Shown here piece by piece: positions 1 to 35,329 of a stretch of 35,329 nt of DNA. Within the stretch, counting starts at the first letter, position 1, and every line of letters starts with the position of its first letter. This DNA comes from Clostridia bacterium (GTDB taxonomy: Bacteria > Bacillota > Clostridia > Oscillospirales > Acutalibacteraceae). The notes beneath the pieces were generated by a model that made no database searches, had not been told where the DNA came from, and saw nothing but the letters and a program-made list of their open reading frames with translations. Location: contig JAFTVI010000010.1 of assembly GCA_017465825.1 (NCBI GenBank), positions 1-35,329 on the forward strand, written 5' to 3'. Position numbers and translations under genes: made by a program.

Positions 1-94
1 CTTTCATTTGCTTCTGCACGACTTTGTTCTGTTTGGTGCTTCGTGCCTGCGGATCAATGTTGCCGTAATAAAATTCTTCTATGAATTTGCCCAT
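1..94 (-). CDS. Small conserved-type protein, N-terminus only (runs off the window)
   Basis: Only the first 31 codons are inside the window, beginning MGKFIEEFYYGNIDPQ. The start is supported by a strong AGGAGGT site at 101-107 (read on the minus strand). A plausible promoter lies upstream on the same strand (TCGACT at 147-152, 17-nt spacer, TACAAT at 124-129). The opening resembles small proteins of DUF6809 type that are common in accessory regions of Clostridia. That family link is from memory and rests on few residues. The 3' end is outside the window, so length and function cannot be judged. Confidence 0.6.
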   Translation of the reverse strand, partial: MGKFIEEFYYGNIDPQARSTKQNKVVQKQMK

Positions 95-234
95 ATTGTT
101 ACCTCCTTTGATTTTCTACCATAATTGTACTCAAAGGCGGTGTAATAGTCGAATGTACCGCATAAAACAGAAAAAGGGCAAAAGAAAAGAGAGAGCCGAA
201 ACTTCTCTCAATTCTCTTGCTCTTCGCAATGCTC

Positions 235-264
235 GTACCTTTAAGTTATTGTCCTTAAGGGTAC
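235..264. repeat. Inverted repeat, 11-bp arms
   Basis: Arms at 235-245 and 254-264 (GTACCTTTAAG and CTTAAGGGTAC) pair along their full length with one G-U, around an 8-nt loop. No T-tract follows directly on either strand, so it is not a clear terminator. It lies between the partial gene at 1-94 and the gene remnant at 297-540. No gene is visible in 95-296. Confidence 0.5.
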
Positions 265-296
265 GATGCATTCCCTGACGCTTTTTTGGCTAATAT

Positions 297-540
297 TTAC
301 TTTTGCTCTGTCATATCGACAATTGATTTTAATTCAAAAATGTCACCGATATTTTTGAAGCAATATAAATTGTTGTATGTATAAGATCTGATTTTTGAAG
401 TGTTTTCAAAAAATAGTTTGCCCTGCTCGTACAAAATAGCACTTTCTGCGTGGTCGATTATCTCATCAATATGCGTGGTCGATTATCTCATCAATATTTG
501 TGTGGGGATAAATAATTTTTCCTATTCTGACTTTTCGCTT
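297..540 (-). pseudogene. Remnant of a protein-coding gene, interrupted by a 25-bp tandem duplication
   Basis: On the minus strand, 472-297 reads as an uninterrupted 3' coding end that finishes ...ELKSIVDMTEQK and TAA, with no start codon. A perfect 25-bp duplication (448-472 and 473-497) shifts the frame. If one copy is removed, the frame continues upstream through KIIYPHTNIDEII to about 540, where it overlaps the end of the reductase gene and meets a stop. The composition looks like real protein, but I do not recognise the family. This is most simply a decayed gene whose 5' part was lost. Confidence 0.45.
448..497. repeat. 25-bp perfect tandem duplication (two copies)
   Basis: The unit starting GCGTGGTCGATTATCTC occurs at 448-472 and again, without a gap or mismatch, at 473-497. 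Because 25 is not a multiple of three, the duplication breaks the minus-strand reading frame running through it. The lack of any difference between the copies suggests a recent replication-slippage event, or an assembly error. Confidence 0.95.
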
Positions 541-1319
541 TTAATAGCTTCATCCAAAGTGAGAGCATCTTCCCATTTGATTACAACATTATTATTTGAA
601 GCTCTTTCTCCTTTTTTCAGATAGTTTAAAACAACAACATTATTTTCAATTTTGGCGTTGACTATTTCAAAGTTTGAGAGTGCACTGTCAGCAAATAAAG
701 GCTTGTCATCCTTTTCAGCTACAACAGGTGCAACAATAAGACTTAACTCGTCAATAGCATCTGCCCTCTGGAAAAATCCGTTCACAATGCTGCCGCCCTC
801 TAAAAGCAAAGTTTCGCAACCTATAATATTTTTTAGTTTGAAAAGTGCAAATTCAACATCGATTTCGGTTTTGCCTGCGAATATGTAGGGGATTTCCATA
901 CTTTTGAGATAACCTAAATAACGCGCGTCAACTTGTTCGGTCAGCACTTCAATAATTTGTGCTCCGTTATACCCCGGATCCACGTCGGGGTCAATGATTT
1001 TGTTGGATTCCCAGCCGAGCTTGCCTTTAGGGTCAAAAGCTACAGCATAAAAACCTGACATATCATCAAGTATGAAATCCATTTTTAAATCCATATCGTG
1101 ATGTACCGGTTCATAGCGGGACAAATCAGGATAGTATCCGCCGGTGAAACTGCCTTCCATAGTGACACGACCGCAGATGAATCCGTTCGATTTCAGATTT
1201 CGGTTAATATCATAATAGATCTCACAAGCATCTGCACACTCAGGGGTAGATAAAAAATCACCTGTAACCTTTCCGTCAAGAGAGGTTACCATATGACAAA
1301 TAATATAAGGTCTGTTCAT
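522..1319 (-). CDS. RibD C-terminal / dihydrofolate-reductase-family protein
   Basis: A 265-residue cytoplasmic protein that opens with RPYIICHMVTSLDGK, the N-terminal strand and SxDGK-type signature of the RibD-C/DHFR superfamily. A GRVTMEG segment follows near residue 50 and LLLEGGSIVNG near 175, the usual NADPH-binding features. Family members reduce pteridine-like or pyrimidine substrates with NADPH. No RibD deaminase domain and no other riboflavin genes are present, so the substrate is open. The 3' end overlaps the decayed frame at 297-540. The toxin-antitoxin pair begins only 20 bp upstream on the same strand, so the three genes may be co-transcribed from the promoter at 2157-2185. Confidence 0.8.
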   Translation of the reverse strand: MNRPYIICHMVTSLDGKVTGDFLSTPECADACEIYYDINRNLKSNGFICGRVTMEGSFTGGYYPDLSRYEPVHHDMDLKMDFILDDMSGFYAVAFDPKGKLGWESNKIIDPDVDPGYNGAQIIEVLTEQVDARYLGYLKSMEIPYIFAGKTEIDVEFALFKLKNIIGCETLLLEGGSIVNGFFQRADAIDELSLIVAPVVAEKDDKPLFADSALSNFEIVNAKIENNVVVLNYLKKGERASNNNVVIKWEDALTLDEAIKSEKSE

Positions 1320-1339
1320 TTTAATACCTCTGCAAATTT

Positions 1340-1672
1340 TTATTCATCGGATAACAGTTCAAGCAAATCAGGAATATCATTTTTTAATGTTTCATACACG
1401 ATATTCAAATCAACATTGCCGTAATCGTGAACAATACGATTTCTGAAACCGTATACAGCATTCCACGGAACATAAGCGTGCTTTTCTTTGTATTTGTCTG
1501 ATAATATCCTGCTGTTTTCCGATATCTGAATCATACGGAACAGCATAGAATCCAATAAGATCTCGTTTGCATTCAGTTCATCAATATCAACATTCTGCAT
1601 CTGTGTTGTGACAAAATTCAGGTCTTTTATGATTTTTTGAACATAGTAATTGTCTGTTTTTATATTATCCAT
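1340..1672 (-). CDS. hepT: HepT-like toxin, HEPN-family (DUF86)
   Basis: A 110-residue, all-helical protein. Near residues 82-89 it carries RNRIVHDY, the R-x4-H-x-Y signature of HEPN-family HepT proteins. HepT toxins are ribonucleases or tRNA-targeting enzymes that are neutralised when the partner MntA nucleotidyltransferase adds AMP groups to the tyrosine of this motif. The gene overlaps the upstream antitoxin by 8 bp, which fits a co-translated pair. Arginine, histidine and tyrosine of the motif are all present, so the toxin appears intact. The length is typical for the family. Confidence 0.85.
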   Translation of the reverse strand: MDNIKTDNYYVQKIIKDLNFVTTQMQNVDIDELNANEILLDSMLFRMIQISENSRILSDKYKEKHAYVPWNAVYGFRNRIVHDYGNVDLNIVYETLKNDIPDLLELLSDE

Positions 1673-2138
1673 AAATTTTTACCCCATCTTTAAGTATTTC
1701 TTCCATCAGGTCGATGTTATCTCTAAGCTGATTAACATCAAGAACATCAACCTTTTTATGCAAAGCACTGCGGATTTCTTCCACCAATCCGTAAAACTTC
1801 AATCCCTTTACATTTACGGAAATCAATAAATCCACATCACTGACAGGAGTTGCTTTTCCTTTTGCATAAGAACCGAAAAGATAACAGTAATTCACGTCGT
1901 AATTTTCAAACACCTTGGAGCATTTTTCTATAATGTCATTCATTTCAAGAATGCCGTGTTCTTCATCAATAACATTTGTTTTTTTCAGAATATCAAAAAT
2001 GTAGTTGTATTTTATTGTATCTGCCTTTTCAGGCTGATTTTCATAGGATTTATATGACCGCAAAGAAATGCCGACTAAATCAGCAACCTGCTGTTGTGTC
2101 ATTTTTTTTTCAATTCTTAAGCTTTTCAGTTTGCTCAT
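1665..2138 (-). CDS. mntA: MntA-type nucleotidyltransferase antitoxin fused to an N-terminal XRE domain
   Basis: The 157-residue protein starts at MSKLKSLR, because GGAGGTGC lies just upstream. An in-frame start 39 nt earlier would fall at or before the transcription start. Residues 1-50 form an XRE helix-turn-helix (MTQQQVADLVGISLRSYKSYE). Residues 65-157 form a minimal nucleotidyltransferase with the GS-x10-DxD signature (LFGSYAKGKATPVSDVDLL). Known MntA enzymes AMPylate the HepT toxin. The fusion suggests that this antitoxin also represses its own operon, and two matching palindromes lie in its promoter. It overlaps hepT by 8 bp. Confidence 0.85.
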   Translation of the reverse strand: MSKLKSLRIEKKMTQQQVADLVGISLRSYKSYENQPEKADTIKYNYIFDILKKTNVIDEEHGILEMNDIIEKCSKVFENYDVNYCYLFGSYAKGKATPVSDVDLLISVNVKGLKFYGLVEEIRSALHKKVDVLDVNQLRDNIDLMEEILKDGVKIYG

Positions 2139-2156
2139 ATTTGCACCTCCGAAATT

Positions 2157-2185
2157 ATTATAGTGCAAAATTTGCACTTTGTCAA
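2157..2185 (-). promoter_or_regulatory. Consensus promoter of the mntA-hepT operon
   Basis: On the minus strand a perfect TTGACA (2185-2180) and a perfect TATAAT (2162-2157) are separated by exactly 17 nt. The predicted start is about 12 nt before the ribosome site, giving a very short leader. Almost the whole spacer is a 17-bp palindrome, so a bound repressor would exclude RNA polymerase. Confidence 0.85.
2162..2178. promoter_or_regulatory. Operator 1 of the mntA-hepT promoter
   Basis: The palindrome AGTGCAAAATTTGCACT is symmetric around a central A at 2170 and fills the -35/-10 spacer. A second copy is centred 31 bp away, close to three helical turns, so two dimers would bind the same face of the DNA. 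The XRE domain of the antitoxin is the likely ligand (inference). Confidence 0.75.
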
Positions 2186-2192
2186 TAATTGA

Positions 2193-2209
2193 TGTGCAAA
2201 ATTTACACT
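2193..2209. promoter_or_regulatory. Operator 2 of the mntA-hepT promoter
   Basis: TGTGCAAAATTTACACT is an imperfect second copy of the palindrome at 2162-2178, centred at 2201, just upstream of the -35 element. The spacing and similarity suggest cooperative binding. Confidence 0.7.
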
Positions 2210-2297
2210 TTTGTATTTGACGATAATATTATCTGCAATTACAGATTTATTATTTTTGTAACCGGATAACCGTTTGCATCATCTCTGTTGAAATATA

Positions 2298-2344
2298 AAT
2301 TAGGGAACAAACCGGCTGTAAAAAGTACAGTTTGTTCTCTAAAA
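2298..2344. promoter_or_regulatory. 47-bp inverted-repeat element, copy A
   Basis: Left arm AATTAGGGAACA (2298-2309), 23-nt gap, right arm TGTTCTCTAAAA (2333-2344). Arm sequence, arm length and gap are nearly the same as in the two elements in front of the Fic-family gene at 9586-9632 and 9641-9687. It lies about 110 bp upstream of the DUF2935 gene in a 313-bp stretch otherwise without coding sequence. It is a probable protein-binding site; the regulator is unknown. Confidence 0.65.
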
Positions 2345-2426
2345 TATTTCAATTATCGGCGGTGTTTTTGGATTGCTTCTATGTAACAGCGGTATTTCCT
2401 TATGCATATATTATAGTGCAACAAGT

Positions 2427-2446
2427 GCTATAATTTTTATGGAGGG
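2427..2446 (+). promoter_or_regulatory. Extended -10 and ribosome site of the DUF2935 gene
   Basis: TGCTATAAT (2426-2434) is an extended -10 element with no good -35 element. GGAGGG at 2441-2446 lies six bases before the ATG at 2452. The predicted transcript start falls near 2441, giving an unusually short leader. ATTATAG (2411-2417) and CTATAAT (2428-2434) form an inverted pair over this promoter. Confidence 0.5.
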
Positions 2447-2451
2447 AAACT

Positions 2452-3363
2452 ATGCAAACAGATAAATATATAACCAAATCTCTGGAGCTTCATTTGTTTT
2501 TCGGGCGAATTATGAAGGAGCATTCGCTGTTTCTTGAGGCGGGTTTTACCGGTGCTGACAAGGATTGCGCAAAGCAGGCGGAGTTCTTCAAAAATGAATT
2601 TGAAAAATTGCTGTGTGATGCGGTAATGCTCAGTGACGGTGTTGTCAGACAGAAGGTGCTTGATTCGGGTGAAATCGTTACCGAATTTACCTGCGAAGCC
2701 GAGAAACAGACAGAATGCTTTACGGGAATAGCCATTGACAAAGCGATTACGGAAAAGGAGCTCAGACTCGGCGGCAACAGCTGTCAGCATATGAGCCGTG
2801 AGGAGCTGTGCAGACAGGTAAAACAGCTCAACACTACCGCACTTAAGCTGCTGGACGGTCTTATATGCTTTAAAGAAAGCATACTCAACAAGGTGCTCTG
2901 CTGTGAGATGTTCACTATGAACTATCCGCTACTTATCGAGCACATTATCAGGGAAGCCAAGCTCTACCGTGAATATGCCATTATTCTTGAAAAGACCTGC
3001 GACTTGTCCGACGGCGTTATGAAAGAAACGGAGTGTTTCTGGAATCAGATTATGATGGAGCACGCACAGTTTATAAGAGGATTGCTCGATCCCACGGAAA
3101 AGGAGCTTTTCTGTGTGGCGGACGGCTTTGCAAACGATTACTGCGAACTGCTCAAACAATGCAATTGCGCTCACGACAAAACACTGACGGCGGAATCTCT
3201 TGAAGAAACGATAAAATTCAGAGATTTCAAGCGGGCAGGAACAAAGGGCATCGAAAACTGCGAGATCCGCTCGGTGATTCTGCCGCTGCTTGCAGACCAC
3301 GTACTGCGTGAAGCAAATCACTATATAAGATTGCTGGAAAACAGCAAACAGAATAAATGCTAA
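2452..3363 (+). CDS. DUF2935 domain protein (two ferritin-like helical bundles)
   Basis: This 303-residue helical protein has a duplicated layout. ELHLFFGRIMKEHSLFLEAG near residue 12 is echoed by FWNQIMMEHAQFIRGLLDPTEKEL near 196. Each half ends with a similar helix (EHIIREAKLYREYAIILE and DHVLREANHYIRLLE). Conserved Glu/His pairs sit where ferritin-like bundles bind metal. DUF2935 proteins occur in Bacilli and Clostridia; no firm function is known to me. The gene stands alone and is followed by a hairpin terminator. Its coding sequence is visibly more GC-rich than the flanking DNA. Confidence 0.8.
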   Translation: MQTDKYITKSLELHLFFGRIMKEHSLFLEAGFTGADKDCAKQAEFFKNEFEKLLCDAVMLSDGVVRQKVLDSGEIVTEFTCEAEKQTECFTGIAIDKAITEKELRLGGNSCQHMSREELCRQVKQLNTTALKLLDGLICFKESILNKVLCCEMFTMNYPLLIEHIIREAKLYREYAIILEKTCDLSDGVMKETECFWNQIMMEHAQFIRGLLDPTEKELFCVADGFANDYCELLKQCNCAHDKTLTAESLEETIKFRDFKRAGTKGIENCEIRSVILPLLADHVLREANHYIRLLENSKQNKC

Positions 3364-3377
3364 AATAATTTGGCACT

Positions 3378-3415
3378 GCCTCACTTATGTTGTGTATAGG
3401 TGAGGCGGTAGTTTT
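3378..3415 (+). terminator. Terminator after the DUF2935 gene
   Basis: GCCTCAC (3378-3384) pairs with GTGAGGC (3400-3406) around a 15-nt loop. GGTAGTTTT follows. The hairpin begins 14 bp after the stop codon. Confidence 0.6.
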
Positions 3416-3425
3416 ATATCAGCTA

Positions 3426-3674
3426 TTATTCCTCGTCTTCTTCAAATGAATAGTCATTTAATTCATCAAAATCAAGAAATTCAGATAATGTCATATTGAA
3501 AGCAATGGCGATTTTATGCAAAGTTTTAACTCTCGGATTTTTGGTTAAACCTCTGACAATATTATCAAGAGTTGACTGCTTAACATCGCTCATTGTTGCA
3601 AGTTTGTTTATTGCAATTCCACGTTGCTTGCAAAGACTTCGTATGCGCTTTATATAAATATCGGAATATTCCAT
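3426..3674 (-). CDS. Small XRE-family transcriptional regulator
   Basis: An 82-residue protein starting at MEYSDIYIKRIRSLC. That ATG has GAGGTG 8 nt upstream; the earlier ATG lies inside an operator. It is essentially one Cro/C1-type helix-turn-helix (INKLATMSDVKQSTLDNIVRG, residues about 24-44) with an acidic tail (DYSFEEDEE). Three copies of a TTACCC-N6-GGGTAA palindrome lie directly upstream, which suggests tight autoregulation. The gene converges on DUF2935. Confidence 0.8.
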   Translation of the reverse strand: MEYSDIYIKRIRSLCKQRGIAINKLATMSDVKQSTLDNIVRGLTKNPRVKTLHKIAIAFNMTLSEFLDFDELNDYSFEEDEE

Positions 3675-3696
3675 TATTCGCACCTCATAATTACAA

Positions 3697-3714
3697 TTAC
3701 CCATTTATGGGTTA
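3697..3714. promoter_or_regulatory. XRE operator a
   Basis: TTACCCATTTATGGGTTA, the copy nearest the XRE gene. It would overlap the -10 of a candidate minus-strand promoter (TTGCAA, 17-nt spacer, CATAAA). The three copies are centred 48 and 49 bp apart. Confidence 0.75.
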
Positions 3715-3744
3715 GTATTATGATAATTGCAAAAAAAGGATGTT

Positions 3745-3762
3745 TTACCCGAATACGGGTTG
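3745..3762. promoter_or_regulatory. XRE operator b
   Basis: TTACCCGAATACGGGTTG, the middle copy. Its right end overlaps the -35 element of a plus-strand promoter (TTGACT at 3760-3765). Confidence 0.7.
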
Positions 3763-3788
3763 ACTTTTTGATATAATTGTAATAAAAT
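3760..3788 (+). promoter_or_regulatory. Plus-strand promoter between XRE operators
   Basis: TTGACT (3760-3765), 17-nt spacer, TAAAAT (3783-3788). It points away from the XRE gene into DNA that holds only a 16-codon ORF (3804-3854, MGNATLSDLFDRYTHN) with no ribosome site. The original target gene may have been lost, or the product may be an RNA. Confidence 0.5.
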
Positions 3789-3793
3789 TATAA

Positions 3794-3811
3794 TTACCCG
3801 TTTATGGGTAA
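3794..3811. promoter_or_regulatory. XRE operator c
   Basis: TTACCCGTTTATGGGTAA, the most nearly perfect copy. It covers the predicted start site of the plus-strand promoter at 3760-3788. Confidence 0.75.
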
Positions 3812-3911
3812 TGCAACTTTATCAGATCTTTTTGACCGCTATACACACAATTGATTCAGTATGTTTTATCCATACATTTTATATTTATGCGATAGTGATG
3901 TCAAAAGATAC

Positions 3912-3936
3912 ACCCCATCGGTTTTGCCGATGGGGT
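3912..3936 (-). terminator. Terminator after mfd
   Basis: A perfect 9-bp stem, CCCCATCGG (3913-3921) with CCGATGGGG (3927-3935), plus one flanking A-T pair. It lies just past the mfd stop. On the minus strand it is followed by TGTATCTTTT, a modest U-tract. Confidence 0.7.
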
Positions 3937-3943
3937 AACGTTG

Positions 3944-6900
3944 TTATATATTCTCATTTGCGCCCATATTGAGCAGTTTCATTACGAGTCGCAGGAGCTC
4001 AAACACGTCTTCGCCCTTTGCAAGTTTTACGGAGAAGTAGGGTTTGCCCGTCACATTTACGACCACTCTGTTGCGCATTGATTTAAGCAATGGTAGCAGC
4101 TTTTCCGACGATATTGTGTTGCAGAAAAACAGCACTCTGTCATCATTCTGCCTGATATGGTGGATGTTGTGCTTTATTGCGGAATTCCTTATCAGCGAAA
4201 CGGAGATAAGTCCCTTTACGCTTTCGGGCGGCTCACCGTAACGGTCAACAAGCTCGTCGAGCACATCCTCAGCATCGCTTTCACTGCGTATAGATGCAAT
4301 CCGCCTGTACATAGCAAGCCTCTGCGGTACACTGTCCATATATCTTTCGGGGATGTGAGCGTCAATGGTAAGGTCGATAAGACACTCGGGCTCGTCTTTT
4401 TTCTCCTCGTGAGTCTGCTCCGCAATAACCGCCTCGGACAGCATCTCAAGGTACATATCGTAGCCGACAGCCTCAAGGTGTCCGTGCTGTTTTGCACCTA
4501 ACAGGTTTCCTGCACCGCGGATTTCGAGGTCTTTCATCGCAATTTTAAAGCCCGAACCGAATTCGGTGTATTCCCTTATCGCATTGAGCCTTTTCTGTGC
4601 GATTTCGGTAAGATTTTTACCGCTCCTGAACGTGAAATACGCAAAGGCTCTGCGTGATGACCTGCCCACGCGTCCTCGTATCTGGTGGAGCTGTGCAAGT
4701 CCCATACAGTCCGCGTTTTCGATGATAAGCGTGTTTACGTTCGGAATATCAACGCCTGTTTCGATAATCGTGGTGCATACGAGAATGTTAATTTCGCCCT
4801 CGAGCATCTGCCGCCATACTTCGCTCAGCTCGGTTTCCGACATTTTGCCGTGAGCTATGCCGATGTTGGCATCGGGAATCTTTTCGTGAATCTCTGCGGC
4901 AATTTCGTCGATATCCTCAACTCTGTTGTGGAGATAGTAGACCTGACCGCCTCTGCGAAGCTCCTTTTCCATAGCCTCGGCAAGAATTCCCATATCGTGC
5001 TCCATAACATAGGACTGAATGGGCAGTCTGTCGAGAGGTGCCTCTTCAATGACCGACATATCGCGGATGCCCGTCATTGCCATATTGAGCGTTCGGGGAA
5101 TAGGCGTTGCGGAGAGTGTGAGCACATCAACGCCGGGGAATGCGGTTTTGAATTTTTCCTTTTGAGCAACACCGAATCGCTGTTCCTCGTCGATGATAAC
5201 AAGACCTAAATCCTTGAATTTGATGTCCTTTGATATGATTCTGTGAGTGCCTACGAGCACATCAATACTGCCGTTCTTAACGTCTTTTATGATTTTTGTC
5301 TGCTGCTTGGTGTTTCGGAAACGGGAAAGCATTTCAATATTTACGGGGAAGCCCTCAAAACGGCGCAGAATGGTGCGGTAATGCTGTAACGCGAGAATGG
5401 TTGTGGGTACGAGAATGGCACACTGCTTGCCGTCTGCTATACATTTGAATGCGGCTCTGAGTGCAACCTCGGTTTTGCCGAAGCCGACGTCACCGCACAG
5501 AAGTCTGTCCATAGGATGGGGTTTTTCCATATCCTGCTTGATTTCATAAATGCACCTGAGCTGGTCGTCCGTTTCGTCGTATTCAAAACGCCGTTCAAAG
5601 TCGCTCTGCATATCAATGTCGGGAGAGAAAGGATAGCCTTCCGTTTTCTGTCTTGTTGCGTAGAGCTGTAAAAGCTCCTGCGCCATATCCTTGACTGCAC
5701 CTTTGACACGGCTTTTTGTCTTTTCCCAGTCTGCCGTTGAGCCTAATTTGTTCAGCTTGACGGCTTTGCCCGTGTCCTCGTGAGGACCGATATATTTTGA
5801 AACGAGGTCAAGCTGTGAAACGGGAACGTAAAGCACATCCGAGCCCCTGTATTTTATTTTGATGTAGTCCTTTGTTACGCCTGAGAACGTGACCTTTTCA
5901 ATGCAGTCAAACACACCTATGCCGTAACGCTTGTGAACTACGTAATCGCCTTTCTGTAATTCCTCGATAGAATGCAGACCGCTGCTGATATCGTGGAATT
6001 TCTTTTTGCCCGATGTGCGTTTGATGCCCTCTGTTTTGTATCTGCCGTAGGTGACGACTTTGATTTTGTCGGCAGGGTAATCCATACCGAAGGACAACGC
6101 GCCTGCAACGATATTCACCGTGCCGCTGAGGAATACGCCCGGCATTGCGGGGAAGTAGTTTGCAGGGAAACCCTCATCGTTAAGGTCTGTGCAAAGGCTC
6201 TGTGCATTTTTCTGGGTGCCTGCAAGCACAATTACAGTGTAGCCTTTGGGGATGTCGGGGCGCAGATCGTCACGCAGAACGGTGATTGAGCCTTCCCAGG
6301 GGGAATTCTGACGGACGTTCATATTGACAAGCTCTTTGACGGGTGTGTCAAAAGAACCTCGGGCGAAGTTATCAAGATAAATTACACCCATCTGCTCGTA
6401 TTTTGAAACGATTTCGCTCCAGCTGATTGAAAATGAGTCAAGACCTTTGCAAAGCACGCCGTCCTCAAACATCATTTTGATGTCCTCATTGAGAAGCTGT
6501 GTTGCAGTTGCCGCCTTTTCTTTGATGTTTGATGATTCCGCCGCAAAAAGCAGACAGTCGGAGCAGTAATCAAAAATCGTGTCGCATTTGTCGTATGCGA
6601 GATTGAGATAGCGGTCATTGGAGTTAAGACGGACGCCCAGACGGAGATTTTCCGCATCCTCGTAAAGGCTTTCGCGGATTTTATCCTGTTTTTTGCTTTT
6701 TAATGAGGCGGCTAAATCTTCAATCTTCTTTGAAAAATCGGCATCATCCTCAAAAACGATTTCTGTTGCGGGAGTTATGCGTATTTCCTCGGCATTTTCA
6801 CCTCTGCGCTGTGAAATGGTATCGAAATATGCCATTGAATCAACGGTATCGCCCCAGAAATCAACACGCACGGGCATTTTTGAGTCGGGGGAGAAGAAGT

Positions 6901-7438
6901 CAAGCACAGAACCTCTGAGAGCAAACTGACCTTCACCCTCTACCATATCACTGCGCACATAGCCTGCGGCAACGAGAGCTTTTACAACTCTGTCAAGTGC
7001 TACCTCTGCGCCGTTTTTAACGGTTACTGACTTTTTTGAAAGTATCTCTTTGGGAATCGTATATTGCATAGCCGCTTCAACCGAGCAGACCACGGCATCA
7101 TAATCATTTTCGCACACAAGACCCAGCACGCCGAGGCGCTTTCTCTCGTATTCTCTTGAACGTGTTTCGGTGGAGTGAAAATTTCTGTCTGCGGCAGGGT
7201 AGAGGTATGCCTTCATTCCCATAGTGCATAAATCGGCGCAAAGCTTAGTTGCGGTTGCTTCGTCATTTGTAACCACAAGAGCTTTTTTATTGAGATTATC
7301 GCAAAGAGTGCTTATAAGATGCGCCTTGGGCGTAAGGCTCAGACCCAGAACGCCCATAGGAACACGGTTCTTTTTTATGCTTTCTTCAACAGAACGGTAT
7401 TCAGCATCGTTCTGCAATAATGATGAAAATGGTCTCAT
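3944..7438 (-). CDS. mfd: Transcription-repair coupling factor Mfd
   Basis: A 1164-residue translocase, full length for the family. It removes RNA polymerase stalled at DNA damage and recruits UvrA. The start MRPFSSLLQND is chosen for GGAGGAAATTT directly upstream, not the ATG 42 nt earlier. Residues 1-450 form the UvrB-like region. The CarD-like RNA-polymerase-interacting domain lies near 490-550 (GDYVVHKRYGIGVF). Helicase motifs follow: Walker A GDVGFGKT (649-656), DEEQ box (750-753), SATPIPRT (776-783), and a TRCF C-terminal domain with an ALRR/MYRR-type region. It is monocistronic, with a terminator after it. Confidence 0.97.
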   Translation of the reverse strand: MRPFSSLLQNDAEYRSVEESIKKNRVPMGVLGLSLTPKAHLISTLCDNLNKKALVVTNDEATATKLCADLCTMGMKAYLYPAADRNFHSTETRSREYERKRLGVLGLVCENDYDAVVCSVEAAMQYTIPKEILSKKSVTVKNGAEVALDRVVKALVAAGYVRSDMVEGEGQFALRGSVLDFFSPDSKMPVRVDFWGDTVDSMAYFDTISQRRGENAEEIRITPATEIVFEDDADFSKKIEDLAASLKSKKQDKIRESLYEDAENLRLGVRLNSNDRYLNLAYDKCDTIFDYCSDCLLFAAESSNIKEKAATATQLLNEDIKMMFEDGVLCKGLDSFSISWSEIVSKYEQMGVIYLDNFARGSFDTPVKELVNMNVRQNSPWEGSITVLRDDLRPDIPKGYTVIVLAGTQKNAQSLCTDLNDEGFPANYFPAMPGVFLSGTVNIVAGALSFGMDYPADKIKVVTYGRYKTEGIKRTSGKKKFHDISSGLHSIEELQKGDYVVHKRYGIGVFDCIEKVTFSGVTKDYIKIKYRGSDVLYVPVSQLDLVSKYIGPHEDTGKAVKLNKLGSTADWEKTKSRVKGAVKDMAQELLQLYATRQKTEGYPFSPDIDMQSDFERRFEYDETDDQLRCIYEIKQDMEKPHPMDRLLCGDVGFGKTEVALRAAFKCIADGKQCAILVPTTILALQHYRTILRRFEGFPVNIEMLSRFRNTKQQTKIIKDVKNGSIDVLVGTHRIISKDIKFKDLGLVIIDEEQRFGVAQKEKFKTAFPGVDVLTLSATPIPRTLNMAMTGIRDMSVIEEAPLDRLPIQSYVMEHDMGILAEAMEKELRRGGQVYYLHNRVEDIDEIAAEIHEKIPDANIGIAHGKMSETELSEVWRQMLEGEINILVCTTIIETGVDIPNVNTLIIENADCMGLAQLHQIRGRVGRSSRRAFAYFTFRSGKNLTEIAQKRLNAIREYTEFGSGFKIAMKDLEIRGAGNLLGAKQHGHLEAVGYDMYLEMLSEAVIAEQTHEEKKDEPECLIDLTIDAHIPERYMDSVPQRLAMYRRIASIRSESDAEDVLDELVDRYGEPPESVKGLISVSLIRNSAIKHNIHHIRQNDDRVLFFCNTISSEKLLPLLKSMRNRVVVNVTGKPYFSVKLAKGEDVFELLRLVMKLLNMGANENI

Positions 7439-7547
7439 AAATTTCCTCCGCAAACACGAGCGTCGGAAAGTGCCTTGCACGATCCGATGATAAATTTTAT
7501 TATATTGGGACTATTATTATACATTAAATAGCCGAAAAGTCAAGCAA

Positions 7548-7572
7548 AATGAGTAACAAACCGCTACTCATT
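7548..7572 (-). terminator. Hairpin after the TM2 gene
   Basis: AATGAGTA (7548-7555) pairs perfectly with TACTCATT (7565-7572) around a 9-nt loop. The tail on the minus strand is TTGCTTGACTTTT, so termination is likely but not strong. Confidence 0.4.
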
Positions 7573-7584
7573 CTGCCTGTTTGA

Positions 7585-8058
7585 TTATAATTTTATTTTT
7601 GCGCCTGTACCGTCGAGGTTGATTTCACCCTTGAGTATTTTAATGCCGTCAATAATTGCCCATACTTCCATTGCAATGCTTGCGATACCGAATGTTAACA
7701 CAAAGCCGACCAATGAAACGATAAGCTGAATCCAGGCTGTCTTTTTGTAATCAAGATAGAAGTTGTGCAGACCGAACATTCCACCCACAAATGCTAAAAT
7801 TGCCGCTACGTATGCAGAACGCTGAGGTCTTGGCTCGGGAGTATATTTTTCGTCAGGCTGTTGATAGCTTGCATTTTGCTGATAGCCGTTTGAAAAAGGC
7901 GGAGCATTATAGGGATTCTGTTGCTGATAAAAGTTCTGTTGATAGGTGTTTTGCTGAGTGTTTTCTTCTGTGGACTGACCGTCAGCAGCTGCACCGCAGT
8001 AGGGGCAGGCGGTAAAGCTGTCGTCCATAGGTTTTGAACAAATTCTGCAAATTTTCAT
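7585..8058 (-). CDS. Zinc-ribbon, Q/N-rich linker and TM2-domain membrane protein
   Basis: A 157-residue protein. It begins with a zinc ribbon (C4, C7, C18, C21 in CxxC-x10-CxxC). A low-complexity Gln/Asn/Tyr-rich linker follows (about residues 29-80). The TM2 domain comes next: two membrane helices joined by GLHNFYLDYKK and followed by a WAIIDGIKI segment. TM2 proteins are small membrane proteins of mostly unknown role. The ribbon would face the cytoplasm. The gene starts 15 bp after the GH20 stop on the same strand and may be transcribed with it. Confidence 0.85.
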   Translation of the reverse strand: MKICRICSKPMDDSFTACPYCGAAADGQSTEENTQQNTYQQNFYQQQNPYNAPPFSNGYQQNASYQQPDEKYTPEPRPQRSAYVAAILAFVGGMFGLHNFYLDYKKTAWIQLIVSLVGFVLTFGIASIAMEVWAIIDGIKILKGEINLDGTGAKIKL

Positions 8059-8073
8059 AGTAAATTCCTCCTG

Positions 8074-9480
8074 TTATTCTTTGTTTAAAAAGTAGTTGCG
8101 TATATTTTCATTCGGGCATATCGCGCCGAAATGACTTATTACTTTTGCAATTCTTGATGCAGTCGGCGGATCCCATTCCGACTCCTTTGCGCAGTTCTCA
8201 ATGCCGAACCAGGGCAGAAGCTCTTTGAGATGTGCTTTGAAAACGGAGTAATCGGGTCTGTTTTTGCTCCAGCCTGCCTGTGCGGCGGCAATGTAGCGCG
8301 GAAAACACATATACTGCATATATTCAAAATCGTATACATATTCCGTCCATATGGGAATGTCCGTGCCGATGACGTTATTATTGATGTCGGTATCGTAGTT
8401 GTAGACCTTTTTAAGGGGCGTCATTGCATAGGGGTAGTCGGCATATCTGTGGTAAAAATCGCTTACTATCAGCCTGTTTGGACTTTTCTTGCTCAGCTTT
8501 TTCGGGTCGAGCCACATCTGCACCACAACATCCTTGCTCAGATTGCCGCTGTTAAGGCTTTCGTTCCAGCTGATAACCTTTTTGCCCTTTGAATTGAGAC
8601 AATCGGTAATCCGGTTTATAAAATATCCCTGCAAAGCCTCTTCGTCTTTCAGGTTTTCTTCCCTGATTCTCTGCTGACAGTCGGGGCAGTTTTTCCATTG
8701 CTGTTTGGGAGCTTCGTCGCCACCTATATGTATGTATTCATCGGGGAAAATATCGCATATTTCATCAAGAATTTCAAAAAGAGTTTCGTAGGAGCTTTCC
8801 TTTCCTGCGCAGACAATGTCTTTAAAAATTCCCGCCGTTGTTTTTATGTCAACCAGCTTGTTTTCGCACGCAAGCCCGGGGAGTGAAGCCAACAGCGCAG
8901 AGGTGTGACCCGGCATATCAATTTCAGGTACAACCTGCATATGGTGACTGTGGGCGAATTCTACAACCTCGCGCATTTCTTCCTGTGTGAAATGCCCTGA
9001 ATGTATTTCTTCATTCTGCTCCTTGCCGAAGTGATTGCCGATGCGCTTTGAGCCTGTTTCAATAAGCTCGGGATAGGCTTTTATCTCGGGACGCCAGCCC
9101 TGATCGTCGGTGATGTGCCAATGGAATACATTGAATCTGAGCTTTGCACAGTATTCAATCATTTGCCTGATTGTATCAACATCAAAGAAATGGCGGCAGC
9201 AATCCACCATAAATGAGCGGTATTCGTATTTCGGCGCATCTTCAATATGCACGTTCGGCAGATTCTGTCCGCATTGGAATCTTATCTGCTCAATAAGCAA
9301 ATCGGCATAATAAAATCCTGCGGCATCAGACGCTTCTATTGTAACGGTATTCTCGATATGTACGCAGAATCCCTCTTTGGGTACAGATGTGTCCGTGATT
9401 TTAATTACTCGAGCATCTGACCTTGTAAATCCGTCAAGATATGTTATCGATGAGGGGTAGGGAATAAGAGAAAGCTTCAT
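8074..9480 (-). CDS. Beta-N-acetylhexosaminidase, GH20
   Basis: A 468-residue enzyme without a signal peptide, so probably cytoplasmic. It would cleave terminal N-acetylhexosamine from imported glycan fragments or muropeptides. After an N-terminal GH20b-like domain, the TIM barrel has WHITDDQGWR (121-130), EIDMPGH (186-192) and the catalytic Asp-Glu pair in HIGGDEAP (D255, E256). The Asp positions the substrate acetamide and the Glu is the acid/base (family knowledge). AAGGAGGAG precedes the ATG. An extended -10 (TGATATAAT) lies at 9511-9503 on the minus strand. Confidence 0.93.
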   Translation of the reverse strand: MKLSLIPYPSSITYLDGFTRSDARVIKITDTSVPKEGFCVHIENTVTIEASDAAGFYYADLLIEQIRFQCGQNLPNVHIEDAPKYEYRSFMVDCCRHFFDVDTIRQMIEYCAKLRFNVFHWHITDDQGWRPEIKAYPELIETGSKRIGNHFGKEQNEEIHSGHFTQEEMREVVEFAHSHHMQVVPEIDMPGHTSALLASLPGLACENKLVDIKTTAGIFKDIVCAGKESSYETLFEILDEICDIFPDEYIHIGGDEAPKQQWKNCPDCQQRIREENLKDEEALQGYFINRITDCLNSKGKKVISWNESLNSGNLSKDVVVQMWLDPKKLSKKSPNRLIVSDFYHRYADYPYAMTPLKKVYNYDTDINNNVIGTDIPIWTEYVYDFEYMQYMCFPRYIAAAQAGWSKNRPDYSVFKAHLKELLPWFGIENCAKESEWDPPTASRIAKVISHFGAICPNENIRNYFLNKE

Positions 9481-9585
9481 TTTAACTCCTCCTTGTGTAT
9501 ATATTATATCATATTTTTAAACCCTGTATAAAGTATTTTCAAAGAATTTGCAAAAAAAGGATTGCTTTTGCTTATATCTGAAATA

Positions 9586-9632
9586 TTTTAGGGAACAATT
9601 AAGATGAAAATCGTGAAAAATGTTCCCTAAAA
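9586..9632. promoter_or_regulatory. 47-bp inverted-repeat element, copy B
   Basis: Perfect 12-bp arms TTTTAGGGAACA (9586-9597) and TGTTCCCTAAAA (9621-9632) with a 23-nt gap. The element is upstream of the fic promoter, offset 55 bp from copy C. It shares arms and gap length with copy A at 2298. Confidence 0.8.
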
Positions 9633-9635
9633 ATA

Positions 9636-9664
9636 TTGACTTTTGGGGAACAAACGGCTATAAT
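9636..9664 (+). promoter_or_regulatory. Promoter of the Fic-family gene
   Basis: TTGACT (9636-9641), 17-nt spacer, TATAAT (9659-9664). The predicted start is near 9671. The left arm of copy C fills much of the spacer, so binding there would compete directly with RNA polymerase. Confidence 0.85.
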
Positions 9665-9687
9665 TTGAATGAAAATGTTCCCTAAAA
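9641..9687. promoter_or_regulatory. 47-bp inverted-repeat element, copy C
   Basis: Arms TTTTGGGGAACA (9641-9652) and TGTTCCCTAAAA (9676-9687), again with exactly 23 nt between them. It spans the -35/-10 spacer, the start site and the edge of the ribosome site of the Fic-family gene. Confidence 0.8.
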
Positions 9688-9698
9688 GGAGAGTAGTA

Positions 9699-10637
9699 AT
9701 GAATAATTTATATGAAATTCAAGAGTTGTTACAACAGCGTGCGGATTTGTTAGCACGTTTGAATTTGTTACCTTATGACGGAACACCTGAAATAAAAGAA
9801 AATCGAAGCGGTAAATATCTGTATGTCCGCAAAAGGGTTGGTAGTCGGGTAACATCAACCTATGTCGATATATATTCCGAAGAGCTTTATCAGCTTTTAC
9901 TTCGTAATAACCGTGAGGCAAGAGAACTGAAAAAGCAAATACGCAAGATTGAAAAACAGCTTGCTGAAGCTGGATTTGTTGAAAATGAGCTTAGTCCTGA
10001 TGTTATTCTTAATCTCGATTTTGCAAGAGCAAATATGAAGCTGTCAATTTATGAACAGGCTGTTCTTGAAGGAGTTGCAACATCATTTCCGCAGACCGAG
10101 GATATTATTGAAAACGGAACGGTAAACGGTGTAACGGCATCTGACGTGCAGAAGATTCTCAACCTTAAACACGCGTGGGAATTTATTCTTGATAAAGATG
10201 TTTTGCAGGTTAAAAGTGATTATTCCGTACTGTGTCATATCGCGAAGCTTGTGAACGAAGGATTTTTCTCAACCGGCGGCAGAATAAGAGGTGTTCCCGT
10301 AACAATCGGCGGTACGACATATAAACCGCCAATGCCCGTTGAAACTGTTGTTATGGAAAATATAAAAGCTATAACGGAACTCGGGAAATCTGCGCTCGAT
10401 ATTGCGATTGAACTTTGCTTATACTGTATGAAAACCCAGATTTTCAATGATGGTAACAAGAGAGCGTCTGTTATTTTTGCAAATCATTATCTGATTGCAA
10501 ATGCCGGCGGACTTCTTGTTATTCCCGAATCAAATGTAGCTCAATTCAAAAAACTTCTTGTAAGATACTATGAAGATAAGGACAACGGTGAAATCAAGGA
10601 ATTCTTAAAAGCAAATTGTCATAAAGATTTTAAATAA
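9699..10637 (+). CDS. Fic-family protein lacking the catalytic histidine
   Basis: A 312-residue protein starting MNNLYEIQEL. GGAGAG lies before this ATG, while the upstream ATG at 9669 coincides with the transcription start. Residues 60-95 look like a coiled coil (REARELKKQIRKIEKQLAE). The C-terminal Fic fold carries QIFNDGNKRAS (247-257), matching HPFxDGNGR except that Gln replaces the catalytic His and Ile the Pro. Fic enzymes usually transfer AMP from ATP to hydroxyl groups. This one may be catalytically altered or a binding protein. A possible inhibitory-helix motif lies at SFPQTED (129-135). It is a single gene under an unusually elaborate operator region. Confidence 0.85.
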   Translation: MNNLYEIQELLQQRADLLARLNLLPYDGTPEIKENRSGKYLYVRKRVGSRVTSTYVDIYSEELYQLLLRNNREARELKKQIRKIEKQLAEAGFVENELSPDVILNLDFARANMKLSIYEQAVLEGVATSFPQTEDIIENGTVNGVTASDVQKILNLKHAWEFILDKDVLQVKSDYSVLCHIAKLVNEGFFSTGGRIRGVPVTIGGTTYKPPMPVETVVMENIKAITELGKSALDIAIELCLYCMKTQIFNDGNKRASVIFANHYLIANAGGLLVIPESNVAQFKKLLVRYYEDKDNGEIKEFLKANCHKDFK

Positions 10638-10658
10638 CAGCTTTGTACGTTGCAAAAT

Positions 10659-10688
10659 ACCGATGTCCTGTCAGGACATCGGTTTGTT
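10659..10688. terminator. Bidirectional terminator between the Fic-family and ECF genes
   Basis: ACCGATGTCC (10659-10668) and GGACATCGGT (10674-10683) form a 10-bp perfect stem with a 5-nt loop. TTGTTTGTTAT follows on plus and ATTTTGC on minus. It serves two convergent genes. Confidence 0.85.
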
Positions 10689-10690
10689 TG

Positions 10691-11323
10691 TTATCTGAGT
10701 TTTCTTGTTGCCACAGCTACGCCTTTGCCGATGGCTGTGCCGAGAATTGCACATACGAGCAATTCGATAGGTGCATTTATGCCTGCCGCGATAGCGATAA
10801 CGGTGTTGAGTACGGTGTCAAGCCCGCCGAGTGTAGCCGCCTGCTCGGGTGTGAATGTAAAATTCATAAACAGCAGTGCGAGGAAGCCTAAGAACAGCAC
10901 CGTGTTGAGTAGCGAGCCGGATATTCCTGCAACAAGGTAAGACCAGCTTTGTTTTTTGTCACGTTTTGCGCAGAGCCTGAAAATGAGTGAGCACAAAAAG
11001 CCTGTAAGTATTCGGGGAATAAAGCAAACAATAAATGTTTTTGGTATGCTCTCACTTACGAGTATTGCGCCCAATGCACTGCCTGTAAAGCACTGAATAA
11101 AGCTTACAATACCGAATACTGCGCCCAGAAAAGCTCCCGTTGCAATACCTTGTGTAACTGCACCGACAATGACGGGAATCATAATCAGAGTCAGCTCTAA
11201 GGGACCTATGCGCAAAAAGCCGATTGGTGTGAATGCCATTGCCACAATGATTGCGGTGAGCATTGCCGTTATCGTCAGATTGACGATTTTTTTGTGGTTT
11301 GAGTTTTTCCTTACTGTTGACAT
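10691..11323 (-). CDS. ECF transporter S component (vitamin uptake)
   Basis: A 210-residue integral membrane protein with about six hydrophobic helices and the fold pattern of energy-coupling-factor substrate-binding subunits. The N-terminal cytoplasmic segment (VRKNSNHKKIVNLTITAML) is followed by ITAMLTAIIVAM, typical of these proteins. It would capture a vitamin and dock to a shared EcfA/A'/T module encoded elsewhere. The PFAM-type pattern best fits the pantothenate/folate-like group, but I cannot assign a substrate. GGAGGAAAT precedes the ATG. A terminator separates it from ridA. Confidence 0.8.
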   Translation of the reverse strand: MSTVRKNSNHKKIVNLTITAMLTAIIVAMAFTPIGFLRIGPLELTLIMIPVIVGAVTQGIATGAFLGAVFGIVSFIQCFTGSALGAILVSESIPKTFIVCFIPRILTGFLCSLIFRLCAKRDKKQSWSYLVAGISGSLLNTVLFLGFLALLFMNFTFTPEQAATLGGLDTVLNTVIAIAAGINAPIELLVCAILGTAIGKGVAVATRKLR

Positions 11324-11374
11324 ATGAGATTTCCTCCTTGCTGCTGTTCACGTGTGATACAGCGCAAATTTATT

Positions 11375-11404
11375 AAAAAATCCGGAATCAACCGGAATTT
11401 TTTT
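11375..11404. terminator. Terminator after ridA
   Basis: TCCGG (11381-11385) and CCGGA (11392-11396) form a short GC stem with a 6-nt loop. It is flanked by A6 and T8 runs, so it can work in either direction. It ends the ilvA-ridA unit on the minus strand. Confidence 0.75.
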
Positions 11405-11407
11405 TAA

Positions 11408-11779
11408 TTAAATCTCAGCGATTACTTCGACCTCGCATTTTACTGCTTTGGGAAGATCCTTTACAGCCACGCAGGAGCGTGCGGGCTTGCCTGTAAAATA
11501 TTCCGCGTAAACGCTGTTGAAAGCGGCAAAGTCATTGATATCTGCAAGGAAACAGGTTGTCTTGACTGCCTTTTCGATTGATGTGCCTGCAGCTTCAAGA
11601 ACTGCTTTAAGATTTTCGCAAACCTGACGGGTCTGTTCCTCAATGGTAACAGCCTCTACGTTGCCTGTTGCGGGGTTAATGGGTATCTGACCTGATGTAA
11701 ATACCATATTGCCTGTTACAATTGCCTGTGAATAAGGGCCAATTGCTCCGGGCGCATTTGTTGTTGCTACAATTTTCAT
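11408..11779 (-). CDS. ridA: RidA-family enamine/imine deaminase
   Basis: A 123-residue protein of the YjgF/YER057c/UK114 family. The start MKIVATTNAPGAIGPYSQA matches the usual family N-terminus and has an AGAAGTG site. The ATG 18 nt earlier has none and overlaps the ilvA stop. Family hallmarks are GPYSQA, FTSGQIP, ARSCVAV (the active-site Arg) and the C-terminal VEVIAEI. RidA hydrolyses the reactive 2-aminoacrylate and 2-iminobutyrate released by PLP dehydratases. It lies directly downstream of threonine deaminase, a clear functional pairing. Confidence 0.95.
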   Translation of the reverse strand: MKIVATTNAPGAIGPYSQAIVTGNMVFTSGQIPINPATGNVEAVTIEEQTRQVCENLKAVLEAAGTSIEKAVKTTCFLADINDFAAFNSVYAEYFTGKPARSCVAVKDLPKAVKCEVEVIAEI

Positions 11780-11796
11780 ATTTAACACTTCTTTCA

Positions 11797-13002
11797 TTAT
11801 ATAACTACATCAAAGCCTGCTTTTGTAAGTGCCTGCTTGATTTGTTCGATATGTTCAAAATCTCTTGTTTCGATTGAAAGGTTGAGATAGCAGTCCGTTA
11901 TGTTCATATCAAGGTCGGTGCTTGAATAGCTTACGCTTACTACGTTTGCGCCCTCGTTAGCAATAAGTGCGGAAACTGTTGCAAGCTGACCGGGCTTGTC
12001 TGAAAGAGCAATGGTGATGTTTGCCGTTCTGCCGTTCATTTTAAGACCGCGCTCAATAACTCTGCTGAGAATGTTAACATCAATGTTGCCGCCCGAAACA
12101 ACACAGCATACCTTTTTACCCTTGATTTCGGGGATTTTGTCAAACATAACTGCCGCAACGGGAACAGCACCTGCGCCCTCGGAAATAAGCTTCTGATTCT
12201 CCATAAGAGAGAGGATTGCCGCCGCAACCTCATCATCGGAAACGGTAACGATGCCGTCAACATATTTCTGACAAAGCTCGAATGTGAGATCACCGGGAGT
12301 TTTGACCTTGATGCCGTCTGCGATTGTGTTTACGCTGGGGAGTGTTTCGATTTTTCCGTCGTTTACACTGTTGAACATTGAGGGAGCGCCTGCCGCCTGA
12401 ACGCCGTAAATCCTGCACTTGGGTCTTAAGTGCTTTACAAGATATGATACGCCTGCGATAAGTCCGCCGCCGCCGATGGGAACGATGATTGCATCCACAT
12501 CGGGAAGCTGTTCAATGATTTCAAGACCTATCGTGCCCTGACCTGCGATAACATCGGGGTCGTCAAAGGGATGAATAAAAGTATAGCCTTTTTCGTCACG
12601 AAGTTCAATTGCTCTGTTGTAAGCATCGTCGTAAACGCCCTTTACCATACAAACCTCAGCGCCGTACTTCTTGGTTGCTTCAACCTTTGAAATGGGGGCG
12701 CCTTCGGGAAGGCAGATGATGGATTTTGTGTTGCAGTGGGTAGCCGCAAGAGCAACACCCTGAGCGTGGTTACCTGCTGAGCAGGCAATAACGCCGTGAC
12801 TTCTTTCCTCTTCGGAAAGCTGAGATATTTTATAGTATGCTCCTCTTACCTTGAAAGAACCTGTTACCTGTAGATTTTCTGTTTTGAGATAGATGTCGCA
12901 TCCAGCCTTTGCGGAAAGCTTGGGAGCTTCAATCATATCCGTGTGCCTTACAACTTCCTTAAGTACATTTGATGCGTCGTATATTTTATCAATCGTAAGC
13001 AA
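11797..13002 (-). CDS. ilvA: Threonine ammonia-lyase with ACT domain
   Basis: A 401-residue PLP enzyme converting threonine to 2-oxobutyrate and ammonia, for isoleucine synthesis or threonine fermentation. PLP lysine K51 lies in GSFKVRGAYYK, and the phosphate-binding glycine loop is PIGGGGLIAGV. A C-terminal ACT-type domain (about 325-401) follows. The single ACT domain and length resemble TdcB/short IlvA forms. Translation starts at TTG, preceded by AAGGGG. The promoter on the minus strand is a perfect TTGACA-17-TATAAT. Confidence 0.95.
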   Translation of the reverse strand: MLTIDKIYDASNVLKEVVRHTDMIEAPKLSAKAGCDIYLKTENLQVTGSFKVRGAYYKISQLSEEERSHGVIACSAGNHAQGVALAATHCNTKSIICLPEGAPISKVEATKKYGAEVCMVKGVYDDAYNRAIELRDEKGYTFIHPFDDPDVIAGQGTIGLEIIEQLPDVDAIIVPIGGGGLIAGVSYLVKHLRPKCRIYGVQAAGAPSMFNSVNDGKIETLPSVNTIADGIKVKTPGDLTFELCQKYVDGIVTVSDDEVAAAILSLMENQKLISEGAGAVPVAAVMFDKIPEIKGKKVCCVVSGGNIDVNILSRVIERGLKMNGRTANITIALSDKPGQLATVSALIANEGANVVSVSYSSTDLDMNITDCYLNLSIETRDFEHIEQIKQALTKAGFDVVI

Positions 13003-13033
13003 AATAATTACCCCTTGAAACTAAATTATTAAA

Positions 13034-13062
13034 ATTATAGACCTTTCCGGAAGAAATGTCAA
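13034..13062 (-). promoter_or_regulatory. Consensus promoter of ilvA-ridA
   Basis: On the minus strand, TTGACA (13062-13057), 17-nt spacer, TATAAT (13039-13034). The spacer contains the small palindrome TTCCGGAA, a possible operator. With a consensus promoter and a TTG start, control may lie more in translation. Confidence 0.85.
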
Positions 13063-13074
13063 CGGAATAGCTAA

Positions 13075-13191
13075 AGAAAATCGCCGATTTTCGATGAAAT
13101 TATAAAATTCAGAACATTACTTGACCAAGGAATTATTACACAAGAAGAATTTGATGCGAAGAAAAAAGAGTTGCTTTATTATGATTTATAA
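13075..13191 (+). pseudogene. Remnant of a SHOCT-domain gene
   Basis: A plus-strand frame without a start codon reads IFDEIIKFRTLLDQGIITQE, then EFDAKKKELL, and stops at 13189-13191. This is the hallmark of the SHOCT domain (short C-terminal domain, LxxLLxxGIITxEEFxxKKxxLL). Only the last 35 or so codons survive. An in-frame TAA at 13072 and the divergent ilvA promoter replace the rest. Confidence 0.65.
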
Positions 13192-13208
13192 ATCATAACA
13201 AAGCAAAA

Positions 13209-13230
13209 GCCGGCGGAAAATTCCGTCGGC
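13209..13230 (-). terminator. Terminator of the adhE-hydrogenase operon
   Basis: GCCGGCGGAA (13209-13218) pairs with TTCCGTCGGC (13221-13230), with one G-U. On the minus strand it is followed by TTTTGCTTT. It lies 37 bp past the last gene of the operon. Confidence 0.8.
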
Positions 13231-13266
13231 TCCTGCTTGATTGGATAGATAAAAAGTATGTAATCG

Positions 13267-14688
13267 TTATTTTAAAACGGAAACAGCATCGCTTATCGTT
13301 TTTTCAAAGGCCTCTTTGCCGTATTTATCTACATCTGTCTTACTCTTTTCTCCGTGTGTAAGACAGCCTGCGCCGCCGATACATCCACCGATACAAGCCA
13401 TACCTTCAATAAAGTTTGAATCAAGTACATTCTTGCTCTTTTTAAGAAGTGCAGTTCTGCAGGCTTCAATTCCGTCGCAAACTGCAGGTTTAACTGCAAA
13501 GTCAATCTTCTGCTCTGTCAATGCCTGAACGACGGCATCTGAAAGTCCGCCCGAACGGGCAAAGATTCTGCCGAAATATGAAGCATTGTCAAGCACATCT
13601 TCGGAAAGAGTTGTTATATCAATATCCTTGCTGTCAAAAAGTGCCTGAAGTTCCTCAAATGTCAGAACGCTGTCGACGTATGGTTTAACAGATTCAAGCT
13701 GTGCTTCTGCTTTTTTTGCAGTGCAAGGGCCTATAAATACAACCTTTGCATTTTCACTTGTTTCTTTGATGTATTTTGCAAGCATAGCCATAGGTGAAAG
13801 ATTATGTGAAACATAAGGTAAGAGAGCAGGAAATGCCGACTTTATATACTGCACAAATGCAGGACAGCAGGAGCTTGTGAGAAATCCTTTTTCGCTCAGC
13901 TCCTTTGATTCCTCCATTGCAACCATATCTGCACCCAGAGCTGCCTCAACAACAGTAAAGAAACCGAGTTCTTTAAGTCCTGAAATAACCTGACCGAGCT
14001 TTGCATAAGTAAACTGGCTTGAAATTGAGGGTGCAACAACAGCATAAACCTTATATTTTTTGTTGTTCTGACTCTTTTTAAGAATATCAATTACATTGAG
14101 AATATATGACTTGTCGCTGATTGCTCCGAAAGGACACTGATATACACACGCACCGCACCGAATGCATTTGTTGTTGTCAATTGCGGCGGCATTATCATCA
14201 TTTATTGATATTGCCTTTACCTTGCAAGCAATCTGACAAGGACGCTTACGGTTAACAATTGCAGAATAAGGACAAACCTTTGCACACTGACCGCATTCAA
14301 CACATTTTGATTTATCAATGTGAGCGACGTGATTGTGGTCAAAGGATATAGCACCTCTTTTGCATACATCCTCGCATCTGTGTGCAAGACAGCCTCTGCA
14401 CGAATCCGTTACTTCGTAACCCGCCGCCGGACATTCATCACAGGCTATGTCTATTACTTCAATTACATTGGGATTCTCTTTATCGCCACCCATTGCAATT
14501 TTTACACGTTCACCGAGAATTGCTCTTTCTTTATAAACACAACAACGCATTGTTGAGGTTTTGCCGGGTACAATCATCTGCGGAATATCAAGAAGATTCT
14601 GAAGAAGTGTGTCATTCCAGGCCTGATGAGCAACTTCACGCAAAACTTTATATTTTAAATGCTGAACTTTAGTATCAAATTTTCTCAT
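13267..14688 (-). CDS. hydA2: [FeFe]-hydrogenase, group B (ferredoxin-linked, monomeric)
   Basis: A 473-residue catalytic hydrogenase that would evolve or oxidise H2 using ferredoxin. An N-terminal Cys-rich region (C83, C86, C97, C100, C105, C109) precedes two [4Fe-4S] motifs, KCVECGQCAKVCP (128-140) and KCIRCGACVYQCP (174-186). The H-cluster motifs are TSSCCPAF (271-278), GPCTAKK (320-326) and MACIGGCIGGAG (430-441), the group B pattern with both L1 cysteines retained. It is the last gene of a seven-gene operon, 12 bp after the phosphatase. Maturases HydE/F/G are not in the window. The symbol follows Ruminococcus albus usage and is tentative. Confidence 0.88.
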   Translation of the reverse strand: MRKFDTKVQHLKYKVLREVAHQAWNDTLLQNLLDIPQMIVPGKTSTMRCCVYKERAILGERVKIAMGGDKENPNVIEVIDIACDECPAAGYEVTDSCRGCLAHRCEDVCKRGAISFDHNHVAHIDKSKCVECGQCAKVCPYSAIVNRKRPCQIACKVKAISINDDNAAAIDNNKCIRCGACVYQCPFGAISDKSYILNVIDILKKSQNNKKYKVYAVVAPSISSQFTYAKLGQVISGLKELGFFTVVEAALGADMVAMEESKELSEKGFLTSSCCPAFVQYIKSAFPALLPYVSHNLSPMAMLAKYIKETSENAKVVFIGPCTAKKAEAQLESVKPYVDSVLTFEELQALFDSKDIDITTLSEDVLDNASYFGRIFARSGGLSDAVVQALTEQKIDFAVKPAVCDGIEACRTALLKKSKNVLDSNFIEGMACIGGCIGGAGCLTHGEKSKTDVDKYGKEAFEKTISDAVSVLK

Positions 14689-14700
14689 ACCGGTTTCTCC

Positions 14701-15873
14701 TTAGAAATAACTCACTTTAATACGCTTGCCCATCTGTTTAAGGCACTTTGAAAGTTCCTCAACAAGATTCATTTTAATATTAAAATTTATAGGCAAATCA
14801 GGATTCTGATGAGCAGGATTGATGGCTCTGCCGACATAGAAATTGATATCGGTTGCCTCTTCAAAAAGCAGACGGCAGATAAGCGATGCACCGTCCTTCT
14901 TGAAGCTCCAATGCTCATAATGCTTGTTTTCGCCAAGATAATCTTTAGCATACTCAAGCACTTTATTTACTGTGATAACACCTTCGGTTACCAGATCAAC
15001 ACCTTCCAATTCCGCAATAGGCGGAACATCACTCTGTTCAAAATTGAGTGTTGGTTTGAGAGGCTTTCTCAAAAACTTTGCGGCAATTGAAGATGTTGTT
15101 CCGCCGCAAATGATATGCTTTCCTTCTTTTGAGAAGAATAGCGACATCATTCTGTCCGCATCATCACGGTTTGACGGAGGACCGAAGAGCATATTCATAG
15201 GCTCTCTTTTTCTCACCCAGACAACACAGGCAGTAGCATCATCACCGGGCTTATGACCGTAAAGCTTATCACACTCATCCACAAGCATAGTGGAAAGCGT
15301 TTTTGCCGTGTAACCGACGTGAGAAAGAGTTTCCATAAAGCTTATTATATCTTCTCTTCTCCAGCCGAAATTATATGCGGTGCCTATTCCGGCGTGGGGA
15401 CATCCGTCGCTCATTGCAATAAAAATATCATTTTCCTGCAATTTTATGATTGATTTGAATATTTTTTTGCCGCCGATATTCATTTCTGTTTTCGGGTAAT
15501 CCCAATTCTTTTCATCACGGATGATAATTGCGTGAGGATTATCGTACTGAATAAGCTCAGCAGTCTGATTGTTTTTAAGATGAATTATTGTAAATGTTGA
15601 ATATGCAACACCACGGACTGAGCAGACAGGCAATGTTGCGGCAATTGTTTCAACACATTCTTCCAAAGACAAGCCTTCTGCCAGCATTGTTGATATAATT
15701 TTTGATGTGAGCGTTGAAAGAATACTTGCTTTAACACCGCTGCCAAGTCCGTCAGACAACACAATAACAGTTGAATCGTCACTGGGTTCAACAATATCAA
15801 CGTGGTCACCGCAAAGCTCTTCACCGTGATGATTTATACTTTTATAACCTATATCAGCACATAAATCATTCAT
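14701..15873 (-). CDS. SpoIIE/PP2C-family serine phosphatase
   Basis: A 390-residue protein with an N-terminal PP2C-type domain. VIVLSDGLGSGVKAS (about 35-49) and AMSDGCPHAG (about 153-162) supply metal-binding aspartates. GDDATACVVWV (about 214-224) is the conserved C-terminal motif of the domain. Residues 230-390 are a further domain I do not recognise, probably sensory or partner-binding. SpoIIE-type phosphatases dephosphorylate serine or threonine on regulatory proteins. The start overlaps the sensory hydrogenase by 8 bp, which implies linked translation. In this operon it is the natural counterpart of the kinase at 18067. Confidence 0.88.
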   Translation of the reverse strand: MNDLCADIGYKSINHHGEELCGDHVDIVEPSDDSTVIVLSDGLGSGVKASILSTLTSKIISTMLAEGLSLEECVETIAATLPVCSVRGVAYSTFTIIHLKNNQTAELIQYDNPHAIIIRDEKNWDYPKTEMNIGGKKIFKSIIKLQENDIFIAMSDGCPHAGIGTAYNFGWRREDIISFMETLSHVGYTAKTLSTMLVDECDKLYGHKPGDDATACVVWVRKREPMNMLFGPPSNRDDADRMMSLFFSKEGKHIICGGTTSSIAAKFLRKPLKPTLNFEQSDVPPIAELEGVDLVTEGVITVNKVLEYAKDYLGENKHYEHWSFKKDGASLICRLLFEEATDINFYVGRAINPAHQNPDLPINFNIKMNLVEELSKCLKQMGKRIKVSYF

Positions 15874-17545
15874 TGGTTATTGACTCCTTCAGCTTTGCAA
15901 GAGCGATTTTCGTTTCTGCGGCTGTTTCACCGAGAAGAGATGCGATTTCCTGAACAATTCTCATCTGTTTTTCAACAACCTTATCGGCAACCTCTACAGT
16001 CTGCTTGCTGATGCTTTCTTTCTTTTCTCTTTCGTACTGTTCATCAGTTACGTCACGCATAATGCCTACAAGAAGTCTTGAATCACGGTCATACACGATA
16101 GTCTGTTCAACATATCGCTTATATTCAGCAAAGTACACACGCTCATTATGAATTCCGATTCCCGTGTCACGGACCTTCATAAAAGGTGTGGGGTCAAGAA
16201 TTCTTATGCACTGAGTGCCGAGAACATCAGAAGCATAGCGGATGTTCATAATCTCTCTTGCGGCTTTGTTGATCTGCTGAACTTCAAGCTGATCGTTAAG
16301 AACAATAAGTCCGTTGGGAGAATTATTAACGATCGTGTCCGAAAAGCTTTCAGCTTTATCTTTAAGGAAGGGCAGACACATTGAAATCTCCGCCTTACCC
16401 TGAATGATTGCAACCGCTTTTTCACGGCAGGTGTTATAACCGCAGGAGCCGCAATTCAACTCTTGCGTAGGTTTGAATTTACCCATCTGACGCAGAACAT
16501 TGTTTATTTCATAATCAGACGGCTGAGGTGAGCGCTGTTCAATAAACTCAAAATGTTTTTTCAGTTCTTTAGCTTTAGGCTGAGAAACCTCAAAATCTTT
16601 TTCTCCTGCATAATTCGTGATAGTAATATAATCTTTTACTGTTGCGGTACGGTGATACTTTTCCATAACGGGACCGCCCATACAACTGCCCACACAAGCT
16701 GACATTTCAATAAAGCATTTGTGAATTTTTCCGCTTTCAATGTCCTTAAGTGCGGCAATACAGTTTTCAACACCGTCAAGAGCAAGATATGTATATCCTG
16801 TGTTTTCCTGAGCCATTGTTTTGAGCACACCGCCCGTTGTGGGAAAGAAACGCGCACGTGAACAGATATCGTTATCCTTTTCCGGCTCGATTTCAATATT
16901 TTCTGATTTTAACCATTCGGTCAATTCCTCAAATGTGAGCACGGCATCAACAATACCGTCATAATGCTCTGCTTCATCTTTTTTTGCAACACAAGGTCCT
17001 ATAAATACTGTTTTAGCATTCTTATAGCGCTGCTTGATGTCATTACAATGTGCCTGCATAGGCGAAATAACGTCGGCAAGATATCCGAGAACAGCCGGAT
17101 GATGCTTCTGGATGAGAAGATTTATTGAATGACAGCAGGATGAAATGATAACATCCCTGTCATCCTCTTTTATCATTCTTTCATATTCATTTTTAACTAC
17201 TGTTGCACCGATTGCCGTTTCTTCAACATCATAAAAGCCGAGTTTTTTGAGAGCTTTTCTCATTGAGTTGATACCTGCACCGTCATAATTGGCAACAAAA
17301 GAGGGAGCAAGAGATACAATTACAGGTTCACCTGTCTGAAGCAGAACCTTTACTTTTTCTGTTTCATCAACAATTTCCTTTGCGTTCTGAGGGCATACAA
17401 CGAAACACTGTCCGCAAAGAATACACTCATTGCCGATGATATGAGCCTGATTACCTGAAAAACGGATTGCTTTTACGGGGCAATGACGAATACATTTATA
17501 ACAGTTTTTGCAGTTTGATTTTTTCAAAGTCAGACAATTCGGCAT
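15866..17545 (-). CDS. hydS: Sensory [FeFe]-hydrogenase with PAS domain (HydS type, group C)
   Basis: A 559-residue protein. Two N-terminal [4Fe-4S] motifs (NCKNCYKCIRHCP and CILCGQCFVVCP) lead to an H-cluster domain with SSCCHS (135-140), GPCVAKK (183-189) and ACVGSCMGGP (283-292). An extra Fe-S motif follows (C365, C368, C373, C390), then a PAS domain (about 400-500) and a coiled tail. The usual proline after the L1 cysteines is His. This layout is the putative H2-sensing group C. Signalling output would pass from the H-cluster through the PAS domain to partner proteins. It overlaps the phosphatase gene and follows the thioredoxin-like gene by 6 bp. Confidence 0.88.
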   Translation of the reverse strand: MPNCLTLKKSNCKNCYKCIRHCPVKAIRFSGNQAHIIGNECILCGQCFVVCPQNAKEIVDETEKVKVLLQTGEPVIVSLAPSFVANYDGAGINSMRKALKKLGFYDVEETAIGATVVKNEYERMIKEDDRDVIISSCCHSINLLIQKHHPAVLGYLADVISPMQAHCNDIKQRYKNAKTVFIGPCVAKKDEAEHYDGIVDAVLTFEELTEWLKSENIEIEPEKDNDICSRARFFPTTGGVLKTMAQENTGYTYLALDGVENCIAALKDIESGKIHKCFIEMSACVGSCMGGPVMEKYHRTATVKDYITITNYAGEKDFEVSQPKAKELKKHFEFIEQRSPQPSDYEINNVLRQMGKFKPTQELNCGSCGYNTCREKAVAIIQGKAEISMCLPFLKDKAESFSDTIVNNSPNGLIVLNDQLEVQQINKAAREIMNIRYASDVLGTQCIRILDPTPFMKVRDTGIGIHNERVYFAEYKRYVEQTIVYDRDSRLLVGIMRDVTDEQYEREKKESISKQTVEVADKVVEKQMRIVQEIASLLGETAAETKIALAKLKESITNE

Positions 17546-17551
17546 AATCCG

Positions 17552-17812
17552 TTACTTCCCTTCGATTTGGATTTTTTTAAGTACATTCTCCTCAAAAAAC
17601 TCTTTGAAGCTTTCTTTTTTGACACCGGTGTGAATATCATCATCAATCTGGACAGTAACACCAATACGGTTACACTTGCCGATACAGAAGCTTCCGGCAA
17701 GTGCAACCTCGTCTTCAAGATGATAATCACTGACGGCTTTCTGCAGAAGCTCCACGATTTCGGGAGAACCCTTTAAGTGGCAGGAGCTGCCTACACAAAC
17801 CTGAATCAGCAT
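17552..17812 (-). CDS. [2Fe-2S] thioredoxin-like ferredoxin, second copy
   Basis: An 86-residue protein of the thioredoxin-like [2Fe-2S] ferredoxin family, related to NuoE/HydC-type subunits. Ligands are C6, C11, C43 and C47 (VCVGSSCHLKGS and GSFCIGKC). It is a diverged paralogue of the next gene upstream, from which it is separated by one base. It probably passes electrons between a carrier and the hydrogenases, or acts as a redox input for signalling. Confidence 0.88.
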   Translation of the reverse strand: MLIQVCVGSSCHLKGSPEIVELLQKAVSDYHLEDEVALAGSFCIGKCNRIGVTVQIDDDIHTGVKKESFKEFFEENVLKKIQIEGK

Positions 17813-17813
17813 A

Positions 17814-18053
17814 TTATACCTTTCCCTTTATGTTCTTTTCAAAGAACTCGTCTACAGTTTCGGGAGTAACAGAATAGAAATCGTTATCTACCGTTACACA
17901 AACACCCTGCTGACATTTGCCCATACAGAATGTGCCGCCGAGCTCAACCTTATCGCCGAGATTGTTTTCACTGATAAGATACTGAAGCTGTTCTACTACC
18001 TGACGTGAACCTTTAATGTGACAAGAACTACCTATACATACAGTTACTTTCAT
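17814..18053 (-). CDS. [2Fe-2S] thioredoxin-like ferredoxin, first copy
   Basis: A 79-residue member of the same family as 17552-17812. Cysteines C6, C11, C43 and C47 are at identical positions (VCIGSSCHIKGS and GTFCMGKC). The tandem arrangement points to a duplication followed by divergence outside the cluster-binding motifs. It lies 13 bp after the kinase gene. Confidence 0.88.
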   Translation of the reverse strand: MKVTVCIGSSCHIKGSRQVVEQLQYLISENNLGDKVELGGTFCMGKCQQGVCVTVDNDFYSVTPETVDEFFEKNIKGKV

Positions 18054-18066
18054 TGCTATTAACTCC

Positions 18067-18816
18067 TTATTCGTAATCTACAACATCAACCCAGGAAAGA
18101 AGGAATTCTCTTTCTTTCTCATTGCCCTTTACTGACTGTGATGCGGCAACGATGGGCATCCATTTCTGAACATACTGCTTTGCTGTATTGCTCTTTTTGC
18201 AGAACAGGTCAAGATATGTCTTTGCACCTTCAATATCACCGTTAAGCCAGAAGAGAAGATATGTTCTTGCGGCGTCTGCAGATGCATTACCCTGAGTTGC
18301 GTGTGACCAGTCAAGAATATAAGGCGTGCCGTCTTCTGTGATTATAATGTTTGAAGGGTTAAAGTCACCGTGACAAACCTTTTTGTGCTTGGGCATACCC
18401 TCAAGGCGTGTGTGAAGGTCGTATCTTGTTGTTGCATCAAGCTCGCTGATACCGATTTTTCTGTTCATTTTATCTTTAAGCTTGTTAAGGAGTGCGCATT
18501 CCTTTGAATGAACATTAAGCTGGAGGTCAACAAGAAGCTCAATGTATTCATTTTTCTTTTCAGCATCTTCATCCATAAGCTGCTGGAGAGTCTTACCCTT
18601 GATGTACTCTGAAACGATAGCCCATTTGCCGTCAATCATTGTTACCTCAAGAACTTTAGGAATATTAAGACCTGTTTCCTCTATTCTTGCCTGATTGAGC
18701 GCTTCATTGAGAACATCTGCTTTGGAATAGTCTGAATTAAACACCTTAATACATCTGTCACCGTCACGGTAGATAGTTTTGCTGTTTCTTACTGCTATTA
18801 CTCTGTCAAGTTTCAT
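18067..18816 (-). CDS. APH-fold phosphotransferase (kinase)
   Basis: A 249-residue kinase of the aminoglycoside/choline phosphotransferase fold. It has a nucleotide-binding lysine in CIKVF (K24), the catalytic loop VCHGDFNPSNIII (HGDxxxxN) and the metal-binding Asp in YILDWSHA. All catalytic residues are present, so it should be active. Members phosphorylate small molecules or, in some families, proteins. Co-transcription with a PP2C phosphatase and a sensory hydrogenase argues for a regulatory target rather than drug resistance. It lies 18 bp after adhE. Confidence 0.85.
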   Translation of the reverse strand: MKLDRVIAVRNSKTIYRDGDRCIKVFNSDYSKADVLNEALNQARIEETGLNIPKVLEVTMIDGKWAIVSEYIKGKTLQQLMDEDAEKKNEYIELLVDLQLNVHSKECALLNKLKDKMNRKIGISELDATTRYDLHTRLEGMPKHKKVCHGDFNPSNIIITEDGTPYILDWSHATQGNASADAARTYLLFWLNGDIEGAKTYLDLFCKKSNTAKQYVQKWMPIVAASQSVKGNEKEREFLLSWVDVVDYE

Positions 18817-18834
18817 TTGCTGTTCCTCCCTTAA

Positions 18835-21537
18835 TTATGCTTTTTTACCTTTACGGTATGTTACTTTTACTTCGTCAACCTTTGAGCTTTCTTCAATGTC
18901 TGCTGCTGTGGGCATTTTCTTCTCAACGAAGTGCTTGCCGTAGTAAGCGTTGAGATACATCTGCTTGATTTCGCTCATAAGAGGATAACGGGGGTTGGCA
19001 CCTGTACACTGGTCATCAAATGCCTGTTCAACCATTTCATCAAGGTTGTCAAGGAATACCTTTTCATCAATACCGTAGTCCTTGATTGTTTCCTTGATGC
19101 CGACTTTTGTCTTAAGGTCATTTATAGCATTTATAAGGTTTTCAAGTTTTTCCTTGTCGCTGTTGCCGCCAAGACCGAGATAATCGGCAATTTCTGCATA
19201 TCTTGCAAGAGTATGGGGATGGTCATACTGTGAGAACGTACCCATTTTTGCAGGAGCCTCGGAAGCATTGAAACGCAGAACCTCTTCAATCATAAGCGCA
19301 TTTGCTACACCGTGAGGAAGATGATGGAAAGCGCCAAGCTTGTGAGCCATTGAGTGACATACACCAAGGAATGCATTCGCGAATGCCATACCTGCCATTG
19401 TTGCGGCGTTTGCCATTTTTTCTCTTGCTTCAATGTCTGTCTGACCGTTTTCATATGCACGGGGAAGATATTTAAAGATGTTTTTAAGAGCCTGAAGAGC
19501 AAGACCGTCTGTGTAATCAGTTGCAAGCATTGCTGCATATGCTTCAACAGCGTGTGTTACCGCGTCGATACCTGATGCAGCTGTAAGTCCTTTAGGTGCT
19601 GACATATGGAAATCTGTATCAATAATTGCCATATTGGGAAGGAGCTCGTAATCGGCAAGAGGATACTTGACACCTGTTGATTCGTCTGTGATAACTGCAA
19701 AAGGTGTAACCTCTGAGCCTGTACCTGCTGATGTGGGAACAGCTATAAAATATGCTTTTTCGCCCATCTTGGGGAATGTGTAAACTCTCTTACGGATATC
19801 GATGAATCTCATTGCCATATCCATAAAGTCTGCATCGGGATGCTCGTACATAACCCACATAATCTTTGCGGCATCCATTGCAGAACCGCCGCCGAGAGCA
19901 ATGATTGTATCGGGCTTGAATGCAGCCATCTGAGCTGCGCCTTCCTTTGCATTGCCGAGTGTGGGGTCGGGCTGAACATTAAAGAATGTTGTATGTGCAA
20001 TGCCCATTTCGTCAAGTTTGTCAGTTATGGGCTTTGTATAACCGTTTTCATAAAGGAATGTATCTGTAACGATAAATGCTTTTTTGGAACCACGTACTGT
20101 ACGAAGCTCATCAAGAGCAACAGGTAAGCATCCTTTCTTAATGTATACCTTTTCAGGCGCACGGAACCAAAGCATATTTTCCCTTCTTTCTGCTACTGTC
20201 TTAATATTGATAAGGTGTTTAACGCCAACGTTGTCTGATACTGAGTTGCCGCCCCAGGAACCGCAACCGAGCGTGAGTGAGGGAGCAAGCTTAAAGTTGT
20301 AAAGGTCACCGATACCGCCGTGTGATGAAGGCGTGTTAACAAGAATACGGCAAGTCTTCATTCTTGCGGCAAACTCACTGAGCTTTTCTGTTTCTGTAAT
20401 TTCGTTAAGATATACGGAAGATGTGTGACCGTAACCGCCGTCTGCAACAAGGTGTTCAGCTTTGCAGAGTGCATCTTCAAAATCTGTTGCCTTGTACATA
20501 GCAAGAACGGGAGAAAGTTTTTCGTGTGCAAATTCCTCGCTGATATCAACACTTTCAACTTCACCGATAAGGATTTTTGTTCCTTCGGGAACTGTTACGC
20601 CTGCAAGTTCTGCAATTTTTGCGGCAGGCTGACCAACAATCTTAGCATTGAGAGCGCCGTTGATGATGATTGTTTTTCTTACTTTTTCTGTTTCTGCAGG
20701 GTCAAGGAAGTAACAGCCTCTTGCGGCAAATTCGCTCTTAACCGCATCATAGATGCTTTCGAGAACGATTACTGACTGCTCGGAAGCACAAATCATACCG
20801 TTATCGAATGTCTTTGAGTGAATTATTGAGTTAACAGCAAGAAGAATGTCTGCACTGTCGTCAATTATTGCGGGAGTGTTACCTGCACCAACACCGAGAG
20901 CCGGCTTGCCGCTTGAATATGCTGCCTTAACCATTCCGGGACCGCCTGTTGCGAGGATGATATCTGCTTCCTTCATTACTGTGTTTGTCATTTCAAGAGA
21001 AGGAACGTCAATCCAGTCAATGATTCCTTCGGGAGCGCCTGCTGCTACTGCGGCTTCAAGAACCAGCTTTGCAGCAGCAATTGTGGAGTTCTTTGCTCTG
21101 GGGTGAGGAGAAATAATGATTGCATTACGTGTTTTAAGAGCAATGAGACACTTGAAAATTGCAGTTGATGTGGGGTTTGTTGTGGGAATAACGGCAGCAA
21201 CAACACCGATAGGTTCAGCAACTTTTTTGATTCCGAAAGCCTTATCTTCTTCGATAACGCCACAGGTTTTCGTTTCCTTGTAAGCATTGTAAATATACTC
21301 TGCGGCATAGTTGTTTTTGATAACCTTATCCTCAACAACGCCCATACCTGTTTCTTCAACCGCCATTTTAGCAAGAGAGATTCTTGCCTTGTTTGCGGCA
21401 GAAGCTGCTGCAAGAAAAATTTTGTCAACCTGCTCCTGAGTGTAGGTAGCAAACTTCTTCTGAGCTTCTCTTGTGTTCGAGATAGCTTCCTGAAGTTTTT
21501 CAACGCTATCTACAATTGCGTAATTTTTAGTTTCCAT
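18835..21537 (-). CDS. adhE: Bifunctional acetaldehyde-CoA/alcohol dehydrogenase AdhE
   Basis: A 900-residue cytosolic enzyme reducing acetyl-CoA to ethanol with two NADH, the main fermentative electron sink besides H2. The N-terminal ALDH half has GVGAGNTPA and the catalytic Cys in NGMICASEQS. The C-terminal iron-dependent ADH half has GGGSAMDAAK and the metal-binding HSMAHKLGAFHHLPHG. The start METKNYAIVD follows AGGAGG; an earlier in-frame start has none. It is the first gene of the seven-gene operon. A Rex-like palindrome upstream (21608-21629) fits NADH-responsive control. Confidence 0.97.
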   Translation of the reverse strand: METKNYAIVDSVEKLQEAISNTREAQKKFATYTQEQVDKIFLAAASAANKARISLAKMAVEETGMGVVEDKVIKNNYAAEYIYNAYKETKTCGVIEEDKAFGIKKVAEPIGVVAAVIPTTNPTSTAIFKCLIALKTRNAIIISPHPRAKNSTIAAAKLVLEAAVAAGAPEGIIDWIDVPSLEMTNTVMKEADIILATGGPGMVKAAYSSGKPALGVGAGNTPAIIDDSADILLAVNSIIHSKTFDNGMICASEQSVIVLESIYDAVKSEFAARGCYFLDPAETEKVRKTIIINGALNAKIVGQPAAKIAELAGVTVPEGTKILIGEVESVDISEEFAHEKLSPVLAMYKATDFEDALCKAEHLVADGGYGHTSSVYLNEITETEKLSEFAARMKTCRILVNTPSSHGGIGDLYNFKLAPSLTLGCGSWGGNSVSDNVGVKHLINIKTVAERRENMLWFRAPEKVYIKKGCLPVALDELRTVRGSKKAFIVTDTFLYENGYTKPITDKLDEMGIAHTTFFNVQPDPTLGNAKEGAAQMAAFKPDTIIALGGGSAMDAAKIMWVMYEHPDADFMDMAMRFIDIRKRVYTFPKMGEKAYFIAVPTSAGTGSEVTPFAVITDESTGVKYPLADYELLPNMAIIDTDFHMSAPKGLTAASGIDAVTHAVEAYAAMLATDYTDGLALQALKNIFKYLPRAYENGQTDIEAREKMANAATMAGMAFANAFLGVCHSMAHKLGAFHHLPHGVANALMIEEVLRFNASEAPAKMGTFSQYDHPHTLARYAEIADYLGLGGNSDKEKLENLINAINDLKTKVGIKETIKDYGIDEKVFLDNLDEMVEQAFDDQCTGANPRYPLMSEIKQMYLNAYYGKHFVEKKMPTAADIEESSKVDEVKVTYRKGKKA

Positions 21538-21579
21538 TTGTATCCTCCTGAACATTATTTACCAAAATAGTATATTGTC

Positions 21580-21603
21580 ATACAGGCGTGAATGTTCCTG
21601 TAT
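21580..21603. promoter_or_regulatory. Inverted repeat in the adhE leader
   Basis: ATACAGG (21580-21586) and CCTGTAT (21597-21603) are perfect complementary arms with a 10-nt gap. They lie between the Rex-like site and the adhE ribosome site. This could be an RNA hairpin in the 5' leader or an operator. Confidence 0.45.
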
Positions 21604-21607
21604 CTGA

Positions 21608-21629
21608 CTTTGTTATTATTTTAACAAAG
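21608..21629. promoter_or_regulatory. Rex-like operator upstream of adhE
   Basis: TTGTTATTATTTTAACAA (21610-21627), flanked by matching C/G ends, differs at one position from the Rex consensus TTGTTAAnnnnTTAACAA. Rex represses fermentation genes, notably adhE, when NADH is low relative to NAD+ (established in Firmicutes). No rex gene is in the window. Confidence 0.75.
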
Positions 21630-21664
21630 TTTCTCGTTTAGGGGAATTCTTAATTCATATAACC

Positions 21665-21688
21665 GGTGTTATCATTTTCGATAACACC
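21665..21688. promoter_or_regulatory. Palindrome between lysR and adhE
   Basis: GGTGTTATC (21665-21673) and GATAACACC (21680-21688) are perfect 9-bp arms with a 6-nt gap. Neither strand has a proper T-tract after it, so an operator, perhaps for the adjacent LysR protein, is more likely than a terminator. Confidence 0.5.
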
Positions 21689-21690
21689 AA

Positions 21691-21718
21691 AAGAAAACCG
21701 TTCTCAACACGAGAACGG
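21691..21718 (-). terminator. Terminator after lysR
   Basis: CCGTTCTC (21698-21705) and GAGAACGG (21711-21718) form a perfect stem with a 5-nt loop. TTTTCTTTT follows on the minus strand, 9 bp past the lysR stop. Confidence 0.75.
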
Positions 21719-21726
21719 TCATAAAA

Positions 21727-22647
21727 CTATAAATATTTCCTTTTAGCTTCGCACAGTTCTGTAATGAACTGTCTGTCAAGTTTCGATAATTTGTATCCGT
21801 TTTTGTAAATCAGAACATCCTTATAGATTTTCTTGTTATCCACGCATTTTTTCTGAACAAGATTATATCTTTTCAGTAAGCTTTCCGGCGCGGGAGAAAC
21901 CCACATAAAGGTCTCGGGGTTATTTGAAAGCAAATCAAACTGACTTGCTCTTTCAAAGATGAATATACGGCGGTCGATATTATCCGGGAGTTCTTCCTTT
22001 ACCACTTTTGAAAGCGGCATAGACGGAACATAGGGGTCCGCGTGCGCAATTTCAATGTAATCTGCAAGGTCATCAAAGGTTATTACTTCTTTTTTTGCTA
22101 AAGGATTATCTGCACTCATTATCAGCGAATAAGTAAACTCTGTGACCAACTCATAACAGAAACCTTTTTCTTCAAGCATTGTTTTGAAATACTTGTCATA
22201 ATTCTCTGCGTATCTTATAATGCCCAGCTTATAATCGTGTTCGAGCATATTACGGATTGTGCGTTGAGAATTTGTTTCCTTATAAAAGATTTCTGCAGCT
22301 TCTTTTGAAAGTGCCTTTGAGAACTGCGAAAAAGCTTCTGAAATATAACAGGCACGGGGTACTGAAATTGAAAACTTCTGTTTTTTTGATGCACCTTTTT
22401 TATAAAAGTTTTCAACCTCTTCAATCTGACTGAGAATTCCTTTTGCGTAATTTATGAATTCTTCACCCTCTGGAGTGAGCTCCATACCTTTTGCAGTACG
22501 GTCAAAAATTGCAATGCCTATGTCGGATTCGAGTTCCTTTATAGAACGGCTGACATTGGGTGCTGCAATAAGAAGCGTTTCAGCCGCCTTGTTTAATGAA
22601 CCGGCTTTTGCAACTTCCACCGCATATTTCATATGTAATATATTCAC
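21727..22647 (-). CDS. LysR-family transcriptional regulator
   Basis: A 306-residue regulator with an N-terminal winged helix-turn-helix (FAVEVAKAGSLNKAAE-like, residues about 8-65, containing SRSIKELESDIG) and a C-terminal effector-binding domain from about 90. Translation starts at GTG, preceded by GAGGTGAG. It is transcribed in the same direction as adhE, 190 bp upstream, and is separated from it by a terminator and a palindrome. LysR proteins usually act on neighbouring genes, so the adhE operon is a candidate target; the effector cannot be read from sequence. Confidence 0.88.
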   Translation of the reverse strand: MNILHMKYAVEVAKAGSLNKAAETLLIAAPNVSRSIKELESDIGIAIFDRTAKGMELTPEGEEFINYAKGILSQIEEVENFYKKGASKKQKFSISVPRACYISEAFSQFSKALSKEAAEIFYKETNSQRTIRNMLEHDYKLGIIRYAENYDKYFKTMLEEKGFCYELVTEFTYSLIMSADNPLAKKEVITFDDLADYIEIAHADPYVPSMPLSKVVKEELPDNIDRRIFIFERASQFDLLSNNPETFMWVSPAPESLLKRYNLVQKKCVDNKKIYKDVLIYKNGYKLSKLDRQFITELCEAKRKYL

Positions 22648-22681
22648 AGATACTCACCTCTTTTCAAAGTATCACAAATTT

Positions 22682-22710
22682 ATTATACACCTTTTTTTGT
22701 TGGCATTCAA
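22682..22710 (-). promoter_or_regulatory. Promoter of the lysR gene
   Basis: On the minus strand, TTGAAT (22710-22705), 17-nt spacer, TATAAT (22687-22682). The start is about 27 nt before the GTG. Confidence 0.75.
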
Positions 22711-22809
22711 CACAAATTAAAAAGTTTTGATTTTTTTGCTATCTGTATAATCTGAAAAAGTTCAATTTTATCCCTTTGCCGCTGTTAATTATTGTTCAGC
22801 CTATTGTGA

Positions 22810-22899
22810 ATCATTACCGCTTTTGAAAATCCCGCTAAAGAGGAAAATATAGTCCTTGAAGCAAGACAAGGCGTTGCCGTAGAATATCTCACGGCATAA
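22810..22899 (+). pseudogene. Short coding-like remnant in the 22.7-23.5 kb gap
   Basis: A start-less plus-strand frame reads AFENPAKEENIVLEARQG and ends at TAA (22897-22899). The composition is protein-like but I do not recognise it. The stretch 22648-23588 holds no convincing full-length gene, only this piece, three hairpins and the small transcript at 23117-23263. Confidence 0.25.
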
Positions 22900-22906
22900 C
22901 AAAAAA

Positions 22907-22927
22907 GAGCAGGCACAAAACCTGCTC
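22907..22927 (-). terminator. Minus-strand terminator 1 in the gap
   Basis: GAGCAGG (22907-22913) and CCTGCTC (22921-22927), 7-nt loop, followed on the minus strand by TTTTTTG. No gene feeding into it from the right was identified. Confidence 0.65.
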
Positions 22928-22969
22928 GATACATAATAATTTTAACTATGAGGAAATGTAAAAAAGAAA

Positions 22970-23002
22970 AGTGAGTATTCACTTGTGTTATGAATACTCA
23001 CT
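22970..23002 (-). terminator. Minus-strand hairpin 2 in the gap, 12-bp perfect stem
   Basis: AGTGAGTATTCA (22970-22981) and TGAATACTCACT (22991-23002) pair perfectly around a 9-nt loop. TTTTCTTTTTT follows on the minus strand. Two terminators in series that face the lysR promoter may insulate it from readthrough. Confidence 0.65.
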
Positions 23003-23116
23003 ATGGTGCGAGTGTTCATAAGGGATTTACTCAAAATACAAGTAAAACCGGCTTCAAACATAGTATTCTGCACTCCCTACATTGCTTAAACAGAGTAAAA
23101 AGAAAGGACAAATACT

Positions 23117-23242
23117 ATGAAAACTAACAATACTTCTTACAGAATCCATCAACGAAAATCAGACGAACACCTACTACATCTTCACATGCGGCTTCGCCGT
23201 GAAAGAGGAAATCTGACAGAAAAGAGAACGAACCAAGGTTGA
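23117..23242 (+). CDS. Possible 41-residue ORF or 3' gene remnant ahead of a terminator
   Basis: An ATG with GAAAGGAC about 8 nt upstream opens a 41-codon frame (MKTNNTSYRIHQRKSDEH...) ending at TGA 23240-23242. A terminator follows at once. The +2 frame over the same DNA is also protein-like (TNTYYIFTCGFAVKEEI) but has no start. Which frame, if either, is translated cannot be decided here. A small RNA or the decayed end of a mobile-element gene is equally possible. Confidence 0.3.
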   Translation: MKTNNTSYRIHQRKSDEHLLHLHMRLRRERGNLTEKRTNQG

Positions 23243-23263
23243 AAAAGGATTTGGTTCTTTTTT
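23230..23263 (+). terminator. Terminator of the small 23.1-kb transcript
   Basis: GAACCAA (23230-23236) pairs with TTGGTTC (23251-23257). Six T residues follow. The reverse direction has no comparable T-tract. Confidence 0.7.
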
Positions 23264-23494
23264 CATGACAGGGCACTATTTTTAAATAATTGAATAAGAG
23301 ATTACTCCAAATTCCATATAATTGTATTTTAGGGCGTCTGATTTGTGCAAAAGACAAGTGTTCGAAGTTAGCCTCTTTACTTATGATATAGTAAAAATAT
23401 AAAAACAAAAAAATCCCCATTGCCAAAATAACAAATCTGTAACTGTTAATTGGTCGGATGCACCTTCAATCACATAGGCATTTCATGTTTGCGG

Positions 23495-23523
23495 TTGACA
23501 ACACCTTTTTTTGCTGATAAAAT
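23495..23523 (+). promoter_or_regulatory. Promoter of the sigma-factor operon
   Basis: TTGACA (23495-23500), 17-nt spacer, TAAAAT (23518-23523). It is a strong housekeeping-type promoter about 65 nt before the translation start. Confidence 0.8.
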
Positions 23524-23588
23524 ATTTAATAATTTCAGAAAATAAAAGGCTATAAAGTTTTTTGATAAAATCAAGAGGAGAACTAACA

Positions 23589-24173
23589 TTGTACAGTAAA
23601 GACAAAAGACAATCAGAGAGCATTTCAAAAGCTGAAAGCAACAGCAACATTAATGATGTGCTTGAAAACTGTGAGCAATACAGAAGTCAATTGATACAAT
23701 ATTGCTTGCAGTATTTTGATTGCGAATATGAATACGCAGAAGATTGTGTACAGAGTGCTTATGTTGCATTGGTTGAAAATCTGAAAAACGGTGTAGTAAT
23801 AGGTAATTATAAAGCTTGGCTTTATAAAGTTACACTCAATTATAAAGATAAAGCAATAAAAGAAAAGATAAAAAGAAACGAATATGATTTTAAAAGTAAT
23901 GAGGAAAAAGAAGAAGTTCTGAATAACACCGTGACTTATGAACCTGATTATCTGGAAAATATGGTTACAGATAAAATGATTGCAGAGCGTGCATTGCGAA
24001 TAATATCATCACTAAAATCAGATGAGAAAAAGCTATACGTTGATTTTTATTTGGAGGAAAAAAAATTAAAAGAAATTGCCAATGATTTGTGTATTTCTCC
24101 TTCCGCGGTACGAAAAAGACATGCTGCACTTAAAAGAAAAATTCGTAAAAAAATTAAAGAATTTGAAAAGTAA
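23589..24173 (+). CDS. ECF-type RNA polymerase sigma factor
   Basis: A 194-residue sigma-70-family protein. I chose the TTG at 23589 because AGAGGAG lies 8 nt upstream; an earlier TTG at 23562 lacks a site. Region 2 spans about residues 30-95 (YRSQLIQYCLQYFDCEYEYAEDCVQSAYVALVENL and following). Region 4 near the C-terminus has the helix-turn-helix LKEIANDLCISPSAVRKRHAALKRK. There is no sigma-3, as in ECF factors. It lies directly upstream of a membrane protein of anti-sigma type. The non-ATG start may hold expression low. Confidence 0.85.
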   Translation: MYSKDKRQSESISKAESNSNINDVLENCEQYRSQLIQYCLQYFDCEYEYAEDCVQSAYVALVENLKNGVVIGNYKAWLYKVTLNYKDKAIKEKIKRNEYDFKSNEEKEEVLNNTVTYEPDYLENMVTDKMIAERALRIISSLKSDEKKLYVDFYLEEKKLKEIANDLCISPSAVRKRHAALKRKIRKKIKEFEK

Positions 24174-24183
24174 AAAAATTTTG

Positions 24184-24206
24184 GTCACTTTTTTAAAGAA
24201 AGTGAC
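24184..24206 (+). promoter_or_regulatory. Hairpin between sigma and anti-sigma genes
   Basis: GTCACTTT (24184-24191) and AAAGTGAC (24199-24206) are perfect arms with a 7-nt loop, 10 bp past the sigma-gene stop. The next ribosome site (AGGAGG) begins 12 bp later. It could attenuate or stabilise the intercistronic mRNA, or be an operator. Confidence 0.5.
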
Positions 24207-24231
24207 ACTATATAGGTAGGAGGGTTTTATT

Positions 24232-25011
24232 TTGAAGAAGAAATTCAGTAAAAAGAAATTGAATAAAATGATAGCTTCTAATTTTACTGATTTGTCATCG
24301 GAAGACATAAAAAAGCTTATTGAAATAGAGATAGCTAAGGATGCGGAAGAAGTAGATACCGACTATATTGATCTATGTTTTAAATTGTTAGCAATAAAGG
24401 ATAATCAGATCGTATCTATCAATCGCAAACCAAAGGCTGTAAAAACACTGCTTATTGCGGCAATAGTTTTTGTTTTGCTGGTTTCAGTGGTAACCGCATC
24501 GGCATATGTGTTTGATTTCAGCATACCGGACTTTATTGCAGAACTTATCGACAAGGATGCATATGTTGATATCAATTTAGAATACGCTAATACGACAGCA
24601 GAAGGCTATCAGCTCACAGACAGTAATTTAGCAAAAGAGCTTGAGGCTCACGGAATAACGCCTGTAACCTTCCCGGAGGAACTTCTGACAGACGATTGTG
24701 TTATCACAAGTATTGAATATCCCGAGACAGATAAAACAGTTAATATTGTTGCAACAATATTCTTTGAATACCGTGGATGCTACGGCAGATTTACAATTAC
24801 ACAATTTGTTAATGATTTGAATAGGGCCGGTAATAGTGTTTCAGAAGATATTGTTTCCGCTCAAATGATAAATGTTAATGGAATGGATATTCTTATTTTT
24901 GAGCGAGAAGAAAATTGTTCAGTAGAATACAAAGACAACCGTACCAAATATAATATATATATAGAAGGTGATATAGAAACTGTAAAGAGTTTTGCAAATA
25001 CAATAAAATAA
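24232..25011 (+). CDS. Membrane-anchored anti-sigma-like protein
   Basis: A 259-residue protein with a basic cytoplasmic N-terminus (about 1-70), one membrane helix (about 71-94, TLLIAAIVFVLLVSVVTASA) and an extracytoplasmic domain of about 160 residues. The outer domain ends in an NGMDILIFE-containing fold similar to DUF4367-type domains. Translation starts at TTG after AGGAGG. Position after an ECF sigma gene and this topology fit an anti-sigma factor that holds the sigma factor at the membrane. No zinc anti-sigma motif (HxxxCxxC) is present, so the binding mode is unknown. Confidence 0.65.
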   Translation: MKKKFSKKKLNKMIASNFTDLSSEDIKKLIEIEIAKDAEEVDTDYIDLCFKLLAIKDNQIVSINRKPKAVKTLLIAAIVFVLLVSVVTASAYVFDFSIPDFIAELIDKDAYVDINLEYANTTAEGYQLTDSNLAKELEAHGITPVTFPEELLTDDCVITSIEYPETDKTVNIVATIFFEYRGCYGRFTITQFVNDLNRAGNSVSEDIVSAQMINVNGMDILIFEREENCSVEYKDNRTKYNIYIEGDIETVKSFANTIK

Positions 25012-25026
25012 AAGTGAGGTAATTAA

Positions 25027-25515
25027 ATGAAAAAAATTTTTTCTGTAATTTTACTTGTTTGTACTTTAATTTGTGGTGTTTCCCCTGTGACAACTTTTGC
25101 TTCAAATGACACGTTGACTGATGATGAGATTACAATTGAAGAATTTGAAGCACTTGAACATGTTTATGCTGTGTATCCTGAGAATAGAGCGACGGGCTTA
25201 ATTGTAGATCATTATTTTGGTATAGCTAAAGAAGGTAGTACACTTGTTATAACTGGGATGACAGCATGTACCAGCGAAGTAGTTAAATGTGGATTTAAAG
25301 ACATTGTTATTGAACGAAGACTAAACAGCAGTTCTTCTTGGAGTGAATATTCGACTTTGGGAGATTTTTTGACAGAATCTACAAGTTGCAATTTGTCAAA
25401 AAGAATAACAGTACCTAGCGGTTATCAATACAGGGTCACAGCAACACACTATGCAAAGAAGTCACTATTCTCTGTACAAAAGATTGACGCCGAGACAGGA
25501 TATTTAACATTCTAA
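25027..25515 (+). CDS. Secreted protein of the sigma operon, unknown function
   Basis: A 162-residue protein with a classic signal peptide (KKIFSVILLVCTLICGVSP, cleavage probably after TTFA). The mature part is beta-rich, with two cysteine pairs possible (ACTSEVVKC; TSCNLSK). I do not recognise the family, though similar short secreted proteins occur in Clostridia. It follows the anti-sigma-like gene by 15 bp and ends the operon at a strong terminator. It may be the effector controlled by, or the signal read by, the sigma/anti-sigma pair (inference). Confidence 0.7.
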   Translation: MKKIFSVILLVCTLICGVSPVTTFASNDTLTDDEITIEEFEALEHVYAVYPENRATGLIVDHYFGIAKEGSTLVITGMTACTSEVVKCGFKDIVIERRLNSSSSWSEYSTLGDFLTESTSCNLSKRITVPSGYQYRVTATHYAKKSLFSVQKIDAETGYLTF

Positions 25516-25525
25516 ATAGCTTTCT

Positions 25526-25560
25526 GATGGTGGATTTTTTCCACCATCAATTTTTTTTAT
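25526..25560 (+). terminator. Terminator of the sigma operon
   Basis: GATGGTGG (25526-25533) and CCACCATC (25541-25548), 7-nt loop, then T8 and further T-rich DNA. A textbook strong terminator. Confidence 0.9.
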
Positions 25561-25632
25561 TTTTTTTCGATTTTTTTGTTCACATTTTTTAAGATTTATA
25601 CACTATAGAAACAAGAGGGTATTCCTATTTTG

Positions 25633-25662
25633 TTGACAAAAAATGAAAAAAGCCTGCAAAAT
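25633..25662 (+). promoter_or_regulatory. Candidate promoter of the lipoprotein gene
   Basis: TTGACA (25633-25638) with an 18-nt spacer to CAAAAT (25657-25662). GTAAAAT follows ten bases later and is an alternative -10. The leader would be about 65 nt. Confidence 0.5.
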
Positions 25663-25735
25663 GCAGTAAAATTCAGCAAATCATCCTTTACGTATCAAAT
25701 TCGATCGGTTTTAGAAATCTGAAAGGGGCATTACA

Positions 25736-26380
25736 ATGAAGCAGCTTTTTCTTATATTATTGGTATTAAGTGTTGTAATAATTTTCTCCTCTTGTAGCAA
25801 AAAATCTTCCGAAGTGATAGTCTCTGACGGCAAATCATATAATTTTGTATCAGACAAAAACGGCGAGATAGCATCTGATTCTGCAGGAAATATTATTGTT
25901 GAAAGACAGGATGAAAACGGAAATACTGTAACTGAAGTATTAACCGAAAAATACTTGATAATTGATAACAATTCACTCAAAACTCCCTCATATGACTATG
26001 AAATTCCAGAGGATTTTGAACTGAAATCTGTTGGTTCTGATCCGTTGATAGAAAATAAGCAGGGAACAATTCAGTTCAACATAATGGATAAAACGGATTC
26101 TGTAAGCGATTTTGACGAATATGTTTCTGATACATATAATGCCGCAGTCGCATCGGGAATTGCAAATAGTGAAATTGAAGATGTTCTGATTTCAAACATA
26201 CCGATGAAGAGATTTGGATTATCCATGCAGGATGATGACGGTGCTCAGCTTGAATCTTACGCTTATATTGTTAAAGTTGATAATCGTGTGTTGATGATTA
26301 CCGTAACATCAAAAGACGGCGGAATTACCGATGTTTCGCAGGCAGATGCTTTTGTTGCAGAAATTGATTTTAACTCATGA
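25736..26380 (+). CDS. Lipoprotein, unknown function
   Basis: A 214-residue protein with a lipoprotein signal peptide. The hydrophobic LFLILLVLSVVIIF ends in the lipobox FSSC, with the lipidated Cys at residue 20, so it would be anchored on the outer face of the membrane. The mature part has no domain I recognise. It contains a SDKNGEIASDSAGNIIVERQ segment, typical of flexible linkers, and a C-terminal alpha/beta region. AAAGGGGC precedes the ATG. It stands alone between the sigma operon and the large dockerin gene. Confidence 0.75.
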   Translation: MKQLFLILLVLSVVIIFSSCSKKSSEVIVSDGKSYNFVSDKNGEIASDSAGNIIVERQDENGNTVTEVLTEKYLIIDNNSLKTPSYDYEIPEDFELKSVGSDPLIENKQGTIQFNIMDKTDSVSDFDEYVSDTYNAAVASGIANSEIEDVLISNIPMKRFGLSMQDDDGAQLESYAYIVKVDNRVLMITVTSKDGGITDVSQADAFVAEIDFNS

Positions 26381-26429
26381 TAAATAAATCTGTATTTTGA
26401 AGGCAGTATATTTATAAATTTTCATTATA

Positions 26430-26576
26430 TTTTGGGAGGTGATACCAATGGTACATATAATGCTGCGGACAAATAAATACCTTTTGGATTTATAGGACTT
26501 CGCCGTAGTATTTTTTGTTCGCATTATTGTTTTTATAAAAGGAAGTCCTGAAAATATTACGAAAGGACAGTCAAAT
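26430..26576 (+). promoter_or_regulatory. Structured leader with a 15-codon ORF ahead of the dockerin gene
   Basis: GGGAGGTG precedes a tiny ORF (26448-26495, MVHIMLRTNKYLLDL). It overlaps AGGACTT (26494-26500), which can pair with AAGTCCT (26543-26549) close to the ribosome site of the 1286-residue gene. Translation of the short ORF could disrupt the pairing. This makes it a possible leader-peptide attenuation device. Confidence 0.4.
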
Positions 26577-29500
26577 ATGAAAACACGTAAAAAAAGTGCA
26601 CGTTTTCTCAGTGTCGTTTTGTCAGTGGTTATGTTGCTCAGTTCAATGTCTGTTATGGCATTTGCGGCTCACGACCCCTATCTTGACAATGCGATTCTTG
26701 ACCAGTACAACTCAATTGACAAGGTTGACCTTGAACTGACTCAGAAAGCTTCTATTCTGCTTGATATGCTTGATGTAATGCTTGAAGACGAAGATATTTA
26801 TATAGATATTCCTCTTATAGGAGATATCAATCTTCGTTCGACGGATGAAGCTCTCGACTCTATTTATGACCTTACGGGAAACTGGCTTTTTGGCAGACTT
26901 ACCGTTGGTGACCTTGTTGTTCTTGAAACAAACAGAGATGATATCTCTTCAGTTCGCAGAACAACAGCAGGCAAGACAGACGTTGATGTTATCAACAGTC
27001 TTGTAACATATCTTGGTAACTGTGCCCCTACTCTTGTAGGTATAATCGATGATTCTTTCAGCTGGGGCATCGTAAAAGGCTTCCTTCCTCCCGAGTTCAG
27101 AGTTATTATTGATGATCTTCCAGGTTTCCTTAAAGAAACAATCTGGGATCTTCTTCATCCCGTAAATGATGAACTTATGCCCTCAGATATCACACTTGAT
27201 GATCTTGTTCAGTTTATGTGTGATAATCAGCTCGGTGCAGAAGAAGGCAGTGAGCGTGCAGAAATAATGGGCTTCGCAGGTGTTATGCCCGGTTTTGATA
27301 TTGATATTGACTCAGTAACAGGCTACGCAGCTATTGAAGAGGCTATTTTCCATGCTCTTAATGAATTTGTAGTTCCATTACTTAATGACGAGCTAAAGAC
27401 AGTTATTCAGGACGCTGTTGAATCCAACGCAAATGATGGCGGTTCACTTGATGAACTCGTAAATGTAGATTATGTTGTTGAAACATACGAATTTGATGAC
27501 AACAAGACTCTTATGGAGCAGCTTAATGATGTATTTGGAGCTGTTGTTGAGGATATGCTTCTTCCCGGTACATATACTTGGATTGCTGTTCCTGCAGACG
27601 GTGATTATATTGCTACTCTCGAAACAAATCTCACAGCTCTTCTTAAGCAGATTATAGTTGCCGGTGGCGAAACAGAAGATGTTTCAGGCTACTCTCTTGA
27701 ACAGCTTGGTGACTATATTGCACGTGTTGCTGTTGAGCAGTTTGTTAAGCATATGGATCTTCAGCAGGGCGATACTATGGAAAGAATTGCTTACCTTGGT
27801 CTCCGTGAGCTTTGTGCAAGCATCATTCCTGAGAATGTATATCCCGATGTTCCTGCTGATGCTACAGCAGAAGGCTACAGAAATGCAATAATTGAAATTG
27901 CGGCTGACCTTGGCACATTCTATCTCAACAACAATATCGGTCTCAATTGCGATATGGACACAAATGCATCAGAGTTCCTTACAGCTTTTGCAACATGGTG
28001 TCTGCCTTATGTTGACGGTCTTTACGACGCTACAGCATACAATACTGCAGATACCGGCTGGGAAAAGATAGACGCTATTCTTTGGGAAATCATTCCCAAG
28101 AATCTCTTCTCATATGATGAGATGTTCCGTGATGCTGAAGGTGCAGGCGAAGCAGGTGACCTCGGTCTTCAGAGCCTTGTAAACTACATTCTTGATGCAA
28201 TTTTTGCATTCGACCTCGAAAAGATTGATGCATTCTTCACACATTCACCTAATAGCATTCTTAACGGTTCTGCACGTCAGGCAATTATTGATGTTGTCAG
28301 AAACATTATAAACGGTGCTTTCACACCCACAGGTGCTGACTACTGCGTACCTCCCGTAACAACATTTGAAGCTGTAATTTCAGTTGCAAATCTCAAGACT
28401 ATTGCAGAAAATCTTCTTGTATCTCTTAAAGATAAGAATGCAACTCTTGTTCCCACTGCAATAAATCTTGTTACAATGCTTATGGGTGCCGCAGATCCTC
28501 AGTCACTCGGTGACGTAGCTCTTGATATCAACAGCAGAATTTATTGTGAAAACGGTACTGTTCCTTCAGGTCAGACAATCCGTGTTTCCAATCTTTCTGA
28601 CGGTGTTAACAGCGCATGGCGCAATGCGGCAGGCACTCTTACACAGGATAAGATGTATGAAATTGAGCTTGTAGCTCTCACAAACAATGCAGGTCTTACA
28701 ACAGCAGCTATCCCTGAGAACACAAAGATTGCTGCAAACGCCTATTACGATATTGCTGTTTCAGGTTCTGTTGCAGCAACAACAGAGGTTCGTTTTGACC
28801 TTTCATACTATATCCTTGATGAAGCAGGTGTACGCCTTAACACAACTCCTCTTGTTACATCAACATACGCTCATTTCTATAAGGAAACAGGCAACTACGA
28901 TGTTACAAGTGCCGCAATCGGCGAGACAAACAGAGTAAGCTTTGACAGCTTCTCAACTTATCTTTATACAACTGATGTTTACGATGCATCTCTCTTCTCA
29001 ATTATGGCAACAAATAACGGTGTTCTCATCGGTAATGCTGTCAGAGATATCCGCAGAGCTATTGTAACAGGTACTCTGCCCACAGGGCTTTCTGCAAACA
29101 ATCCTGCAGACGGTCCCATCATCTCAATTGATGCCGCATCACTTACAGTTGACTCTTACGGCACAGTTAACCCCTATGTAGCAAACATTGACCCTGACCT
29201 TGCTCAGCCTTACGGTATTTATGACCTTGACATCGCATTCGAGGTCTGCAGCTCAGGCAGTAACTCAGGTACTGTTACAGAAACGAGAGACCATATAATC
29301 GTTATTTATAATGATTTCGGTCTTCCCGGAGTTCTCGATGATGTTATGGGCGCAAACAGACAGAGAGCAGACTATCTTGACACTGCAGATGCAGAGTGGA
29401 CAGCATATCAGACTGCTGTAAGTGAAGGCTATGCACTTCTTCACGGCAATCCTGACCACAGCAAGATGTTTGCAGATGTTACTGCACCCGATGGCTCAGC

Positions 29501-30437
29501 AAATGCTTACGCAGCAGCAGTTGCCGCTATCGAAGCCGCAGTCGCAGCTCTTGACGAAAAGGTTAAGCCCACAGATGCAACTCTTCTTGCAACTCTTGAG
29601 GCATCAGTTACTGCTCAGGCAGATGTAAAGAGAGAAGACTATGTTCTCTTCACATATGACCGTTGGGATAATTGGTATGACCACGCAAGCGGTCTTGTTA
29701 ACTCACAGACAGTTGCAGAAGGCGAAACAGCTCCCGCTATCCCTGCATTTGACCTTATCTATGCAGAGCATATGGTAGAGCTTATGTACCCCCGTCTTAT
29801 AAAGAAGGCTGTTGTTAAGACACATCTTGCATCTGCAATTGCAGCTGCTGATGAAAAGATTCAGGCTGCTTACACAACAGACTCCTGGACAGATTTTGCA
29901 GCAGCTCTTGCAGCCGCAAAGACTGTTAATGAAGACACATCTGTAACTCTTCTTCAGACTCAGGTAAACAACGCACGCGTTGAACTTATGAAGGCAATGA
30001 GAAGACTTGTACGTATAAATTTCCTTGAGGCTCTTGATGATACAGTTGTAATTGATAATTCAACTTTGTTTATAACAGGTTTTGCAACTGAATGTACTGA
30101 CATTGAAGAATATGTAATTGTTGTGGAAAGTTATGAAAACAATTACTATATTGATTATGTACAGTATGATTCTGCTTCCGATTACTACGGTACAGGTTCA
30201 GAAGTAACTGTTTATGATGAAAATGATGAACCAATTGTTACCTATACAATAGTTGTAAGTGGTGATGTTAACGGTGACGGTAGAATAACTTCATCTGACA
30301 TAGATGTTTATGATAATTACTTTGGAAACAGTCAGTCTACTGCATTTGATGAACTTGCATTCTTTGTAGCTGGTGATGTAAATAATGACGGTATCATTAA
30401 CTCTGTAGACAAAGTAATTGTTAACGATTTAGTATAA
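26577..30437 (+). CDS. Large secreted FIVAR and dockerin-type protein
   Basis: A 1286-residue exported protein. Signal peptide: RKKSARFLSVVLSVVMLLSS, then MAFA before the mature end. The first 900 residues are acidic and I do not recognise a catalytic family. FIVAR-like helical repeats lie near 930-1000 and 1083-1143 (IQAAYTTDSWTDFAAALAAAK). The C-terminus (about 1229-1286) is a type I dockerin with two calcium loops, DVNGDGRITSSD and DVNNDGIINSVD. Dockerins bind cohesins on scaffoldins or cell surfaces. Base and codon use change near nt 30020, just before the dockerin. Confidence 0.8.
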   Translation: MKTRKKSARFLSVVLSVVMLLSSMSVMAFAAHDPYLDNAILDQYNSIDKVDLELTQKASILLDMLDVMLEDEDIYIDIPLIGDINLRSTDEALDSIYDLTGNWLFGRLTVGDLVVLETNRDDISSVRRTTAGKTDVDVINSLVTYLGNCAPTLVGIIDDSFSWGIVKGFLPPEFRVIIDDLPGFLKETIWDLLHPVNDELMPSDITLDDLVQFMCDNQLGAEEGSERAEIMGFAGVMPGFDIDIDSVTGYAAIEEAIFHALNEFVVPLLNDELKTVIQDAVESNANDGGSLDELVNVDYVVETYEFDDNKTLMEQLNDVFGAVVEDMLLPGTYTWIAVPADGDYIATLETNLTALLKQIIVAGGETEDVSGYSLEQLGDYIARVAVEQFVKHMDLQQGDTMERIAYLGLRELCASIIPENVYPDVPADATAEGYRNAIIEIAADLGTFYLNNNIGLNCDMDTNASEFLTAFATWCLPYVDGLYDATAYNTADTGWEKIDAILWEIIPKNLFSYDEMFRDAEGAGEAGDLGLQSLVNYILDAIFAFDLEKIDAFFTHSPNSILNGSARQAIIDVVRNIINGAFTPTGADYCVPPVTTFEAVISVANLKTIAENLLVSLKDKNATLVPTAINLVTMLMGAADPQSLGDVALDINSRIYCENGTVPSGQTIRVSNLSDGVNSAWRNAAGTLTQDKMYEIELVALTNNAGLTTAAIPENTKIAANAYYDIAVSGSVAATTEVRFDLSYYILDEAGVRLNTTPLVTSTYAHFYKETGNYDVTSAAIGETNRVSFDSFSTYLYTTDVYDASLFSIMATNNGVLIGNAVRDIRRAIVTGTLPTGLSANNPADGPIISIDAASLTVDSYGTVNPYVANIDPDLAQPYGIYDLDIAFEVCSSGSNSGTVTETRDHIIVIYNDFGLPGVLDDVMGANRQRADYLDTADAEWTAYQTAVSEGYALLHGNPDHSKMFADVTAPDGSANAYAAAVAAIEAAVAALDEKVKPTDATLLATLEASVTAQADVKREDYVLFTYDRWDNWYDHASGLVNSQTVAEGETAPAIPAFDLIYAEHMVELMYPRLIKKAVVKTHLASAIAAADEKIQAAYTTDSWTDFAAALAAAKTVNEDTSVTLLQTQVNNARVELMKAMRRLVRINFLEALDDTVVIDNSTLFITGFATECTDIEEYVIVVESYENNYYIDYVQYDSASDYYGTGSEVTVYDENDEPIVTYTIVVSGDVNGDGRITSSDIDVYDNYFGNSQSTAFDELAFFVAGDVNNDGIINSVDKVIVNDLV

Positions 30438-30481
30438 GCTGTTTGCAAAATTGAGAAAGACAGATTACTGATAATTTCTCT

Positions 30482-30512
30482 CCGTGTAGGGCATTTTGCC
30501 CTACACGGGTAT
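30482..30512 (+). terminator. Hairpin between the two large secreted-protein genes
   Basis: CCGTGTAGGGC (30482-30492) and GCCCTACACGG (30498-30508) form an 11-bp perfect stem with a 5-nt loop. Only GTATTTC follows, so it may terminate partly. No promoter is evident before the next gene, which therefore could depend on readthrough. Confidence 0.6.
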
Positions 30513-30542
30513 TTCAAAGAAATTTTTAGAAAGGACTTAAGT

Positions 30543-32327
30543 ATGAAAAATAAGCTTTCTTTATTGGTTGTGAAAAAGACATTAATCTTTTGTTTAGTTG
30601 TATTAATGGTTTCAATGTCTTCATCTGTTGTGTTTGCAGAGGTGCTTTCTGAGAATAGCATACAGTTAACAGAAGCAAACATTGTTGAATATCCAACTGC
30701 AAATGGAGAAATGTATTATACACAAAAAGTTGGAGAGCATATAACACTTTCCGGCGGTATTGTAACAGAGGATGGAACGGCAACAGGTAAAATAGTTGCT
30801 GGTCATTTTGATTTTATTGACCCTGAATATATGCCATCAGATAATGATAATGAGCGTGCAAGCATTAAGTTTATTCCTGATGATTCAAATTTATATATTG
30901 GATTTGAAATTAACAGATCTCCTATTGTAACTTTTCCTGTAAAAAAAGCAGCAATGGAATTTGTTGATCCTACTGCTGTTCCTACCGCAACTGATGTTGT
31001 AGCTGGAAAAAGATTAAATACTTCTGATATTACCGGTATTGCTGTAAAATGTCAGCTTACAGGAGAGGTTTTAACCTCTGCAAAATGGAGCTGGACAAAA
31101 AGTAGTACAAAAGTTAATGAAAGCGGATATTATTCTGCAAAAGTTGTTTGCAGCGGTTATGAAACAATAAATGTATACATTTATGTTAGAACACAGGGCG
31201 ACACAAGTGAACCTACAATAAGTGAATTTCCCACAATTCAAAGTGTTACATATAGGGAAGGTCTCACAGCGGCTGACCTTACAATTATTGGTGGCTCAAC
31301 AACTATTCCCGGAACATTTGCAGTTGCTGATCCTGCTCAGGAATTAAAGGGCGGTAGCAATGTTGTTGGTGTTGTTTTTACTCCTGATGATGAGAATGAA
31401 AGCACAATTAACATATCAATGGTTGTAAATGTTGAAAAAATTGCATCTACTTTCGTTGATGAAGAGGGAAATGCTATTATTCCTGAAGTTCGAGTAGGAA
31501 TCGGGTATGAACTTACATTTAACTCATTAAAAAATTTAGTGGAAAGACTTACTGCTAATTGCGGAAAATTTACAATTCAGAGTTTTTCTAATATTTCATA
31601 TGATACTTCATCTGTTAGTGAATATGAAAATGCAAAAGCAAGAATTACCACATCGAACAGCAATTATTCAAATGAATTAAGTTTTAAACTTATTGTTGAA
31701 CCTCGTGAGGTTTCTCCTTACTTTAAAGCATACGGTAACGATGAGTATGAAATCACAACCGGTGATTACACAACTAAACCCAAGGGTACTTATGACCTTT
31801 ATGCCAACGACGAACTTGTTATGGAAGATATCGCTTACCAGACAAGGTTCAATTGGCGCCCCGAAAAGAGCGGTACATATACTCTCAGAGCAGTTTATAA
31901 CCCCGTTGAAAACGATACATTCAAGGTTAACGATGCCGTAAGAGAGAATATGGAACTGAATCTCACTTGGAAGATCAACTGCATTAACTGCGGTGCTTAC
32001 GATTACAGATACGGCGAAACAGCAAGCGTTAATCACAGTCTTGGCGATCAGTTCGGTGGCTGGAAATTCTATGATGAAAACGGAAACGAGTTCACACCCG
32101 AAAATTTGGATACAGATACTTCATCATGGGTTTATTTCACAATGCCCGATTTCGCAATTACTGTTGAAGCAGTTGATAAAAGTGCATCTTCGGATTCTGA
32201 CGGACTTTTCGGCGATCTTGACCTTGGTGCTCTCGGAGAATGCTCAGCTTTTGCAAATCTTATTGCAAAAATCAAGCAGTTCATTAACGCAATTGTTCTG
32301 TTTATGACTGCAATATTTACCGTCTGA
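30543..32327 (+). CDS. Secreted Ig-like repeat protein with hydrophobic tail
   Basis: A 594-residue exported protein with a signal peptide (VKKTLIFCLVVLMVSMSSS). Two Ig-like repeats of the kind ITLSGGIVTEDGT... / LTIIGGSTTIPGTF...VVFTPDDEN lie near 55-135 and 225-300. The third part (about 395-560) has a TYTLRAVYNPVEND-type strand and a repeat ending FTMPDFAITVEAV, as in InlB/Flg_new-type domains. The last residues form a hydrophobic helix (FINAIVLFMTAIF) without a positive tail, which may anchor the protein. The first 1.15 kb is AT-rich, and codon use shifts near nt 31700. Confidence 0.75.
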   Translation: MKNKLSLLVVKKTLIFCLVVLMVSMSSSVVFAEVLSENSIQLTEANIVEYPTANGEMYYTQKVGEHITLSGGIVTEDGTATGKIVAGHFDFIDPEYMPSDNDNERASIKFIPDDSNLYIGFEINRSPIVTFPVKKAAMEFVDPTAVPTATDVVAGKRLNTSDITGIAVKCQLTGEVLTSAKWSWTKSSTKVNESGYYSAKVVCSGYETINVYIYVRTQGDTSEPTISEFPTIQSVTYREGLTAADLTIIGGSTTIPGTFAVADPAQELKGGSNVVGVVFTPDDENESTINISMVVNVEKIASTFVDEEGNAIIPEVRVGIGYELTFNSLKNLVERLTANCGKFTIQSFSNISYDTSSVSEYENAKARITTSNSNYSNELSFKLIVEPREVSPYFKAYGNDEYEITTGDYTTKPKGTYDLYANDELVMEDIAYQTRFNWRPEKSGTYTLRAVYNPVENDTFKVNDAVRENMELNLTWKINCINCGAYDYRYGETASVNHSLGDQFGGWKFYDENGNEFTPENLDTDTSSWVYFTMPDFAITVEAVDKSASSDSDGLFGDLDLGALGECSAFANLIAKIKQFINAIVLFMTAIFTV

Positions 32328-32454
32328 TTGTAAATACTGTATATTTGTTTTCAGATTTCAATTAGTTTTTCTTCTTGTTACTTTTGTGCGAATAAAAACC
32401 ATAAATATATTTTTGTAAAAAGCTTTATGTTTAATCAAAAAATAGTAATATTTT

Positions 32455-32485
32455 CTTCCCCTATGGGCGCATAGGGGAAGTTTTT
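32455..32485 (+). terminator. Terminator after the Ig-like gene
   Basis: CTTCCCCTAT (32455-32464) and ATAGGGGAAG (32471-32480), 6-nt loop, then TTTTT. It separates the secreted-protein genes from the convergent recombinase gene. Confidence 0.9.
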
Positions 32486-32569
32486 AAAAAAATTTGTTTT
32501 TTTGTGTTACATTTTCGACTTTTGAGACTTTATATATAAGTAAGGATATATTTAAATTTAGTTTTATTG

Positions 32570-33481
32570 CTATAATTTATTTCTATAATTATATTTATTG
32601 AGAACTTGCTTCTTTCTCTTTGTTGTTACCTCAGTGTATATCTCTGTTGTAGCAACACTACTGTGCCCCAAGATTTCTTGAACAGAACGTAAGTCTGCTC
32701 CGTTTGCAAGGAGATTTGTTGCAAATGTATGTCGCAAATAATGCGGAGTTGATTTTTCGTTAATTCCACAGGCTCTTTTTGCTGAATTATAGATATATTC
32801 GATTCCATGAATACTTAGCTGTTCACCAAAGCGGTTTACAAATATCTTATCTGTATTTGTTGGTCTGCTTTTACGGATTTTCAACCATCGTGTGAGGTTG
32901 TTCCAAGTATCGTTACAGGATATGTAAATAAGCCTTTGTTTTCGTCCCTTACCATGAATTAGGATTGTTCGTTCGGAGTAAATTACATCACTAAGAGAGA
33001 TGTTTGAAGCCTCTGCGATTCTAATGCCGGTACTGATTAATACATCAATCAAAGCAAGGTTACGGTAATTCTTCCATAAATCAAAAGAAGTTGTTTCTCT
33101 TTCAGCACAACCGGTAAGATAAGCAAGAAGTTTTGAGGTTTCTTTAACCGCCAAAGTCTTTGGCAATCTTCGCTCTTTCTTATATCGGAAATGGTGATTT
33201 TGATAATAGTTTATATCTGTATAACCTTGCTCATAAAGAAAGCTGAAGAACATTTTCAGCGTAATTAACTTTCGGCAAATTGTGTTGTCTTTGAGTCCTC
33301 GCTCTTTAGATAACACTTGCACATATTTCAGGATAACCGTTTCATCAAGCTCATTGTCTTGAAGAAATGCCTGAAAATTTTTTAAATCCGAACGGTACGC
33401 CGTTATCGTTTTATCGGATAAATTTTTTGTAGATTGGATGACTTGTATAAATTCATCACTTGCTGTTTTTATACTTTTCAT
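32570..33481 (-). CDS. Tyrosine recombinase/integrase
   Basis: A 303-residue site-specific recombinase of XerC/D-like length. An N-terminal SAM-like DNA-binding domain (about 8-90) precedes the catalytic domain with Arg154 (TGIRIAEAS), Lys178 (HGKGRKQR), His247/Arg250 (HYLRHTFATN), His273 (LGHSS) and nucleophile Tyr282 (IYTEV). All catalytic residues are present. Such enzymes cut and rejoin DNA at inverted-repeat core sites. A perfect 12-5-12 repeat lies 74 bp upstream. It may serve an integrated element, or act as an inversion switch for nearby surface genes. The ATG is preceded by GAGGAGTG. Confidence 0.92.
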   Translation of the reverse strand: MKSIKTASDEFIQVIQSTKNLSDKTITAYRSDLKNFQAFLQDNELDETVILKYVQVLSKERGLKDNTICRKLITLKMFFSFLYEQGYTDINYYQNHHFRYKKERRLPKTLAVKETSKLLAYLTGCAERETTSFDLWKNYRNLALIDVLISTGIRIAEASNISLSDVIYSERTILIHGKGRKQRLIYISCNDTWNNLTRWLKIRKSRPTNTDKIFVNRFGEQLSIHGIEYIYNSAKRACGINEKSTPHYLRHTFATNLLANGADLRSVQEILGHSSVATTEIYTEVTTKRKKQVLNKYNYRNKL

Positions 33482-33554
33482 TTGATCACTCCTCGAAATT
33501 TTGAAAATGTGTTCGCAACTTCATTTTAACAGAATTTCGGGGAGAGTTATATAA

Positions 33555-33583
33555 ACTTACAATAATTCTATATTATTGTAAGT
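33555..33583. repeat. Perfect 12-5-12 inverted repeat beside the recombinase
   Basis: Arms ACTTACAATAAT (33555-33566) and ATTATTGTAAGT (33572-33583), with a 5-nt centre (TCTAT). This is the geometry of a tyrosine-recombinase core site, but it is more symmetric than Xer dif sites. It could instead be an operator or a weak terminator. No second copy was seen in the window. Confidence 0.6.
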
Positions 33584-33620
33584 AAATCGCTCTACCAGAA
33601 AGATTGATGAATATACAAAA

Positions 33621-33647
33621 GCCAACTCATGTTAGATGTGAGTTGGC
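33621..33647 (-). terminator. Hairpin upstream of the recombinase
   Basis: GCCAACTCA (33621-33629) and TGAGTTGGC (33639-33647), 9-nt loop. On the minus strand it is followed by TTTTGTATATT, so it would stop transcripts entering from the right. Confidence 0.6.
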
Positions 33648-33692
33648 TTCAATAGTATTAAAAATTAACTTTTATATATAATAATTAGTTTT

Positions 33693-33730
33693 GTGGTGTC
33701 GGTGAAAACCGACACCACCTTTTCTTTTTC
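33693..33730 (+). terminator. Strong plus-strand terminator with GAAA tetraloop
   Basis: GTGGTGTCGGT (33693-33703) and ACCGACACCAC (33708-33718) pair perfectly around GAAA. CTTTTCTTTTTC follows. It ends any transcript entering from the left, 15 bp before the promoter of the noncoding RNA. Confidence 0.8.
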
Positions 33731-33740
33731 GAGAAAGCTC

Positions 33741-33769
33741 TTGACAAACAAACAAATGTTCCGTATAAT
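33741..33769 (+). promoter_or_regulatory. Consensus promoter of the noncoding transcript
   Basis: TTGACA (33741-33746), exactly 17 nt, TATAAT (33764-33769): a perfect housekeeping promoter. No gene with a ribosome site follows before the terminator at 34009. Confidence 0.9.
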
Positions 33770-33775
33770 AGCAAA

Positions 33776-34009
33776 TTGGTAAATAATGTATTTACCCTAC
33801 AACTAAATATCAACTGAAACACATATTTTTTACTTATTGGCTTTATGCCAACACATATTATCTGACAAAAAAGTATGGTCCGATACTCAGTCAGCAACAT
33901 ACGGACAATCAGAGCTTAATTTTTAAGCCGTTACATAGTTTCAGTACAAACTGTGCGAGAGGATGAAATGTCCTCCCGCTATTTGTGCTGTCTATGTGAC
34001 GGCTTTTTT
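33776..34009 (+). ncRNA. Putative structured noncoding RNA, about 235 nt
   Basis: It is bounded by a consensus promoter and a T6 terminator. From 5': a perfect 7-bp hairpin (GGTAAAT/ATTTACC, about 33778-33797); TTGGC/GCCAA; a stem CTGAC (33862-33866)/GTCAG (33890-33894) topped by GTAT/ATAC, whose loop base GTCCG (33878-33882) can pair with CGGAC (33902-33906) as a pseudoknot; then a long hairpin. That hairpin has a 14-bp stem (33925-33938/33992-34005), 9 further pairs (CAGTACAAA/TTTGTGCTG) and a GC-rich cap. The longest ORFs are under 15 codons and lack ribosome sites. I cannot assign an Rfam family. The position beside a recombinase suggests an element-borne regulator. Confidence 0.7.
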
Positions 34010-34075
34010 GTTGTGCAATTTTAACGAAAATAAAAAAGTTTTCGATTTTGGTTGATTTTTTGCCTTTCTAAACCC

Positions 34076-34093
34076 TTACCCCTTGAGGGGTAA
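34076..34093. repeat. Palindrome TTACCCC-TTGA-GGGGTAA
   Basis: Perfect 7-bp arms (34076-34082 and 34087-34093). The core ACCCCTTGAGGG recurs at 34196-34207. The two 12-bp copies (34078-34089 and 34196-34207) flank an AT-rich stretch of about 106 bp with short inverted A/T runs. Confidence 0.7.
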
Positions 34094-34195
34094 AAACAAC
34101 CGAATACGGAAAGCGAAGTTTGTGCAAAGCTACAAAATTTCAAGTTTATGAAAAAAGTTTTGCAAAAAACTTCAAAATTCGTCGTTTTAAAAGTC

Positions 34196-34207
34196 ACCCC
34201 TTGAGGG
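34196..34207. repeat. Second copy of ACCCCTTGAGGG
   Basis: An identical 12-bp repeat of 34078-34089, 118 bp away in the same orientation. Such repeats are frequent at the ends or transfer/replication origins of conjugative elements. The link here is by position only. Confidence 0.6.
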
Positions 34208-34241
34208 ATGTTTTCTCTCGTGTACCTTGACAACTGAATGA

Positions 34242-34336
34242 CCGTCCGAAAGTGATACTACGCCAAGACCTCGTAAGAGCGAGCGTGAAGACGTTGCGGT
34301 GAGATTCCGGAGCAGGAACTATTTCGGGTAAAACGG
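34242..34336 (+). other. Possible second structured RNA segment
   Basis: Nested stems CCGT/ACGG (34242-34245/34333-34336) and CCGAAA/TTTCGG (34246-34251/34322-34327) close a domain. It contains CTCG/CGAG, CGCC/GGTG with a wobble, and TTCC/GGAA. No ORF of note runs through it. No strong promoter was found, although TTGACA occurs just upstream at 34227-34232. It resembles nothing I can name. Confidence 0.35.
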
Positions 34337-34411
34337 CAAAATAATACTTTTATTATGGAACATTTTTATAGTATTTATTCCCATTACTATTAGGGGCGTT
34401 TTTTATAAAAT

Positions 34412-34443
34412 GAAAACTGCCCCCACAAATGTGAGAGCAGCTT
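34412..34443 (-). terminator. Terminator after the XRE/membrane regulator
   Basis: On the minus strand, CTGC...TCAC, loop ATTT, GTG...GCAG forms an imperfect hairpin followed by TTTTCATTTT, starting about 28 bp after the stop codon. Confidence 0.65.
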
Positions 34444-34470
34444 AAACATTTAAGTAATATAAATTTGAAT

Positions 34471-34911
34471 TTATGAAATCTCTGTTTTTTTACTCTTCTC
34501 GTAAAGAATTATATTGACTAATGAAATAATAGCATTAACAACTGCTAAGACACAATAAAAAACATCCAGCCAATTTATGGCTTGAATGAGCCACACAACA
34601 GCACTCAATAACCATAAAAGCGAAGCAATAAGAAATCGTTTTTTATAAATAAGCTTTTGGGAATCTAATTTATTATGGACTTCTTTTACACAAGGAATAT
34701 CGCTATCACTAGAATAGTCCTCATTTAATAAATAATCTGCGGTTACATTAAACAACTTGCTTAACTGAAGAATATTGTTTGCATCCGGAAGAGCTGTATC
34801 ATTCTCCCAACGGCTGATTGCCTGTCGGGATACGCTAAGTTTTTCTGCTAAATCTTCTTGTGACCAACCATTAGCTTTTCTTAGCTTTGTTATTTTGTCT
34901 GACAATTTCAT
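34471..34911 (-). CDS. XRE-family regulator with two membrane helices
   Basis: A 146-residue protein. Residues 1-66 form a Cro/C1 helix-turn-helix (WSQEDLAEKLSVSRQAISRWE). A linker follows, then two membrane helices (about 93-112 and 116-138) and a basic end. Membrane-tethered XRE regulators of this kind are common in Firmicutes, often governing a neighbouring transporter or stress gene. GGGAGG precedes the ATG. A 9-bp inverted repeat covers its ribosome site and start region, suggesting autoregulation. Confidence 0.82.
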   Translation of the reverse strand: MKLSDKITKLRKANGWSQEDLAEKLSVSRQAISRWENDTALPDANNILQLSKLFNVTADYLLNEDYSSDSDIPCVKEVHNKLDSQKLIYKKRFLIASLLWLLSAVVWLIQAINWLDVFYCVLAVVNAIISLVNIILYEKSKKTEIS

Positions 34912-34948
34912 AATGAAATCCTCCCTTCATTTTGGCGATTTCATTGTA
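34912..34948. promoter_or_regulatory. Promoter and operator of the XRE/membrane regulator
   Basis: AATGAAATC (34912-34920) and GATTTCATT (34937-34945) are perfect arms around the ribosome site. The second arm overlaps TACAAT (34948-34943, minus strand), which has an extended TGC. Binding here would block both transcription and translation initiation. Confidence 0.55.
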
Positions 34949-35329
34949 GCAAAACACAACGCAAAGTGCCACCACATTTACTTTACAAATCCGCAACATA
35001 ACTTTACATCGTTTTGAAAACCTGATTTTTTTCTAATTATATCACACACCCACCACACAATTCAATATATGTACCGACACTTGTTACAGCAGTAGCAGGT
35101 GTTTTTATATACCAAAAACAAATATCGGTATATGAATACTGCGTTGCATTTTTATATTTGATAACCGCCCCCCCACAAAAGCATCTCGGTATAAAGGATA
35201 CTACAGCCACCCTTACATAGCGAAGCTCGTCTGCGTAGTATTCCGCAACTAAAGTCGCTCCCTTGATAAGCGAGAAATTTTAGTTTATGAGCCTCGCAGA
35301 GCCCACTGACATCTTTGCACGGTGAAGGC
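34949..35329. other. Gene-free right end of the window
   Basis: No convincing gene is visible. Two related segments, ATCGGTATATGAATACTG (near 35132) and CTCGGTATAAAGGATACTAC (near 35186), look like a diverged direct repeat. A minus-strand frame of about 58 codons (35328-35155) is open but has no start or ribosome site. The DNA reads like element backbone cut by the window edge. Confidence 0.3.

Follow-up and report, generated by a model that had tools for sequence, protein, structure and literature searches.

Promoter, predicted transcript, and terminators at the window locus

Toward the end of the window, by which we mean the entire 35,329-nt stretch of Clostridia DNA analyzed here, a perfect TTGACA-17-TATAAT promoter on the forward strand (33741–33769, 12 of 12 positions) is followed by a region that we conclude with high confidence to encode a real structured RNA (33776–34010, +), which is a new family as far as Rfam and our literature searches go. 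The 5′ end of this RNA is placed from the promoter, and its 3′ end is the T tract, with T6 at 34004–34009. An intrinsic terminator of 11 pairs with a GAAA loop lies upstream in an insulator-like position (33693–33718, +), and several other copies have a similar hairpin preceding the RNA. The original prediction had named the promoter, about 235 nt devoid of a plausible open reading frame (ORF), the T6 terminator, and the GAAA-loop terminator, and all four were recovered. No sense ORF of at least 30 aa is contained within the RNA, and a 30-aa ORF that begins at 33963 extends beyond the RNA terminator; on the opposite strand, an ORF of 71 aa overlaps the RNA. A leader peptide was considered and rejected, as no short ORF common to the groups of copies described below could be found by eye.

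At a looser threshold (9 of 12 or better), promoter matches occur at chance level, with 9 found and 8.9 expected; terminator-like sites in the 2.5 kb scanned number 8 versus 1.4 expected. The RNA (33776–34012) has a minimum free energy of −69.7 kcal/mol versus −43.1 (sd 4.3) for shuffled sequences (z −6.2), and none of 200 shuffles folds as well. Downstream, a reversed HTH gene separates the RNA from the start of an oriT-proximal region (35148–35329, +) that leads to a relaxase gene in relatives; here it is cut by the contig end, and the contig stops before any relaxase.

A new RNA family in Clostridia

Rfam 15 returned no family at the RNA in the window at gathering score, and among 32 RNA-bearing loci, some of which represent the same copy, the only matches were to tRNAs, none of them at the RNA. 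One Rfam scan of relatives gave no match even at E 0.5, and all matches seen at relaxed E-values were below the cut-offs of their own families. A known RNA family was thus rejected on the Rfam 15 gathering scores. No description of this RNA was found among the papers listed by our literature searches; one survey (PMC8040213) points to thousands of candidate RNAs in its supplements, among which this RNA may be included. The proposal of a new structured RNA is therefore supported by the lack of an Rfam 15 match as well as by the compensatory changes in homologs described in the next section.

The genome of the window contains a second copy of the RNA that is 93% identical. A DNA search of 198 genomes at E 0.01 matched 9, the window's own included, four of them by only short, weak matches; two genomes (G001 and G006) carry three copies each. 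The covariance search in relatives that had been suggested was run and uncovered an RNA family. R1, a covariance model of the RNA 3′ part, matched 33 of 398 family genomes at E 0.01, again including the window's own, with 15 of the 33 below 1e-12; of the matches above 1e-12, several look true by eye (L103, L104, L107, and L110). R2, a model of the most general part of the RNA, was run at E 0.001 on the order (26 matching genomes among 394) and on the class (8 among 391), and in a phylum sample at E 1e-4 it matched 2 of 398 genomes, the window's own and one other of its order. These R2 matches were partly inspected: L243 and L244 were judged by eye to be true copies, and L248 and L249 look like chance hairpins.

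A gapped DNA pattern found at least 119 stretches in genome_contigs, and the genome_contigs counts given below rest on 80 loci of these. The records are mostly titled Lachnospiraceae, Oscillospiraceae, or Clostridia and include cultured isolates and ruminant metagenome-assembled genomes (MAGs). Together we collected 118 raw and 86 distinct RNA copies, nearly all of them in Clostridia, which fall by eye into at least eight groups; the labels A to F used here were likewise assigned by eye. Contig titles that include Erysipelotrichales and Treponema are present among the matches listed, and these may reflect misplacement or contamination. One of them, L136 (JAGBBT010000114.1, a Treponema MAG), is a short contig with a single copy, for which either inter-phylum transfer or MAG contamination could account. 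An origin in plasmids or phages was rejected on DNA similarity, with no match in the plasmid or phage collection, and the gapped pattern had no match in viral_contigs.

A predicted pseudoknot and two competing hairpins

All elements of the predicted fold lie on the forward strand. The RNA begins with the 5′ hairpin of the original prediction, GGTAAATA-ATG-TATTTACC (33778–33796), which is present in the window RNA and kept in the 8 sequences of the window's own group. It is followed by ACAACTAAATA (33799–33809), which by eye is the local version of ACAACTGAATA, a motif found again close to the RNA 5′ end in several groups. An rRNA boxA as the source of this motif was not supported: TTGAMAACTGAATR has six sites in three genomes, the window's included, and Rfam scans place none of them beside rRNA. 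The center of the RNA is occupied by hairpin H1 (33862–33894; CTGAC..GTCAG with an inner AGTAT..ATACT), which is supported by comparison and whose loop carries the GTCCG strand (33878–33882) of a pseudoknot closed by CGGAC (33902–33906). Two further hairpins follow, P2 (GCTTAA..TTAAGC, 33914–33928) and the long terminator hairpin P3 with its T6 tract (AAGCCGTTACATAG..CTATGTGACGGCTT, 33925–34009), in which the G-U wobble pairs expected in the two outer stems are both present.

The loop-downstream pseudoknot is backed by comparison. The single-sequence minimum free energy structure lacks the pseudoknot hairpin and has GTCCG/CGGAC as a plain stem. For each of 45 representatives we calculated the best model combining H1 with a pseudoknot. 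The pseudoknot 3′ strand ends 13–20 nt before P3 in 33 of them, the position that it has in the window, versus 5.5 in shuffles; the representatives are related, and because they are kin, the shuffle expectations, both here and for the LexA dyad below, overstate independence. A test on single representatives gave p < 0.05 in 21 of 45 and p 0.066 for the window alone, and at the level of sequence comparison the common position is stronger evidence for the pseudoknot than these p values. The pseudoknot was not at the common position in the other 12 (L101, L102, L108, L109, L110, L114, L131, L133, L135, L150, L151, and L184).

Compensatory changes in homologs, which had been proposed as a check, were found in both the pseudoknot and P3. 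In P3, 96.3% of cells are paired across 18 distinct sequences, and the covariation score is 0.225 versus 0.127, a value that none of 500 shuffles reaches; pairs changed on both sides number 4 versus 1.9, which 39 of 500 shuffles match. The P3 5′ strand seems invariant in A5, in part as a product of the genome_contigs pattern, which required those letters; the R1 matches are free of this bias, and among them L108 and L110 show changes. P2 is kept in other groups with 90.5% of cells paired, but its covariation is not significant, 161 of 500 shuffles scoring as high on paired cells. Since 33925–33928 are common to P2 and the base of P3, the two hairpins are mutually exclusive, and by eye most groups show this overlap of P2 with the terminator. 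For the window, folding with a full P3 is favored by 4.5 kcal/mol over P2 combined with a shortened P3.

A conserved pseudoknot domain directly ahead of a mutually exclusive hairpin/terminator pair would fit a riboswitch-type attenuator, in which H1 and the pseudoknot would form an aptamer sensing a ligand or a protein and P2/P3 the expression platform. The pseudoknot letters, however, change completely between groups: 25 different pair strings occur among the 33 fitting representatives, from GUCCG/CGGAC in the window and GCUGCC/GGCAGC in group C to GGACUGU/ACAGUCC, GGUUCUG/CAGAACC, and CAGUGUCUGC/GCAGACACUG elsewhere. This is unlike a small-molecule aptamer, whose binding letters are fixed. 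Furthermore, no metabolic gene was seen downstream among 39 loci, and we regard a sensing attenuator of this type as unlikely.

The RNA heads the mobilization module of Tn4451-like elements

Gene neighborhoods place the RNA at a recurrent position in mobile elements, with a usual order of RNA, oriT, relaxase, sometimes ParB and TnpW, and a large serine recombinase. Relaxase-module genes were taken to be Mob_Pre, a DUF5906 gene preceding Mob_Pre, PF03432 relaxases, and MobC, and 28 of 39 loci have one on the same strand downstream of the RNA. A large serine recombinase, whole or fragmentary, lies downstream in 22 of 39. The available sequence shows no relaxase-module gene in the other 11, five of which reach the sequence end; L088 and L102 lack one despite more than 3.5 kb of downstream sequence. 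The genome_contigs loci give a similar picture: among the 42 of the 80 (not deduplicated) that have at least 2.5 kb of downstream sequence, 32 carry a relaxase-module gene together with a large serine recombinase, both in sense, and 7 carry neither, and upstream of the RNA a relaxase-module gene occurs in 0 of 59 and a recombinase in 4 of 59. At the diverged loci, with flanks of about 1.5 kb, a relaxase or recombinase match lies downstream in sense in 5 of 11.

The Pfam matches (Resolvase/Recombinase/Zn_ribbon/DUF4368, Mob_Pre or PF03432 relaxase, ParB_N, TnpW, and NikA-like) identify the carrier as a Tn4451-like integrative mobilizable element (IME), and the second copy in the window's own genome (on C35) is accompanied by all of a DUF4368 large serine recombinase, a Mob_Pre relaxase, and TnpW. 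Since some elements have Mob_Pre and others a PF03432 relaxase, the same RNA serves elements with unrelated relaxases. Several copies have, between the RNA and the relaxase, a stretch that we take to be like the MobV nic region of pMV158.

The original prediction had placed the RNA beside a tyrosine recombinase. This holds in the window and fails for the family: a tyrosine recombinase of that cluster is found within 3.5 kb upstream at 1 of 39 loci, the window itself, where it was sought by clustering with the window's protein, a procedure that could miss an unrelated one. A relative lies downstream in three other loci. The link between RNA and tyrosine recombinase was rejected, and the neighbor is incidental. 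RNA-guided recombination by analogy with bridge RNAs was set aside, on the ground that copies at different sites in one genome have nearly identical RNA.

A separate conserved stretch, which we call element Y (TTGACAACTGAATGACC...AAACGGCA, 34221–34338, + in the window), often lies downstream of the RNA and sometimes upstream. It accompanies the RNA in several groups (also in L019, excerpt 2257–2363, and in L103, L104, L110, L236, and L238) and could be a further structured RNA or else a site used in transfer.

A LexA-like box in the RNA promoter

The spacer of the window promoter contains AAACAAATGTTC (33750–33761, +), a dyad resembling a LexA/SOS box that agrees with GAAC-N4-GTTC at 7 of 8 positions; in the window's group the spacer reads RAACAAATGTTC. 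The pattern RAACAAATGTTY has 12 sites in the window's own genome versus 4 for a reversed-pattern control. One of these sites is upstream of lexA (PF01726 match), two are the two RNA promoters of this genome, and two precede an ORF that is DinB-like by reading of its sequence. Outside group C, at least 7 of the 8 dyad bases occur in the spacer of 31 of 47 distinct promoters (0.15 expected), and 15 of these 31 have all eight. The central four bases vary by group (AAAT, GCTT, GTTC, and ATTT), as expected if it is the dyad itself that is kept. The dyad is present in 0 of 15 distinct promoters of the Lachnospiraceae group C and in 0 of 3 in G001. Judging from these promoter sequences, SOS control of the RNA promoter is likely in the groups that have the box. 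At two further loci of the same genome, L030 and L042, SOS-box sites (GAACAAATGTTC) adjoin gene pairs that by sequence reading look like a nuclease-type toxin and a barstar-like inhibitor.

These promoter features bear on whether the conserved hairpins act at the level of DNA. The place of the RNA resembles that of single-strand origin (sso) elements in rolling-circle plasmids, and a long imperfect hairpin adjoining the oriT region of mobilizable elements could be used as an sso or other DNA-level structure while the element passes through a single-stranded stage in transfer or rolling-circle replication, a function that would be compatible with an RNA role. Kept alongside the hairpin, however, are features of transcription from double-stranded DNA, namely a promoter of 10–12 of 12, a LexA dyad in its spacer, and a 3′ T tract, and we consider an explanation at the DNA level very improbable.

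Leader of the mobilization genes or free RNA

If the RNA were an autonomous, SOS-induced small RNA (sRNA), it would end at its own terminator and act in trans on mRNAs of the element, a helper element, or the host, or on a protein. Its own promoter, strong terminator, and upstream insulation are all in keeping with such a role, as are the conservation of the P3 loop sequence within groups and the persistence of copies that have no downstream relaxase-module gene (L088 and L102) or that are cut off from oriT or the relaxase by a reversed gene (the window and L024). Against this stands the arrangement of promoters. The 28 loci with a relaxase-module gene yielded 25 elements in which the first mobilization gene is clear, after leaving out L024 (reversed gene between), L099 (RNA the same as in L098), and L105 (5′ part of the RNA missing) and taking an earlier MobC-like ORF as the first gene in L107. 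All 25 have an RNA promoter of 10–12 of 12, and in 24 of the 25 no promoter of at least 10 of 12 lies between the RNA 3′ end and the first mobilization gene, a distance of 122 to 1014 nt. The RNA promoter is thus usually the only good one ahead of the mobilization genes.

The second argument comes from genes inserted between the promoter and the RNA. In 10 of 80 genome_contigs loci, all with group C RNA (L112, L128, L130, L132, L145, L154, L155, L164, L165, and L189), a DUF6194-type gene directly precedes the RNA body. In 7 of these 10 the usual promoter is found upstream of that gene, 647–658 nt before P3 rather than the normal distance of about 177; in L132, L154, and L189 it was not found by pattern. 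L153 has another insert between promoter and RNA body. The inserted gene thereby explains some of the 12 of 86 distinct copies in which a promoter is missing at the usual place. It also led us to reject a candidate that these promoter-less group C copies had raised, an attachment site inside the RNA: the DUF6194-type gene accounts for 7 loci and the other insert for L153. This explanation covers neither L169, which is without a promoter, nor L100, L126, L163, and L167.

At the 7 loci where a protein gene intervenes, the RNA can form the tail end of an mRNA, an arrangement that a free sRNA would hardly tolerate. Taken together with the sole good promoter, this argues for a cis-acting terminator or leader. 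An sRNA also offers no explanation for the overlap of P2 with the terminator, and we consider it a possible but doubtful reading. The claim of an independent gene is doubtful, both because this is usually the sole recognizable promoter before the mobilization genes and because some copies have a protein gene between promoter and RNA.

We favor over an autonomous sRNA, with about even confidence, a reading of the stretch as the promoter and SOS-controlled leader RNA, with a conditional terminator, of an IME of the Tn4451 kind. Weighing against this reading are the variable distance from RNA to first gene, the reversed genes in the window and L024, the copies that lack a mobilization gene in the available sequence, the absence of the dyad from group C and G001, the copies with no promoter at the usual place, and the lack of covariation in P2 beyond shuffles. 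LexA would hold the promoter off until DNA damage occurs, whereupon RNA polymerase would make the leader and most transcripts would end at P3. If the leader adopted its alternative fold, with P2 formed and the base of P3 open, or if it modified the polymerase, as is thought for the canT RNA in Tn916, then transcription could read through into the mobilization and recombinase genes. We infer this read-through past P3. The element would then be under a double lock, by SOS at initiation and by RNA structure at elongation, and transcription entering from host promoters would be blocked by the terminator upstream. Gut bacteria exchange genes by way of small mobilizable elements, whose activation is poorly understood; with a conserved RNA and a LexA box heading the mobilization genes, both locks could be tested with simple reporters.

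Additional signals are visible on either side of the RNA. Before the relaxase, several copies of the window's group contain by eye a conserved TATATAAT within an inverted repeat; in the window, an inverted repeat surrounds a TATAAT-like core downstream of the RNA at about 34390–34425, and it is clearer in L002, L005, L007, L013, and L017. Such a repeat might serve as a relaxase promoter that is weak, repressed, or activated. In L019, L090, and L097, a promoter-like site with a spacer partly like an SOS box lies about 300–380 nt upstream of the RNA promoter. Beyond this site comes a conserved stretch containing two terminator-like hairpins, which might represent a third small RNA at the left end.

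Comparison with known antitermination systems and related elements

RNAs that carry out antitermination are known from exopolysaccharide operons (EAR) and from phage HK022 (put). Both are named in PMC11658703 and are like this RNA in that antitermination would be RNA-based; as far as EAR and put are represented in Rfam, neither matches it. The closest parallels in organization are found in conjugative elements. In Tn916, a terminator near the left end insulates the element, and the canT RNA is needed for transcription to proceed beyond terminators and reach the transfer genes (PMC11658703). The parallel with canT and the T1 terminator lies in a mobile-element RNA made from the main promoter and in the insulating left-end terminator; unlike the RNA described here, canT spans 452 nt and is brought upstream of the transfer genes only by excision, and the main text of PMC11658703 does not mention SOS. 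The likeness is drawn from the descriptions of the two systems. PMC8955417 describes for pLS20 a ConAn1 protein and a conAn2 RNA that let polymerase pass terminators. The conAn2 RNA likewise sits at the start of the conjugation operon; it differs in needing a partner protein and in belonging to conjugative Bacillus plasmids, and here too the likeness is drawn from description (PMC8955417).

The feature shared with such antiterminators, a promoter-proximal structured RNA before a transfer operon, is present in the family, although not in every copy. We tentatively suggest that these RNAs could constitute a new and widespread class of processive antiterminator RNAs, carried by mobilizable elements of gut Clostridia, in which the nascent pseudoknot RNA would modify the polymerase such that only transcripts from the SOS promoter would pass the terminator and continue into the genes for relaxase and recombinase. 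Transfer would thereby be coupled to DNA damage in elements whose relaxases belong to unrelated families. A class of RNA that is absent from Rfam 15, has a comparison-backed pseudoknot, and is present in multiple copies in some genomes would also offer a new model of how RNA controls termination.

The pemK RNA (RF02913) is also a structured RNA of Clostridia; RF02913 does not match the RNA described here, and the two differ in fold and place. In L252, L254, and L257, TTGAMAACTGAATA, a motif like that of element Y, lies about 140–200 nt upstream of pemK RNA, and the motif may therefore mark the leaders of mobile-element operons more widely.

Tn4451-type mobilizable elements, which we take to carry TnpX and TnpZ, are like the RNA carrier in having a DUF4368 large serine recombinase, a Mob_Pre relaxase, and a TnpW-like protein. 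R1 and R2 were both negative for the RNA in three plasmid regions that carry a related relaxase; a TnpW protein and a DUF4368 protein are annotated in one of these regions. In a Salmonella IncHI2A plasmid (L230, CP123681.1 69361–84482), a Tn4451-like set lies beside an aminoglycoside resistance gene; it comprises a plasmid recombination protein that is 49% identical, TnpW, and a DUF4368 protein, and neither model found the RNA there. Four more enterobacterial records matched besides this one.
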